Source: Candidatus Saccharimonadota bacterium
Lineage (GTDB): Bacteria; Patescibacteriota; Saccharimonadia; Saccharimonadales; Saccharimonadaceae
Assembly (NCBI GenBank): GCA_017459845.1
Contig: JAFUCF010000022.1
Location: 1-59,920, forward strand
DNA length: 59,920 bases
Direction: 5' to 3'
Shown: positions 1 to 59,920 of the stretch, one piece after another
Layout: every line of letters begins with the position of its first letter
Position numbering within the stretch: the first letter of the stretch is position 1
Made by a program: the position numbers and the translations under genes
The notes under the pieces: model-generated
The model's database searches: none
Told to the model about the DNA's origin: nothing
What the model saw: only the letters and a program-made list of their open reading frames with translations

Positions 1-1
1 A

Positions 2-130
2 GAGCTACAAAAATATCTATATTGGTACAACAACGAACGTCCGCATCAGTCTGTAGATTACATGACGCCCAATGAATATGTGATATACTTTAATACAAGA
101 GGAGACCTTAAAAAATCTCAAATGTATTGA
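2..130 (+). mobile_element. IS transposase, C-terminal fragment (cut by window edge)
   Basis: The last 42 codons of a transposase with a DDE integrase core (rve/rve_3 type) are open from the first bases to a TGA at 128-130. The peptide has the motif WYNNERPHQS followed by DYMTPNEYV, typical of the C-terminal end of IS3/IS481-family transposases just after the catalytic Glu. The 5' part lies outside the window, so it cannot be judged whether the element is intact. No terminal inverted repeat was recognised just downstream. Confidence 0.8.
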
Positions 131-593
131 ACCAGTACAAAGCAGTTGAAATTTTTAGAAATGAGTAGTAAAATATAATTAGCGAAAGCTCGTCAGGCAG
201 CGTTGTAACGCAGGTTCGGGGCTTTCATTTATTGAAGTTCTTGCACGGGGCAGTATGCTCCTACCGCAGGAGCTTCTTTTTGTAGTATTCGATTAATTTA
301 ATCCTATTTTCTTCCTTGTAGATTGTTAATGCCTGAACAATTCGCCCCCACCAGAAAAAAATAATACCCTTCGGGTATTCTTTTTTCTGGTGGTTCCAGA
401 TTGGACGAGAACCAGAGGTTTGGCCGCAAAGCGGACAGACCAGATAGAATAACCTCTAAACAATTTGGCCCCATATGCTAAAATATAAATATGATAATTT
501 AAGGATTACAATTGATTCTCTATAGACTATTGGTATCCGCCCAATTCTTTGTTAACGTTTTCTATAAATATTTAACCACGAAAGGATAATTAA
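131..593. other. Intergenic region with several hairpins
   Basis: No gene was recognised. It holds a hairpin with GAAAGC/GCTTTC arms at about 183-227, a terminator-like GCTCCT/AGGAGC stem followed by T-rich DNA at about 254-280, and a near-perfect 46-nt palindrome at 348-393 with arms CCACCAGAAAAAA and TTTTTTCTGGTGG around a TTC loop. It also holds a copy of the GGTCTGGCCGC-type palindrome (417-441) found near the tRNAs further on. Similar sequences near 340 and 465 (AACAATT then CGCCCC or GGCCCC) flank the palindromes. Confidence 0.5.
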
Positions 594-794
594 ATGGGAC
601 TTTTTACAAACAATAGCAAACAAGAAACAAGAGAACGTGCCATCTTTGCCGCTAAGCGTTCTGGCTTTGCCTCGGACGCTATAAACGATTATAAGAGCGG
701 TAAAATAAATAGTGAAGATTTACGTAGGGAATTAGCACGTCACGATAGCTACTTTCGTCACGTAGACGCGGAAGACTTGAAGAAATCTCTCTAG
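594..794 (+). CDS. Small hypothetical protein (66 aa)
   Basis: This is a short open frame with a good start context: GAAAGGA about 8 nt before the ATG. The product is charged and predicted helical, without signal peptide or membrane segment. Its second half (SGKINSEDLRREL and DAEDLKKSL) looks like a small helical domain. It is convergent with rarA, 16 nt away. I do not recognise the family. The ribosome site and coding-like composition favour a real gene. Confidence 0.55.
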   Translation: MGLFTNNSKQETRERAIFAAKRSGFASDAINDYKSGKINSEDLRRELARHDSYFRHVDAEDLKKSL

Positions 795-810
795 ACAGAT
801 AAGACCGCGG

Positions 811-1995
811 TTATTCCCCAAAAATCTTCTGGTCAGAGATTTCTTCTGGTAGATATGATTTATCCAGATGAAATCCAGCCTCCCACTTTTGGCCTTTGCC
901 AAAGCCTAGGTCTTTCATTAGCTTGGTTGGCGCATTGCGAAGATGAATTGGCACCGGTAGCCCCATTGTTTTATGCGCTAAATCTTTGGCCGCATACCAC
1001 GCATCCGTGGTGGCCCGGGACTTTTTAGACTTCGTGAGCGCCACTACGGTATGAGCCAAAATCAGCCCAGACTCTGGCATCCCAATTCTTTCCACCGCCT
1101 GAAAACAAGCCACGGCCATATTTAATCCGCCGTTCCCAGCTAAGCCAATATCTTCTGAAGCAAAAATCGTCATTCTACGGGCAATAAACTTTGGATCCTC
1201 ACCGGCTTCTACCATCCTGGCGAGATAATACAGCGCCGCATCTACATCGCCGCCCCGCATAGATTTAATAAAAGCAGAAATATTATCATAATGCCCATCG
1301 CCAGCCTTGTCATAGCCCGGCACCTTCCGCCCAGCGGCCTCTTTCACGATGTCTAATGTAATCTTGCCCGCACCCGCCAGGGAAAGAGCCAGTTCTAAAT
1401 CCCCCAAAGCACTTCTGGCATCCCCACCCGAGAGCTCCGCGAGATAATCCCGCGCCTTTTTATCCATCCGCTTGGCGGCCTTCTCTGCTTTAAGCGCCCG
1501 GTCTATCACTTTTAAAATGTCTTCCTTAGAAAGATGTTTTACGATTACTACACGTGACCTAGAAAGCAATGGCGAAATCACCTCAAAACTGGGGTTCTCT
1601 GTTGTAGCGCCAATCAGGATAATCAGCCCGGATTCTACGTGAGGCAAAAAGGCATCTTGTTGGGCCTTGTTAAAGCGGTGGATTTCATCCACAAAAAGTA
1701 CCGTCCGGATTTGCAAATTCCAATTTTGGCGCGCCCGCTCTACTACTGCCTCAATATCTTTTTTCCCAGAAGTCACAGCAGAAATCTCGATAAAATCAGC
1801 CTTATACTCTTTGGCCAAAATTCGCGCCAGGGTAGTTTTGCCCGTACCAGGCGGCCCCCAGAAAATCAAGTTTACCGGCTCGCCCTTTTTAACAATTTCC
1901 GTCAAAATCTTGCCTTCGCCAATAATATCATTCTGGCCAATCACTTCATCTAGGCTCTGTGGGCGCATCCTTTCTGCTAACGGCACTCTATTCAT
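811..1995 (-). CDS. rarA: Replication-associated recombination protein RarA (MgsA), AAA+ ATPase
   Basis: RarA/MgsA is a clamp-loader-like AAA+ ATPase acting at stalled replication forks. The 394-aa product has Walker A GPPGTGKTT at residues 47-55, Walker B VLFVDEIHRFN near 99-109, sensor-1 GATTENPSFEV, and the C-terminal MgsA tetramerisation region ending in KGQKWEAGFHLDKSYLP. Length is close to normal for the family. On the coding strand TATAAT is followed by GTAATT and then the ATG, with no Shine-Dalgarno site, so the mRNA is probably leaderless. Confidence 0.95.
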   Translation of the reverse strand: MNRVPLAERMRPQSLDEVIGQNDIIGEGKILTEIVKKGEPVNLIFWGPPGTGKTTLARILAKEYKADFIEISAVTSGKKDIEAVVERARQNWNLQIRTVLFVDEIHRFNKAQQDAFLPHVESGLIILIGATTENPSFEVISPLLSRSRVVIVKHLSKEDILKVIDRALKAEKAAKRMDKKARDYLAELSGGDARSALGDLELALSLAGAGKITLDIVKEAAGRKVPGYDKAGDGHYDNISAFIKSMRGGDVDAALYYLARMVEAGEDPKFIARRMTIFASEDIGLAGNGGLNMAVACFQAVERIGMPESGLILAHTVVALTKSKKSRATTDAWYAAKDLAHKTMGLPVPIHLRNAPTKLMKDLGFGKGQKWEAGFHLDKSYLPEEISDQKIFGE

Positions 1996-2124
1996 AATTA
2001 CATTATAGCAAAAGAATCATTTTCTGTCTAAAACATCAAACTCAAAAATGTCAAGATTGGCTTGTTCGGTTTTCCCCTGTTAGAGCCTGTGCAAAAGTAC
2101 CATCAAAATCATCAAAAATCAATA

Positions 2125-2154
2125 TTGACATAGCCGGTTTGGCCGTGATAAAAT
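2125..2154 (+). promoter_or_regulatory. Promoter upstream of upp
   Basis: A perfect TTGACA -35 (2125-2130) and TAAAAT -10 (2149-2154) are separated by 18 nt. Transcription would start near 2161, just before the paired hairpins. Confidence 0.7.
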
Positions 2155-2160
2155 GAAAAC

Positions 2161-2230
2161 AGAAAATCAGGCGGCGTTGAGAGACGCCTGATGAGAAAAG
2201 ATACAGCCTAAGGCTGTATCTTTTATTTGA
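2161..2230 (+). ncRNA. Short structured RNA or attenuator leader of upp
   Basis: About 70 nt from the predicted start site contain an 8-bp hairpin (ATCAGGCG 2166-2173 with CGCCTGAT 2185-2192) and then a strong terminator-like hairpin (2196-2226). The terminator lies about 80 nt before upp on the same strand and no other clear promoter intervenes. It is either a free-standing small RNA or a transcription attenuator for upp. It does not match any riboswitch I know. Confidence 0.55.
2196..2226 (+). terminator. Rho-independent terminator or attenuator before upp
   Basis: AAAAGATACAGCC and GGCTGTATCTTTT form a stem with a short loop and run into a T-rich tract. Confidence 0.75.
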
Positions 2231-2305
2231 TTATATTGTAAAAATATGATAAAATTTAAACATTCAATTGGTGGATTGTTGAACATTAAGAAAGGGGGGA
2301 TTTCT

Positions 2306-3016
2306 ATGACGAATTCCGAAGAATTTAAAGCCATTATAGAGCATGAAGAAAGCCTTTGTGTACCGTATGAAAAAGTTTCTCCGGCTGATTCTACTCATAT
2401 TCTGAGCTGGCACCCGCTGATTATGCATAAAATCACGGAGATGCGAAAGGTGAGCACCGATAGCACGACTTTCCGCAAGCTTGCAGAAGAAGTCACTAGT
2501 CTAATCTGTGGCGAAGCGATGCAAAAGCTTGAGACGGAAGAATACGTAATTGAGACGCCGATATGTAAAACTGTCGGCAGACGGATTTCTGGTAAAAAGC
2601 TGGTCGTGGTACCAATCTTGCGCGCTGGGCTGGGCATGGAAGACGCTGTGAAGATGGTCGTCCCAAAGTCCCGTACGGGGCATATTGGCCTTTATCGCGA
2701 CGAGGAGACTCTGGAGCCGCACGAATATTTCTTCAAAGCCCCCAAAGGCATCGAAGAACGCGAGGTCTTTGTAGTAGATCCAATGCTTGCGACCGGTGGC
2801 TCGGCTGATGCTGCAATTAATCTGCTAAAGAAAAGGGGTTGTAAAAAGATTAACTTTCTTTGCATTATTGCGGCACCGCAGGGGATGGATCTTGTTCAGA
2901 GGAAGCACCCGGACGTAGAGCTTTACATCGGTTGTTTGGATAGAGGGCTCAATAAAAACGGCTATATCGTGCCCGGTCTCGGGGATGCTGGCGACCGAAT
3001 TTTCGGAACGAAATAG
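2306..3016 (+). CDS. upp: Uracil phosphoribosyltransferase
   Basis: UPRT makes UMP from uracil and PRPP, a pyrimidine salvage step expected in an organism that probably scavenges nucleobases. The 236-aa product has PILRAGLGMEDAV, GLYRDEETLEPHEYFF, the PRPP-binding loop FVVDPMLATGGSA near residues 172-184, and the C-terminal PGLGDAGDRIFGT. I start at 2306 because AAAGGGGGG sits 5-6 nt upstream; an in-frame ATG at 2246 has no such signal. The protein is about 25 residues longer at the N-terminus than typical UPRTs. Codon use is somewhat unlike the neighbours, and expression may depend on the hairpin leader. Confidence 0.95.
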   Translation: MTNSEEFKAIIEHEESLCVPYEKVSPADSTHILSWHPLIMHKITEMRKVSTDSTTFRKLAEEVTSLICGEAMQKLETEEYVIETPICKTVGRRISGKKLVVVPILRAGLGMEDAVKMVVPKSRTGHIGLYRDEETLEPHEYFFKAPKGIEEREVFVVDPMLATGGSADAAINLLKKRGCKKINFLCIIAAPQGMDLVQRKHPDVELYIGCLDRGLNKNGYIVPGLGDAGDRIFGTK

Positions 3017-3017
3017 G

Positions 3018-3045
3018 AAAAAGCCACCTTTATAGGTGGCTTTTT
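3018..3045 (+). terminator. Terminator of upp
   Basis: The stem AAAAAGCCACC / GGTGGCTTTTT lies directly after the upp stop codon. Confidence 0.85.
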
Positions 3046-3075
3046 ACATTTTCGTATGTTATAATAACCATAGGT

Positions 3076-3162
3076 GCCCAAGTGGCGGAATTGGTATACG
3101 CGGTGGACTTAAAATCCGCTTCCTTTACCGGATTATGGGTTCGAGTCCCATCTTGGGCACCA
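3076..3162 (+). tRNA. tRNA-Leu (anticodon UAA)
   Basis: An 87-nt class II tRNA with acceptor stem GCCCAAG/CTTGGGC, a long variable arm, anticodon loop centred on TAA, T-arm GGTTCGAGTCC, discriminator A and an encoded CCA. Confidence 0.95.
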
Positions 3163-3191
3163 TTTTAAACTAAACAACGTAATATTAAAAT

Positions 3192-3265
3192 GGTGCTGTG
3201 GCGGAGTGGTTACGCAGCGGTCTGCAAAACCGCGTACACCGGTTCAATTCCGGTCGGCACCTCCA
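3192..3265 (+). tRNA. tRNA-Cys (anticodon GCA)
   Basis: A 74-nt tRNA with acceptor stem GGTGCTG/CGGCACC, anticodon GCA in the loop CTGCAAA, discriminator U (the tRNA-Cys identity base) and an encoded CCA. The next gene starts only 13 nt later, so the two may be cotranscribed. Confidence 0.95.
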
Positions 3266-3278
3266 GAAAATAACCAAG

Positions 3279-3917
3279 ATGCAAAACAAGCGTGATGTAA
3301 TAATTGATAACGCCATTAAGGCTCTAAAAACCATCGGGCATAATGATGCGCTGTTTGGCACATTCTTAATCGCTGAGGGTTTATCCCTCATTTTTGCTAT
3401 GTGGCTTTTCCCAGTTTTTGTAACACTCAGCATCTTGATTGCTTATGCTTTCGCCCTAGAATGGTTCTTTGGCGTAATACGTGGAGAACGCACCACCTGG
3501 AACATCGTTCAGCGTATTTTGATTATCATCATTATTATTGCATTATTAATCTACTGCGGCTTCATCATCTTTGACGAAAGATTCCGCGTGGGGGTAGATC
3601 GTGTAATTGTAAGTATTACAACGATATTGGACGGCGGTAGTAATCTTATCCAGTCGTTGAAACTAGAAGAAGGGAAGAAATCTCGCACTATCTTAGCCGT
3701 GGCCAGTGGGCTATGCGTATTATATGGCATTATCTATGGCATTGTTGGCGGGGCAGAGGCTAATTTCTTCACCACTACTATTCATGGCATCGTATTCATT
3801 TTTCTCGGCGCCACAGATATTTGGCTCTACTTTATCGCTCGCCGCACCGTGAAAGATCTTTCAGAGCTCAAAAAGCAAGAAGAAGCCCAGCCTCTCAAAG
3901 CAGAAAATTCAAATTAA
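3279..3917 (+). CDS. Multipass membrane protein, possibly HdeD/DUF308-like
   Basis: The 212-aa product has about six hydrophobic segments arranged as hairpins (around residues 22-60, 72-95, 130-150 and 160-182) and a charged tail, LKKQEEAQPLKAENSN. This resembles the HdeD/DUF308 family, but similarity is weak. I take the ATG at 3279 because an upstream frame would run through tRNA-Cys. There is no ribosome-binding site, and the 13-nt gap after the tRNA CCA suggests translation from a tRNA-mRNA cotranscript after 3' processing. It overlaps the convergent SDR gene by 4 nt. Confidence 0.75.
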   Translation: MQNKRDVIIDNAIKALKTIGHNDALFGTFLIAEGLSLIFAMWLFPVFVTLSILIAYAFALEWFFGVIRGERTTWNIVQRILIIIIIIALLIYCGFIIFDERFRVGVDRVIVSITTILDGGSNLIQSLKLEEGKKSRTILAVASGLCVLYGIIYGIVGGAEANFFTTTIHGIVFIFLGATDIWLYFIARRTVKDLSELKKQEEAQPLKAENSN

Positions 3918-4675
3918 ATACAGGTGTATCCGCCGTCTACTGGCAGAATCGCGCCAGTTACATAAGATGCTTCTTCAGAAGCTAAGAATATCACGGCCGC
4001 GTCTAGCTCGCCCTCTTTGCCATATCTCTGCATCGGCACTGCTCTCTTGGCGAAATCCTGGAACCGCTCTGTATCAAGCACAGCCGTTGTGAGCTCGGTA
4101 TAGAAGTATCCCGGGCAGATGGCATTACAGGTAATTCCATCCGTCGCGAGCTCTGCCGCTACCGCACGTGTAAAGTTTACAACGGCACCCTTAGAAGTGT
4201 GGTAAGCAATTGTTGGAATCTCTGTATTGCCGACCAAGCCATACATAGACGCAATATTGATAATGCGCCCGTAATGATTTTTCTGCATAATTTTTGCGAA
4301 AGCTCTCGTCATCTTAAAGACCGATGTCTCATCTGTCGCAATCGTAAAATCCCATTCTTCATCAGACATTTCCGTCACACCCTTATCTTTAGATGAACCA
4401 GCACAATTTAAGAGGATGTCTACTTTACCAAACTCTTTTTCAGCTTGCTCGGCCGCAGCGTTGATATCCTCAGAGGAGGTAACATCGCATTTAATGGGCA
4501 ACACTTTTTCTGCGCCCAGCTCTAAAAGCTCTGGCTTAAACTCCTCAAGCCTCTCATATCTGCGGGCTAGAATAACCAAGCTCGCGCCTTGCCTTGCCAT
4601 CGCTCTGGCCATTTGTTTACCAAGCCCACTTGATGCACCTGTTACTACTGCTACTTTTCCTTTAAGACTAAACAT
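3914..4675 (-). CDS. Short-chain dehydrogenase/reductase (SDR)
   Basis: A classical 253-aa SDR. It has the Rossmann motif TGASSGLG near residues 13-20, NCAGS near 90, the catalytic Ser in INIASMYG, the catalytic Y-x-x-x-K in AYHTSKGA and the C-terminal GAILPVDGGY. The sequence is closest in style to gluconate 5-dehydrogenase or 3-oxoacyl-ACP reductase types, but the substrate cannot be assigned. No fatty-acid genes are nearby. GGAG precedes the ATG. Confidence 0.9.
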   Translation of the reverse strand: MFSLKGKVAVVTGASSGLGKQMARAMARQGASLVILARRYERLEEFKPELLELGAEKVLPIKCDVTSSEDINAAAEQAEKEFGKVDILLNCAGSSKDKGVTEMSDEEWDFTIATDETSVFKMTRAFAKIMQKNHYGRIINIASMYGLVGNTEIPTIAYHTSKGAVVNFTRAVAAELATDGITCNAICPGYFYTELTTAVLDTERFQDFAKRAVPMQRYGKEGELDAAVIFLASEEASYVTGAILPVDGGYTCI

Positions 4676-4698
4676 TTTTTACACTCCATTAATTATTA

Positions 4699-5616
4699 TT
4701 AATTATTATTAATTATAACACGCGTTAGAATTTTTTGTCCAATTATCACTTCGTCAATCTCGGCGGCTTTTGCGAAATTAAGGTACTGTGTGGCTTTTGG
4801 TGCACAGTTTTGTGTAGCTACCATGCCAGCATTGACAATGAATGTTAGGCCGCTAAATCTCCGTACCCCCCGTACGTTACTAGGGAATGGTTTTAGAGTC
4901 GGCGACACTAAGCCACCGTGTCTGCCCACCTTATCTACTACGCTATCGATTCCCAACGGTAAACAGCCGCCATGGGTATGCCCAAAAGACGCCACATCAA
5001 ACCATCCAGAAAGCATCTTTTCAGCCTTTTTTGTCATATCAGGTGCGTGTGCCACAAACCAATTTACTTTCTTTCCGTCTTTCTTTAAATCGCTACCTAG
5101 CTTAAGCAGCTTCTCCTCAAATATCTCTGGATTGTTCTCGTGCCTTTTGTCTGGTGTCAAAACATACTCTGGGCCTTGGTACATCCCAAAAACCCGGATA
5201 TGCTCCGTCTCGTACCACGCATCGTTTAAGAGTTTTACACCGGTTTCATGACAAATTTCTCCCCAGCGCCCCAAGGCTGCCTCGTCTACCTGCCCAGCTT
5301 TTCCCGGCACAATGTAGTCATGCGAGCCGAGCACCATTACCGTCGGCGCAAAGGAAACGCACATTCTAAACCATCTCCGGAGCTTCTGTATACTATCTGA
5401 ATTATCAAATTGCTCTGGGCTATCCATCAAATCTCCTTGCAAGACGATCAGTTCTGGCTGGATTTTTGAAAAAGCCTGGCTAAGTATCTCAAACTGTCGC
5501 TCTGATACAATTGGCGATATATGCCAATCCCCAGAAACTGCCACCTTTGCCACTCCTGGGCCATCAAAAACCTTCACTTTGCGGATTTTATAGATAAGAG
5601 GCTCTTTCAATTTCAC
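4699..5616 (-). CDS. Calcineurin-like metallophosphoesterase
   Basis: A 305-aa phosphoesterase with the family blocks in order: GDWH near residue 29, LQGDLMD near 60, GSHDYIVPG near 97, VAHAP, and GHTHGGC near 213. These are the ligands of the two-metal centre. It resembles YaeI/UDP-sugar-hydrolase-like membrane-proximal phosphoesterases; the substrate is unknown. It starts with GTG at 5616, exactly 6 nt after a TATAAT on the coding strand and with no ribosome site, so it is a likely leaderless GTG start. A short ATT/AAT-rich repeat lies just beyond its 3' end (4688-4718). Confidence 0.9.
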   Translation of the reverse strand: MKLKEPLIYKIRKVKVFDGPGVAKVAVSGDWHISPIVSERQFEILSQAFSKIQPELIVLQGDLMDSPEQFDNSDSIQKLRRWFRMCVSFAPTVMVLGSHDYIVPGKAGQVDEAALGRWGEICHETGVKLLNDAWYETEHIRVFGMYQGPEYVLTPDKRHENNPEIFEEKLLKLGSDLKKDGKKVNWFVAHAPDMTKKAEKMLSGWFDVASFGHTHGGCLPLGIDSVVDKVGRHGGLVSPTLKPFPSNVRGVRRFSGLTFIVNAGMVATQNCAPKATQYLNFAKAAEIDEVIIGQKILTRVIINNN

Positions 5617-5690
5617 CGCTACATTATACCATAGGTGCTTTTAAAATTCTTCTGTTTGCTGTATAATAGAAGTACTAAAAGGAGATTATT

Positions 5691-6260
5691 ATGCCAGCAT
5701 GGTTAATAGTATTAATAGTTATAGCCGTCCTCGTAGTCATAATCATTGGCTACATTTGGTCAACTTATAATGGCCTAGTCAGGACGAGCGAGCGTGTAGA
5801 CGAGGCTTGGTCGGATATTACCGTCCAGCTTAAATATCGCGCCGATTTAATTCCAAATCTTGTAGAGACCGTTAAAGGCTACGCTAAGCACGAGACGGCC
5901 GCTATCAAAGAGGTTTCAGAGGCCCGCGCCAAGATGATGGGTGCGCGCACCGTCCAAAGCACCGCAGAGGCAGATAAAAGCCTTACTGGCGCCCTTTCTC
6001 GTCTCATGGCCATCTCAGAGTCTTATCCAGAGCTCAAGGCTAACGAGAACTACAAGCAGCTCATGAGCCAGCTTGGTGATACAGAGGATAAAATTCAGGC
6101 TGCCCGCCGCTTCTACAACGCCGGCGCCAAAGAAATGAATGCCAAAATTAAAATGTTCCCAGCCAACGTGCTTTTCCACAGTTTCAAAACTCGTGAGTAC
6201 TACGATGTTGCAGAGACCGAGAAGGCCAAAATTGAGAACGCGCCTGAGGTAAAATTTTAG
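5691..6260 (+). CDS. lemA: LemA family protein
   Basis: The 189-aa product has an N-terminal membrane anchor (residues 4-25) then the conserved LemA helical region: YNGLVRTSERVDEAWSDI, QLKYRADLIPNLVETVKGYA, ENYKQLMSQLGDTEDKI and RRFYNAGAKEMNAKI. LemA is an extracytoplasmic coiled-coil protein of uncertain function, often encoded beside HtpX, as here. A TATAAT near 5664 and AAAGGAG before the ATG give a conventional short leader. Confidence 0.95.
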   Translation: MPAWLIVLIVIAVLVVIIIGYIWSTYNGLVRTSERVDEAWSDITVQLKYRADLIPNLVETVKGYAKHETAAIKEVSEARAKMMGARTVQSTAEADKSLTGALSRLMAISESYPELKANENYKQLMSQLGDTEDKIQAARRFYNAGAKEMNAKIKMFPANVLFHSFKTREYYDVAETEKAKIENAPEVKF

Positions 6261-6263
6261 GTC

Positions 6264-6286
6264 TTAGCCCGCGAAAAGCGGGCTAA
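6264..6286 (+). other. Intercistronic hairpin between lemA and htpX
   Basis: A perfect 9-bp stem TTAGCCCGC/GCGGGCTAA with a GAAAA loop and no T-tract. It may stabilise or segment the lemA-htpX transcript. Confidence 0.6.
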
Positions 6287-6302
6287 TCCTCGAGAGGTAA
6301 AT

Positions 6303-7155
6303 ATGTATAAGCAGATTTCAGCCAACAAACGTAAGACCGTTTTTATCATACTTGGCTTTATCATTATTATTGGCCTGATTGGGGCTGTTTTTGCTTGGGC
6401 TATGAACAACTGGGTAATCTCTGCTTGGGTGATTGGGATTGCTGCCGTTTATGCCGTTATCCAATATTTCGCTTCATCTTCGCTTGCGGTTGCTATGACT
6501 GGCGCACGGGAGATTGAGAAAAAGGATAACCCTAAGTTTTACAACATTGTAGAAAATCTAACCTTAACCGCCGGCTTACCGATGCCAAAGGTCTACATTA
6601 TAGACGACAAAGCGCCTAATGCGTTTGCCACCGGCCGTGATCCTAAACATGCCTTGGTGGCCGCCACTACTGGTTTGCTAGACATTATGGACGAAAAAGA
6701 ACTCACCGCCGTCATGGCCCACGAGATTTCTCACGTCAAAAACTATGATATTAGAGTTTCTTGTATCACCTTTGGTTTGGTTTGTTTAGTAGGGCTACTA
6801 TCTGATTTAGGCCTCCGTATGTTCTATCTTGGCGATAGAGATGATGATCGCAGCCCGATAGGTTTCATTGTGATTTTAATCACGGCAATTTTTGCTCCGC
6901 TCGCTGGTTCTATAGCGCAGATGGCCGTCTCTCGCCAACGTGAATATCTTGCCGATGCCTCCGCGGTCAACATTACACGTTACCCAGAAGGCATGATTTC
7001 TGCTCTGAAAAAACTAGAAACGCATTCTCAGCCGATGCGCCGCCAAAACGCCGCCACCGAGGCCCTATATATTAACGAGCCAATGAAAAAGGGTTTTTTC
7101 TCCGAGCTTTTCAGTACTCACCCGCCGATAGAAAAACGCATTGAGAGGCTAGAGA

Positions 7156-7175
<20 letters not shown>
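6303..7175 (+). CDS. htpX: Membrane zinc metalloprotease HtpX (M48B)
   Basis: HtpX degrades misfolded membrane proteins. The 290-aa product has two N-terminal membrane helices (about 11-33 and 36-58), the zinc motif HEISH at residues 140-144 followed by VKNYD, two further helices, and the third-ligand region REYLADASAV. The C-terminal STHPPIEKRIERL is characteristic. It forms an operon with lemA and the overlapping downstream membrane-protein gene. GAGAGG precedes the ATG. Confidence 0.95.
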
Positions 7176-10366
<3,191 letters not shown>

Positions 10367-10367
10367 G

Positions 10368-10398
10368 AAAAAAGGCTCCTCTTCAGGAGCCTTTTTTG
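10368..10398. terminator. Bidirectional terminator between ligA and eno
   Basis: AAAAAAGGCTCC and GGAGCCTTTTTT with a short loop. A-tracts and T-tracts on both sides serve the two convergent genes. Confidence 0.9.
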
Positions 10399-11700
10399 TT
10401 AAACGCGCTTAAATGATTTTATGAGATTGTCGTTAAAGTGCAATTTTGGCGCACCCTCGTAAATCCGCATTAACTCATTGTATTTACAAATTCTTTCAGA
10501 ACGAGAAAGCGAGCCGGTCTTAATTTGGTCTGTACCCAGCCCAACGGCTAGATGAGCGATAGAAGCATCTTCCGTCTCGCCGGAGCGGTGAGACATAATT
10601 GTGTTAAAGCCATTTTTCTTGGCCAAAAGCACCGCATCGATCGTTTCAGAGAGTGAGCCGATTTGGTTTGGTTTAATCAAGATAGCGTTGCCGGCTTTTT
10701 CTTCAATACCTTTTTCTAGTAGTTTGACGTTTGTCACGAATAAGTCATCACCCACTAATTGACATCTATCGCCAAGCTTTTCCGTCATAATCTTCCAACC
10801 TTCCCAGTCATTTTCTGAGAGCCCGTCTTCAATAGAGACCACTGGATAATTATCTAGAATCCAAGTGTACCAGTTGATTAAATCATCTGAAGTTTTCCAG
10901 TCTCCGTTTGTCTTTAGCTCATAATGGTCATCATTGTAAAATTCAGATGAAGCGATGTCCATTGCGATGCAAACGTCTTGCCCAAGCTTATACTTAGCCT
11001 TCTCGATTGCAAGCTTGATACATTCTAGCGGCTCATTATCGCCATCGCGCACTAGCGGGGCGTAGCCACCTTCATCGCCTACCGTCGTTGGGTAACCGCG
11101 CTCTTTTAACACATCCCTTAAGGAATGGAATACCTCTGCGCCCATCCGTACGGCCTCATTGATATTTTCTGCCCCACGCGGGATAATCATGTATTCTTGG
11201 AAATCCGTGCTCCAATCCGCATGCGCGCCACCGTTCATTACGTTCATCATCGGCATTGGCATAGACATTTCATCCGTTGTGCCAGCCAGTTCTGCTACGT
11301 ATTCGTAAAAGTGTAATTGTTTTTGCTTAGCCATAGCTTTAGCGGTAGCCATGGAAACAGCCAGAATTGCATTTGCCCCGAGGGAAGATTTATTCTCCGT
11401 CCCGTCTAATTCTAACATCATGGAATCTACCGCACGTTGCTCGGCGGTATTGCCGACCAAGAGATCGCGAATTTTGTGGTTTACATTCCACACCGCCTTC
11501 ATCACGCTCTTGCCGTTATAGTATTCTTCATCCCCATCGCGAAGCTCTAGCGCCTCGCCGGCGCCAGTAGATGCGCCAGATGGCACAATCGCCCGGCCGA
11601 CGTGCCCAGTAGAGAGATATACATCCGCCTCTACCGTAGGGTTACCCCGACTATCTAAAATTTGCCTCGCTTTTATATCAGATATTAACACATTACTCAT
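10399..11700 (-). CDS. eno: Enolase
   Basis: Enolase converts 2-phosphoglycerate to phosphoenolpyruvate. The 433-aa product is full length, with the N-terminal ARQILDSRGNPTVEADV, MPMMNVMNGGAHADW, the metal-binding SIEDGLSEND and LVGDDLFVTN, the catalytic lysine region LIKPNQIGSLSET and SHRSGETEDA. On the coding strand TATAAT is followed by six bases and then ATG, so the mRNA is likely leaderless. Confidence 0.97.
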   Translation of the reverse strand: MSNVLISDIKARQILDSRGNPTVEADVYLSTGHVGRAIVPSGASTGAGEALELRDGDEEYYNGKSVMKAVWNVNHKIRDLLVGNTAEQRAVDSMMLELDGTENKSSLGANAILAVSMATAKAMAKQKQLHFYEYVAELAGTTDEMSMPMPMMNVMNGGAHADWSTDFQEYMIIPRGAENINEAVRMGAEVFHSLRDVLKERGYPTTVGDEGGYAPLVRDGDNEPLECIKLAIEKAKYKLGQDVCIAMDIASSEFYNDDHYELKTNGDWKTSDDLINWYTWILDNYPVVSIEDGLSENDWEGWKIMTEKLGDRCQLVGDDLFVTNVKLLEKGIEEKAGNAILIKPNQIGSLSETIDAVLLAKKNGFNTIMSHRSGETEDASIAHLAVGLGTDQIKTGSLSRSERICKYNELMRIYEGAPKLHFNDNLIKSFKRV

Positions 11701-11835
11701 ATCTTTATTATAGCATAAGAAATATAAAATTTAGCAAAAGAGTTTTAAGAATTACCATAACGGGCTTCAAATTAACTAAAATATCTTTTATGTATAGCCA
11801 AACCGTGTTATTATAAATATATAAAAGGAGTTTTT

Positions 11836-13008
11836 ATGGACGAAAATAATGCAAAAGAGCCAGCCACACCTCAATCTACTAACCCGGCGGTTGAGAATGA
11901 GGTTCAGCCAGTTGAACAGGGAAAAAGCGGCAAAAAATCCAAGAAGCTAATTGTGGGCATTATTGCTGCCGCGATTTTAATTATGGGTGGAATTGTGTGG
12001 GCGGTTATAGCCATCGCAACGCAAAACACTCCAGAAAGTGCCGTCCTCGAGGCAGTAACTAAAACCATCAAAGAAAAGGGCCATAGGGTAAATGGCACTA
12101 TTGTAGCATCTACTTCTAATGTTTCTACAGCGGCAAATTCTAATAATGCAGGCCGGGTAATTATAGATTTAGATTCTAGCAACAACGGCATGAATAATAC
12201 CGGGAGCCTAACCATCACCGTAGAAGGCGCCGGCACAGGAAACTATGTACTAACCCTAGACGAGGTTTTCCAAGAAGACGGCACGCTTTATATTAAAGCT
12301 ACCAAGCTAGAAGATTTTGTTAAAAGCCTTACTTCTAATTTTGGCCCATACTTAAATGTAACGGCGTTTTCTAATCTGGCTAGCAACTTGAAGGCTCTTA
12401 GTGCCAAAATAGACTCGGGCTGGTGGCGCATCTCTATTCCAGAGATCGTTGATGCTATTGGCGTAAGGGATAATAATTTCTTGGGTAAGTATTATTGTGC
12501 CGTAGAGGCTACAAAACATCTCTTTGAGCAAAAAGGCTTGGATACCTTAGCGGATACCTATAAGAATAACCAATTCTTAACCGCCGCAAAATCCACCTAT
12601 CGCCCAGACTCGTTTGCTAATACTTCATACGAGGCTACGATTAACGCCGATAAAATGACAGCGTTTTGGAGCTCTTATGCTAACTCAGATGTCGTATCTG
12701 ACATTCGGCTTTGTAATTTGGGCGACGGGCAAAAGAATACCTTCAGCACGGCCGCCTCGAACGCCTTTGATTTTCTCGCCAATAAAAAGGTTTATTTGGA
12801 CATCAATGGTACCCATGAGCTTTCTGGCATCTATATTAACGACGTAACCGAGAATTTAAGCTTTGTAGCAGATCTTAGAATCAGCAACCAGCCGGCTGAG
12901 ATTACCGCGCCAGCAAATTCTCGGCCTGCCACGGAGCTTACTGGCGATATAATGATTATTGCTCAGCAGGTTGCCGAGCTCTTCTCTGGCTTTCAATCCA
13001 ACGATTAA
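11836..13008 (+). CDS. Membrane-anchored extracytoplasmic protein, unknown
   Basis: The 390-aa product has a disordered, charged cytoplasmic N-terminus (about 35 residues, starting MDENNAKEP), one membrane helix (about 39-61) and a long outside domain rich in Asn, Ser and Thr. The architecture, including the MDEN start, is shared with the protein at 42977-44038, although I see no clear sequence identity in the outside domains. The TATAAT at about 11812 and AAAGGAG give a normal start. Function unknown. Confidence 0.75.
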   Translation: MDENNAKEPATPQSTNPAVENEVQPVEQGKSGKKSKKLIVGIIAAAILIMGGIVWAVIAIATQNTPESAVLEAVTKTIKEKGHRVNGTIVASTSNVSTAANSNNAGRVIIDLDSSNNGMNNTGSLTITVEGAGTGNYVLTLDEVFQEDGTLYIKATKLEDFVKSLTSNFGPYLNVTAFSNLASNLKALSAKIDSGWWRISIPEIVDAIGVRDNNFLGKYYCAVEATKHLFEQKGLDTLADTYKNNQFLTAAKSTYRPDSFANTSYEATINADKMTAFWSSYANSDVVSDIRLCNLGDGQKNTFSTAASNAFDFLANKKVYLDINGTHELSGIYINDVTENLSFVADLRISNQPAEITAPANSRPATELTGDIMIIAQQVAELFSGFQSND

Positions 13009-13018
13009 ACGCCATACT

Positions 13019-13043
13019 TAGCCTCGCAAAGCGGGGCTTTTTA
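13019..13043 (+). terminator. Probable terminator
   Basis: AGCCTCGC/GCGGGGCT stem with AAA loop followed by TTTTAT, a few bases after the previous stop codon. Confidence 0.6.
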
Positions 13044-13058
13044 TGTTATAATTTGTCT

Positions 13059-14324
13059 ATGACTGATGCTTTGAAAGCCAAGCTAAAGACTCTCCCCGCC
13101 GCCCCTGGTGTCTATTTCCACAAGAATAAAGACGGTGAGATTATTTATGTTGGCAAAGCCGCCGTACTCAAAAACCGTGTCCGCCAGTATTTCCATAAAG
13201 ATTTAAAAGATGCAAAAACTGAGGCCTTAAAGGCAGAGATTTATGATACGGACTGGATTGTGGTAGACACCGAGATGGATGCGCTCTTTTTAGAATCTGA
13301 GATGATTAAACGCTATATGCCAAAGTGGAATATTTTATTGCGCGATGATAAGACGGTGTCTTTCGTCCGGATTGATATGAAATCAGAAGTCCCCTATGTC
13401 TCTATGACGCGTCAGCCACTAGACGATAAAGCCACTTACGTTGGGCCGTTTTATGCCAAACTACCAGTTTCAAAGGCTCTGCGGATTTTACGTAAAGTAT
13501 TCCCATTTTATACCAAGCCGTACGATGGGAAAAAGTCGTTAGATACTGATCTTGGCCTGACGCCAGGTATTGAGATCTTAAAATCTACCCCAGTTGAGTA
13601 CAAACGCAATCTCCGTAAACTTATCCGCTATTTAGAGGGGGACCGTGAAAAGCTCATCAAGGAAATAGAAAAAGAGATGAAAACCGCTGCTACGCTAGAA
13701 GATTACGAGCGTGCGGCCGAGCTTCGCAATCAGTACTTTGGGCTTCTAGAGCTTAAAAAGAAAATCGTTTTTTCTGATAAAGAGTTTTTAGATATTTCCT
13801 CGGATCAGGCCCTACTTTCTCTCCAAAAGTTGCTTGGGTTAAATAGCCCTCCGCGCCGGATAGAGGGCTACGATATTTCTCACGACCAGGGGACTAATGT
13901 TGTGGCTAGTATGGTAGTCTTTACTAATGGTGTTTCAGACCGCTCTGAATATCGCAAGTTTAAACTCCGCGCCCAGAAAAACGATGATCCTGGCTCTATG
14001 CGCGAGGTCATCACGCGGAGGCTTAAACATAGCGAGTGGGTATACCCAGACCTGGTGATTTTAGATGGCTCCGTTGGGCAAATCTCTGCGGTGATAGATT
14101 TATTGAAGGAGAAGAATATTCCGGTTATTGGCCGCGATAAGTCTGGTGACCATACCAGAAACGCCGACGTAAAATTAGTCATCCCAGAAGGCGATAGTTA
14201 TCGTATTATCCCTATAGCCTCAGATAGCCACATCGCCCACTTAATCTCGCGCATTGATGACGAAGCGCACCGCTTTGCTATAACTTATCATCGTCAGCTC
14301 AAGTCAAAAAGTCTCTTGCGTTAG
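13059..14324 (+). CDS. uvrC: UvrC-like excision nuclease lacking the HhH domain
   Basis: The 421-aa product has the GIY-YIG nuclease domain (APGVYFHKNKDGEIIYVGKA, residues about 14-33), a UVR motif region (TLEDYERAAELRNQYFGL) and the RNase-H-like C-terminal domain (IEGYDISHDQGT, DLVILDGSVGQ, DDEAHRFAITYHRQ). It stops there, without the tandem helix-hairpin-helix region of ordinary UvrC (about 600 aa). It could act in nucleotide excision repair or as a Cho-like nuclease; keeping both nuclease domains favours UvrC. TATAAT ends 6 nt before the ATG, so it is likely leaderless. Confidence 0.88.
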   Translation: MTDALKAKLKTLPAAPGVYFHKNKDGEIIYVGKAAVLKNRVRQYFHKDLKDAKTEALKAEIYDTDWIVVDTEMDALFLESEMIKRYMPKWNILLRDDKTVSFVRIDMKSEVPYVSMTRQPLDDKATYVGPFYAKLPVSKALRILRKVFPFYTKPYDGKKSLDTDLGLTPGIEILKSTPVEYKRNLRKLIRYLEGDREKLIKEIEKEMKTAATLEDYERAAELRNQYFGLLELKKKIVFSDKEFLDISSDQALLSLQKLLGLNSPPRRIEGYDISHDQGTNVVASMVVFTNGVSDRSEYRKFKLRAQKNDDPGSMREVITRRLKHSEWVYPDLVILDGSVGQISAVIDLLKEKNIPVIGRDKSGDHTRNADVKLVIPEGDSYRIIPIASDSHIAHLISRIDDEAHRFAITYHRQLKSKSLLR

Positions 14325-14380
14325 TTTGTAAAAATAACTCTTGGTAAAACCTTTATTTTCCTGTATAATGGAATGTAGTT

Positions 14381-14608
14381 ATGGAAATTGTGAGTATCCT
14401 GAATACAACTATTATTATTACGTCAATTTTGGCAATCCTTTTGATCTTGCTCCAGCAACGTGGCGCCTCGCTTGGCGCGGGCTTTGGCGCTAGCGGCGAA
14501 CTTTATACGGAGCGCCGTGGTCTAGAAAAGTCCCTGTTCATTACTACAGTTATCGTTGTGATGATTTTTGTGCTGAGCATCTTAGGTATTTTGCTAATTC
14601 CATCATAG
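14381..14608 (+). CDS. secG: Preprotein translocase subunit SecG
   Basis: SecG is the small membrane subunit of SecYEG. The 75-aa product has two membrane helices (about 5-25 and 51-72) around the conserved LLQQRGASLGAGFGAS. Length and motif fit SecG well. A TATAAT lies 11 nt before the ATG, giving at most a very short leader. Confidence 0.92.
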   Translation: MEIVSILNTTIIITSILAILLILLQQRGASLGAGFGASGELYTERRGLEKSLFITTVIVVMIFVLSILGILLIPS

Positions 14609-14621
14609 AAGGGCATTACGG

Positions 14622-16346
14622 ATGAAGGCAAAAAAACGTGGGCAAAAAATCAGTAGGCGCTTTTCGCGTTTCTCTAGAAAGACCACCGACCAAACCGTTG
14701 AGCATATCCAAGAGAACATCATAGAACGCGTTTCGCACATCCGCCGGATCAGGCTCTTAATTTTAGAGTGGAGCCTGCTTGTCCTTGCCATTATAATGCT
14801 ATCCATTACCCAGGCTTTTTGGTATGTAGACTCTTACAGCACGGAAGGATGGGCTAAAGGTGGTACTTATACTGAGGCTACGCTTGGTAAAGTATCCTCT
14901 ATGAACCCGCTTTTTGCTACCACTAGTAGTGAAAAGGTCTTATCAAAACTGATGTTCTCTACGCTAGCCGCCCCTGATTATTCCGGCCACACTGGGCCGG
15001 CGCTAGCCTCGTCTATCACCGTAGACGACACGGGGGAGAAGTGGACGGTTAAGCTTCGCGACGGGCTTAAATGGTCTGATGGCGAGCCTATTACGAACGC
15101 CGATGTACTTTATACTGTAAAAGTTTTACAATCATCTAGCGTTAGTACGAGCTACTCGTCGAATCTCTCCGGCGTGAAAGTGACAGAAGAAGGCGAAAGT
15201 CTATTATTCACATTGCCTGCCCCATATGCTAACTTTTCTTCTGCTCTTAATTTCCCAATTCTCCCGTCTCACGTTTTGTCCGAGGTAGAGCCAGCCCAGC
15301 TTCTAGAGAGTCTGTTTAGTACTACGCCAGTTACTTCTGGTCCATTCTCGTATAATGCCTCTCAGAACGTTGGGACGAGTGGTGAGAAGATTGTATATCT
15401 CAACAAAAATCCTGGTTACTATGGTGGTGAGCCTTACCTAGATTCTTTTGTAGTTCATGCTTATCTCAGTACTGATGATATTATAGAGGCGATTAATAAT
15501 GGCTCTGTCACGGCTACCGCTGAGCTCCTGCCTACGGATGCAGACGAGGTAAATAGCTCGCTCATTGAAAGGCAAACATCGCTCTCGGCCGGGGTGTATG
15601 CATTCTTCAATACGAAGCAGGGCGTACTTTCCAATAAGACCATCCGTAAGGCCCTCCAATCTGGTATTGACTTAGAGTCGCTCCGTGCGCCGCTCGGCGA
15701 CGAGCCGCCGCTAAACTATCCTTTGCTAGCCTCGCAAGTAGATATTTCTAAATATCCAGAACTGCCAGAGTATAACCCTGATTATGCTAAAGACGCCATC
15801 ACGAAAGCCAAACTAGGTAGTGATGTTAAAATCAGGATTGCCACCACGAACGCAGGCTACTTCCCAGCACTAGCAGAGAACCTAAAATACCAGATTGAAA
15901 ACCTAGGGATAGACGTAGAGGTTTCTCTTTATAGTCCGGGCCAGGAGTTTCTTTTAAATGTTATCCGCCCTCGTAATTATGATATTTTAATTTACGAGAT
16001 AGAGCTCGGTGCGGATCCAGACCTGTTTGCCTATTACCATTCGTCGCAAGCCAACGAATCTGGCCTAAATCTCTCAAACTATAGCAACGGCATCGCTTCA
16101 GATTTATTGCTTGCTGCCCGTAGTACAATTGATCCAAAACTTAGGGCTGCCAAATATGAGTCATTCTTAGAGCATTGGGTAGAAGATGCGCCCGCCATGG
16201 GTATTTATCAGGTAAATCTCTCCTACTTCGTAGGGAAGAATATCCGTACTTTCTCTGAGGATGACCGTCTGGTGACGCCAGTAGATCGTTTCGTAGACGT
16301 CAGCTTTTGGTCTACTGAAAAAGTCCGCAAGAACCGCACCCCATAA
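14622..16346 (+). CDS. Membrane-anchored peptide-binding protein (SBP_bac_5)
   Basis: The 574-aa product resembles OppA/DppA solute-binding proteins. It has a basic N-terminus, one membrane helix (about 45-66), then TYTEATLGKVSSMNPLF, DDTGEKWTVKLRDGLKWSDGEPIT near residue 130-150, and the C-terminal lobe with YDILIYEIELGADPDLF. There is no lipobox Cys, so it appears to be tethered by an uncleaved helix. It lies 13 nt after secG. No ABC permease or ATPase genes are adjacent, so its partners must lie elsewhere. Confidence 0.9.
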   Translation: MKAKKRGQKISRRFSRFSRKTTDQTVEHIQENIIERVSHIRRIRLLILEWSLLVLAIIMLSITQAFWYVDSYSTEGWAKGGTYTEATLGKVSSMNPLFATTSSEKVLSKLMFSTLAAPDYSGHTGPALASSITVDDTGEKWTVKLRDGLKWSDGEPITNADVLYTVKVLQSSSVSTSYSSNLSGVKVTEEGESLLFTLPAPYANFSSALNFPILPSHVLSEVEPAQLLESLFSTTPVTSGPFSYNASQNVGTSGEKIVYLNKNPGYYGGEPYLDSFVVHAYLSTDDIIEAINNGSVTATAELLPTDADEVNSSLIERQTSLSAGVYAFFNTKQGVLSNKTIRKALQSGIDLESLRAPLGDEPPLNYPLLASQVDISKYPELPEYNPDYAKDAITKAKLGSDVKIRIATTNAGYFPALAENLKYQIENLGIDVEVSLYSPGQEFLLNVIRPRNYDILIYEIELGADPDLFAYYHSSQANESGLNLSNYSNGIASDLLLAARSTIDPKLRAAKYESFLEHWVEDAPAMGIYQVNLSYFVGKNIRTFSEDDRLVTPVDRFVDVSFWSTEKVRKNRTP

Positions 16347-16390
16347 CCTAGCCTTTACTTTTAAATTCCCTCGTGCTATAATTCAAATAT

Positions 16391-16477
16391 GCACCTGTGG
16401 TGAAATTGGTATACACGCTACCTTGAGGTGGTAGTGGCCGAAAGGCTGTGCTAGTTCGAGTCTAGTCAGGTGCACCA
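16391..16477 (+). tRNA. tRNA-Leu (anticodon GAG)
   Basis: An 87-nt class II tRNA with acceptor stem GCACCTG/CAGGTGC, anticodon loop TTGAGGT, a long variable arm, discriminator A and an encoded CCA. Confidence 0.95.
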
Positions 16478-16481
16478 AAAA

Positions 16482-16515
16482 AATAAGAAGACCTGAAAGG
16501 TCTTATTATTTTTTT
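16482..16515 (+). terminator. Terminator after tRNA-Leu
   Basis: AATAAGA...ACCT and AGGTCTTATT form a stem with a GAA loop followed by a run of T. Confidence 0.8.
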
Positions 16516-16700
16516 GACTGATTAGACGAGAACGTAGTTCGTCCTCGCAAGAAAGCGAGAGAAAGCGAAAAGTATGCTTTTCGCTTTCCGAGTCTTCGCA
16601 GCGAGGAGAGCGAGCGTAGCGAGCGATGTCTAGTCAGGTGCACCAAAAAAGTCCCTTCGGGACATTTTTTGTCGCACCTGGAACGTCCCAAGGGGTAGGC
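16516..16700 (+). repeat. tRNA-associated palindromic element with copy of the tRNA-Leu 3' end
   Basis: An inverted, slightly diverged copy of the tRNA T-arm side (CTGATTAGAC, 16518-16527) is followed by nested hairpins (CCTCGC/GCGAGG; GAAAGCGAAAAG/CTTTTCGCTTTC). A direct copy of the last bases of the tRNA gene with CCA and trailing A-run follows at 16628-16650 (23 nt identical to the tRNA end). Then come a GTCCC/GGGAC hairpin and the 12-mer CGTCCCAAGGGG (16684-16695). No gene is seen here. Confidence 0.8.
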
Positions 16701-16731
16701 AGGGAAGTACCACACTTTGTAATTTTTACTC

Positions 16732-16760
16732 TTGAAATACAGATTTTTCTTATGTATAAT
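16732..16760 (+). promoter_or_regulatory. Promoter of the first surface-protein locus
   Basis: TTGAAA (16732-16737), a 17-nt spacer and TATAAT (16755-16760), about 85 nt before the surface gene. Confidence 0.75.
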
Positions 16761-16781
16761 AGAAACATATTAAGGAGGAAA

Positions 16782-16847
16782 TTGGCTGCCAACTACGTCA
16801 TTTATAGTATTTTGGCAATCAATATCGTAAAAGATAGGAGTTTTTAA
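16782..16847 (+). CDS. Possible 21-aa leader peptide
   Basis: A TTG-initiated frame follows AAGGAGG by only 3 nt and ends in TAA directly abutting the ATG at 16848. The predicted peptide starts MAANYVIYSILAIN and is hydrophobic in its first half. The strong SD-like site without any other nearby start is the reason to list it, but the short spacing is unfavourable. If real it would couple translation to the next gene. Confidence 0.3.
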   Translation: MAANYVIYSILAINIVKDRSF

Positions 16848-17903
16848 ATGAAGAAGGCTACCATACTAAAAATTACTGCAGGCATTCTTGCGCTTGGTAT
16901 TGCCGGGCTTTCTGCTACAACGGTTTTTGCAGAGGGCGACAATAGCAATACTACGACTACGACCGCTGATTCAAAGGTAAAACCAGAAGGTGCAGACGAT
17001 GCCGTCTCTGGGAAAATCCAAGAAGTTAGTCCGGATGCCCCGCCAATTCTTGTTCAAATTTCCCCTGTTTCTAACCAGGTCATTCTGGAAGCTGGTAAGA
17101 CTAAAGAATATACTATGACGGTTAAGAACTCCGGCACGTCCGACTTTACCTATCAACTTTACACTACTCCGTACTCAGTGTCAGACGAAAACTACAATGT
17201 AGACTTTTCTACTGAAACGGCACGTACCCAGGTTTCTAGATGGATTAAGTTCTATGAGGGCGACAAACTTGTAGAGCGCCCAACGTTCTCTATTAAATCC
17301 GGCGAGACGCAGCTTATAAAATATGTTATTCAAATTCCAGAAGATATTCCGGCCGGCGGGCAATATGCTACGATTTTTGCCGAGACAGACGCCAGTGATG
17401 ATAAGGCCGCAAGTAATATCTCGGGTATTCGTACCGCATCAAGAGTTGGCCTGATTATCTACGGGAGAACCAACGGCGAGACAATAGAGGATGCCAGCAT
17501 TACAGACTACAACATCCCAAGCTTTCTGACATCAGGTAATATAATTGCCACATCAAAAGTGAAAAATAGTGGTAATACCGATTTTGAAGTAACGTATTCC
17601 ATAAAAATCAAATCGATTTTAGGAGCTGATTTATATTCGAAAGATGCTTCATATAACGTTCTTCCAGATACTGAGCGACGCGTTAACCTAGAATGGTCTG
17701 AAACACCATTTATGGGTATGTTCAAAGTGACCTATCGTGTTACATTGCCTGGCGACCAAGGTACGCGCGAAGAAGAAAGGCTAGTTATAAAATATCCAGT
17801 CATAATGATTATTTTGACAATTTTAGTATTGACAGGATTAATCATAGGCATTATAATGGTCGTAAGGAAACGCAAAGAGCGTAAAGCTAGACTCGCAGTC
17901 TAA
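16848..17903 (+). CDS. DUF916/WxL-interacting-protein-like surface protein
   Basis: The 351-aa product has a signal peptide (cleavage likely after TTVFAEG), an Ig-like N-terminal domain with EAGKTKEYTMTVKNSG and the hallmark PEDIPAGGQYATIFAE, a second beta domain (about 210-310), a C-terminal membrane helix (about 320-342) and a basic tail RKRKERKARLAV. This is the architecture of DUF916 plus DUF3324 WxL-interacting proteins, known in Firmicutes as peptidoglycan-associated partners of WxL proteins. A paralogue lies at 34081-35016. AGGAG precedes the ATG. Confidence 0.82.
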   Translation: MKKATILKITAGILALGIAGLSATTVFAEGDNSNTTTTTADSKVKPEGADDAVSGKIQEVSPDAPPILVQISPVSNQVILEAGKTKEYTMTVKNSGTSDFTYQLYTTPYSVSDENYNVDFSTETARTQVSRWIKFYEGDKLVERPTFSIKSGETQLIKYVIQIPEDIPAGGQYATIFAETDASDDKAASNISGIRTASRVGLIIYGRTNGETIEDASITDYNIPSFLTSGNIIATSKVKNSGNTDFEVTYSIKIKSILGADLYSKDASYNVLPDTERRVNLEWSETPFMGMFKVTYRVTLPGDQGTREEERLVIKYPVIMIILTILVLTGLIIGIIMVVRKRKERKARLAV

Positions 17904-17909
17904 CTCGCT

Positions 17910-17938
17910 CCTAGAGCTCGCCGGCCGTAAGCTCTAGT
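17910..17938 (+). other. Hairpin between the two surface genes
   Basis: CTAGAGCT and AGCTCTAG form a perfect 8-bp stem without T-tract. It could adjust expression of the downstream gene or stabilise the upstream mRNA. Confidence 0.45.
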
Positions 17939-17985
17939 GCAGGACCAAAATAAAAACATAAAACAAAAAAGAGAGTGCAGAGTAT

Positions 17986-20196
17986 ATGAAAAAAATACAT
18001 AAACGCTTACTGGGTGTCAGTGGTTTGGCGCTAGTCGCTGCTATCACCACTGCTGCCTATAATATGCCGGACGCAGGAGCCGTGTCCACGACATCCTCCG
18101 GGCAAGTCGACATTAGTGTTAATATCGTCGGCGAAAATCCGGAAATAAAAATCAACAGCCCACTAGATGGCTCAAAACTCACAACAGCTAACCTACATAT
18201 TAATACATACTATAGCGATGCTGACAAAGTAGAGTATATTCTATCTAACGGCACTAAAACCATTACTATCCCTTCGCCAGAGTTAGAAGACAATGCTACC
18301 GACGGAAAGGGCAGTACTGGTGAGCATGATTTCTATTATAACCTTAAAGAGTTTAATCCAGCCACGGCCGGCTATGGTAGTTATACTCTAAGAGTGGTAG
18401 TTACAAGGTCAGATTCCTCAGTCGAGGACACCATAAGCTTTTCTTATGTGCCAGCAACAATCGATGATGGCTCAATCCCAACTGATGAGAATAATAACCC
18501 AATTGTGGATTTGAACGTCAAAGAATCTGTTATTAAGGTAACGGCGATTGTCTTGAATGAAAGTGGAACAGAAGTATTCCGCGTAACGGAGGACACAAAT
18601 GGTACGTCTCCGTTCTACATAGTGCTTCCGTTTTCCGATCATAAAGATTTAGGCAGTGGTAATTATACCGTTAAGTTCGTTACACATAGTTATAATGGCT
18701 TAGGGCAGCTCGTGGCTGACCAAGACGAGGGCACAACGCCTCTAGTTACCCGCGTGTCCTATGAGAAAAAGGCGGCACCTGATTTGCCTCCAGATGATAC
18801 GCCGCCAACGCCACTTGATCCATCCGCTGGTGATGACAATAACCCAGAGACGCCAGCCCCAGAAGACACCGAAAAAGGTGATATCGTTCATGTGGTAGTT
18901 AAAGATCCACAGACTGGTGAAACTATTTTAGAAGGCGATTTCCCAGTTGGTGATGACGGTAATGTAAAAATCCCATTCGACCAGTACAATATCCCAGAGG
19001 GAGACTATACCGTAGAGGTTACTCCATATGAGAAAGATCCTGTAACTGGCGAGGAAGTGCTAGATCCTTCCAAAACTACTACTCAGGAAGTCGAATATAA
19101 AGGTAAAACTGAGGAGAACCAGCCAACTACGGATAAAGACAATGGCAATACTGTTGTCCCAATCACAAATGATGGTTCTGTAGAAAAAGCCAAAGTTATC
19201 ATTACGGACAAAGATGGCAACAAAATTGAGATTATCGTAGATGTCAAGCCAGGCCAAACCAAAATAGAAATCCCATTTGATGAATTAGACTTACCAAGTG
19301 GTGATTACGATGTAACTATTATTACTTACGGTAAGGATCCAGAAACAGGAGAACTTGCTCCAAACCAGAACCCAGCTTATGTTCGCCCAATCGTTGTTCG
19401 TTATGAGTCTGACGCTTTGCCATACCAATTTATAGATAGCAATAACTCTCTTGATACACATGTCTGGAACCGCAACTCTGACGCTGGTGAATCAGTCCGC
19501 CTTCGTATTCCTACCTACGACACCTACAAGTACTTCGATAGGAATGAGGTCTACTTTACGACGCTTGCGAACCGGGCCAACTTATTCACCGATGCAAATC
19601 GTCTTAATACCATCTACTTCGAAGATTCCAACGGTAGCTTAAACCTAGACCTTCTAAGCTCATTCCTTGCTACCCTTCCAAACGGTCAATATATCCTCGG
19701 CGTGTCACTCACCAATGGCGCTCGCCCAACGGTTATTATCGAAATCGAAGGCGATACTGGTAGCGATTGTACAAATAATCCAAACCCAGTAATTGACATT
19801 AATGTCGAAGAAGGTGTAGAAAAAGTAGAAATTATCGTTTATGATAAAAATGGTAAAGAGCTTTTCCGCTTTGAAACTCCAGTAACCAGCATCACTACTA
19901 ACCACATCGCCCTACCGTTCAACTTATACTGCCTAGGCGATGGCGATTACCAAATTGCTGTTATCCCTTACATCCGCGACGAGAATGGCAATCTCGTACC
20001 TCTAATTACGGAGGAAGAAGCCAAAAAGAACGCCACATCTATCACCTACGGCGCTCCTAAAGTACCTAACACTGGTGACTTCTTCGCCAACCTCAATCTT
20101 TCCCAGAAAGATTTCCTACTAACCGGTCTCATTGTATTCACTGCTGTGACCGCTGGCGGCATTGTCCTCTTAAAGAAGCAAGAGAACCGTCGCTAA
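17986..20196 (+). CDS. Large cell-wall-anchored repeat protein (VPNTG sorting motif)
   Basis: The 736-aa product has a signal peptide (to about residue 33), several beta-rich Ig-like modules with recurring blocks (such as YTVEVTPYEKDPVTGEE and YDVTIITYGKDPETGEL), a Pro/Asp-rich linker near 265-300, and a C-terminal sorting signal: VPNTG, a hydrophobic helix, then KKQENRR. VPNTG is an LPxTG-like sortase motif. No sortase gene is in the window. It is probably cotranscribed with the WxL-interacting-type gene upstream, suggesting an assembled surface complex, perhaps used in host contact. Confidence 0.82.
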   Translation: MKKIHKRLLGVSGLALVAAITTAAYNMPDAGAVSTTSSGQVDISVNIVGENPEIKINSPLDGSKLTTANLHINTYYSDADKVEYILSNGTKTITIPSPELEDNATDGKGSTGEHDFYYNLKEFNPATAGYGSYTLRVVVTRSDSSVEDTISFSYVPATIDDGSIPTDENNNPIVDLNVKESVIKVTAIVLNESGTEVFRVTEDTNGTSPFYIVLPFSDHKDLGSGNYTVKFVTHSYNGLGQLVADQDEGTTPLVTRVSYEKKAAPDLPPDDTPPTPLDPSAGDDNNPETPAPEDTEKGDIVHVVVKDPQTGETILEGDFPVGDDGNVKIPFDQYNIPEGDYTVEVTPYEKDPVTGEEVLDPSKTTTQEVEYKGKTEENQPTTDKDNGNTVVPITNDGSVEKAKVIITDKDGNKIEIIVDVKPGQTKIEIPFDELDLPSGDYDVTIITYGKDPETGELAPNQNPAYVRPIVVRYESDALPYQFIDSNNSLDTHVWNRNSDAGESVRLRIPTYDTYKYFDRNEVYFTTLANRANLFTDANRLNTIYFEDSNGSLNLDLLSSFLATLPNGQYILGVSLTNGARPTVIIEIEGDTGSDCTNNPNPVIDINVEEGVEKVEIIVYDKNGKELFRFETPVTSITTNHIALPFNLYCLGDGDYQIAVIPYIRDENGNLVPLITEEEAKKNATSITYGAPKVPNTGDFFANLNLSQKDFLLTGLIVFTAVTAGGIVLLKKQENRR

Positions 20197-20206
20197 AAAA
20201 ACAAGT

Positions 20207-20243
20207 GCTAAGCTTGTGACTAAATATCCATCACAAGCTTAGC
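20207..20243 (+). other. Perfect 13-bp hairpin after surface gene
   Basis: GCTAAGCTTGTGA and TCACAAGCTTAGC flank an 11-nt loop. There is no T-tract, so it is a stabilising or processing structure just before the terminator. Confidence 0.6.
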
Positions 20244-20256
20244 CTCTGCACACTAA

Positions 20257-20292
20257 TGGGCATCATATAGACTGCGAGGATGCCCATTTTTG
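20257..20292 (+). terminator. Terminator of surface locus 1
   Basis: TGGGCATC and GATGCCCA arms followed by TTTTTGG. Confidence 0.75.
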
Positions 20293-20337
20293 GTTTTATA
20301 ATAATAATTATGCTATAATAAAGAAAAGGAGTTTTTT

Positions 20338-20916
20338 ATGAAAAATACTATTAAACGATTTATCAACTCGGCAATGATTATGACAGTAGCGTTTATTATT
20401 CTTGGGCTTGTCTTTATCTTCTTCCCAGAAGGTTCTCTAGACGTTATCCGTTGGATAGTGGCAATATTCTGTTTTGCAGCGGGTATCTATATGCTGGCTG
20501 CTAATATTAGCCGCTCTAGGCCGATGTTCGCTGCGACTATTTTAGGCGTAGTGCTAATCATAGGAGGCATCGTCTTTGCCGCTAATGAAAATGTTATGAA
20601 TATTTTGCCAATCGTACTTGGTGCATGGTTTATCATTTCGTCGGTTTCCACCATTAGCTATACGGTTGCCCTCCAAAACTCTCGCGCAAAAACGTTCTCC
20701 ATCGTGGCATCGCTCCTAGAGATTGTCTGTGGTATTCTCCTACTCATCAACCCTTGGGGTGGGCAAATTGCGTTGATGACTTTCGTAGGGATTATGATCC
20801 TTATTTACGCTTTAGCTTCTCTAGTTGACCTTGTTACACTTAAGAATAATCTCAAAGACATCAATAAAAAGTTCAACAAGCTCATTGAGGGCGAAATCGT
20901 CGAAGAAGAAAAATAG
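20338..20916 (+). CDS. HdeD/DUF308-like membrane protein
   Basis: The 192-aa product has six membrane helices in three hairpins (about 14-32, 38-56, 66-82, 88-106, 120-138, 144-164), with small-residue motifs such as IVAIFCFAAGIYML and ILGVVLIIGGIVFAANE typical of HdeD/DUF308 proteins. The C-terminal tail is charged (LIEGEIVEEEK). A TATAAT at about 20314 and AAAGGAG precede the ATG. Role unknown; family members are linked to stress in other bacteria. Confidence 0.82.
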   Translation: MKNTIKRFINSAMIMTVAFIILGLVFIFFPEGSLDVIRWIVAIFCFAAGIYMLAANISRSRPMFAATILGVVLIIGGIVFAANENVMNILPIVLGAWFIISSVSTISYTVALQNSRAKTFSIVASLLEIVCGILLLINPWGGQIALMTFVGIMILIYALASLVDLVTLKNNLKDINKKFNKLIEGEIVEEEK

Positions 20917-20918
20917 TT

Positions 20919-20948
20919 AAATCAAGCCCTGCGGGGCTTGATTTTTTT
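20919..20948 (+). terminator. Terminator
   Basis: AATCAAGCCC/GGGGCTTGATT stem followed by a T-run. Confidence 0.85.
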
Positions 20949-20977
20949 AGTGTAGTATACTAAAATTATAAATGCAC

Positions 20978-21054
20978 GGGCGGTTAGCTCAGATGGCTAG
21001 AGCGTCTCTTTGACGTAGAGAAGGTCAGGGGTTCAAATCCCTTATCGCCCACCA
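20978..21054 (+). tRNA. tRNA-Val (anticodon GAC)
   Basis: A 77-nt tRNA with acceptor stem GGGCGGT/ATCGCCC, anticodon loop TTGACGT, T-arm GGGGTTCAAATCCC, discriminator A and an encoded CCA. Confidence 0.94.
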
Positions 21055-21132
21055 AAACTTGAGACTTCTAGGATTGAACCCCTGGAGCGTCCCAAGGGGC
21101 AAACAGGGGTTCAAATCCCTTATCGCCCACCA
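21055..21132 (+). repeat. tRNA-associated palindromic element with copy of the tRNA-Val 3' end
   Basis: An inverted T-arm copy ATTGAACCCCTG (21073-21084) is followed by the 12-mer CGTCCCAAGGGG (21088-21099). A direct copy of the last 29 nt of tRNA-Val, including CCA, follows at 21104-21132. This is the most compact example of the arrangement seen after tRNA-Leu and tRNA-His. Confidence 0.85.
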
Positions 21133-21150
21133 TAACCACAATATAAATGT

Positions 21151-21227
21151 GGGCTGGTAGCTCAGTTGGTTAGAGCACGGGCCTTTTAAGCCCGGTGTCG
21201 AGGGTTCGAGCCCCTCCCAGCTCACCA
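21151..21227 (+). tRNA. tRNA-Lys (anticodon UUU)
   Basis: A 77-nt tRNA with acceptor stem GGGCTGG/CCAGCTC (one G-U pair), anticodon loop CTTTTAA, T-arm GGGTTCGAGCCC, discriminator A and an encoded CCA. Confidence 0.94.
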
Positions 21228-21610
21228 CGGAATTTGCGAGCAGGAAGAAACCGTAGGTTTCTTCGAAATTACGCAGAAGTAAAAATCGAGAGCTTGCTCT
21301 CGTATTTTTATTCCTGCGTAATTTCAAGAAGCAGCGAAACTGCTTACTGCGAGCCTAAATGACCGCCCCTTGGGACGCGGAAGGCCGAAGGCCTACAGAG
21401 GTCTGGCCGCGAAGCGGGCAGACCACGGCTGTTGTCAGAGTAAAAATCGAGAGCTTGCTCTCGTATTTTTTTTGGTTGCTGAATTTTTAGAAAAGTAGGC
21501 AAAGCCTACTTTTCGCGAACGCCCGACAGTGGTCTGGCTTCCAAGCCAGACCACGGTTACTGCCCTTCTGCTCCCTTGCAGCTAAGACAAAATATGATAT
21601 AATAATATTC
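21228..21610 (+). repeat. Nested palindromic repeat cluster after tRNA-Lys
   Basis: No gene was recognised in this region. At 21234-21360 lies a nested element: GCGAGCAG, GAAGAAACCGTAGGTTTCTTC, arms GAAATTACGCAG/CTGCGTAATTTC around a terminator-like CGAGAGCTTGCTCTCG core, then CAGCGAAACTGCTTACTGCGAGC. A second copy follows tRNA-Glu. Further on are the 12-mer CCCCTTGGGACG (21366-21377), GGTCTGGCCGC-type palindromes (21400-21424; diverged copy 21531-21552) and an AAAAGTAGGC/GCCTACTTTT hairpin near 21491. Confidence 0.75.
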
Positions 21611-23470
21611 ATGCATAAAGAAAACATTAGAAACGTTGCAATCATCGCTCACGTTGATCACGGCAAAACAACTCTTGTTGATGGGCTGCTAAAACAGTCT
21701 CATACCTTCCGTGATAACCAAGCCGAGATGTCTCAAACTCTTATTATGGACTCCGGCGACCAAGAGCATGAGCGCGGAATTACTATTACAGCCAAGCAGA
21801 CGGCTGTATACTACGACGGCTATAAAATCAACATTATTGATACTCCCGGCCACGCCGACTTCTCGGGCGAAGTAGAGCGTACGCTTAATATGGCAGATGG
21901 CGTGCTTCTTATTGTTGATGCCCAAGAGGGCCCAATGCCCCAAACAAAATTTGTGCTCCAAAAGGCTTTAGACTTAAAACTAAAACCAGTTGTAATTATC
22001 AATAAGATTGATAAGCCAGCCGCTAGGATTGAAGAAGTTAAAGACGAGATTGAAAGCTTATTCTTAGAGCTAGCTACAGATGAATCTCAGCTAAATTACC
22101 CGATTTACTATGCTATTGCTCGTGAGGGTAAGGCCGGCAAAACCACCGAGTTAGATGATGATCTCCATGTCATTTTTGAATCTATCATTAACGACATCCC
22201 GGCTCCAAAGGTCGATGATGACGCCGAGAAGGGCGCTCAGCTCCTCGTCGCCGCTCTTGCCGCCGACAATTATCTAGGCAAATATGCCATCGGTAAAATC
22301 TTCCGCGGTAAGCTCAAAAAGGGCGAAGCGGTTACGGTTATCCATGGCGAAACTTCAGATGGTGGCAATCTAGAACAGACTGATGACTCTCGCCAGTCTG
22401 TGAAGCGCTCAGATAAGATAGACAAAATCTTCACCTATCGTGGCCTCGGCAAAGAGGAGACTGACGAGGCTATTGCCGGAGACATCGTTGCTCTTACTGG
22501 CATCTCAGCGGCCAACATCGGCGATACAATCGCTACCGGCGACAACCCAGAGGCCCTCCCAACCATAGAGCTAGAGCCACCAACGCTTAGTATATATATT
22601 GGCCCAAACACATCACCATTAAAGGGCAAAGAGGGGGAGTTCACCACTTCTCGCCAAATTGCCGAGCGCTTAGAGCGTGAGCTAGAGACTAATATTGCTC
22701 TTAAAATCCAGCCAGATGGCCTGGGCTATAAAGTTTCTGGCCGTGGCGAGCTCCACTTATCTGTCTTGATTGAGACCATGCGCCGCGAGGGCTACGAGCT
22801 TGAAGCTGGTCGCCCAGAAGTAGTCTACAAAGAAGAAAACGGCCAGAAATATGAGCCAGTAGAGAGTTTAACTATAGAGGTAGATTCAGAATTTGTTGGT
22901 GCAGTCTCCCAAGAAATGGGCATCAGAAAGGCAGAGCTAAAGAGCCAAGAGCTTACTAGCACCGGCTCCACCCGCTTTAATTACGAGATTACTACGGCAG
23001 CCTTAATCGGCTTGCGCAACAACCTTCTTACTGCCACTAAAGGCACGGTTATTATGTCTAGCATCCCGATGGGCTATAAGCCGGCCGATAGTAAATATAA
23101 GCCAGAGCGAAACGGCGCGCTAATCTCCTTTGAGAGCGGCGTATCTACCGCTTATGCACTTGATGCTGCTCAAGCCCGCGGTGTCCTTTACATCCCGCCG
23201 CAGGTTCCAGTTTATCAAGGCATGATTGTTGGTCTTTCCAATAAAAAAGAAGATATTGATATCAACGTTTGCCGGGAAAAGCAGCTTACCAATATGCGTA
23301 CCCACGCCTCCGACGGAGCTATCCAGCTTACTCCATATACTAAATTGTCACTAGAACAGTGTCTAGATTTCTTGCTAGATGATGAGCTCCTAGAGGTCAC
23401 CCCGCAGTCTCTCCGGCTCCGCAAGCGCCAGTTAGATCCAATTAAGCGCAAACGTGAAAATCGTGTATAA
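21611..23470 (+). CDS. typA: Ribosome-associated GTPase TypA/BipA
   Basis: TypA/BipA is a translational GTPase related to EF-G and LepA that helps 50S assembly under stress. The 619-aa product has G1 AHVDHGKTT (13-21), the switch region [13 protein letters not shown]3 [16 protein letters not shown]4 NKIDKPAAR, domain II, and the TypA C-terminal region with [18 protein letters not shown] and [17 protein letters not shown]. Length is normal. TATAAT ends 7 nt before the ATG with no ribosome site, so it is likely leaderless. Confidence 0.97.
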
Positions 23471-23477
23471 TTAGATT

Positions 23478-24254
23478 ATGTTAGTTGATTCTCATTGCCA
23501 TATTCACGACCAAGATACTTATGAGTATGTTGTTTCACGTGTTCAGGGTAAATATAAGCCAAATCCAAATGATTACACTCCAGAGAAACTTCTGGCGCGT
23601 GCCCACGAAAATGGCATAGAAAAGCTTATCTGTATTGGCACTAGCCATGAAGACTCCATAAAAGCCTGTGAGTTTGCAGCGCGGCACGAAAATGTCTTTT
23701 GGTCTTACGGTATCCACCCAGACGAGGCTGGCAGTAATTGGCAAATGGAGGGTTTTTTGCCAGAAGAATTGCCAGTTGCCATCGGCGAGATAGGTCTAGA
23801 CTACCGCAACGGCACAACAAACAAAGAGGCTCAGTTTAAGCTCCTTGAGCAGATGCTTCAGCTCGCGACAGATCATAATCTCCCTTGTATCTTTCATATT
23901 CGTGAGGCTTTTGACGATTTCTTCGCGGTATTGCGTAATTTTCCGGGGTTAAAGCGCGCTGTTGTCCACTCCTTTTCTGATAGCTCAGATAATCTAGAAA
24001 AGTGTTTAAATGAGGGCTTTTATATTGGTGTTAATGGCTTGTCCACCTTCGCCGACATTCCTATTCCGCCGTTAGAACGCGCTTTATTAGAGACGGATTC
24101 GCCATTTCTTGCTCCTGTTCCTCATCGCGGCGAGGTAGACGAGCCGGCCTTTGTTAAAAACGTTGCTAATTTCCTAGCTATTCACTATCAAACTACTTTT
24201 GAAGATGTAGCAAAGATTACAACAGATAACGCAGAAAGGCTGTTTGATATATGA
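23478..24254 (+). CDS. tatD: TatD family metal-dependent DNase/hydrolase
   Basis: The 258-aa product has the TatD blocks: DSHCHIHD at the N-terminus, CIGTSHED, YGIHPDEA near residue 77, IGEIGLDYRNG near 103, IFHIREAF near 137, VVHSFSD, GVNGLSTFAD and LLETDSPFLAP. These supply the metal ligands. It starts 7 nt after typA, with a TATAAT inside the end of typA and no ribosome site, so a leaderless start is likely. The downstream iscS overlaps by 4 nt. Confidence 0.94.
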   Translation: MLVDSHCHIHDQDTYEYVVSRVQGKYKPNPNDYTPEKLLARAHENGIEKLICIGTSHEDSIKACEFAARHENVFWSYGIHPDEAGSNWQMEGFLPEELPVAIGEIGLDYRNGTTNKEAQFKLLEQMLQLATDHNLPCIFHIREAFDDFFAVLRNFPGLKRAVVHSFSDSSDNLEKCLNEGFYIGVNGLSTFADIPIPPLERALLETDSPFLAPVPHRGEVDEPAFVKNVANFLAIHYQTTFEDVAKITTDNAERLFDI

Positions 24255-25411
24255 TTTATTTAGACTACGCCTCGGCTACGCCAGTTTCTGAAAAGGCTAT
24301 CAAGGCCATGTGGCCATATTTTAATGAAGATTTTTTTAATCCTTCTGCCCCCTATCTTGCCGCTAAGCACGTAAGAGAGGATTATGAAGCCGCCAAGGCC
24401 GAGCTTGCTCATATCATTGGCGCTAAAGGCGATGACCTCGTTATCACGGCCGGTGCCACCGAAGCTAACAACCTTGCGTTTTCTGCCCTAGATGTTATAA
24501 AAACCGAACATAAAAACTCCCAAGCGCTAGTTTTAGAAACCGAACACGCCTCCGTCCTAGAGCTTGGCAAAAAATATCAAGCCGGGCTTATTAAGGTAGA
24601 CCATACTGGACTGATAGATTTAGTAGATCTCAAACGTAAGTTGACAGGGAATACGGCATTTGTGTCTGTTGCTTTGGCTAACAATGAAATTGGTACCATC
24701 CAGCCTCTGGCAGAGATTGCTGAAATCATCAGAAAAGAACGCGAGACAAGGTTAATCACCGGCAACCCAATACCGCTAATCTTCCACAGTGATGCCTCTC
24801 AGGCTCTCAGCCTCATCCCAATTTCTGTTGCTAGATTAGGCGTGGACCTAATGACGCTAAACTCCGCTAAGGTTTATGGTCCAAAGGGGGTAGGCGCTCT
24901 TTACCAAGGGCACCAAGTAAGATTACAGCCAATTTCAGCAGGCGGCGGCCAAGAAAAAGGCCTTCGCTCTGGCACGGAGAATGTGCCTGGCCTTATCGGT
25001 TTTGCCGCTGCCGCCATCGAGGCTAAGGCTCACCAGAATGGCGCCAGAAAACGCTATGAGTCTATGGCTAAAATCTTAAAAGCAGAGTTAGAAAAATCGC
25101 CGGTCGCCCCAGCCTTTCTAGGCAACAAAAAGCATCAGCTTGCTAATTTTTGTCCAGTTTCTTTCCCGGGGATTGATGCCGAGCGGATCATCTATCTTTT
25201 AGAAGAAGAAGAGATTTATCTCTCTACGGGCGCGGCCTGTGCCGCCAGTAAAGGCGTTAAATCCCATGTCCTAAAAGCTATCGGCCTAAATGATGCAGAA
25301 ATCGCTGGCTCTCTCCGCATTTCGCTTGGCCTCCAGAATACAGCAGAGGATATGGCAGTAGCTGGGCAGAGAATTGTTGCTGCTATCTCTAAAGAACTTG
25401 CCAGATATTAG
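24251..25411 (+). CDS. iscS: Cysteine desulfurase (IscS/NifS family)
   Basis: A PLP enzyme that takes sulfur from cysteine. The 386-aa product has IYLDYASATPVS at the N-terminus, TAGATEANNLAF, FHSDASQAL, the PLP-lysine region LNSAKVYGPKGVGALY, RSGTENVPGLIGFA and the catalytic-Cys region YLSTGAACAASKG near residue 329. No IscU or other Fe-S scaffold is nearby, while mnmA follows within 1 kb, so a main role in tRNA 2-thiolation is plausible. It overlaps tatD by ATGA. Confidence 0.94.
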   Translation: MIYLDYASATPVSEKAIKAMWPYFNEDFFNPSAPYLAAKHVREDYEAAKAELAHIIGAKGDDLVITAGATEANNLAFSALDVIKTEHKNSQALVLETEHASVLELGKKYQAGLIKVDHTGLIDLVDLKRKLTGNTAFVSVALANNEIGTIQPLAEIAEIIRKERETRLITGNPIPLIFHSDASQALSLIPISVARLGVDLMTLNSAKVYGPKGVGALYQGHQVRLQPISAGGGQEKGLRSGTENVPGLIGFAAAAIEAKAHQNGARKRYESMAKILKAELEKSPVAPAFLGNKKHQLANFCPVSFPGIDAERIIYLLEEEEIYLSTGAACAASKGVKSHVLKAIGLNDAEIAGSLRISLGLQNTAEDMAVAGQRIVAAISKELARY

Positions 25412-25470
25412 TAAATGTGCTATAATATAGCACAGTAACTCGTACATTATTTTTTAGGAGGTATGTAATA

Positions 25471-26106
25471 ATGAAAAAAAATGCAAAGTTACCCGTCAAC
25501 TATACAGTCCGGAGCATGTGCGATGAGCTTATGGCTCGCCACTTTGACATCTTTGAGGAGATGGTTAGAGAAGCTGTAAGATTGATGACACAGATGTCTA
25601 CTGAGGCAGAGGTAGCATACAAGTCAGAAAGGGGGATTAACTTCGACCTAATCAGGTCAGAGAAAAAGTGGCTGCGGCGCGTAACCTATGTGGTATACGC
25701 AGAAGTCGTACCGTACATTCTGCATTCTGGCGTATTCAACGAAGGCAACTTCTTGAAAAACCCGGGGCCAGATATGTTTGATGCCGACATTATGGTGCTC
25801 TATGAAAATGGAGTACCTGTGGGGTTTGCCCTCTACGACAGTGGTGTCAGCTCTAGCAGACCTGAATTCATTGATTCAGTCTATTTAGATCAACGAATGG
25901 CAGACGAGGGAAGCATCGAAGACGGAGCAAGGATACTCTTGGCTAGTGTGATGAACAGATTTGATAAAGAAAGCAGGGCATACAAGGAATACTGCCCGCC
26001 CATCACCATTCTAAAGACACAAGAGGAGCTGTTCGATGAAACCATCCGGTGTTATGGATGGCAAATAACGGAAGATTATGATGAGTTAGTAGTCTATAAC
26101 CGTTAA
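25471..26106 (+). CDS. Hypothetical protein between iscS and mnmA
   Basis: A 211-aa cytoplasmic protein with a strong TTAGGAGG site about 10 nt upstream. The centre (VLYENGVPVGFALYDSGV then EFIDSVYLDQRM) resembles the core strands of GNAT acetyltransferases, but the acetyl-CoA loop is not clear, so this is only a suggestion. Codon use differs from neighbours (frequent AGG, GTA, ATC and CCG mix), hinting at a different origin, as for upp and the 37.6-41.3 kb genes. A terminator follows. Confidence 0.7.
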   Translation: MKKNAKLPVNYTVRSMCDELMARHFDIFEEMVREAVRLMTQMSTEAEVAYKSERGINFDLIRSEKKWLRRVTYVVYAEVVPYILHSGVFNEGNFLKNPGPDMFDADIMVLYENGVPVGFALYDSGVSSSRPEFIDSVYLDQRMADEGSIEDGARILLASVMNRFDKESRAYKEYCPPITILKTQEELFDETIRCYGWQITEDYDELVVYNR

Positions 26107-26117
26107 AAGCTTTACCC

Positions 26118-26149
26118 AAGGGCTGGCAATTTGCCAGCCCCTTTTTTTG
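26118..26149 (+). terminator. Terminator before mnmA
   Basis: GGGCTGGCAA/TTGCCAGCCC stem followed by seven T. Confidence 0.88.
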
Positions 26150-26164
26150 TTGTATAATTATAAT

Positions 26165-27256
26165 ATGAAAACAGTCTATGTTGGTATGTCTGGCGGCGTT
26201 GATTCGTCGCTCTCTGCTGTGCTTTTAAAAGAGCAGGGCTACCATGTTGTTGGCGTTTACATGAAAAACTGGTCTCGGGATTTACCTGGTATGCGCTGCC
26301 CTTGGGCAGAAGATTTGGCTGACGCCAAGCGTGTAGCGGTGCGGTTAGGTATAGATTTTAAAGTTTTTGATTTTGAGAATGAGTATAAGCAAAAAGTTGT
26401 AGATTATATGTTGGCAGAGTTTGGGAAAGGCCGCACCCCTAATCCAGACATTATGTGTAACCAAGAAATTAAGTTTAAACTCTTTTATGAAACTGCCAGA
26501 GAAGACGGCGCAGATTTAATCGCCACCGGCCATTATGCCAGAGTTTGGAATGATGAAGTCAAAGAACTAGCAAATCAAGGTTCCATCCTGGCCGGCGGTA
26601 CTCAGGCGCAACCCGCTCCGGCCCTTCTGATGGCTAAAGATGACAACAAAGATCAGACTTATTTCCTTTACCGTATTTCAGAAGAGGCTATTTCCCACAC
26701 GATTTTCCCAGTGGGCGGGATGCTAAAACCAGATGTTAAGAAGATGGCCGCTGAAAAAGGTTTAGATAATGCTTATAAAAAAGAGTCTATGGGCGTTTGT
26801 TTCGTTGGCGAAGTAGGGATGGAAGATTTTCTTAAAGAGTATTTTAAAGAGCAAGCTGGCCCGATTATAGACGTAGAAACTGGGGAAAAACTCGGCACGC
26901 ACGAGGGCGCAATCTTTTACTGCGTCGGTCAGCGCCACGGGCTCAACCTTGGTGGTGGCTTGCCGTATTACGTGGTAAGAAAGGATATTAAAGAAAACAT
27001 CGTCTATGTCTCGCGCAACCTTAACGCTAAAGATCTCTGGGCTACAGAGCTAGAGTTAGAGGATATCATTTTACGGCCGCAGGGCGCTGCGTATGACCAA
27101 GTGTTTGTCCGCTTGCGCCATCGCGCTGAGCTCATCCCGGCGCAATTAGATGGGAATAAGCTCATCTTTGAAAAGCCAGTCAAGCGCCCTGCTTCTGGCC
27201 AGTCCGCAGTTTTCTATCGAGATGGTGTTTGCCTCGGCGGAGGCATTATCATCTAG
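26165..27256 (+). CDS. mnmA: tRNA-specific 2-thiouridylase MnmA
   Basis: MnmA thiolates U34 of tRNA-Lys, -Glu and -Gln. The 363-aa product has the PP-loop GMSGGVDSS (residues 7-15), the first catalytic Cys in NPDIMCNQEIKF, ATGHYARV, KDQTYFLYRI and the second catalytic Cys in MGVCFVGE. Sulfur would come from IscS just upstream, and target tRNA-Lys(UUU) and tRNA-Glu(UUC) are in the window. Residues about 130-155 carry an extra segment over a palindromic stretch. TATAAT ends 6 nt before the ATG (likely leaderless); an in-frame upstream ATG lies before that box. Confidence 0.95.
   Translation: MKTVYVGMSGGVDSSLSAVLLKEQGYHVVGVYMKNWSRDLPGMRCPWAEDLADAKRVAVRLGIDFKVFDFENEYKQKVVDYMLAEFGKGRTPNPDIMCNQEIKFKLFYETAREDGADLIATGHYARVWNDEVKELANQGSILAGGTQAQPAPALLMAKDDNKDQTYFLYRISEEAISHTIFPVGGMLKPDVKKMAAEKGLDNAYKKESMGVCFVGEVGMEDFLKEYFKEQAGPIIDVETGEKLGTHEGAIFYCVGQRHGLNLGGGLPYYVVRKDIKENIVYVSRNLNAKDLWATELELEDIILRPQGAAYDQVFVRLRHRAELIPAQLDGNKLIFEKPVKRPASGQSAVFYRDGVCLGGGIII
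26583..26633 (+). repeat. Possible palindromic insertion in mnmA
   Basis: CCATC...GGCCGG and CCGGCC...GATGG are arranged as an imperfect inverted repeat in a segment rich in Ala, Gly, Gln and Pro (about 15-20 residues) that interrupts the usual spacing between ATGHYAR and KDQTYFL. It is shorter and weaker than the ligA, tyrS and trmD cases. Confidence 0.45.
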
Positions 27257-27288
27257 TCCTTTCTCTTGTTCTATGCTATAATTTTTCT

Positions 27289-29175
27289 ATGAATGCAAGT
27301 GATATCCGTACTAAATTTTTAGAGTTTCAAGTTAAAAAAGGCCACAAGGTCATTCCGCCAGCGCCGCTAGTTCTAGAGAACGATCCAACTACCTTGTTCA
27401 CTGGTTCTGGTATGCAGCCACTATTGCCATATCTTTTGGGCGAGCCGCACAAAGAGGGTACCCGCCTAGCCGATTCTCAGCCGGCTCTCCGTCTCCAAGA
27501 TATAGAGGATGTTGGCGATCCTCGCCACACCACGGTTTTTGAGATGCTTGGCAACTGGTCGCTTGGCGACTATTTTAAAGAGGAGCAGATTGAGAATTTC
27601 TTTGAGTTTTTGACAAAGGTCGTTGGCCTCGATCCCTCCAAAATATATGTCACTTGCTTTATTGGGAATGAGAAATACGGTATTCCAAAAGATACAGAAG
27701 CGGCCACAATCTGGCAGCGTGTCTTTAAAAAGGCCGGCATTGATGCCAAGATTGCCGAGATTGATACGGCGGAAAACGGCGATAAGCGCGGCATTAAACC
27801 AGGCGAGCGCATCTTCTTCTATAATGACAAAGAAAACTGGTGGTCTAGAGGTGGTGGCATTGAGACTACCCCGCTGGGCGATCCTTGCGGCCCAGATTCA
27901 GAAGTCTTTTATGATTTTGGCGAGGATAAACAAGACGAGGCTAAATACGGCAAGGCCCACCCCGCTTCAGACGGCGCCCGTTTTATGGAAATTGGCAACC
28001 AAGTCTTTATGCAATACAAGAGAAACCAGGACGGTACATTCTCTGAGTTAGAAAAGAAAAATGTCGATTTTGGCGGTGGCCTAGAGCGTATCACTGCCGC
28101 GAGCATTGGTAGCTATGATGTCTTCAAGATTTCTCTCTTAAAGCCGATTATAGATAAATTAGAGGAAATCAGCGGTAAAAGCTATGATAACAATACTGAT
28201 GAAATGCGTATTATCGCCGATCATCTCCGCGGCGCTTATCTCCTCTCGGCGCAAGGCCTCACCCCGTCCAACAAGGCTCAAGGCTACGCTCTCCGCCGGC
28301 TAATCCGCCGTGCGATTTTACGCGCCCTAGACCTTGGCATCGCCCAAAACTTCTTAACTAGCGTCATCCCAATCATCGCTAAAGAATACGAAACCTTGCC
28401 AGACACTATCCTTACCAACCGTAAGGATGCTCTTGCGGTTTTAGAGAAGGAAGAAAAAGCCTTCCGCTCTACCTTAGGTAGGGGTTTGAAGGAGCTACAT
28501 AAGATGACTACGCAAGACGCCGATGGTATCTTGACTGGTCAAGATTTATTCAAGCTCCAAGATACCTATGGCTTCCCACTAGAACTATCCGTGGAGGAGG
28601 CTTACCACCAAAACATCAAACTCTCTGATAATTACCAAGAGGAATTTGAGGCGGCCCTGAAAGAGCAGCGCGAGCGCAGCAAGACTGCATCAAAGGGTAT
28701 GTTTAAAGGTGGCCTAGAAGATCATGGCGAAATGTCTACCAAGTATCATACTGCTACCCATCTGCTTCTGGCTGCTCTACAAAAGCACATTAGTAAAGAC
28801 ATTTCTCAGCAGGGCAGCAACATTACCTCCGAGCGGATGCGCTTAGATTACAACACGGACCACAAGCTAACTGACGAAGAAAAGAAAATCGTAGAAGACC
28901 AAGTCAACGAATGGATTAAAGCTGATTTGCCGGTAACCTTCGCCGAATACGATAAGGATTATGCCAAAAACGAGCTCAAGGCACACGGCTCCTTCTGGGA
29001 GCGTTACCCAGACAAAGTTAAGGTTTACACTGTAGGTGAGCCAGATGCCCCAGCCTCCCGCGAGGTTTGCGGCGGCCCGCACGTAGAGCACACCGGGGTA
29101 TTAGGGCATTTTAAGATTCAAAAGGATGAATCTAGCTCGGCCGGCATCAGAAGGATTAAGGCGATATTAGAATAG
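27289..29175 (+). CDS. alaS: Alanyl-tRNA synthetase lacking the C-Ala domain
   Basis: The 628-aa product contains the class II catalytic core (motif 1 region VFEMLGNWSLGDYFKE; FGGGLERI), the tRNA-recognition region and the editing domain with HTATH near residue 489 and CGGPHVEHTG near 600. It stops just after the editing domain, whereas typical bacterial AlaRS is about 875 aa with a C-terminal C-Ala domain. I start at 27289: TATAAT ends 6 nt upstream and the sequence matches the usual AlaRS N-terminus (IRTKFLEFQVKKGH). It is followed 7 nt later by tyrS. Confidence 0.94.
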   Translation: MNASDIRTKFLEFQVKKGHKVIPPAPLVLENDPTTLFTGSGMQPLLPYLLGEPHKEGTRLADSQPALRLQDIEDVGDPRHTTVFEMLGNWSLGDYFKEEQIENFFEFLTKVVGLDPSKIYVTCFIGNEKYGIPKDTEAATIWQRVFKKAGIDAKIAEIDTAENGDKRGIKPGERIFFYNDKENWWSRGGGIETTPLGDPCGPDSEVFYDFGEDKQDEAKYGKAHPASDGARFMEIGNQVFMQYKRNQDGTFSELEKKNVDFGGGLERITAASIGSYDVFKISLLKPIIDKLEEISGKSYDNNTDEMRIIADHLRGAYLLSAQGLTPSNKAQGYALRRLIRRAILRALDLGIAQNFLTSVIPIIAKEYETLPDTILTNRKDALAVLEKEEKAFRSTLGRGLKELHKMTTQDADGILTGQDLFKLQDTYGFPLELSVEEAYHQNIKLSDNYQEEFEAALKEQRERSKTASKGMFKGGLEDHGEMSTKYHTATHLLLAALQKHISKDISQQGSNITSERMRLDYNTDHKLTDEEKKIVEDQVNEWIKADLPVTFAEYDKDYAKNELKAHGSFWERYPDKVKVYTVGEPDAPASREVCGGPHVEHTGVLGHFKIQKDESSSAGIRRIKAILE

Positions 29176-29182
29176 GAGAAGT

Positions 29183-30595
29183 ATGAAACTTTCAGAAGAA
29201 TTAGTATTTAGAGGTTTTCAGGCTGAAACAACCATTAAGGATGTTACTGCATTAGACACCCGGGAGAACAAACAGTTTTATTGGGGAGCCGATCCTAGCG
29301 CAGATAGTTTGACTATTGGCAATCTTGCCGCCCTCCTTATGTGCGCCTGCTTTGTTAAGCATGGTTACAAACCATACCTTCTCGTTGGTGGCGCCACCGG
29401 CCAGATTGGCGATCCCAAAGAAAACGGCGAGAGGGAATTAAAACCTCTTGAAGAAGTAGAAAGAAACAAACTCGCCATCAAGGCCCAAATAGAACGGGTA
29501 ATGGCAAACTACCTAGAGCTATGCTCGGGCGAAGACGAGGCAAAGAGTTCTCGCGCAGGCATTGTGCGAGCCGGATTTTCCGAAGACGCTCACCTGGGCG
29601 AGTACGCGAAAGTCCGCGGCGCAGCCCAGGCTGAGCATCTGACGGAAAATCCGCCGAGAGCACAAAAGCCAAGCGAGAATTCTTTGCCTTCGTCTTTAAA
29701 CTGCACAGGCATTACTCTGGTAGACAACCTTGACTGGTTTAAAGATATTAAATATCTAGACTTCTTGCGCGAGATTGGCAAGGCCTTCTCTATGACACAG
29801 CTCTTAGACCGCAAGTTCATCCAAAACCGCATTGGCGATGGTGGCTCTGGTATATCTTATGCAGAGTTTTCGTATACTTTAATCCAAGGATATGACTTCT
29901 TACATCTCTACCGCGAGCATGGTGTAGCTCTCCAGCTCTGCGGCGCTGATCAGTTCGGCAACTGTTCTACGGGTATTCACCTTATCAAGCGGTTAGAGAA
30001 CGCCGATGCTGATGCTTGGTCTACCCCGCTCGTGATTGATCCGGTCTCCGGCCGCAAGTTTGGTAAGAGCGAGGGCAATGCCGTTTGGCTAGCTGCAGAA
30101 GGCTCAAATTCTACCACGGTCTTTGATTTTTATCAGTTCTGGCTCAACCAACCAGATACCTCTGTAGAATACCTAATGAAGTTTTATACAGTTTATTCTG
30201 AAGATGAGATTAAACAAATCTTGAGCGAACACGAGAAATCCCCAGAGAAGCGTCTTGCCCAAAAAGCTCTGGCTAAATCTGTTACCGAGATTGTTCACGG
30301 CCGCGAGACAGCAGCGCATGCTATCAACGCCTCTGAAAAGCTTTTTGATAAGTCTTACACTCCAACGCCAGAAGACGCCGAGAATTTTGCCGGTGTCTTC
30401 CCAGAGCATAGCAAGGGCCCAGCCTTGGATGTCTTGGCTGAGTCCGGCCTTGCCACCTCCAAGTCGGATGCGAGAAAACTTATCAAAGCCGGTGCTATCT
30501 CTATGAACGGTCAGAAAATCGCCGATGAGGCGGCGGAGATAACCACGGCTGGCATCTTGAAAAAGGGCAAAAACAAATTTATCATTATAAAGTAG
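29183..30595 (+). CDS. tyrS: Tyrosyl-tRNA synthetase with palindrome-encoded insert
   Basis: The 470-aa product is longer than typical TyrRS (about 420). It has GADPSADSLTIGN in place of the usual HIGH-type motif (both His replaced), QLCGADQFGN, the KMSKS-equivalent FGKSEGNAVWL and a C-terminal S4 RNA-binding domain. Residues about 118-171 are an extra segment encoded by a 161-nt nested palindrome (29534-29694) that keeps the frame. The flanking AELTS-like core motifs are intact, so the enzyme is probably functional. AGGAG precedes the ATG; operon with alaS. Confidence 0.95.
   Translation: MKLSEELVFRGFQAETTIKDVTALDTRENKQFYWGADPSADSLTIGNLAALLMCACFVKHGYKPYLLVGGATGQIGDPKENGERELKPLEEVERNKLAIKAQIERVMANYLELCSGEDEAKSSRAGIVRAGFSEDAHLGEYAKVRGAAQAEHLTENPPRAQKPSENSLPSSLNCTGITLVDNLDWFKDIKYLDFLREIGKAFSMTQLLDRKFIQNRIGDGGSGISYAEFSYTLIQGYDFLHLYREHGVALQLCGADQFGNCSTGIHLIKRLENADADAWSTPLVIDPVSGRKFGKSEGNAVWLAAEGSNSTTVFDFYQFWLNQPDTSVEYLMKFYTVYSEDEIKQILSEHEKSPEKRLAQKALAKSVTEIVHGRETAAHAINASEKLFDKSYTPTPEDAENFAGVFPEHSKGPALDVLAESGLATSKSDARKLIKAGAISMNGQKIADEAAEITTAGILKKGKNKFIIIK
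29534..29694 (+). repeat. In-frame palindromic insertion in tyrS
   Basis: Outer arms at 29534-29554 (GGCAAAGAGTTCTCGC) and 29673-29694 (GCGAGAATTCTTTGCC) match with one mismatch in the core. Inside are perfect arms CGGATTTTCCG (29572-29582) and CGGAAAATCCG (29643-29653) and an inner CCTGGGC/GCCCAGG stem. It encodes about 54 residues absent from ordinary TyrRS. Confidence 0.88.
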
Positions 30596-30648
30596 TAGCA
30601 ACTTTTTCCACAACTTGGTATAATAAGGACAAGTAAGTGGAGAATACA

Positions 30649-31476
30649 ATGAAAAAAGTTTTAGCCTTTGATATTGATCAAACTTTAAACGTCGCAAAGA
30701 CGCCGATTCCAGATGAAATTGCAGACCTTCTAATAAAATGTCTAGACGATTTTATGATTTGCCCTATTTCTGGCCAGAAGTTTGATCAATTTTTAATTCA
30801 AATTGTTAACCGCTTAATAGAGCGCGGGGTGAACGCAGCGCAGCTGGCCAACCTACATCTTTTCGTCGCTCAAGGCACGCAATACTACCGATATTATCCA
30901 AATGGCTATTCTGATAAGCCTATCCAGGCCAGCGCTGCTACCGATAAAGCCCCGTATGACAAGAATAACTGGCATCTAGAATATGACTTTCCGCTCACTG
31001 ATGAAGAAGTTGAGAAAATTACAACGGTATTAGAAGAATCCGCCAAAGAAACCGGCTATTGGGAAGAAGACAAACTAGAAGAAGGCGATGAGATTATTGA
31101 AAACCGCCATTCTATGGTTGCCTTTTCTGCGCTTGGTCAGCATGCTGGCACAGCCCAGAAATATGGTTGGGATGCTGATACTAAAAAGCGCCAAGCCATC
31201 GTGGCTAAAGCTGCAGAGAAGGCCCCAGAGTTTCAATATGAAATCGGCGGTACCACTTCTATAAATGCCTTCAAAAAGGGCATGAACAAAGAGTTTGGCA
31301 TGACTAAAATGCTAGAAGTTTTAGGAATTGAGAAAAAAGACGTTCTCTACTTTGGTGATATGACTCAGCCGGGTGGCAATGATTATCCAGTCGTTAAAAT
31401 GGGCATAGATACCATCACTGTTAGAAGCCATGAAGACACGGCATATGCTTTACGTGGCATTCTAGGTGTGTTATAA
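30649..31476 (+). CDS. HAD-superfamily (type IIB) phosphatase, phosphomannomutase-like
   Basis: The 275-aa product starts with the HAD motif I VLAFDIDQTL (D at about 7 and 9), has PISGQKF as a motif II region, a cap domain, the conserved lysine region GGTTSINAFKKGMNKE and motif III/IV FGDMTQPGGNDYPV. This resembles HAD-IIB sugar phosphatases and eukaryote-type phosphomannomutases. The substrate is uncertain. GGAG lies about 8 nt before the ATG at 30649. The downstream tpiA has its promoter box inside the end of this gene. Confidence 0.85.
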   Translation: MKKVLAFDIDQTLNVAKTPIPDEIADLLIKCLDDFMICPISGQKFDQFLIQIVNRLIERGVNAAQLANLHLFVAQGTQYYRYYPNGYSDKPIQASAATDKAPYDKNNWHLEYDFPLTDEEVEKITTVLEESAKETGYWEEDKLEEGDEIIENRHSMVAFSALGQHAGTAQKYGWDADTKKRQAIVAKAAEKAPEFQYEIGGTTSINAFKKGMNKEFGMTKMLEVLGIEKKDVLYFGDMTQPGGNDYPVVKMGIDTITVRSHEDTAYALRGILGVL

Positions 31477-31483
31477 TAACCTT

Positions 31484-32254
31484 ATGGCAAAAACTTATAT
31501 CGTGGGCAACTGGAAGATGAACCTAAACGTGGGTGAGTCTTCAATCTATCTTCATAAACTTTTAAAGCGTCTTAAGATTGCGCGTGGCGTAGAGGTGATT
31601 ATCGCGCCTACCACTATCGCTCTCCAGCCGCTTTCTCTCCAGATTGATCGCAAGCGTCTAAAGCTTGCGGCGCAGAATTTCTACTATCAGGATTTTGGTG
31701 CCTACACCGGCGAAACTAGCATCTCTGCCTTGAAGGGTATTGCTGATTATGCCATCGTGGGCCACTCAGAGCGCCGCTATATTTTTAAAGAGACCGATAA
31801 AGACATTAACAAAAAGGTTGCCGCCGCGATTCGCAATAACATTACGCCAATCCTCTGCATTGGCGAGACGGAGTCCGAGAAGATTTTTGGCGAGACAAAG
31901 GATGTCCTCCGCGATCAGCTCATTGGCGGCTTGTCAGAAGTTAGTTTGGAGGATTTAAAGAAGGTGATTATCGCCTACGAGCCAGTTTGGGCGATTTCTA
32001 GCACTAAAGGCGCCAGGCTTGCCGCCCCAGATGATATCGCGGCTAGCGTAAATATCATAAGAGAGCAGCTAAAAGCGCTTTATGGCAAAGCAGCAGAGGG
32101 CATCCCGCTACTTTATGGTGGCTCGGTCAACCCATCCAATGCCGGCGCTTACCTGACCATCCCGGGTGTTAATGGTTTGCTTATCGGCGGCTCATCCTTG
32201 ATTGCAGACCATTTTATTGATATAATTGATTTAGCAAAAAGAGTAGTGAGATAA
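31484..32254 (+). CDS. tpiA: Triosephosphate isomerase
   Basis: TpiA interconverts dihydroxyacetone phosphate and glyceraldehyde 3-phosphate. The 256-aa product has NWKMN near the N-terminus with the catalytic lysine, VGHSERR (catalytic His), YEPVWAI (catalytic Glu) and LLYGGSVNPSNA. TATAAT (31472-31477) ends 6 nt before the ATG with no ribosome site, so it is likely leaderless. The next gene starts directly after its stop codon. Confidence 0.97.
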   Translation: MAKTYIVGNWKMNLNVGESSIYLHKLLKRLKIARGVEVIIAPTTIALQPLSLQIDRKRLKLAAQNFYYQDFGAYTGETSISALKGIADYAIVGHSERRYIFKETDKDINKKVAAAIRNNITPILCIGETESEKIFGETKDVLRDQLIGGLSEVSLEDLKKVIIAYEPVWAISSTKGARLAAPDDIAASVNIIREQLKALYGKAAEGIPLLYGGSVNPSNAGAYLTIPGVNGLLIGGSSLIADHFIDIIDLAKRVVR

Positions 32255-32255
32255 C

Positions 32256-33179
32256 ATGAGCAAAATAGACGTCCCAGATGTAGAGCCAACCGCTGCCGCC
32301 GTACCAAAGGCGCCGCAGGCTGCTAGTGTTAGTAAGTCTCCTCGCCCGCGTGGCCGTTATATTGACTTTGCTCCGCGCCGTCAGGCTGCTGCTCCGGCCG
32401 CCAAGCCGGCCCCAGTATCGGCTGCTGCTCCGGCCGCCAAGCCGGCCCCAGTATCGCCTGCCGCTCGCCCTATTAGTTCTCTAAGGGTAGCAGACGTCAT
32501 TAGTACTACTAAAAATTCTAAAAACACCCGTGAATACGTAGATGGGATGACAGTCGCCCCTAAAAAAGTTGCTATGCCCACATCTAATGTCCCGCTTGTA
32601 GAAATTAAGAAAACCACCATTACTGCCCAAGACGCTGATCTATATGATGAGCCTCAGGAGGAAATTGTCGCCAATGTGGATGCAGATGATGACCAGCTAC
32701 TCAAAGATTTTGACCAACTTGGCACAGCCGAAACAGAAGAGGATCTAGAGGCGGCGCTAGATGATTTCGCCGATGGGGCAGAGTTAGAAGATGCCCAAGA
32801 AGATTTCATTGCCGAAGAAGATCCAGAGGATTACGTAGAGACAGTCTTGTCTCAAGTCAACGAGACACGCACCGAGACGGTCGTTCGCCGCTCCCCGTTT
32901 TTAAAGAATTATCATATCGAGAAGCGCCCTCTCTCAAACCGCGCTCCAGCTAGAGAGCAGCTGCCTTCGGCCGAGGCCCTAGAGCCTACCCCACACGAAG
33001 AATACGAGGAGGAGAAGTTTAAACGCCAGGCTGATTCTGTCCCGGATAACGCCGAAGAGCCAGTTGCTACTAAGACTGAGAAAACCGGCTCGAAGCTGGG
33101 TATGTTTATCACCGTTGCCATCACTATCTTGCTTGGCGCTGGCGTAGGTGTGTTTGTTTATCTTGCCTTCTTCCAATAA
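32256..33179 (+). CDS. Low-complexity protein with C-terminal membrane anchor
   Basis: The 307-aa product is mostly disordered: an Ala/Pro/Lys-rich N-terminus with a perfect tandem repeat of 12 residues, a central acidic stretch (about 130-200) and one C-terminal membrane helix (about 284-305). No enzyme motif was seen. It starts one base after tpiA. A tail-anchored or single-pass protein facing the cytoplasm is the simplest reading. Confidence 0.7.
   Translation: MSKIDVPDVEPTAAAVPKAPQAASVSKSPRPRGRYIDFAPRRQAAAPAAKPAPVSAAAPAAKPAPVSPAARPISSLRVADVISTTKNSKNTREYVDGMTVAPKKVAMPTSNVPLVEIKKTTITAQDADLYDEPQEEIVANVDADDDQLLKDFDQLGTAETEEDLEAALDDFADGAELEDAQEDFIAEEDPEDYVETVLSQVNETRTETVVRRSPFLKNYHIEKRPLSNRAPAREQLPSAEALEPTPHEEYEEEKFKRQADSVPDNAEEPVATKTEKTGSKLGMFITVAITILLGAGVGVFVYLAFFQ
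32385..32456 (+). repeat. Perfect 36-bp tandem repeat
   Basis: Two identical 36-bp units (32385-32420 and 32421-32456) encode the duplicated Ala/Pro/Lys block. Perfect identity suggests recent slippage. Confidence 0.9.
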
Positions 33180-33197
33180 AAAAGGCTGTGGAAAACT

Positions 33198-33221
33198 CGC
33201 CCGAAAATCGGGCGTTTTTTT
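33198..33221 (+). terminator. Terminator
   Basis: CGCCCGA/TCGGGCG stem with AAA loop and seven T. Confidence 0.9.
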
Positions 33222-33232
33222 ATAAAAAGGTC

Positions 33233-33261
33233 TTGCAATTAAGTAAGCTTAAGCCTATAAT
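33233..33261 (+). promoter_or_regulatory. Promoter of surface locus 2
   Basis: TTGCAA (33233-33238), 17-nt spacer and TATAAT (33256-33261). Confidence 0.7.
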
Positions 33262-33268
33262 AATAAGT

Positions 33269-33296
33269 ACCAAAGGTCATAAACCAAAGGTCATAA
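33269..33296 (+). repeat. Tandem 14-nt repeat in 5' leader
   Basis: ACCAAAGGTCATAA occurs twice in direct tandem just downstream of the -10 box, in the leader of the gene at 33329. It could bind a regulator or be replication slippage. Confidence 0.75.
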
Positions 33297-33328
33297 TAAT
33301 AACAAAATAATAATAAAAAGGAAATATT

Positions 33329-33958
33329 ATGAAATCTACAAAAATCATCGCAGGTCTTGGCGTAGCTGCCGCTCTTGGCGTCGCCGCTATCCCTGTAGCT
33401 TCTTTTGCTGAAGGTGAGCCTCAGCCTGCATCAAGCACTGTAAATTTGAGTGCTACGATTGCTTCTGATCTTAGCCTGACAATTGCCGAAGGTGGAAACT
33501 CTATCAACTTTGGTAATGCTCTTTCTGCAGGTGCTGCTTCTACGGCAGAAAATGCAACTTCTGTTATCACCGTTACTACTAACTGGCCAAATGGCTATGA
33601 GCTAACAGGCAAGTCCACTGGTGACCTTGCTGCCACAGGCACCACTGATAAGATCGCAGAATTTGCTACAGCTTCTACCATTTCTGGCGAAGGCGCTGCA
33701 GATGGTTGGGGTGCTCACGTTGCTATGAAACAAGGGGCATCTTTTGATAACACTAGCGCATTCAAAGATTTGACCGCTGGCCAGTATCTAGGCTTCAATG
33801 GCGCAACCGGTAGAGTAATCGACAAGAAGGCTGCCAAAAGCGGTCAGGTTTCTAACGACTATACCGTAACCTACGGTCTTAAGGCAAAAGCCAACCAAGC
33901 TTCTGGTACCTATACAGGTACTATTACCTACACTGCTACTGCAGTTTCTGGTAGCTAA
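33329..33958 (+). CDS. Secreted small beta-rich surface protein (WxL-like)
   Basis: The 209-aa product has a signal peptide (cleavage about residue 27, VASFAEG) and a mature domain of beta-strand type with SLTIAEGGNSINFG, TNWPNGYELTG and the C-terminal SGTYTGTITYTATAVSGS. The final block resembles the C-terminal strand pattern of WxL-domain and related cell-wall proteins, and the next gene is a WxL-interacting-protein homologue, which supports the idea. A strict WxL motif is not obvious. Expression is probably high, judging from the promoter and AAAGGA site. Confidence 0.65.
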   Translation: MKSTKIIAGLGVAAALGVAAIPVASFAEGEPQPASSTVNLSATIASDLSLTIAEGGNSINFGNALSAGAASTAENATSVITVTTNWPNGYELTGKSTGDLAATGTTDKIAEFATASTISGEGAADGWGAHVAMKQGASFDNTSAFKDLTAGQYLGFNGATGRVIDKKAAKSGQVSNDYTVTYGLKAKANQASGTYTGTITYTATAVSGS

Positions 33959-33979
33959 TTATAAGAAACTCTTGTTTCG

Positions 33980-34006
33980 CCGCCCCAATCATGGGGCGGT
34001 TTTTTG
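33980..34006 (+). terminator. Terminator
   Basis: CCGCCCC/GGGGCGG stem with loop AATCAT and T-run. Confidence 0.9.
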
Positions 34007-34080
34007 TAAAAATAGTAAATTTTACCATATCTTTTTTAAATGTGCTCGTGTATAATAAATTAATAAATAGGAGAGAATGT

Positions 34081-35016
34081 ATGAAAACCAGAAATAAAGT
34101 TTTTGTAATGGGCGCCTTTATTACTGTACTTGCGGCTCTAGGCATTGTCAAGCCAGCAGCAGCTGAAAAATTTGGGATAGGTATTAGTCCGGCAGAGTTT
34201 GTAATAGATCTAAAGCCAGGGCAGGTATATACAGAAAAATTTATGGTTGAGAACAAGGGCGAGGAAGACGTTTCGTATCGTGCTTCTATATCTCCATACC
34301 AGCAGCTCAATCTGGAAAATGGCAAGACAGAGGCTTCATACACCACAAAAAACGAATATACTGAAATTGTTGAATGGATAAAATTTACTGGCGGTGAGGA
34401 AGGCACTATTCCAGTAGGAGGTAAAGCAACTGTTACTTTTACGATTACAGTTCCTAAGGATGCCCCTGGAGGCGGCCAGTATGCTGTCCCGTTTGTTACT
34501 ACAACAAACAATGAGGCTAATCTTTCGGAAGGTTCCTCGGTAGGGCAAGCGCTTAGTGGCGGCCCAGTCATTTATGCTACGGTAGACGGTGTAACCCGGA
34601 CTGAGGGTACAATTAAGACGAATGACATTAATGGTTTTCTCTTCAACCCTCCGTTTACAGCGTCAACCACTGTAGCTAATAATGGTAATATCCATACATA
34701 CGCTACTCAAATCATGAAAGTCTTCTCTCTGTTCTCTAGCGAAAGTATCTACAACAATGAAGAGAGTCCCTCGACCTTCATCGTCTTACCTGGTGGTACA
34801 AAATATAATGCGGTGAACTGGTCTGCAGAGCAAGGCGCACCATCAATCGGCATCTTTAAAGTTCAATCTGAAGTTAAAATCTTCGATCAAGTATCGAAGG
34901 TAGAGAAGATAGTTATTGTTTGTCCAATGTGGGTATTAATCTTAGTTTTGGTATTCATCTTAGCAGTTATCTTCTGGCTTATCTCTCGCGCCAAAGCCCG
35001 CAAGGCCGAGAAATAG
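34081..35016 (+). CDS. DUF916/WxL-interacting-protein-like surface protein (second copy)
   Basis: The 311-aa product has a signal peptide (IVKPAAAEK), a DUF916-type domain (FGIGISPAEFVIDLKPG, ENKGEEDVSYRASISPY, PKDAPGGGQYAVPFV), a second beta domain and a C-terminal membrane helix followed by RAKARKAEK. It is a paralogue of the 16848-17903 product. Pairing with a small secreted beta protein upstream mimics WxL/WxL-interacting-protein operons. TATAAT near 34051 and AGGAGAG precede the ATG. Confidence 0.82.
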   Translation: MKTRNKVFVMGAFITVLAALGIVKPAAAEKFGIGISPAEFVIDLKPGQVYTEKFMVENKGEEDVSYRASISPYQQLNLENGKTEASYTTKNEYTEIVEWIKFTGGEEGTIPVGGKATVTFTITVPKDAPGGGQYAVPFVTTTNNEANLSEGSSVGQALSGGPVIYATVDGVTRTEGTIKTNDINGFLFNPPFTASTTVANNGNIHTYATQIMKVFSLFSSESIYNNEESPSTFIVLPGGTKYNAVNWSAEQGAPSIGIFKVQSEVKIFDQVSKVEKIVIVCPMWVLILVLVFILAVIFWLISRAKARKAEK

Positions 35017-35049
35017 TTTTGCCCTGGCTCTCGTCGTCACAGAGCCAAC

Positions 35050-35078
35050 GGGCTTTCGCCCCACATCCTCACACCAAA
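35050..35078 (+). repeat. Direct repeat, left copy (flanks defence/TA module)
   Basis: GGGCTTTCGCCCCACA followed by TCCTCACACCAAA. Matches 36611-36639 with about one difference over 28 nt; both lie just ahead of a terminator hairpin. Confidence 0.85.
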
Positions 35079-35090
35079 CCTCACACCAAA

Positions 35091-35119
35091 ACCCGCCCTT
35101 GAAAAGGGGGCGGTTTTTT
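35091..35119. terminator. Bidirectional terminator
   Basis: CCCGCCCTT/AGGGGGCGG stem with GAAA loop and T-run, between convergent genes. Confidence 0.8.
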
Positions 35120-35138
35120 ATAACTCAAGACATATGGC

Positions 35139-35969
35139 CTAATTACTCCTCCAAGCACGGAAAAGGTCATATCCCTTTTTTGTTGGGGTATAGCGTCTAT
35201 CTGCACCGTTGGCATACCGTGTCTCTCTTAAATAATCTTTTCTAATCAAGTCATCTATATTAGCTAGAATTTCATTTATAGAGTAATGCTTGCAGAGCGT
35301 ATCTGCATCTTTCTGCGCCTTGCCATTTGCTATTAGCGTAGTGCCATCTAAACTAGTCAGCGCATCTAGCTCGAAATTATCATTGATTTTTGACATCATT
35401 CTCATAATTTTCTCTTCTATATCGTCCAAGTCATTACCTATATGGTAAGATGGAGTATTCTTAGCCTCATTCTCTGTCGTTTTGATAAACTGCTCAATAC
35501 ATAATTCTATCTGCTTCGCTAAAGTTTTACAGAAGTTTGTCCCAGACGAGTCATTAGCAATAGAGAAACCATTTACTTTCCTTTGTGCTATGTCAAACGG
35601 TAGTTCTTCCATTTTTCCCAAATCTTGATTAAAGACGAGCAACACGCTATTCTCGGAATGTGTCGCAGTAGCAAATCCAACTTCATACATTACATTTGGA
35701 TTTGGAAAAGAGCGATTGCCACTAAGGCTTTGCCCTACTAGAGAAATGTCGGCTAAAAGCAAGTTGCATTTTTGGATTTTATTATGTAAGATACGAGTAA
35801 TATGCGGGGAGCCAGCGGAATCAGCTGTATCCTGGTCTAAGACAATCTCCACTGGTGACGATTGATACTTCGCGTTTAGTTCCTGAATTGTCTCCCGTAT
35901 GAATTTGTCTAGATAATTGCGGGTATCCTGATGACTTGACTGCCATGAGTAAAAAATTATATATTTCAT
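35139..35969 (-). CDS. TIR-like domain protein with C-terminal winged-helix region
   Basis: The 276-aa product begins MKYIIFYSWQS, a signature of bacterial TIR-like/CAP12-type domains. It continues with LLADISLVGQ and NPNVMYEVGFAT, where the Glu is placed like the catalytic Glu of NAD-cleaving TIR enzymes. The C-terminal part (about 185-276) looks like a winged helix (IDDLIRKDYLRETRYANGADRRYTPTKKGYDLF). It is probably a stand-alone immune or stress effector, though NADase activity is only inferred. TATAAT and AGGAG precede the ATG. It is divergent from the toxin-antitoxin pair. Confidence 0.78.
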   Translation of the reverse strand: MKYIIFYSWQSSHQDTRNYLDKFIRETIQELNAKYQSSPVEIVLDQDTADSAGSPHITRILHNKIQKCNLLLADISLVGQSLSGNRSFPNPNVMYEVGFATATHSENSVLLVFNQDLGKMEELPFDIAQRKVNGFSIANDSSGTNFCKTLAKQIELCIEQFIKTTENEAKNTPSYHIGNDLDDIEEKIMRMMSKINDNFELDALTSLDGTTLIANGKAQKDADTLCKHYSINEILANIDDLIRKDYLRETRYANGADRRYTPTKKGYDLFRAWRSN

Positions 35970-36010
35970 ATTTTCTCCTGCTTGCCTGTATTATATCACA
36001 TAATAAAGTA

Positions 36011-36039
36011 TTGACAAAGCACAAACGAAGTAATACAAT
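36011..36039 (+). promoter_or_regulatory. Promoter of the toxin-antitoxin operon
   Basis: TTGACA (36011-36016), exact 17-nt spacer and TACAAT (36034-36039). The -10 ends 6 nt before the antitoxin ATG at 36046, so the antitoxin mRNA is probably leaderless. Confidence 0.8.
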
Positions 36040-36045
36040 GTAAAT

Positions 36046-36318
36046 ATGTACGATACCGCAATTACTTTTAGAACGAATAGCAAAACAAAGCGCCAAGCAC
36101 AGAAGCTTTTTTCAAACCTAGGGATGGATACGAGCACTGCGCTTAACATCTTCTTGAAAAAATCTTTACAAACAGGCGGGATACCTTTTGAGGTGACTAC
36201 AGAGCAGCCAAATCATATAACCTTGGCTGCCATAGATGATGCTATGAATGATAATAACATGAGTGGGCCCTATGAGAGTGTAGATGATCTTATGGAGGCC
36301 CTTGATGCTGAAGATTAA
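36046..36318 (+). CDS. RelB/DinJ family antitoxin
   Basis: The 90-aa product has a ribbon-helix-helix N-terminus (ITFRTNSKTKRQAQKLFSNL then GMDTSTALNIFLKKSL) and ends PYESVDDLMEALDAED, matching DinJ antitoxins in order and length. It would bind and neutralise the toxin encoded immediately downstream and repress the operon. Confidence 0.92.
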   Translation: MYDTAITFRTNSKTKRQAQKLFSNLGMDTSTALNIFLKKSLQTGGIPFEVTTEQPNHITLAAIDDAMNDNNMSGPYESVDDLMEALDAED

Positions 36319-36583
36319 GACAACTGCTCAGTTCAATAAAGACTACAAGCTGGCAAAGCGGCGTGGATATAAGAGTATTAGATTAGAAAAAGCTATTAGG
36401 CTGTTGGCCAATGAGCACCCGTTGCCAATCCAGTATCATGACCACGTTCTACGCGACACGGCTAGGTATAGCAATGTTCGCGAGTGTCATATTCAGCCAG
36501 ATTGGCTGCTTATCTACAGAATCGAGAAAGAGTTAGAGATTCTTAGGCTTATTCGTACTGGTACACATAGCGACTTGTTCTAA
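36305..36583 (+). CDS. YafQ/RelE family mRNA interferase toxin
   Basis: The 92-aa product has the YafQ layout: KTTAQFNKDYKLAKRRG, LPIQYHDHVL, the catalytic region YSNVRECHIQPDWLLIYRI and LRLIRTGTHSDLF. YafQ toxins cleave mRNA on ribosomes. I use the ATG at 36305, giving the usual length; the antitoxin overlaps by 14 nt. Confidence 0.93.
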   Translation: MLKIKTTAQFNKDYKLAKRRGYKSIRLEKAIRLLANEHPLPIQYHDHVLRDTARYSNVRECHIQPDWLLIYRIEKELEILRLIRTGTHSDLF

Positions 36584-36610
36584 TTCATGCTATATGCCGC
36601 AAGGCCATCA

Positions 36611-36639
36611 GGGCTTTCGCCCCACACCCTCACACCAAA
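36611..36639 (+). repeat. Direct repeat, right copy (flanks defence/TA module)
   Basis: Second copy of the repeat at 35050-35078, again followed by a terminator-like CGCCCTT/AAGGGTGG stem (to about 36667). Confidence 0.85.
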
Positions 36640-36684
36640 ATCGCCCTTGAAATAAGGGTGGTTTTTGTGGTATAATAATTTCAC

Positions 36685-36759
36685 GCAGGTGTAGTACAGC
36701 GGTTAGTATACAAGTTTTCCAAACTTGGGATGAGAGTTCGACTCTCTCCACCTGCACCA
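36685..36759 (+). tRNA. tRNA-Gly (anticodon UCC)
   Basis: A 75-nt tRNA with acceptor stem GCAGGTG/CACCTGC, anticodon loop TTTCCAA, T-arm GAGTTCGACTC, discriminator A and an encoded CCA. Confidence 0.94.
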
Positions 36760-36830
36760 ATATAGGTGAAATGCGCAGAGGTTCGAATCGAGCGTAGCGA
36801 GATCCACTTCCGCCCACCTGCACCAATAAC
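36760..36830 (+). repeat. tRNA-associated element with copy of the tRNA-Gly 3' end
   Basis: A 15-nt copy of the tRNA end CCACCTGCACCAATA lies at 36814-36828, including bases past the CCA. It follows a hairpin-rich stretch with GAGCGTAGCGAG. Confidence 0.75.
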
Positions 36831-36836
36831 AATATG

Positions 36837-36913
36837 GTGGGATTAGCTCAGATGGTTAGAGCGTCTGATTGTGGTCCAGAAGGTCGTCGGTTCGATCCCG
36901 ATATCCCACCCCA
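36837..36913 (+). tRNA. tRNA-His (anticodon GUG)
   Basis: Acceptor stem GTGGGAT/ATCCCAC, anticodon loop TTGTGGT, T-arm CGGTTCGATCCCG, discriminator C opposite a genomically encoded G(-1) at 36836 (the histidine identity pair) and an encoded CCA. Confidence 0.94.
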
Positions 36914-37163
36914 GAATAAAAAGAATCCCCGAAGGGGATTATTTTTATTCTGTCTGTGGGTACGGCGAACCGACGAGGCGCGAAGCGCCGTCGGTTCGAT
37001 CCCGAACGCCCCTTGGGACGCGTCCACTATCCCACCCCAGTAGGAGCCGAAGCAAGCAAAAAAGCTTGCTTTTTTGGTTAGCGAGGCGACGCCCTGGGGA
37101 AGACGCGCGAAGCGCGGCTACCACACTGTAGGAGCCGAAGCAAGCAAAAAAGCTTGCTTTTTG
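36914..37163 (+). repeat. Palindromic cluster with copies of the tRNA-His 3' half
   Basis: No gene is evident. After a CCCCGAAGGGG hairpin comes an inverted T-arm copy CGAACCGACGA (36966-36976), a GGCGCGAAGCGCC hairpin and a direct copy CGTCGGTTCGATCCCGA (36989-37005). That copy is interrupted by a segment with the 12-mer CCCCTTGGGACG (37009-37020) and then resumes as TATCCCACCCCAG (37028-37040). Two direct copies of TAGGAGCCGAAGCAAGC plus its hairpin follow (37041-37075, 37129-37163). Confidence 0.8.
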
Positions 37164-37511
37164 CTATATTCCGTGGCCAATAAGGGAGCCGGAAAAGCCG
37201 TCGCCAGACGTATCCCGCCCACTTCTAGAGTATCTTGTATTATCACTAAAGCCGCTGCGCGTGCGCGGCACATATTTTCTTGCCCGCTCTGCAGTATATG
37301 CCCCACGCACTAACCGTGCATTCTCATATCCTTGGATGTATCTCCTCCGCTCGTCGGCGGCTTTTTGGTCGGAAAAGCTCCCTGGGATACTGCCGCAACC
37401 ATTACTGCCAAAATGCTCGCTCTGCGCCACGGCAAACCCAGAAGAATGCAAAACCTCATCGGTGCTTTTCTCACCGCGAATTCGGCTAAAAAGTTTACGC
37501 TGGTCTGCCAT
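37164..37511 (-). CDS. Small Arg/Gly/Ser-rich hypothetical protein
   Basis: A 115-aa frame with ATG at 37511. TACAAT on the coding strand ends about 6 nt upstream, the leaderless pattern seen at many genes here. The product begins MADQRKLFSRIRGEKSTDEV and is rich in Arg, Gly, Ser and Tyr, without membrane segments. It abuts repeat debris at its 3' end. I do not recognise it; the start-site architecture is the main support. Confidence 0.5.
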   Translation of the reverse strand: MADQRKLFSRIRGEKSTDEVLHSSGFAVAQSEHFGSNGCGSIPGSFSDQKAADERRRYIQGYENARLVRGAYTAERARKYVPRTRSGFSDNTRYSRSGRDTSGDGFSGSLIGHGI

Positions 37512-37561
37512 AAAACTATTGTAGCACATACTGGCGTACCGCCAAAAATATGTCAAAACGC

Positions 37562-37590
37562 TTGACAATCTATACACTTTGTGATAAAAT
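37562..37590 (+). promoter_or_regulatory. Consensus-like promoter of the atypical two-gene island
   Basis: TTGACA (37562-37567), 17-nt spacer and TAAAAT (37585-37590). The roughly 80-nt leader has an extra GAGGAGG before the real AGGAGG site at the gene. Confidence 0.8.
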
Positions 37591-37675
37591 GTCAGACAGT
37601 AGATCGGGCGATGAGGAGGAAACCCAATTCGCTTTTTTGTAACTATTGTTCTTTTAAAAACAGGAGGAAAAAACA

Positions 37676-38638
37676 ATGGCAAAGAAAAAAGGTTTATTCG
37701 CTAAATTGGCGGAAGATATTACAGTGTTTAACGGAAAGTCTGAAGAACCCGAGGCAAAGCCCGAGCAGACCGAGTCGAAATCTGAGCCCGAGCAGGACAC
37801 GAAGCCGGAGCAGAAACCCGAGCCCGAGTCAAAGCCGGAGCAGAAACCCGAACCCGAGGCAAAGCCCGAGCAGACCGAGTCGAAATCTGAGCCCGAGCAG
37901 GACACGAAGCCGGAGCAGAAACCCGAGCCCGAGTCAAAGCCCGACGTACCGGCGGAGCCGATCCCGGATGATCCCACGAGGATGGTCGGTTACAACCACG
38001 ACCAAAACATCGTAGTTAATGGCACCGTAGAGGTGACCAATTACAACTACGGCGGGAAAAATACGGAAAAACCGGAAAGGCCGGATCCCTTCGCGGAAGC
38101 GATAGCGGAACTTACCTTTTCCTTCGATGAAGAAAAAGGGTTCACCGATGGTAGCGCACTATATGAACTGAAGCGCGCCAGAAGTGAGGGCGAAATTCCG
38201 GGCTCAGCCAAGAAGTTTGCCGAGCTGGTATTCCTGAAGTCGCCCAAAGAAAGGGCGAAGTTTATCAGGAAATACATCAGCGAAGCCTTGGATGCCGACG
38301 CGGAGCTCTTAACCTTTATTAAGGAAACAGAGGCCAGAAAGCACAAGATTGAGCGGCGCTTCAAGCCGGACAACCCCACAGTTGGGGAACTTCTAGAAGA
38401 AGGTGCCGCCCGAACCTATATCGATGGGCAGAAGGTAAACTTACCTGCAACCTTGGCAGAGAAGGCAGAAGACGAGGATTTCGGCCGCTGGGTATTCGTA
38501 GAATACAACAGTGATACTGGCGCTATCCGTGAGCTCACGCCCGAGGAAGCCAAGTCTCATGAAGAGGCGTGGGCGAAAGCTCATAAAAAGCCGGACAAAC
38601 CCGCGGCGTCGTCTAAAAAAGGCGGCAAAGCTGGCTAA
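37676..38638 (+). CDS. Hypothetical protein with Lys/Pro/Glu repeats
   Basis: The 320-aa product begins MAKKKGLFAKLAEDITVF, then has a disordered region (about 22-100) made of two 35-residue repeats rich in Glu, Pro, Lys and Ser. A globular C-terminal domain (about 130-300) follows, with FVEYNSDTGAIRELTPEEAKSHE, and a basic tail KKGGKAG. No signal peptide. Codon use (CCC, GAG, CCG, AAG) is unlike the flanking genes and like the next gene, suggesting common foreign origin. ACAGGAGG precedes the ATG. No family was recognised. Confidence 0.75.
   Translation: MAKKKGLFAKLAEDITVFNGKSEEPEAKPEQTESKSEPEQDTKPEQKPEPESKPEQKPEPEAKPEQTESKSEPEQDTKPEQKPEPESKPDVPAEPIPDDPTRMVGYNHDQNIVVNGTVEVTNYNYGGKNTEKPERPDPFAEAIAELTFSFDEEKGFTDGSALYELKRARSEGEIPGSAKKFAELVFLKSPKERAKFIRKYISEALDADAELLTFIKETEARKHKIERRFKPDNPTVGELLEEGAARTYIDGQKVNLPATLAEKAEDEDFGRWVFVEYNSDTGAIRELTPEEAKSHEEAWAKAHKKPDKPAASSKKGGKAG
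37751..37960 (+). repeat. 105-bp tandem repeat in coding sequence
   Basis: Two near-identical 105-bp units begin at GAGGCAAAGCCC (37751 and 37856). They encode the 35-residue Glu/Pro/Lys repeats; the second unit ends slightly short. Confidence 0.85.
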
Positions 38639-38646
38639 TATACCTC

Positions 38647-38806
38647 CTGTGGGGCAGTACCGCCCAAGAGCAGCCAACGCTGCACCACAGGCGGTATAAA
38701 CCCCACGATCTACTCCCTAAGCGCCGGGGCAAGGCACTATGTACACTAGGCCCTGAGTATGGCCCGGAACTGCTCAAATACCCCGCTTAGGCGGGGTATT
38801 TCTTTT
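38647..38806 (+). ncRNA. Structured 3' RNA with alternative terminator pairing
   Basis: Co-linear stems GTGGGG/CCCCAC, TACCGCC/GGCGGTA and GCAGC/GCTGC form one long hairpin (about 38648-38706). A second domain pairs around GGCAC...GGCC. CCTAAGCG (38716-38723) is exactly complementary to CGCTTAGG (38784-38791) in the terminator, so terminator and anti-terminator forms exclude each other. I know no matching RNA family. Confidence 0.5.
38776..38806 (+). terminator. Terminator after first island gene
   Basis: AAATACCCCGC/GCGGGGTATTT stem followed by CTTTT. Confidence 0.85.
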
Positions 38807-38829
38807 ATGCTTAAAATGTTATGAAAATA

Positions 38830-38858
38830 TTGACAAATAACCTCTAGTGTGATATAAT
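38830..38858 (+). promoter_or_regulatory. Consensus promoter of second island gene
   Basis: Perfect TTGACA (38830-38835) and TATAAT (38853-38858) with a 17-nt spacer, the strongest promoter match in the window. Confidence 0.88.
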
Positions 38859-38864
38859 GGACGC

Positions 38865-39060
38865 AGTCTATATGTTTAGAGGGATTGCTTTAGGCGTATC
38901 AAGACGACCGTTAAAAAGTCGGATCATCTCAGGTACAAAACGTACCTGTTTATATATAATAGTAGCGTTAATCATTTTATTCCAGAGGGGGGTGTTACTC
39001 TCTGTTGATTTTATATAGACATATTGTTTTGACACATTGTTTAGTTTGAAAAACGGAGGT
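38865..39060 (+). promoter_or_regulatory. Long 5' leader, candidate regulatory RNA
   Basis: About 200 nt separate the predicted start site from the gene. AGGTAC/GTACCT forms a hairpin with a following U-rich tract near 38933-38960, and a G-rich GAGGGGGGTG lies near 38985. Long leaders are rare in this window. No known riboswitch was recognised. Confidence 0.4.
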
Positions 39061-39067
39061 ATAAAAT

Positions 39068-41296
39068 ATGGAACTTAAAATGATTGTGGCGGACGTAGTC
39101 TGCCTGGTGGTGTCTATTGTAACGGCACTTGTTGGTGCCGGTATCAGCCTGGCTTGCCTTACCCAGTTAAAGCGGGTAAAGGCGCAGGTAGATGCGGGAA
39201 GGAAGCTGAAGGAAGATGAGCTCGATGCCGTAGGTCTGAACGGTCCTACAAAGCTGATTGCTACGATACTTTTAGTAGCAGTAGCAGCGGGCGTCAACAA
39301 AATGCCGATAGTTAATACTGTAATTCTTGTGGCGATTTTAGCCGTAGGGATAGCAGTAATCCGTGGAGACATCGTGAATAACGAGGTCTACCTCGCGGCA
39401 GAAGTCTTTCGAGCCCTCGGCATACCCTTTGGGGCAAACCTCGTAGGGTACGTCTTAAAGTCAGTAGTAACGGGCTGGGACTGGCGGAAATTGCTTTGGC
39501 TCTTTCCGGTGGTCTTGTTCCTGATTGCCCTGACGATCGCAGAGCGTGTCAACGAGGCAGAGGAGACAGAAGATAATAGTTTTAGCACCGTTAAAACTAT
39601 TATTATCGGCCTGGTAGCAGTCTTAGCCATAGGCGGTCTCTTGACATGGGCAGCTTATGGGTTTAGCAAAAAGCATCAGGCGGCAGAAGCCGCACTGGCT
39701 GTAGAACAGGAAGCGCAGGAAGCGCAGGAGTCCGAGCAAGAGCCGGAGCCGGAAATAGTGGAAGCCGTAATGACCGACACAAACCCGGCAGAAATCATCA
39801 ACCTTGCTTTTGCCAAGCATGGCTTAAGTGAGGAAGATAAGGCGTTGGAGGCAGACATGGTGCTGCCGCAGTTGGATCCCGCGGATACGGAGAGCAAATT
39901 ATCGGATTACGCCTTAGGGCCGATATCTGAAGAAATGCTTTCCCCGATGCGCGAGTGGCTTGGCTGGGAAGTCGACTGGTCTTCTTATCCGGTTAATCCG
40001 GTAACAGAAGAAATGATGACAACCGCCAGGACACACTCGGCGAAAGAGCTTGGCTATGTAGACTATACAATGTCTTATGCCACGGCTCCCGGCTTCCCAA
40101 AGGACTGGAAAACCTACGCCAAGGCTCGCGGCCTTGATGAAAACTGCACCGAAGATGATGCGGTTATCAGATGGGTTGGCGACCTCACCGGAAATTACCC
40201 TGCCTTCATAGGCATGGTAGAATTGTTCGGCGAGGCTAAAACCCTGGGCGTCAAGAATCGAGATATTGAAGGAAATGAATTTTTCAATGAAATTCTCGAC
40301 CTGGCAAAAAAGGCGGAGGAGGAGAACAAGGGTATAACCAAATTCTTAGACTCCGAAGCAACCCCTGCTTACTCGAAGTATACCTTTGACTGGCAGACGT
40401 ACAGAGCTAAGTTTATGTATTGGCTCATGCTTAGCGATTTCCAGGGCCGGAAGGACTGGTGGACTAGCGAAAAATCATATCTCGGTCCGGCGGACAACAC
40501 CGTGTCTGAGGGTATGATACATAAGTTCGATTATACGAATGTCACATACATTCGTCCGAACTTTACCACCGCAAAAGATCGCCAGACAAACCTGCCGTCT
40601 TACCCGTTCTGCTTCAAAGACAAAAATGGCTATCGTGTCAGTGATTTCTTCGGAATAAACTGTACGAATGCGGATGCCGAGCTTTATGCAGAGCAACCCG
40701 CGGCCAAGAAGGCACAGCTAAAAGCCACGGCTGTCAAACTGACTCAGCAGCCCGCCGGGGTTGCAAAAGTAACTGCATCGACTACCGGGACAATAAAGAA
40801 GGAAGAGGGCAAAAAGGTAACTCCTCCTACTCCTCGTGACAAAGAGATTAAAAAGGTAAAGAATTCCGCGGTGAACAACCCGAGAAACAGCATCGACGGG
40901 AAGAACCCCGTCGGGCAGGGAACCGATGCCTTCCAGGCCGTAGGCACTACGCCGACAAACTGGGGCACTACGGTACCGGCAGCACAATACCAGGCGCAGG
41001 CTACAGACGGGACATCGGGCACATCAAACCCGACACTGACCGCACCTGCCGGCACCACCGTAATCCAAAACCCGGACGGTGGAACTACCGAGACGAAACG
41101 GGAGACAAAAACGGACCCCAACACCGGGGTTGAAACGTCGAATGAAACCACGACAACGACTTCCCCGACAGGGGAGACGGAGACGTCCTTTACGGAGGGT
41201 GCAGAGGCGACAACGCCTGAAATCCCCGTAAAGGTGGACAATGACAATGACGGCAATTCCTCGGAAAATACCGGGATGCCGGTCGGCGGTTTCTAA
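39068..41296 (+). CDS. Large multipass membrane protein with long outside domain
   Basis: The 742-aa product has an N-terminal membrane part (helices about 5-31, 58-76, 78-95, 135-155, 177-199) and an acidic linker. A globular domain (about 235-560) follows, with WLGWEVDWSSYPVNPVTEEM, FPKDWKTYAKARGLDENC and DLTGNYPAFIGMVELFGEA. The C-terminal tail is disordered and rich in Thr, Gly and Asn (about 590-742). CGGAGG precedes the ATG. Base and codon use match the preceding gene, not the rest of the window. Family not recognised. Confidence 0.75.
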   Translation: MELKMIVADVVCLVVSIVTALVGAGISLACLTQLKRVKAQVDAGRKLKEDELDAVGLNGPTKLIATILLVAVAAGVNKMPIVNTVILVAILAVGIAVIRGDIVNNEVYLAAEVFRALGIPFGANLVGYVLKSVVTGWDWRKLLWLFPVVLFLIALTIAERVNEAEETEDNSFSTVKTIIIGLVAVLAIGGLLTWAAYGFSKKHQAAEAALAVEQEAQEAQESEQEPEPEIVEAVMTDTNPAEIINLAFAKHGLSEEDKALEADMVLPQLDPADTESKLSDYALGPISEEMLSPMREWLGWEVDWSSYPVNPVTEEMMTTARTHSAKELGYVDYTMSYATAPGFPKDWKTYAKARGLDENCTEDDAVIRWVGDLTGNYPAFIGMVELFGEAKTLGVKNRDIEGNEFFNEILDLAKKAEEENKGITKFLDSEATPAYSKYTFDWQTYRAKFMYWLMLSDFQGRKDWWTSEKSYLGPADNTVSEGMIHKFDYTNVTYIRPNFTTAKDRQTNLPSYPFCFKDKNGYRVSDFFGINCTNADAELYAEQPAAKKAQLKATAVKLTQQPAGVAKVTASTTGTIKKEEGKKVTPPTPRDKEIKKVKNSAVNNPRNSIDGKNPVGQGTDAFQAVGTTPTNWGTTVPAAQYQAQATDGTSGTSNPTLTAPAGTTVIQNPDGGTTETKRETKTDPNTGVETSNETTTTTSPTGETETSFTEGAEATTPEIPVKVDNDNDGNSSENTGMPVGGF

Positions 41297-41464
41297 TTTT
41301 TAACGCTACTAAGTACTTTCTTTGGGGCGGCCCATTCGCCGCCCCAAATCCAAGTTTTGTGTTTGAGACGATCCGATTTTCCGACGGTTAAGATGAAAAT
41401 TAAAAATTCGGCTAGCAAAATACAGGAATATATTAATATTTTTTTAAGAAAGGAGTTTTACGCT

Positions 41465-42823
41465 ATGAGTAAAGCTATTAAAATCGGTGCTGCCTTAGCA
41501 ATCTCTGCTTTTGGTGGCTTAGCTGTTGCCTCCAACGTTTCCGCTTGGGGCGATAGCAACAACGGTCGTACACTTTACACCGTTGAACAAATCAACGAAG
41601 CGTGGGCAAAAGGTAAAAACATTATCGGTAGCAAACCAGTTTTTAACTCAATTACAAACGGTTCTATCGGTGATGAAAGATTTTTCGTCGCAGCTAGCGA
41701 GAGTGGTAACAGCTCTGCATGGCAGAACGGCGAACTTACCGTTGAGGAAGGTAAAGAGTATATTATTCGTCTTTACGTTCACAACAACAACCCAAACAAG
41801 AACATCGTAGCAAAAGATACTACCGTAATGTTTGCTCTTCCTAAAGAGTCTACTAGCTCTCAGAATATCAATGGTTTCATTAAATCTTCTAATGCTAACC
41901 CATCTGAGTACTGGGACTATGTAACCTTAAAGAGCGCTGACGGCCGTGCTTTCTACCTTGATTATCTTGAGGGTTCTGCAACTTATTACAACAACAAAGT
42001 TGCTCTTGGTGGTATCAATGTCTCTGACGATGTGATTACCACCAATGGTATCAAGATTGGTTACAACAAGCTAGATGGTAACATCCCAGGTTGTTTTGAC
42101 TATGATGGCTTTGTAGTCATCAAGGTTAAACCAGTCTTTACCGATGTCAACTACACTGTAGACAAGCGTGTCCGCCTTGCTGGCACCACTGAATGGTCTG
42201 ACTCTGTAGAGGCAAAAGTTGGCGACAAAGTAGAGTTTATGATTAAATATCAGAACACTACCGAGAATGCCGTAGAGAATGTTATGTTCCGCGATGTTCT
42301 TCCAACCAACTTAAAGGTTGTGTCTGACGTTATCGTTAAGAACACTACCCATCCAAATGGTAACAAGCAAACTGGCGACATCACCACCGGTATTAACATT
42401 GGTGGTTATGGTATCAACGCTGGTGCTTACATTTCTTACACCGCTGAAGTTATTGACAACAGTCTCATTTGTGGTACTAACACTTTGAGGAACTGGGGCC
42501 AAATCGGCGTTGGCAAGATCACTCTTCAGGATTCTGCCGATGTGGTTATCAAGAAGACTTGTACTGAGCCAAAGAAAGATTGTACCACTAACCCAGAAAT
42601 GCCTGAATGTAAGAAACCAGAGCCAGAGAAGAACTGTACAACCAATCCAGAAATGGCTGAATGCCAGAAGAAAGATGAGCCAAAGAAGGAAGAGGGGAAT
42701 AATAATACTCCAAGCGAGATGCCTTCTACCGGCGCTACCGAGATTGTTCTTGGTACTTTAGGTATTGGTTCCGTCGTAACCGCTGCTGGTTACTACATTG
42801 CTAGCCGCAAAGCATTGCGCTAA
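41465..42823 (+). CDS. Surface protein with DUF11-like domain and MPSTG sorting signal
   Basis: The 452-aa product has a signal peptide (to about residue 26, NVSAWG), a large N-terminal domain and a DUF11-like module (VDKRVRLAGTTEWSDSVEAK, VGDKVEFMIKYQNTTENAVE, VMFRDVLPTNLKVV) often linked to isopeptide-stabilised adhesins. Then come two similar CTTNPEMxEC linkers and a C-terminal MPSTG motif, membrane helix and basic end. MPSTG is LPxTG-like, so sortase anchoring is likely. AAAGGAG precedes the ATG. Codon use is strongly biased, suggesting high expression. Confidence 0.82.
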   Translation: MSKAIKIGAALAISAFGGLAVASNVSAWGDSNNGRTLYTVEQINEAWAKGKNIIGSKPVFNSITNGSIGDERFFVAASESGNSSAWQNGELTVEEGKEYIIRLYVHNNNPNKNIVAKDTTVMFALPKESTSSQNINGFIKSSNANPSEYWDYVTLKSADGRAFYLDYLEGSATYYNNKVALGGINVSDDVITTNGIKIGYNKLDGNIPGCFDYDGFVVIKVKPVFTDVNYTVDKRVRLAGTTEWSDSVEAKVGDKVEFMIKYQNTTENAVENVMFRDVLPTNLKVVSDVIVKNTTHPNGNKQTGDITTGINIGGYGINAGAYISYTAEVIDNSLICGTNTLRNWGQIGVGKITLQDSADVVIKKTCTEPKKDCTTNPEMPECKKPEPEKNCTTNPEMAECQKKDEPKKEEGNNNTPSEMPSTGATEIVLGTLGIGSVVTAAGYYIASRKALR

Positions 42824-42877
42824 AAGACCGCTCCGTACTGAGTTTATCTTAGTAAAGGCGAGCAACTAGCGCGCCAC

Positions 42878-42906
42878 AAAAAGCCCACCCATAAGGTGGG
42901 CTTTTT
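42878..42906 (+). terminator. Terminator
   Basis: AAAAGCCCACC/GGTGGGCTTTTT stem. Confidence 0.9.
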
Positions 42907-42976
42907 GTCGAGAGCGCCTATTAAATCCATGAAAAAGTGCCTACTAAAATTATTCCGCCTATGCTATAATAAAAAC

Positions 42977-44038
42977 ATGGACGAAAACCAGATGAATTCT
43001 TTTGAAGGGAATTCTAACGCCAGCGCAGGCGCTAATTCTGGTGTTTCTGATAATACTAGCTCTAATCCTAGCGCCATCCCTGTCAACCCATATGCGCCAT
43101 CTGGCGCACCATACGCCCCAGGTAGCAACACTCCCGCCCCGTCCTACGCCGCGCCTTCCCAGTCTACGCCATATACGGCCCGCACGTGGAATAGTCCAGC
43201 TATTTCGCCTGCTGTTCCTAACACCGCCGGGAACGATACATTCATGTCTATTGCTCCAGCCCCAAAGGAAACTAAGTTTTTTACTAAAAAATTCGTCATC
43301 TTCCTCATCATTGGCCTCATCCTCATCGCCGCCGCCATAGTAACCGGGGTAGTGATAAAGAATAACCGCAGCAACACGCCCGCCCAAAATACCAGTAATG
43401 CGTCTTTTAATTCGTATATGAACTATATTCTACTAGGCGTACAGTCGGATTCTGCATATACTGCTGGGTATAGCCCTAGCGATATCTATTATATAGAAAC
43501 GGTTTTCAACAGCAATAATAATTATGATGTTGCAGTGGCAAAAGCCTTCGCCTCGAAGTGGGATGTTTTTTATAATCTACTAGACAACAATCAAAAGGGT
43601 AATTCAGCAGTAAGCGAGTATAATTCCTTAATCGCTCTCTTTAAATCTTACACAGAGGCTCCGACGCTTACGGATGATGCTTTGCTTACGGCTTACTCAA
43701 ACACTCAAGGTAACGTTTCTTACCTTACGGACTACTATTTACCGTATACAAACAGTAGCTCCTCGTATGCAAAGAGCTATGGCGAGCTTTTAGTGCAATA
43801 TGGCACGGCGGTCTTTAATAAGTATGCCATTTATTCCCGCGGTGGCTGTATTATAGAAGGCCAGATTAACCAAGAATGTGTAGACATTTTAGAATTAAGC
43901 GATGATGACAGAGTAAAAATTGCCGAGCCCAATAAACTATTGCTAAGCGCAAGGAACGCTTTTGCAGAAGATACCGGCCTGCTCATTACTAAGGTATGGG
44001 ACGTAAATACTGTAATTAACGGAGGTGCGCAATCATGA
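42977..44038 (+). CDS. Membrane-anchored extracytoplasmic protein upstream of the VirB6-like gene
   Basis: The 353-aa product has a disordered Pro/Ala/Ser/Asn-rich N-terminus (about 1-95), one membrane helix (about 108-130) and an outside helical domain of about 220 residues. TATAAT ends 6 nt before the ATG, so it is probably leaderless. It overlaps the next gene by ATGA, indicating joint expression and possibly a joint envelope complex. It shares plan and the MDEN start with the 11836-13008 product. Family unknown. Confidence 0.78.
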   Translation: MDENQMNSFEGNSNASAGANSGVSDNTSSNPSAIPVNPYAPSGAPYAPGSNTPAPSYAAPSQSTPYTARTWNSPAISPAVPNTAGNDTFMSIAPAPKETKFFTKKFVIFLIIGLILIAAAIVTGVVIKNNRSNTPAQNTSNASFNSYMNYILLGVQSDSAYTAGYSPSDIYYIETVFNSNNNYDVAVAKAFASKWDVFYNLLDNNQKGNSAVSEYNSLIALFKSYTEAPTLTDDALLTAYSNTQGNVSYLTDYYLPYTNSSSSYAKSYGELLVQYGTAVFNKYAIYSRGGCIIEGQINQECVDILELSDDDRVKIAEPNKLLLSARNAFAEDTGLLITKVWDVNTVINGGAQS

Positions 44039-47000
44039 AACGTCTCCGCATAATACTATTACCAGCTATAGCAATAATCGCAAGTGGCGTTTTTGCTTTT
44101 ACAATGGCAAAGCCAGCCTCTGCCGCTCCAGACGAAAGTGTTATGCGCAAAGTTTATGCTGCCCTGATTTATAGATGTTATAGTGGTGGGTACGTTAACA
44201 GTGTTATTAAGAATGAAAATCAGGATTTATGGCATGAGAATGCCGACAGTAACCAGAACTTGTTTAAAGAAAACGGTATTAATTCTAAAAGCGCTTTACT
44301 GCCGAATGGCTGGACTACTGCTACTGGTGATAGCGTAAGCTGCGCCGAGCTATTTGTTGGCACAAATGGTTTTAATGGTCTTAATGCCACTTATGGTATG
44401 CCAGCAAACACCACGTCGGCTCTAGAAAAATTAGGTTATGAAGCCACTATGAAGGGGCTGTCTGGCGCGTCTAAAAGCTGTATTAGACCAACGTTTACAG
44501 TGGGTACCATCACAGAAGAAAATACCAACGGCTGGCTCCCAGGCGGGTGGGTGCAAAGAGGCGGCCTAACAAATACTGCTACATCTAGTGGCCCAGAAGT
44601 GTGCTTCGACGTAGACTCAAATGGTGTAATTGTCGCCAAAGGTTCTCAGGGCTCAGCTGGCAGCACTCAAAATGGTGATATTAATTACAGTACGTCATTT
44701 GAGGGGAATAATCTTACCATTACGATTAGCACTGGGGCCGCGGTAGAATATACCAGTGTGAGCTACACTCCCGGCCAAACAAAGCTGTCCGAGATAGAAT
44801 CAGCAATTAGAAATGCCTTTTCTGGCACTATTTCTGTTACGCCAAACCAGAGGATAGGAGATGATGTAACGACTGGTAACGCAAGAAGAATTAGGCAAGT
44901 AATGCAGCTTAGCGACGTCTCCACTAGCTCTAGTGGCCAATCTGCCGATACGGGTATGTACCAATTCTGTAACGGCGATGCTACGTGTGCCGCTAATAAA
45001 GCGGGCGCCAATATTGTTGGCAGCTCAAACCGCGCATTGTCGGAGGCAGAAGTTGCTAATCTTTACATGGACTACATTAACAGATACACTACGTATACCT
45101 GCAACGAAAACGATGCCGGCACAAAAGTTCGCCTTAAAGTAAACGGCGCCTGGAAAAACTGCGTGATTTCATATGCTAGCCAAAATACATTTAATGGCGT
45201 AGATTCCAACCGTGTATTTGGCGTAACAGTTACCCTGGATGACATTATTAGATTTCTTGGCACAGAGGAGGTAGAAAATAATAACGATATAGGGGATGGA
45301 TTAGAAAATGAAGGCAATGTTGGCGTTACTACGCCGCCGCCATCTACCGATGAGACTGGCGGCGATACTACCTCTGCCGCAGATACTTGCTATGGCTCCG
45401 CCGGCACAATAGGGCTCGGCTGGATAATGTGCCCGATCTTATCTATCACTTCTAATACACTCAACTGGGTTTACGAAAACATTGTCACCGACTATCTCCA
45501 AGTAGAGACTAGCCTTACATCTAGGGACCAAGTATACAAGACCTGGCAAACTTTTCAGAATTTTGCTAATATCATCATGGTTATATTCTTGCTCGTAGTA
45601 ATATTCTCTCAATTAACCGGGCTTGGTATAGACAATTATGGCATCAAGAAAATCTTGCCACGGCTTATCATTTGTGCAGTCCTTATTAACCTCAGCTTTT
45701 TCATCGTCCAGTTTTTAGTAGACGTTTCGAACATCGTCGGAAATAGTATAGCGGGCCTATTCGAGGTAAATAGAATTAGTATTGAGGCAAGCGATTATAG
45801 CGGGCTAGATTTGCCATCTAATATCCTTGGCATAGGCATAGTAACCGCCTTCGGTGCCGGCGTAGCAGCAGTGGTGGCGAATCCGGCTATCCTGCTGTCA
45901 TTCCTTCTCGTTATACTATCTGGCCTGGTTTCAGTATTGGTAATGTGGCTAATTCTGGTAGCAAGAAAAGCCGGGGTAGTCATAGCAATCGTCATTGCGC
46001 CTATAGCGTTTGCATTGTACCTGTTACCGAACACTAGCAAGGCCACCAAGACCTGGATTAGTTTTGTAAAATCGCTACTATTGCTTTACCCGCTTGCCTC
46101 ATTGCTTATCGGCGCTAGCTTCTTCGCTAGCAACCTCGTAGCTAGCCTTGGCGACAACTTTGCCTTACCAGCCATGATGCTCCGCGTGGTTCCGTTCCTA
46201 GCCCTACCGTCCTTGTTCAGGAAGTCTATAGACGCGGTTGGCAATCTTGGTACCAAAATCCAAGGCTTTGGCCGCACACTCGGCCGTGGGGCAACCGGCG
46301 CTATCCGCGACTCCGATACGTATAAGACTCTTCAGAAAGCTGGTCTAGAAAGAGGAAATCGTATCCGTGCTGGCCTTGATACGGAAGGCAATCTTACAGG
46401 TAGAGGCGAAAGGATGGCACGCCGTAATAATAGAGGGCTCGGGAGAATACTAGGTATGAACAAATTACAGGCTAGCAGAATTGCTCGTGCCAATAAGGCT
46501 AGGGAAGAAGGAATTAGTAGTACTGCTGAACTAGGCGAGGTTATTGAACGGCGAAGGCTAGCAAGAGACCAAAGTCTTAACCGTCAAGACTACCTAGAAA
46601 GAGAATTAACACGCGCATTAGAAGCAGGTAATACAAGTGACTACTATGCTGCAGTAGATCAAGCAACAAAAAGCGGCATGAAATCATCTGATATTGCTAA
46701 AGCTACGCGAAAGGTATTTGAAAACGCGAGTCATGGCGGCAATCTGGCCGACGATGGGCAGTGGGGTAATTTCTTACAAGAATTCGCCAATCGCTATGGT
46801 GGTTCATTCCTGAAAAAGGATGCTGAGCAAAAATCTTGGGCTGCTACGCGCGCTGGTAAAGACATTGATCCAGGAAAACACCCAAATGCTGCTGGGGGAT
46901 TGGCCGGTTTTGCGAGCCGCGGCGGCATGGAAGTTGCCGATCTTAAGGATAACGAAGTCGTTGATCTCAGTGCAGACCGCCTACATGAACTACTAGCTGC

Positions 47001-47397
47001 TGGTATAATTGATGCTGCGCAAGCCCAACGTGTTTGGTCATCTGGCGCCAATATGGATAGCATTAACAAGCTAATGCTTGGCGCAATGGGTACGAGAGGG
47101 ACATTAATCAGTAAAGCTGATGCTCAGCAAATGACGAGCGGTACCTATGCTGGTGGGAAGCACGGTCTTGATAGGCAGGCTGTTCAAGCTCTTACCGAGG
47201 CTACCCCGCAAGATACTGTCATCCGTGATGTCAGGTGGAAAGATGCTGAAGGTAGGGAGAGGCAAACTAACCCATTAGAAGTTTCCATCCGCGAGAATCA
47301 AACAAACCCTCCATCTACCCCTACTCCGCAAAACCCGCCTACTCCACAAAATCCGCCTGCTCCACAAAACCCGCCTACCCCACCTAATAATCCGTAG
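44035..47397 (+). CDS. VirB6/TrbL-like polytopic membrane protein
   Basis: The 1120-aa product has a signal peptide (to about residue 31), a large extracytoplasmic N-terminal domain (about 32-450), a cluster of six or so membrane helices (about 460-740), and a long cytoplasmic C-terminal region rich in Arg, Ala and Gln. It ends in Pro/Gln/Asn repeats (PTPQNPPAPQNPP). The helix cluster (FANIIMVIFLLVVIFSQLTG; LVARKAGVVIAIVIAPIAFA) matches VirB6/TrbL channel proteins of type IV secretion systems. No VirB4 or VirD4 ATPase is nearby. A secretion or DNA-uptake role is inferred. Confidence 0.75.
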   Translation: MKRLRIILLPAIAIIASGVFAFTMAKPASAAPDESVMRKVYAALIYRCYSGGYVNSVIKNENQDLWHENADSNQNLFKENGINSKSALLPNGWTTATGDSVSCAELFVGTNGFNGLNATYGMPANTTSALEKLGYEATMKGLSGASKSCIRPTFTVGTITEENTNGWLPGGWVQRGGLTNTATSSGPEVCFDVDSNGVIVAKGSQGSAGSTQNGDINYSTSFEGNNLTITISTGAAVEYTSVSYTPGQTKLSEIESAIRNAFSGTISVTPNQRIGDDVTTGNARRIRQVMQLSDVSTSSSGQSADTGMYQFCNGDATCAANKAGANIVGSSNRALSEAEVANLYMDYINRYTTYTCNENDAGTKVRLKVNGAWKNCVISYASQNTFNGVDSNRVFGVTVTLDDIIRFLGTEEVENNNDIGDGLENEGNVGVTTPPPSTDETGGDTTSAADTCYGSAGTIGLGWIMCPILSITSNTLNWVYENIVTDYLQVETSLTSRDQVYKTWQTFQNFANIIMVIFLLVVIFSQLTGLGIDNYGIKKILPRLIICAVLINLSFFIVQFLVDVSNIVGNSIAGLFEVNRISIEASDYSGLDLPSNILGIGIVTAFGAGVAAVVANPAILLSFLLVILSGLVSVLVMWLILVARKAGVVIAIVIAPIAFALYLLPNTSKATKTWISFVKSLLLLYPLASLLIGASFFASNLVASLGDNFALPAMMLRVVPFLALPSLFRKSIDAVGNLGTKIQGFGRTLGRGATGAIRDSDTYKTLQKAGLERGNRIRAGLDTEGNLTGRGERMARRNNRGLGRILGMNKLQASRIARANKAREEGISSTAELGEVIERRRLARDQSLNRQDYLERELTRALEAGNTSDYYAAVDQATKSGMKSSDIAKATRKVFENASHGGNLADDGQWGNFLQEFANRYGGSFLKKDAEQKSWAATRAGKDIDPGKHPNAAGGLAGFASRGGMEVADLKDNEVVDLSADRLHELLAAGIIDAAQAQRVWSSGANMDSINKLMLGAMGTRGTLISKADAQQMTSGTYAGGKHGLDRQAVQALTEATPQDTVIRDVRWKDAEGRERQTNPLEVSIRENQTNPPSTPTPQNPPTPQNPPAPQNPPTPPNNP

Positions 47398-47431
47398 CCT
47401 ATTATGTTATAATCAAAAAAAAGGAGATAAT

Positions 47432-48142
47432 ATGAGCGAAATATTAAGAACAGACGACGAGCAAACCAAAAACGGCTCCGAGTGGGACATCTTAAGAGAG
47501 GACACGGAAAATAAGGCTGAAAAACCAGCTAGGGTAGAATATCTAGACATAATAGAAGATTTGTCGGATGGTATAAAGGGTGAGGAAGAACTTGGCGTCT
47601 ATTCTATCGAAAAAATGTTCGGGCCAGAAGACGAAGAAAAATATGCATCTAAATCTCATGAGATGCAACGGGCGGCTACGATTATTGATGCTGAAATCAT
47701 CCGCCGCAACTCTGAGACAGCTTTGCAAAACGCCATAATAGAGCTAGGTAAAACCCCAGAAGATGAGACGGAAAAGCGCGAGATGCTACTTTCTGCAAGA
47801 GAAGCTGCCGAAGAGCGTATGCATGATGCTTATGTCGTCGCCAAACGAGAACTTAGGAAAGCCTACCCAGGGGTAAGCGATAAAGAAGCTAGCAAAGAGT
47901 TTTTCGGTTATGAGTCTTGGGCGATAGAGCCAGACGAATTAAGCGCTTCTGTCACTAATAATAAGTCTTATGATAAAGATGGTGAGGAAATATCTACGGA
48001 ATCTAACCCAGACGATGCAGCGCGCGTAGAAGAGATAAACCGGGCAATAGAATTACGCTCTGCGATGCACGGTCCGGTCTACTCAGATTATCTACCGAGT
48101 GAAGTTGGCATCTTCCAAGATAGTCAAATACCAGCCGTATAA
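47432..48142 (+). CDS. Acidic cytoplasmic protein, unknown
   Basis: The 236-aa product is Glu/Asp/Lys-rich, without signal or membrane segments. It has a likely coiled or helical middle (about 70-150), including SEMxRAATIIDAEIIRRNSE-like and EAAEERMHDAYVVAKREL stretches. TATAAT near 47406 and AAAGGAG precede the ATG. It follows the VirB6-like gene and may be a cytoplasmic partner, but this is only positional. Confidence 0.7.
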   Translation: MSEILRTDDEQTKNGSEWDILREDTENKAEKPARVEYLDIIEDLSDGIKGEEELGVYSIEKMFGPEDEEKYASKSHEMQRAATIIDAEIIRRNSETALQNAIIELGKTPEDETEKREMLLSAREAAEERMHDAYVVAKRELRKAYPGVSDKEASKEFFGYESWAIEPDELSASVTNNKSYDKDGEEISTESNPDDAARVEEINRAIELRSAMHGPVYSDYLPSEVGIFQDSQIPAV

Positions 48143-48212
48143 AATGATTTTTTATGCTAAATTAAGCTCCGAAAAATATAATAGTATTACTATTAATAAT
48201 AAAGGAGTAACT

Positions 48213-48635
48213 ATGAAAAAGAAGAAAATCATTGTATCGTCTGCTGTTCTTGCAGCGGCAGCCACAGGTGGCACCTATGCTATTTTAAATCAGCCAGTTA
48301 GCGCTACGGAAGATACTACTGCTACTACTGAAACTACTGAATCAACTACAAAAAGTAGGCAGAGAAAGGAACTAAGCGAGGAAAAGAAAGCAGAAATCAA
48401 GGCGAAGCTAGAGACTATGACAGAAGAAGAAAAACAGGCTTGGCTAGAAAGTCATAAAAAAACTGGCCAAAGGGATGCTTCCCGCCGTGAAAAACCAGCC
48501 AATATGACCGATGAAGAATGGGAAGCCAAGAAGGCTGAGCGCAAGGCTAAGATGAAAGAAAAATTAGAATCTATGACAGAAGAAGAAAAACAGGCCTGGC
48601 TGGAAGCTCATCCAAGAAAGTCAAATGTTTTGTAA
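48213..48635 (+). CDS. Small secreted protein with duplicated Glu/Lys-rich helical repeat
   Basis: The 140-aa product has a signal peptide (about 1-31, ending in QPVSATE), a Thr-rich linker and a highly charged helical part. The block KLExMTEEEKQAWLExH occurs twice (about residues 70-87 and 118-135). AAAGGAG precedes the ATG at 48213. The 3' end overlaps the convergent folD gene by 28 nt. Function unknown. Confidence 0.75.
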   Translation: MKKKKIIVSSAVLAAAATGGTYAILNQPVSATEDTTATTETTESTTKSRQRKELSEEKKAEIKAKLETMTEEEKQAWLESHKKTGQRDASRREKPANMTDEEWEAKKAERKAKMKEKLESMTEEEKQAWLEAHPRKSNVL

Positions 48636-49465
48636 CTTCTAATCACATTATCAAATAGCACTGCTACAGTTAGAGGTCCTACACCGCCCTTTTCTGGCGT
48701 AATCGCCATGAGATCAGGGCGGTGATATATCTCTGGATCTAAATCTCCTACTAGCTTTCCACCTTCACTTGCCGTGCCTGCATCAATCACTACCGCCCCT
48801 GGTCTAATCATTTTTGGTTTAATGAGATGCGCTACGCCAGTAGCAGAAATCACTACATCAAAATCGCATAGCTGGCTCAAATCTCCGTTATGTCCAAAAA
48901 CCGTAACATTAAGCCCAGAGTTTTTAAACATCCGATAAAGCGGCGCCCCCACTAGTCTGCCCCGCCCGACTAAAGCAATTTTTTTGCCTGTAAGGTCAAT
49001 ATCATAGCCAGTCAACAGCCAGTTTATCGCCGTTGCCGTTGCAGAATCAAACGGCCGGCCGGCCGGCTTGATATCTTCTCCATGTACCATTCGCAAATCT
49101 TCTACACCCCCTGATAGGCCATCCACGTCCTTTTCTGGGGCAATCAACGAAACTACCTCGTCAGTCTTTTCTGCACTAATTAACGGCAGCTGCACTATTA
49201 TCCCTGATACGCTTTTATCTTGATTAGCCGAGATAATAGCCGCCTTTGCTTCTTCCGTGCTTCCCACTAATATATCTTCTACTTTTACACCAATGTCTTG
49301 CCCATAGCGGATTTTAAGGTTGACATATTTCACAATTACGGGGTTGTCACTATCCCTGATGATAATAAGCTTTGGCAAAACCCCTTTTGCTTGCAAACTT
49401 CTTACTTCTGCTGCTTGTCTTTCCTTGACAAATCCTGCCAGCTCTTTTCCATTTAAAATCTTCAT
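48608..49465 (-). CDS. folD: Methylenetetrahydrofolate dehydrogenase/cyclohydrolase FolD
   Basis: FolD interconverts 5,10-methylene-, methenyl- and 10-formyl-THF. The 285-aa product has KLIIIRDSDNPVIVKYVNLKIRYG-type substrate residues, VSGIIVQLPLI, PEKDVDGL near residue 110, GRGRLVGAPLYR (NADP-binding), DVVISATGVAHLI and TPEKGGVGPLTVAVL. The usual substrate-site YxxxK appears as YVNLK, so the catalytic lysine is kept. The start overlaps the end of murB by ATGA; the gene pair is transcribed together. Confidence 0.95.
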   Translation of the reverse strand: MKILNGKELAGFVKERQAAEVRSLQAKGVLPKLIIIRDSDNPVIVKYVNLKIRYGQDIGVKVEDILVGSTEEAKAAIISANQDKSVSGIIVQLPLISAEKTDEVVSLIAPEKDVDGLSGGVEDLRMVHGEDIKPAGRPFDSATATAINWLLTGYDIDLTGKKIALVGRGRLVGAPLYRMFKNSGLNVTVFGHNGDLSQLCDFDVVISATGVAHLIKPKMIRPGAVVIDAGTASEGGKLVGDLDPEIYHRPDLMAITPEKGGVGPLTVAVLFDNVIRSYKTFDFLG

Positions 49466-50583
49466 TTGGCCCCCAAGGATTTTTTATTTGGTATTATTTC
49501 TACCGGCTCTTGTTTAATTTTAAAACCGTATTCATCATAAATCTTATCAGTAATCTCCGCCCTAGCGGCGTCAAGGTCTGCGTATGATTTGGCATTTTCG
49601 TTAATTAGTATTAATGCCGCCTTGTCTGAAACTCGCATGCCGTGTAGCAGTGCGCCTTTTAGTCCTGCTTTCTCTATCAATGCACCAGTATTAATCATCT
49701 TCCGGCCATTTGGCTTATCATATATTGTGCAGCCAGATTTCTCAGCGAGCCGCATCATTTTTTCATCGTCCGGCGCAAAGTAAATATTTTTGAAGAAACT
49801 ACCAGAGCTGGCTTTATCGTTTGGATCTGGCAACTTTTCTTTTCTAATCTCCGCCACTGCGTTGTAAAGATTGGAAGGGGAATAGTCTGTAATATTATGC
49901 TCATCTAAGTATTTCTGCAGACTAGCATAAAATGGCGGCTTTAGCGGCTCAAAATCGCCATCGTAGAGTACGAAGGCTACTCCAGTAATAATATATCTTC
50001 CCGCTTCATCGCCCGTGTTAAACAGTGTCTCACGGTAACTCATCTTCATTTCATCGCGGCCGATAATTACGAACTCGTGGGCTTCTGTGTCATAAGCCTC
50101 TACATGGTCAATCACTTGGGAAACTTCTTGTCCGTAAGCTCCAATATTTTGGACTGGCGCCGCACCTACTGTGCCAGGGATTTTTGCCAAGCACTCAACA
50201 CCCGAAAAATTATGTTCTACCGTATATTTTACAAAATCATCCCAGTTTTCGCCAGCTTCACCCCATACCATTACCTGGTCTTCCGTAGTGTCAATAATAT
50301 CAATCCCTCGGTTTTTCATAAGGATAATCACACCAGGAAATCCAGTATCTCGCCCGATAGTATTTGCGCCGCCGCCTAGTACAAACCAAGGGGTATTTTT
50401 CTCTGTGGTTATGACTTTTATTTTTCCGTTCTCATCAGGTTCGCCCAGCTCCCCGCCCTTTTCAGCCCAATTAATAATCGCCGGCACATCCATCTTTGAT
50501 TCTACTTCCACCACAAAACGCGCCTCGCCGCCAAGCCGCATGGTAGTAAGTTTAGATAGTGGTATATTCTCTAAGATTTTCAC
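49462..50583 (-). CDS. murB: UDP-N-acetylenolpyruvoylglucosamine reductase MurB
   Basis: MurB makes UDP-MurNAc for peptidoglycan. The 373-aa product begins with NIPLSKLTTMRLGGEARFVVEV, has the FAD-binding VLGGGANTIG, GVECLAKIPGTVGAAPVQNIGAYGQEV near residue 128-154, the catalytic Ser block KASSGSFFKNIYF, and the C-terminal Glu region. This fits MurB and indicates at least part of a cell-wall pathway. TATAAT lies 12 nt before the ATG. Confidence 0.95.
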   Translation of the reverse strand: MKILENIPLSKLTTMRLGGEARFVVEVESKMDVPAIINWAEKGGELGEPDENGKIKVITTEKNTPWFVLGGGANTIGRDTGFPGVIILMKNRGIDIIDTTEDQVMVWGEAGENWDDFVKYTVEHNFSGVECLAKIPGTVGAAPVQNIGAYGQEVSQVIDHVEAYDTEAHEFVIIGRDEMKMSYRETLFNTGDEAGRYIITGVAFVLYDGDFEPLKPPFYASLQKYLDEHNITDYSPSNLYNAVAEIRKEKLPDPNDKASSGSFFKNIYFAPDDEKMMRLAEKSGCTIYDKPNGRKMINTGALIEKAGLKGALLHGMRVSDKAALILINENAKSYADLDAARAEITDKIYDEYGFKIKQEPVEIIPNKKSLGAK

Positions 50584-50655
50584 TCTCTTATTATACCAAA
50601 CCCCTTGCCAAATTAAAAGAGAGCTGATATAATGATAAAGCGTAAACTAAAACCT

Positions 50656-50730
50656 GGTCTCGTAGTATAACGGTCAGTACAACGGGTTTTCATCCCGTCA
50701 ATGCGAGTTCGACTCTCGCCGAGATCACCA
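50656..50730 (+). tRNA. tRNA-Glu (anticodon UUC)
   Basis: A 75-nt tRNA with acceptor stem GGTCTCG/CGAGATC (one G-U pair), anticodon loop TTTTCAT, T-arm GAGTTCGACTC, discriminator A and an encoded CCA. Confidence 0.94.
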
Positions 50731-51065
50731 CGGCATTTGCGAGCAGGAAGAAACCGTAGGTTTCTTCAGAGTAGTATTCGAGAATAAAAATAGAGAGCTT
50801 GCTCTCTTATTTTTGTTCGCAGAATACTACGAGAAGCAGCGCAGCTGCTTACTGCGAGCCTAAATAACAGTGGTCTGGCCGCGAAGCGGACAGACCAGGT
50901 GTTGCGCTTTTGCAAGCAAGGCAGCTCGGAAGGCGCGAAGCGCCTATCGCCCCTTGGGACGCGGAAGGCGCGAAGCGCCTACTCTCGCCAGCTGCTTACT
51001 GTGAGCTCCAAATAACAGTGGTCTGGCCGCGAAGCGGCCAGACCAGGAGCTGCGCCGGGCGCGCC
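50731..51065 (+). repeat. Nested palindromic repeat cluster after tRNA-Glu
   Basis: No gene. It starts with a second copy of the element after tRNA-Lys: GCGAGCAGGAAGAAACCG, GTTTCTTC, diverged middle arms (AGTATTC/GAATACT), terminator-like GAGAGCTTGCTCTC core, then CTGCTTACTGCGAGC. Two perfect GGTCTGGCCGCGAAGCGG-type palindromes (50872-50896, 51020-51044), two GGCGCGAAGCGCC hairpins and the 12-mer CCCCTTGGGACG (50950-50961) follow. Confidence 0.8.
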
Positions 51066-51431
51066 TCCAAATAAACCTATCGAATTTTGTTTCATAGAAT
51101 AGTTTAAAACTGACTTTTTGGCACTTTGGATACAAAAAAAGAGGCCTTGGTTCCGCTATCCAGCAGTGCTGTACCTCTAATACTTACATTATATCAAATC
51201 AGGTATCGTCTCGTCAAGCCCTCATTTATCATCCTCATTTATCATCACCCCTCATTTATCATAAAACTTGATGACTTTCTTTGTTTTTGTAATTACCATT
51301 ATTCTGCACTTTTTACCCAATTTAATTACTTAATTCTATTATATGCTAAAAGTGGACAGGACGGGAGAAAAAGTAGTGTAGATTGAAAGCTATATGAAAT
51401 GCATATTATTATGACAAATTGTCCTAACAAT
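51066..51431. other. Intergenic region with short direct repeats
   Basis: No convincing gene. CTCATTTATCAT occurs three times (51221-51232, 51234-51245, 51251-51262). GTAGATTG (51378-51385) and CAATCTAC (51428-51435) form a long-range inverted repeat at the 3' end of the zinc operon. Confidence 0.5.
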
Positions 51432-52247
51432 CTACGCTCGCCTTAGCCAACGTATAATAGATGTAATAATAAAAACTACTAGGTTTACCAAGACAACCGT
51501 GGCGCCAGTCGGCGAGGCGATTAAGTAGGATACTGATAGTCCTAGAATAAAATTGATTATAGAAACTATTACTGAATATACCACCGTACGCCCAAATGAT
51601 TTTGAAAACTGCATAGAAATAAGCGTTGGGAAAATAATTAGGCTCGAGATTAAAAGCGCGCCAAGTAATCTCATTCCTAGCACGATTACTAGAGAGCAAA
51701 TAACTGCAAAGATAGCATCATAAATGTGGGTTTTTATTCCAATTGCCTTTGCGAAATCTTCATCAAATGTGATTGCAAAAATGCGATTATGTGCAAATAT
51801 ATAGAGTAAAATGACGGCCACTGCCAAAACTGCACTTAGCCAAACATCGCTCCATCCAATTGAAAGAACGCTCCCGAAAAGGTAACCGTTCAAATCAATA
51901 TTAACGCCACTAGATAGCGAAATTGCCATCGTGCCGATTGCTAGGCTTGATGCAGAGAGCAATGCAATCAAAGCATCGCCGTTAGCCTTTTTATTGCTAC
52001 TTAATTTTAGAACAAGGAACGATGCAACGATGACTACTGGTATCGCCAGCCAAAGTGGTGCAAAATTTAGCACGGTTGCAACCGCAAATGCACCAAATGC
52101 CGTATGCGATAAACCATCTCCAATCATAGAGCTCTTGCGTAGGACTAGCGATACGCCCACTAGCGCCGCACAAACAGAAATAAGTACTCCAACGATAAGA
52201 GCCCGTTGCATAAAAGAATATGATAACATTTCAAAAAACCAATTCAT
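51432..52247 (-). CDS. znuB: Zinc ABC transporter permease ZnuB
   Basis: An ABC-3 family permease of 271 aa with about eight membrane helices. The N-terminal LVGVSLVLRKSSMIGDGLSHTAF is the family's typical cytoplasmic loop, and the C-terminal LSYLIASPTGATVVLVN is also characteristic. Its start overlaps znuC by ATGA. Metal specificity for zinc is inferred from the Fur/Zur gene and His-rich binding protein in the same operon; manganese cannot be excluded. Confidence 0.92.
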   Translation of the reverse strand: MNWFFEMLSYSFMQRALIVGVLISVCAALVGVSLVLRKSSMIGDGLSHTAFGAFAVATVLNFAPLWLAIPVVIVASFLVLKLSSNKKANGDALIALLSASSLAIGTMAISLSSGVNIDLNGYLFGSVLSIGWSDVWLSAVLAVAVILLYIFAHNRIFAITFDEDFAKAIGIKTHIYDAIFAVICSLVIVLGMRLLGALLISSLIIFPTLISMQFSKSFGRTVVYSVIVSIINFILGLSVSYLIASPTGATVVLVNLVVFIITSIIRWLRRA

Positions 52248-52921
52248 CTGTAGGCCTCCAGGTAATCAGACGTTGCAAGGCACTTAACTTTAGACTCTTT
52301 GATGCTAATAATTTTATTTCCAATCAAATCTTCAGTATCTAAATCATGTGTAATCATGATAATTGTCAGCCCGGATTTGTTTAGCTTCTTTAGCGTTGCA
52401 TAGAACTCTTTGCGCGATTTATAATCTAAATTATTTGATGGTTCATCAAGAATTAAAACCTTTGAAGTGGCAGCAAGGGCTCTGGCAAGCAACACCTTTT
52501 GTTTCTGGCCACCAGAAAGATTGGAGAAGCTAGCGTTATTGAGTTTTAAGATGCCAAGCTGCTGCAAAGCTTCCTTGGCCTTAACTCTATCTTCCCTACG
52601 ATAAAACACCTTTAACCCAAGTCGCCCTAGCGTCCCAGACAACACAATCTCTGAAACTGTAGCTGGAAAATTTAAGTCTGTCTTTACATCTTGAGGTAAA
52701 AAGCCAATTGCTTCTCGCTTTATGCCGTCTCCAAACGAGATTGTCCCAGCAGCCGGTTTGATGAGCCCCAAAATAGCTTTAATAAGTGTGCTTTTACCAG
52801 AGCCGTTAGCCCCAACAATGCAGACAAAATCTTGCTCGTTAATCGTAAAGCTGGCAGAGCTAACTACTCTATTTGTGCCATAACTCAGAGATACATTTTT
52901 TGCGAGAATTACAGGGCTCAT
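52244..52921 (-). CDS. znuC: Zinc ABC transporter ATPase ZnuC
   Basis: A 225-aa ABC ATPase with Walker A GANGSGKSTL near residue 37, Q-loop LPQDV, signature LSGGQKQKV near 136, Walker B VLILDEPSNNLD and H-loop ITHDL. It is slightly shorter than average but complete. It lies between znuA and znuB. Confidence 0.94.
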   Translation of the reverse strand: MSPVILAKNVSLSYGTNRVVSSASFTINEQDFVCIVGANGSGKSTLIKAILGLIKPAAGTISFGDGIKREAIGFLPQDVKTDLNFPATVSEIVLSGTLGRLGLKVFYRREDRVKAKEALQQLGILKLNNASFSNLSGGQKQKVLLARALAATSKVLILDEPSNNLDYKSRKEFYATLKKLNKSGLTIIMITHDLDTEDLIGNKIISIKESKVKCLATSDYLEAYR

Positions 52922-52922
52922 A

Positions 52923-53897
52923 CTATTTTAATGCTTCCTCCAGGACTTTGATATTTTTTTCCATAATATCTAGGTAGGTCACACCGTTGTTAAAATCTTC
53001 ACTGGATATATTATGCGCTGCGTTCATGGTCATTACCGTAGCATCAGTTTCATTCGCGATACTTTTGGCCAATTTATCAGAAGTTAGCTCAATTTTTAAA
53101 ACAACCTTGACATTGTCAGATTTAATCTTGTCAATTAGAAAGGCAATAGTCTGGCTGCTAGCTTCAGTCTGTTCAGAGCAACCTGGGAAAGCGGCGTAGT
53201 ATCTTAAGCCGTATTCGTCCACGAAATAACGAAACGGGAAACGATCGCCAAAAACCAATTCTTTTTTGTTGCCACTAGCTACCACCTGACGAATTTTTTT
53301 GTCAATGTCAGATATGCGATTGATATAAGCAGCCGCATTCTCAGCGTACATATCTTTGTTCTCCGGACGAATTTTAGACAGCCTGTCCTTTATCCCATTT
53401 ACCAGTCGAATTGCATTAAGTGGACTTGTCCAAATATGTTCATCGTATTCCGTCTCCTCATCGTCATGGTGATGAACGTGTTCTTCTTCAGATTCATTTT
53501 CTTCCATGCCTTCTGATAATTCTTCTTCCTTCACCTCAACTAGATCCATGAGGCGTAAAGTTTTTTCTTCGGATATATCGTTGTTCCTCAATAAATCTTC
53601 AACCCATTTGTCGGATTCTCCTCCAACATAGATGAAAAGGCTGGCATTTTTGATGTTAATGATGTCATCAGGCGTTGGCTCGTAGTCGTGCATTTCGGCT
53701 CCCGGCTTAAGTAACATGGAGACTTCTGTTTTGTCACCTGTAATAGCTCGCGCGAAATCATAGCCTATAAAATTAGATGTGATAATACTCACCGGCTGTT
53801 TTCTTTGGCTAAGTTTTACTATTGCAAAAACACTGGCGCCTAAAATCAGAGCAATTGCCAATATTCCGCCGAATATTTTAAACACTTTATTGCGCAT
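52923..53897 (-). CDS. znuA: Zinc-binding lipoprotein-like protein ZnuA
   Basis: A cluster-A solute-binding protein of 324 aa with an N-terminal membrane helix (about 9-27) and no clear lipobox. It has the metal-ligand His in GAEMHDYEPTPDD, a His/Asp/Glu-rich loop (HVHHHDDEE), DEHIWTSPLNAIRL, and the ligand region FGDRFPFRYFVDEYGLRYYAAFPGCSEQTE. I start at 53897 because AGGAGG overlaps the zur stop codon 4 nt upstream; an earlier in-frame ATG inside zur is less likely. Confidence 0.92.
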   Translation of the reverse strand: MRNKVFKIFGGILAIALILGASVFAIVKLSQRKQPVSIITSNFIGYDFARAITGDKTEVSMLLKPGAEMHDYEPTPDDIINIKNASLFIYVGGESDKWVEDLLRNNDISEEKTLRLMDLVEVKEEELSEGMEENESEEEHVHHHDDEETEYDEHIWTSPLNAIRLVNGIKDRLSKIRPENKDMYAENAAAYINRISDIDKKIRQVVASGNKKELVFGDRFPFRYFVDEYGLRYYAAFPGCSEQTEASSQTIAFLIDKIKSDNVKVVLKIELTSDKLAKSIANETDATVMTMNAAHNISSEDFNNGVTYLDIMEKNIKVLEEALK

Positions 53898-53904
53898 TTT
53901 CCTC

Positions 53905-54300
53905 CTATTTCCTACATTCCTCACACATACCGTAAATGGTAATATCTTTTTGATCTATTTTAAAATGGTGTTTTTTTATGAAGTGTTTTGAGAGTGTATT
54001 AATCTCACCACAATCCGCATGTGTAAGCTTTCCACATGACTCACACTTTAAAAGACAGTGTCCATCGTGGCTGCATTTCTCTACAATGTGATAATAAGGC
54101 GTACCGTCTCTCCCTATGGTTTTGACAAGCACGTGGTCTTTCACTAGGCTATTAACGGCACGGTATACCGTGGTTAGCCCAACCGTTTGGTCTTGTTTAT
54201 TTAGGCTAGTAAACAGCTCTTTAATGGTGAACTCATTTTTGTATTCCTTTATACTGTGCTCAATCAGTCCCTTCTGCCTTGTCTTGTATGAATTTCTCAT
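53905..54300 (-). CDS. zur: Fur-family regulator, probable zinc regulator Zur
   Basis: The 131-aa product has the Fur winged helix (VGLTTVYRAVNSLVKDHVL), the regulatory His region KCSHDGHCLLKCESC, and the second Cys pair CEEC near the C-terminus, giving a structural Zn(Cys)4 site. It is the first gene of the operon with znuA, znuC and znuB, so autoregulated zinc control is likely. GGAGA precedes the ATG. Confidence 0.9.
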   Translation of the reverse strand: MRNSYKTRQKGLIEHSIKEYKNEFTIKELFTSLNKQDQTVGLTTVYRAVNSLVKDHVLVKTIGRDGTPYYHIVEKCSHDGHCLLKCESCGKLTHADCGEINTLSKHFIKKHHFKIDQKDITIYGMCEECRK

Positions 54301-54313
54301 TTTTTCTCCAATT

Positions 54314-54328
54314 TGAAAACAGTTTTCA
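54314..54328. promoter_or_regulatory. Zur-box-like palindrome in zur-znuACB promoter
   Basis: TGAAAACAGTTTTCA, a perfect 7-1-7 inverted repeat. It lies between the -10 box on the minus strand (54335-54340, TATAAT) and the zur start, a position that would block transcription when bound. It could also affect the divergent gene at 54404. Confidence 0.75.
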
Positions 54329-54403
54329 TTTTCAATTATACTAAACCCTAAAAAAATGTCAAATAACTTTCATCAAGAAAAGATATTTAGTATAATTAGA
54401 GGT

Positions 54404-54703
54404 ATGAATAGGATTTGTCCTAACTGTGGAAGACAGATGGATGAGTATGAACCAGTCTGTGGCTCTAACGGTATGGGTTGCTTGTATTGTACTACTCAGT
54501 GTCCAAATTGCGGCCGGGAAGTATTTGATACGGACTTAGTTTACGGGGATACAAAGACCTGTTGTAACTATTGTGATGGCGAAGAAGATTATCCGTCTGA
54601 CGAAGAACTAGACGATGATGATTTTGAAGATGACTTAGAAGAACTAGATGATGACTACGATGACTTAGAGGATGACATGGATGAGCTAGACGATGATTTC
54701 TAG
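54404..54703 (+). CDS. Small zinc-ribbon protein with acidic tail
   Basis: The 99-aa product has four Cys pairs or near-pairs (CPNCG, CLYC, CPNCG, CCNYC) in residues 5-61, forming one or two zinc ribbons, and a tail of about 45 residues made almost only of Asp, Glu and Leu. TATAAT ends 7 nt before the ATG with no ribosome site, so it is likely leaderless. It lies beside the zinc-uptake operon and its operator, so a zinc-linked role is a reasonable guess. Confidence 0.75.
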   Translation: MNRICPNCGRQMDEYEPVCGSNGMGCLYCTTQCPNCGREVFDTDLVYGDTKTCCNYCDGEEDYPSDEELDDDDFEDDLEELDDDYDDLEDDMDELDDDF

Positions 54704-55510
54704 CTAGTATTTAGCCTTCTTAGAATTCTCTTTCCGCCATTCATCCACTTTACCATGGTGACCAGAGAGTAATACCTCTGGTACTTTCATACCGCGAAAC
54801 TCTGCTGGCTTGGTATATTGAGGAAACTCTATCACGCCGTCCTCGGAAAAACTTTCAATTTCGGCGGAGGTCTCCCCGCCTAGTACGCCAGGTAACAATC
54901 TTACAATACTGTCAATAATTATTAGGGCAGGAAGCTCGCCTCCTGTCAAGACGAAAGAGCCCAGCGAAATTGGGTAGTCAACAATCGACATAATTCGCTC
55001 GTCATATCCCTCGTAGTGCGGACAGAGGATGATGTAATGCAGGGGGTGGCTCTGAGCCTCGTTTCGAAGGGGGTGCGCAGCCTGGCAAGGCGTTCGCCCC
55101 TTGGGACGCGCGAGCGAAGCGAGGCAGTAGCGCCGAAACCCCTGTGGCGACAGGGGTTTCGGACGCGCCCCGAGAAAGGACGGCTCAGAGCCACCTTCTA
55201 TACCTGCAAACTCCCTAGCTAATTTCTGTGTCCACAACTCCCCCGCCGGGGTAGGCATAATTACTTTTGCCGTAGGATCTTTCTCGAGTACACTTTCTAC
55301 CGCGGCAAAAACCGGCTCGCATCTAAGAAGCATTCCATCTCCTCCGCCATAGGGCGTATCATCTACCGATTTGTGTGGCCCTAGCCCAAAATCGCGCAAA
55401 TTCACAAATTCAACTTCAAGCAACCCCTTCTCCTGCGCCTTCCACATCATAGAGGTATCAAGATAAGGCTTCAAAGCCTCAGCAAACAACGTGATAATTG
55501 TAAATTTCAT
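54704..55510 (-). CDS. trmD: tRNA (guanine37-N1)-methyltransferase TrmD with inserted segment
   Basis: TrmD makes m1G37. The 268-aa product has the SPOUT-knot motifs FTIITLFAEALKPYLDTS, DDTPYGGGDGMLL near residue 53, CPHYEGYDERI and YPISLGSFVLTGGELPAL. Residues about 106-155, before the trefoil knot, are an extra segment with Pro, Arg and Ser, encoded by a 151-nt palindromic element. Without the insert the length is normal. TATAAT ends 6 nt before the ATG, so it is likely leaderless. Confidence 0.95.
   Translation of the reverse strand: MKFTIITLFAEALKPYLDTSMMWKAQEKGLLEVEFVNLRDFGLGPHKSVDDTPYGGGDGMLLRCEPVFAAVESVLEKDPTAKVIMPTPAGELWTQKLAREFAGIEGGSEPSFLGARPKPLSPQGFRRYCLASLARPKGRTPCQAAHPLRNEAQSHPLHYIILCPHYEGYDERIMSIVDYPISLGSFVLTGGELPALIIIDSIVRLLPGVLGGETSAEIESFSEDGVIEFPQYTKPAEFRGMKVPEVLLSGHHGKVDEWRKENSKKAKY
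55045..55195. repeat. In-frame palindromic insertion in trmD
   Basis: Perfect 14-bp outer arms GGTGGCTCTGAGCC (55045-55058) and GGCTCAGAGCCACC (55182-55195). Inside are a perfect GAAACCCCTG/CAGGGGTTTC hairpin and the 12-mer CCCCTTGGGACG (55097-55108) seen next to tRNAs. It adds about 50 codons without breaking the frame. Confidence 0.92.
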
Positions 55511-55533
55511 GTAAATATTATACCAAAAAGTAC

Positions 55534-55562
55534 TTGACAGCGCAAAAGCTATGGGTTACAAT
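55534..55562 (+). promoter_or_regulatory. Promoter of a structured RNA
   Basis: TTGACA (55534-55539), exact 17-nt spacer and TACAAT (55557-55562), divergent from trmD. Confidence 0.8.
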
Positions 55563-55568
55563 AAACAT

Positions 55569-55714
55569 AAGCTTATACGCTTCACAGGGGTTCCGCTTAC
55601 TTTAGTGGAGTGTGGAGACTCATTAAAAACAAAAAGCAGATTAAAACAAACCAATGTGCCCCAGGGTGGGCGCGGATAAGCACACAAGTGGCGAAGCGAA
55701 TTCGCCACTTTTTT
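55569..55714 (+). ncRNA. Structured small RNA of unknown class (about 145 nt)
   Basis: From a strong promoter to a strong terminator there is no open frame. GCTTAT (about 55571) can pair with ATAAGC (about 55677) to close the molecule. Inside are CTTCACA/TGTGGAG with a nested TCCGCT/AGTGGA hairpin, an A-rich single-stranded stretch and a GTGCCC/GGGCGC hairpin. It is not tmRNA, SRP RNA or RNase P RNA by the motifs I know; a 6S-like role is possible. The downstream aminopeptidase has its own -10 box, so this looks free-standing. Confidence 0.65.
55686..55714 (+). terminator. Terminator of the structured RNA
   Basis: AAGTGGCGAA/TTCGCCACTT stem, GCGAA loop, then TTTT. Confidence 0.9.
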
Positions 55715-55775
55715 ACGGTAGTTTTTTAATTGCATTTTAGAAAGTTTTAAAAATCATCGTGCTATAATAATATTG

Positions 55776-58172
55776 ATGGAAAGATTAATAGAGTATTTCA
55801 AACCAAACCACTATGATATCGCCTTACGGCTTAATCGCCATACTGGTAAAGCATTAGGGTTCGTCAGGATAAAGGGCGAGCCAAAACAGGGGACAATCAA
55901 GCTTCATGCTAAAGATTTGACCATAGACCGCGTCTCTTTAGCAACAGAGAACAAAGAGCTCGCCGAGGTATCAGATTACACTCACCAAAATGATGTTTTA
56001 GAAATCCCTTACTTCCCAGAGGCTAAAGCTGCTACCATAGAAATCAATTACCATTTTGACTTAAACACTAATATGGAAGGCGCATATCTTTCTAGCTACG
56101 ATTATAACGGCCAGGAGGAAACCCTTATCTCTACTCAGTTTGAAAGCCACTACGCCAGGGAGGCCTTCCCGTGCGTAGACGAGCCGGCCGCTAAGGCTAC
56201 TTTTGCATTATCTCTAGAAGTCCCGGATGAAAATGATACGGTCATTTCTAATATGCCCGCCGCACACACTAAAAAGTCTGGCGCCGGCAAAATCGTAGAA
56301 TTTGAGACTACGCCAAGGATGTCTACCTATCTTTTGGCTTTCTGTGTCGGGCGTTTTCAGAAGAAGACTACTACAAATCTTGCTGGTGTAAAAATTACCA
56401 CATATTGTACGCTTAACCACCCTGTAGAATCTGTAGAATTTGCCAATGAGATTGCCGGCCAATGTCTAGATTATTATGACAATCTCTTTGGTACGAAGTA
56501 TCCTCTAAAGAAACTAGACCAAATCGCTATCCCAGATTTTGAAGCTGGCGCGATGGAAAACTGGGGGCTTGTTACCTATCGCGAGTCTTGCCTGCTCGTA
56601 GATAAAACTACTACTCTATCTGCCAAGCAATATGTCGCTACGGTAGTAGCCCACGAGCTGTCGCACCAGTGGTTTGGCAACCTCGTTACGATGGAATGGT
56701 GGAACAACCTCTGGCTCAATGAATCTTTCGCGAATATTATGGAATACATCGCCGTGGATGCCCTCCACCCAGAATATAATATCTGGCGGGATTATTACAC
56801 GACCACCTGCCGTGCTGCTCTGTCTCGCGATGCGTTGCCGGGTGTACAAGCCGTCCAGCAAGATGTAGATGATCCGGCCGAGATTTCTGCGCTTTTTGAC
56901 GGCGCAATCGTCTACGCCAAGGGCTCCCGCCTCATGTTAATGCTTATCCGCGAGATGGGCAAAAAAGCCTTTTTCTCTGGCATTAAGGATTACTTTAAAG
57001 CACACGCGTATGGTAATACTACCGGGGATGATCTTTGGTCTGCTCTCCAGCCATATGCTAAGTTTAACGTTAAAGAATTTATGGATGCCTGGATTTCTCA
57101 GCCGGGCTACCCTGTTATAACGGATGAAGCCCAGCAGCGCTTTATGCTGACTGGTGATACTGATAACACTAAGTGGCCACTCCCTGGTATCAAGGATGAT
57201 ATGTCCGGCCACTATCTTATTAATCTCTCTGGCGCAGAATTTGAGGAGGCCATAAAGGGTTTTGACAGGCTATCCGTAGAGCAGAAAGTCCGCCTGCTTC
57301 TAGATCGCTCGCTGCTTGCTAAAACCTCTCTAGTTTCGTCTGCGTCGCTCTTAGATTTATTGCCAAAGTTTAAAGAAGAAGATAGTTTTGCTATCTGGGG
57401 TATTCTTTCTAGTATAATCTCCGACCTTAAGGTTTTCTTCCCATATGAAGATAAAGACCGCCCGGCATACAAAAAATATGTGGCAGACATTATATCTGTC
57501 CAACTAGAGCGTCTCGGCATCCAACCTAAAAAGGGAGAGTCGGATAACGACACGAAGCTCCGCAGTATTATTTTGGGGCTGGCTTATTATGCTGACCATG
57601 AGCCTACTATGAAGTCGCTCTCCTCTCTGTATAAACCAGATTTATCATCCTTAAACCCAGAAATTCGGATAGATATTCTCTTATCCCACCTCAACCAGAC
57701 GGATGAAAAGGTATTTAATGAGTACCTAGAACAATATAGTACGGTCTCCGATCCAGAAATAAAGGATGATTTGCTCTTTGCACTAACTGATGCAGAGAAG
57801 CACACGGGCGAGCTCATAAAGCTCCTAGACGAGCCGCGCATCGTCAAGCCGCAAGATCACGGTTATCTCTTTGGCTTTTTAGTTCGCAATTATTACACCA
57901 AAGAGCCGGCCAAAGCATGGCTATTCTCCCACTGGTCTTACGTAGAGGAGATGATGGGGGATAAATCCGTAGACTTATATCCACGGTATTTTGCCAGCTC
58001 TGTCCGCACAAAAGAGGAGGCAGAGGAGTTTAATGCTTTCTTTACACCGCTTGCCGAGCGCAATTCTGCTATTACTCGCGCCGTTGCTCTTGCCAAGGTA
58101 GAGATAGATTCTCGCCTGAGGCTTCTCTCTATGGATAACGCAGACGTCCATAAAAAGCTTGCCAAATTATAG
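55776..58172 (+). CDS. M1 family aminopeptidase (PepN-like)
   Basis: A zinc aminopeptidase that trims N-terminal residues from peptides, fitting an organism that uses imported peptides. The 798-aa product has the substrate-anchoring GAMEN near residue 258, HELSH at 293-297 with the third ligand Glu at 316 in NES, a catalytic Tyr region near 380 and an ERAP1-like C-terminal domain. TATAAT ends 7 nt before the ATG at 55776, so it is likely leaderless; an in-frame TTG just upstream is less likely. No signal peptide, so cytoplasmic. Confidence 0.95.
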   Translation: MERLIEYFKPNHYDIALRLNRHTGKALGFVRIKGEPKQGTIKLHAKDLTIDRVSLATENKELAEVSDYTHQNDVLEIPYFPEAKAATIEINYHFDLNTNMEGAYLSSYDYNGQEETLISTQFESHYAREAFPCVDEPAAKATFALSLEVPDENDTVISNMPAAHTKKSGAGKIVEFETTPRMSTYLLAFCVGRFQKKTTTNLAGVKITTYCTLNHPVESVEFANEIAGQCLDYYDNLFGTKYPLKKLDQIAIPDFEAGAMENWGLVTYRESCLLVDKTTTLSAKQYVATVVAHELSHQWFGNLVTMEWWNNLWLNESFANIMEYIAVDALHPEYNIWRDYYTTTCRAALSRDALPGVQAVQQDVDDPAEISALFDGAIVYAKGSRLMLMLIREMGKKAFFSGIKDYFKAHAYGNTTGDDLWSALQPYAKFNVKEFMDAWISQPGYPVITDEAQQRFMLTGDTDNTKWPLPGIKDDMSGHYLINLSGAEFEEAIKGFDRLSVEQKVRLLLDRSLLAKTSLVSSASLLDLLPKFKEEDSFAIWGILSSIISDLKVFFPYEDKDRPAYKKYVADIISVQLERLGIQPKKGESDNDTKLRSIILGLAYYADHEPTMKSLSSLYKPDLSSLNPEIRIDILLSHLNQTDEKVFNEYLEQYSTVSDPEIKDDLLFALTDAEKHTGELIKLLDEPRIVKPQDHGYLFGFLVRNYYTKEPAKAWLFSHWSYVEEMMGDKSVDLYPRYFASSVRTKEEAEEFNAFFTPLAERNSAITRAVALAKVEIDSRLRLLSMDNADVHKKLAKL

Positions 58173-58227
58173 ATTTTATGATACAATATAGGAAATATTG
58201 TACCTAAAAAAGAAGGGGGTGATGCTA

Positions 58228-58653
58228 TTGGCACCACGAATGAGGCATTGCGAAAGGGAATGGAGCGAAGAAGATATAGTTAAATATCTTCAACATAAGG
58301 CAGAGCTATTACACCACAGCCCGTGTGCCCACGAGGTTGAAAAGGACAAGGATGGCCCGAGACTATCTAGGGTACTAAAAAAGTTCTCATCCTATGAAAC
58401 CGCTTTGGCTGCGGCCGGCTTAAAACCGGCTGTTGTTTGGGCTAAGCTCAGCAACGAAGAGCTGCTGGAAGCAGCAAGAAAATGGAGCGCGGAACATAAT
58501 GGCGCGAAACTAAACATTTTCCTGTTGCGAAACAGCAGAGGGAAACTGCCAAGCGACTTTCTAGTTCGAAACCGCTTTGGCACAGTCCAAAACTATTTCG
58601 AACAAGCACGGGTGCCGTACGAATACGGTAAGAAAATTTTTAACAAATTCTAA
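58228..58653 (+). CDS. DNA-binding-like protein with homing-endonuclease-associated repeats
   Basis: A 141-aa product has two units like the homing-endonuclease-associated (HNH_repeat) motif. The first is WSEEDIVKYLQHKAELLHHS then SRVLKKFSSYETALAAAGL; the second is LSNEELLEAARKWSAEHNGA then VRNRFGTVQNYFEQA. No nuclease active site was seen. The start is uncertain: AAGAAGGGGG favours TTG at 58228, with ATG at 58222 or 58240 as alternatives. It stands directly before the 23S rRNA promoter and its composition differs from the M1 gene. Confidence 0.65.
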   Translation: MAPRMRHCEREWSEEDIVKYLQHKAELLHHSPCAHEVEKDKDGPRLSRVLKKFSSYETALAAAGLKPAVVWAKLSNEELLEAARKWSAEHNGAKLNIFLLRNSRGKLPSDFLVRNRFGTVQNYFEQARVPYEYGKKIFNKF

Positions 58654-58660
58654 CCGTCAG

Positions 58661-58688
58661 AAAGGCCGCCAATTTGGTGGCCTTTTTA
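58661..58688 (+). terminator. Terminator
   Basis: AAAGGCCGCC/GGTGGCCTTTTT stem, after the previous gene and before the rRNA promoter. Confidence 0.85.
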
Positions 58689-58714
58689 TTTTTCGAAAAA
58701 AGTCTAAAAAAGTC

Positions 58715-58743
58715 TTGTATTTTAAAAACTGGTGTGCTATACT
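58715..58743 (+). promoter_or_regulatory. rRNA promoter for 23S
   Basis: TTGTAT (58715-58720), 17-nt spacer and TATACT (58738-58743), about 190 nt upstream of 23S rRNA. Confidence 0.75.
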
Positions 58744-58749
58744 AGATGA

Positions 58750-58936
58750 CAGTTAAGCAAGAAACAGGTAGTTTCCTCTGCAAATAGCCAGAAATAATGC
58801 GAGGTAGCTTCGGATGGGCTAAAGCCTGCCGAGGTACAATTTAAGCAACGTTTCATTTAACAATTTGTTAGAAATTTAAGATTGTATCTTGACTTGCAAT
58901 CGAGTATCGATTGCTAGTTAAGTCAATGCATAAAAA
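58750..58936 (+). other. 23S rRNA leader with processing hairpin
   Basis: No gene. TTGACTT...GCAATCGA and TCGATTGC...AAGTCAA form a strong stem at 58889-58926, immediately before the mature 5' end, a probable RNase processing site. No 16S 3' end or spacer tRNA is present. Confidence 0.65.
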
Positions 58937-59920
58937 GGTTACTAAGGGCACTAATAGTGGATGCCTTGACAATCAATACCGATGAAGGACGTAGAAATCT
59001 GCGATAAGTCTCGGGGAGCCGATAGCGGGCTTTGATCCGGGAATTTCCGAATGGGGAAACCTAGCATGAGTCATGTCATGTTGCATTTATCTGAACACAT
59101 AGGGTAAATAGACGGGAACCAGCCGAACTGAATCATCTTAGTAGGTTGAGGAAAAGAGAATAACCAATGATTCCGAAAGTAGTGGCGAGCGAAATTGGAA
59201 CAGCCCAAACCTTAAGATTACCATACGGTTTAACGGCCAGAGTAATTAAAGGGGTTGCGACATTAGATAAATTTTAAGTTAAGTATATTATTTTATAATA
59301 TATTTAGCTTAAAATCCGATAGCGTTAACTAAGCGGCTAAAGATATAATCCGTAATTCATAGCAGAAGGACTTGGAATGGTCTGCCAAAGAAGGTGAAAG
59401 CCCTGTACGCGAAATGAATTATTGGCTTTAGTTATCTAGTATCAAGTAGGACGGGGCACGAGAAACCCTGTTTGAATCCGGCAGGACCACCTGCCAAGGC
59501 TAAATATATTGATTGATCGATAGCGAACTAGTACAGTGATGGAAAGGTGAAAAGAACCCCGGGAGGGGAGTGAAATAGATCCTGAAACTTAGTGCCTACA
59601 AGGTGTCGGAGCCCTTCGGGGTGACGGCGTGCTTTTTGTAGAACGATCCAGCGAGTTAATGTTGTCGGCGAGGCTAAGTCAATTGATGGAGCCACAGTGA
59701 AAGCGAGCCTGAATAGGGCGACAAGTCGGCAGTATTAGACCCGAAACCGGGTGACCTAACCATGAGCAGGTTGAAGCTGCGGTAACACGCAGTGGAGGAC
59801 CGAACCAGGGTACGCAGTAAAGTGCTTGGATGACTTGTGGTTAGCGGTGAAATGCCAATCGAACTCGGAGATAGCTGGTTCTCCTCGAAATAGCTTTAGG
59901 GCTAGCGTTTAGTAGTAGCA
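58937..59920 (+). rRNA. rrl: 23S ribosomal RNA, 5' part (runs off window)
   Basis: The sequence from GGTTACTAAGGGCAC onward matches the 23S 5' domain: GTGGATGCCTTG, GATGAAGGACGTAG, AATCTGCGATAAG, ATTTCCGAATGGGGAAACC, CGAGCGAAATTGG-type helix sequences, GGACGGGGCACGAGAAA and AGTAACCCCGGG-like segments toward the end. About the first third (984 nt) is included. An A/T-rich expansion (around 59262-59325) sits in a variable helix. No intron can be shown in this part. Confidence 0.95.

Follow-up and report, generated by a model that had tools for sequence, protein, structure and literature searches.

Untranslated regions complementary across two neighbouring genes in a genus of Saccharibacteria

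In a 59,920-nt stretch of DNA from a Saccharibacteria genome (hereafter the window), two adjacent genes on the plus strand, gene 1 and gene 2, carry 5' and 3' untranslated regions (UTRs) with complementarity across the gene. At the sequence level, comparison of loci from the genus shows that the core of the gene 2 leader is complementary to, and co-evolves with, an element lying in the intergenic gap ahead of the following DUF11 gene; that the gene 1 mRNA is complementary to its own 3'UTR at its 5' end and, within the window's clade, at its Shine-Dalgarno (SD) sequence too; and that the gene 2 leader is a conserved, predicted RNA representing a new motif. We give a probability of roughly 55% to the reading that these are two messages whose UTRs are built to pair across the gene, with a closure and processing resembling those of pre-rRNA.

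The earlier note on this DNA had described near-consensus promoters with long leaders, as well as a folded RNA and a terminator between the genes, and these features were confirmed (all coordinates below refer to the plus strand unless stated otherwise). Gene 1 (37676-38638; 320 aa) encodes a soluble, Glu/Pro/Lys-rich protein and gene 2 (39068-41296) a 742-aa membrane protein with a multi-TM N-terminus, an ectodomain and a low-complexity tail, and both are preceded by strong SD sequences. The gene 1 promoter (TTGACA-17-TAAAAT, 37562-37590), which has near-consensus counterparts at the equivalent place in other loci, predicts a start site at ~37597 and a leader of ~79 nt (37597-37675) that carries the 5'-terminal element AGTAGATCG (37598-37606) and the SD ACAGGAGG (37660-37667). 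Directly past the gene 1 stop lies an anti-SD, CCTCCTGT (38643-38650), followed by CGATCTACT (38706-38714), complementary to the 5' end of the mRNA; this 3'UTR folds strongly and precedes an intrinsic terminator recognised by sequence and fold (GC-rich hairpin and T-run, 38778-38805). The consensus promoter of gene 2 (TTGACA-17-TATAAT, 38830-38858) is predicted to yield a leader of ~203 nt, composed of hairpin P1 (38865-38905), the pairing core (38906-38941) with an embedded boxA-like CGTTAAAAA (38909-38917), hairpin P2 (CAGGTAC-AAAAC-GTACCTG, 38930-38948), whose 5' arm overlaps the core, and a second arm, TAGTAGCGTTA (38960-38970). Downstream of gene 2 occur the trailer arm TAACGCTACTA (41301-41311), partner of the second leader arm in a pairing nested within the core helix; a GC hairpin called from sequence and fold (41321-41348); the trailer core (41354-41389), reverse-complementary to the leader core; and, within the DUF11 leader, a boxA-like TTAAAAATTCGGCTAG (41400-41415). 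The DUF11 surface-protein gene (41462-42823), a conserved syntenic neighbour, is followed by a gene for a 354-aa membrane protein and by one for a VirB6/TrbL-like membrane protein (44035-47397; weak match, E 0.01).

The leader and trailer elements of gene 2 were found each by its own motif, blind to the partner in the same locus. Aligned as a helix, they form 18 scored pairs, and in the window the complementarity reaches as far as 36 nt. Standard pairs made up 95.1% of this 18-pair helix as compared with 89.2% in shuffled controls (0/500), by four of the five measures the helix lay beyond every one of the 500 shuffles, 9 of its pairs carried changes on both sides, and slid controls reached at most 46% pairing. 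Stems between cognate elements were also better than those between non-cognate ones (p = 4e-11, n = 78; relatedness uncorrected). In the one pairing test that used a tree, with changes counted by simple parsimony on the DUF11 phylogeny, a pair switching between G-C and A-U had changed ~12 times on each side and another pair 8 and 6 times on the two sides, and both were paired in 70/70 loci. When joined, the gene 2 UTRs of the window fold 33 kcal/mol better than apart. A long, covarying helix between leader and trailer, of the pre-rRNA type, is predicted for gene 2, and what it would enclose is a 742-aa ORF rather than an rRNA. The leader-trailer complementarity does not appear in the earlier note.

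Such elements could in principle act as DNA, being inverted repeats around gene 2 that serve as binding or recombination sites (for a regulator, an invertase or a transposon end) and form no RNA helix. The P2-side extension of the helix holds 87 G-U against 11 A-C oppositions, a strong bias that fits plus-strand RNA, although this excess may partly stem from the leader's own P2 hairpin. The 16-nt core has no strand bias towards G-U (39 A-C vs 9 G-U), and two of its columns are often A.C, which plus-strand RNA pairing alone does not predict; this, together with a hypervariable gene 2 set between conserved flanks and the extra copies of the element around other genes, speaks for DNA sites. Against them, the 5' copy sits between two hairpins of a leader that is predicted to be transcribed, the window has the second, nested arm, the orientation of gene 2 is constant in the loci read, and the pairing of gene 1 uses unrelated sequences and is tied to the place where its transcript is predicted to start. 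We consider DNA sites unlikely, and RNA pairing is favoured over a DNA inverted repeat, though not proven.

The leader itself displays a recurrent architecture in 78 loci, in which hairpin P1 (counted directly, as was P2, over the leaders) begins with AGTC, the boxA-like core is centred on TTAACAACCGAATCATCTCAG, which reads TTAAAAA in the clade of the window, and P2, seen in 75/76 leaders, contains covarying pairs. RNAalifold returned no consensus structure for the leader because the hairpin lengths vary, and the direct hairpin counts were used in its place. A sequence-only leader model, R1, built from 37 leaders, matched 65/66 genomes of the genus and 0/279 genomes outside it, which represent 148 further genera in the order. 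The RNA signals described in the earlier note are real and conserved. In Rfam, the leaders of the window and of three relatives had nothing above the gathering threshold; weak matches to sX11, RsmY and other families fell far short of gathering scores and were rejected. A conserved leader with hairpins, in many loci including a GGAGG/CCTCC hairpin ahead of the SD, might be expected of a classical cis-regulator (a riboswitch, a protein-binding element or a thermosensor) acting on the gene 2 SD, with a trailer that is separate or trans-acting. This explanation seems to us improbable, to about the same degree as the DNA sites: the leader is associated with no metabolic gene and resembles no Rfam family, and its most conserved segment is precisely the part complementary to the trailer.

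Leader and trailer seem to occur together. In many genomes of the genus, model R1 has opposite-strand matches ~1.5-2.7 kb downstream of the leader; in the window, the minus-strand match (41355-41380) falls on the trailer core. At one further locus (L245), leader and trailer surround a different gene, encoding a 272-aa secreted protein, from which we deduce this association, and additional extra leaders stand ahead of other membrane or surface genes. The L245 pair also bears on a model in which the leader core was copied inversely downstream, and a small RNA derived from the leader acts in trans on DUF11 translation, as a repressor or an activator. The location of the trailer core within the DUF11 5'UTR and the T-rich sequence that follows P2 in some leaders agree with such a model. 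However, no T-run follows P2 in most loci, and past the L245 trailer the stretch read has no ORF of 70 aa or more on the same strand. We regard a trans-acting small RNA as the least probable of the three alternatives.

Gene 1 shows complementarity across the gene through sequences of its own, which vary between species. Cognate stems surpassed non-cognate ones (p = 9e-8, n = 53; relatedness uncorrected), and the 5'-terminal 24 nt of the gene 1 mRNA were more complementary to their own 3'UTR than to those of other loci within the first 60 nt past the stop (p = 5e-6), with p = 0.012 for the remainder of the own 3'UTR. The SD region gave a weaker signal (p = 0.007, 52 loci), and the middle of the leader showed no excess complementarity to the own 3'UTR. 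The predicted fold of the window has both interactions in a nested arrangement, the 5'-terminal element (37598-37606) lying opposite 38706-38714 and the SD (37660-37667) opposite 38643-38650, and joining the UTRs improves folding by 13 kcal/mol over the separate parts. The pairing is short and absent from part of the loci. In the window it includes a 3'UTR anti-SD complementary to the message's own SD (ACAGGAGG/CCTCCTGT), the configuration known from icaR.

The boxA-like sequence was compared with rRNA leaders of the genus, whose rRNA genes were located by DNA search after an Rfam family search had missed them. The 23S leader in the window contains CATTTAACAATTTG, and TTAACAA is common to three further 23S leaders of the genus. 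TTAACA occurs in 16/52 gene 1 leaders (2.5 expected), 51/78 gene 2 leaders (3.5 expected) and 63/78 gene 2-DUF11 gaps (9.8 expected), and is unenriched in gene 1 trailers (4/52; 3.9 expected); the window's own boxA-like site reads TTAAAA instead of TTAACA. With one mismatch allowed, TTAACAATTYGGNTAG had a single site per genome in 7/7 genomes, which by its coordinates lies in the DUF11 leader. Genes for RNase III (rnc) and NusB (nusB) are encoded.

The earlier note had proposed that genes 1 and 2 belong together and were brought in by transfer. The first proposal holds, as the order gene 1 - gene 2 - DUF11 is kept in 19/19 closely inspected loci (those read in detail and long enough to take in gene 1). 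In these, a soluble, hypervariable protein that is charged or of low complexity comes first; a multi-TM protein follows, which has an ectodomain and a Pro-rich tail and is encoded by a single gene or split in two, and DUF11 comes next. Almost all genomes sampled from the genus have the pair in this position, ahead of the DUF11 gene and the VirB6-like gene. The second does not: relatives of the DUF11 anchor are present in 114/118 genomes of the genus, the leader in nearly all, and neither the patchy presence nor the composition foreign to relatives expected of a horizontally acquired island was found. Relative to DUF11, GC content is higher for gene 2 in 78/78 loci and for gene 1 in 51/53, so that elevated GC is a fixed property that this locus has long had; with genus-wide synteny and a composition common to the genus, recent transfer is rejected. 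BLAST-level relatives of the proteins, found in just 2/150 genomes, seem rare only because the proteins evolve fast. We also looked for gene 2 in phages, as had been suggested for the pair, and rejected mobile-element cargo, with gene 2 relatives absent from phage records and from one viral-contig scan. The leader-carrying organisms are Saccharibacteria MAGs, whose record titles mostly indicate ruminant gut (the window's own record lies outside that list), and the bacteria of this large genus are tiny and probably epibiotic in lifestyle.

Both genes were found to be unrecognised, as had been noted: neither protein matched Pfam or NCBIfam above the curated cut-off, and PHROGs gave zero matches. 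The fast-evolving, low-complexity product of gene 1 does contain the 35-residue repeat described before (95-nt copies at 37745 and 37850, 105 nt apart and 99% identical), and its matches in two other genomes (G054 and G066) were discarded as repeat or low-complexity matches. Codon and base use unlike the surroundings, claimed for both genes, stood in full for gene 1, whose codon use is the most deviant among 45 window ORFs of at least 150 aa (GC3 of 0.62 vs a median of 0.46); for gene 2 it stood by GC (0.52) and failed by codon use, which is outside the 14 most deviant window ORFs. Also upheld was the view that gene 2 encodes a membrane protein carrying an outside domain of unknown kind. The ectodomain, which evolves fast, was modelled for a relative (L190) at pLDDT 94.7 as helices plus a beta sheet, for which Foldseek returned no significant match (best E 0.03 in PDB and 0.0085 in viral structures), and a model of the complete protein, again from a relative of gene 2, had no PDB match. 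The window's ectodomain is collinear with that of a second family subtype (hhalign E 0.002); since the hhalign probability is 5% and the profiles are shallow, the case for its kinship comes chiefly from synteny and architecture. The gene 2 product is assigned to the cell envelope and probably faces the host bacterium. As to the VirB6-like gene downstream, it is a feature shared with Patescibacteria type IV secretion loci (PMC12102498), whereas genes 1 and 2 fit no tested protein family, and we do not claim membership.

For the function of the paired UTRs, the closest parallel is pre-rRNA. In E. coli pre-16S rRNA, boxA is followed by the boxC strand, which pairs with the trailer into a helix cut by RNase III, with a length of >17 bp being critical (PMC10250234). 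The gene 2 message resembles this boxB-boxA-boxC leader in having a hairpin, a boxA-type sequence and then a conserved trailer-pairing strand, and its helix too is >17 bp, so that an RNase III site would be expected. It differs in flanking protein-coding genes instead of rRNA, in its pairing core, which starts with the boxA-like site or immediately behind it and not 18-19 nt later, and in NusB binding, which here is putative. A parallel for gene 1 is the icaR mRNA of Staphylococcus aureus, in which the 3'UTR pairs with the message's own SD and RNase III cuts the duplex (PMC3868564); unlike icaR, the extreme 5' end also pairs here, the pairing sequence changes between species, and two adjacent genes are affected, with the gene 2 helix leaving the SD uncovered. 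boxA functions in mRNAs as well, for example in the suhB leader, according to the passages of PMC5725501 cited here; like those leaders, the present ones belong to protein-coding genes and have a boxA-like sequence within the 5'UTR, but no paired trailer is noted in these passages, and the consensus GYTCTTTAANA is matched only in part.

We infer from these parallels RNase III processing and NusB/boxA control of the two messages. The nascent gene 2 RNA would pair in cis, as pre-rRNA does. Its boxA-like core would recruit NusB/S10 and hold the leader near RNA polymerase, the emerging trailer would capture the core and close the transcript into a loop, and RNase III would cut the helix, so that the mRNA of gene 2 would be separated from the DUF11 transcript that follows it. 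In the gene 1 message, closure would in addition mask the SD, thereby capping translation. More tentatively, and with odds somewhat against it, this may be a genus-wide, rRNA-like route for the mRNAs of key surface proteins, comprising NusB/boxA-loaded transcription, leader-trailer closure and release by RNase III.

Closure between a leader with boxA and a trailer is already known from ribosomal RNA, and an rRNA-like mode of mRNA biogenesis is not described in the literature searched. The gene 2 leader adds an RNA family absent from Rfam, with clear site pairs that can be tested, and the gene 2 surface protein, whose ectodomain has no recognised fold, is a candidate point of contact between the epibiont and its host bacterium. 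If the proposed reading is true, messages for proteins can share the folding and processing logic of rRNA.

The conserved leader RNA found 5' of the membrane-protein gene (gene 2) also occurs in other settings in related genomes. At two loci (L098 and L106), a single gene for a DUF11 surface protein is preceded by two copies of the leader, spaced about 0.9-1.9 kb apart, and a second leader-like copy was recognised by eye at L058. At L246-L248 and L251, the RNA follows a nucleoside diphosphate kinase-like gene, and at L251 a 537-aa membrane-anchored protein is encoded downstream of it. Within the complementary leader-trailer core (38906-38941 with 41354-41389), two columns are frequently A.C, which is not a standard pair, in many species.

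An ORF divergent from gene 1 lies on its upstream side (37164-37682, minus strand), and its product contains EVLHSSGFAVAQ; small proteins resembling this product, with the HSSA/HSSG motif, adjoin gene 1 again in L040, L045 and L058. Farther upstream, the minus-strand gene of a 276-aa protein (35139-35969) gave weak, sub-threshold matches to TIR-like (CAP12/Pycsar) proteins and, likewise, to nucleoside deoxyribosyltransferases.

The 23S rRNA gene is truncated by the window end, and a search by Rfam family found no 16S rRNA in the genome assembly (G000).

Genes for a RelB-family antitoxin and a YafQ-family toxin (36046-36583) are adjoined by tRNA-Gly and tRNA-His. A 17-nt repeat of the 3' part of tRNA-His occurs at 36885 and 36989. 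A second repeat, 35 nt long and perfect, is present at positions 37040 and 37128. The repeats in 36885-37162 may represent an old integration scar.
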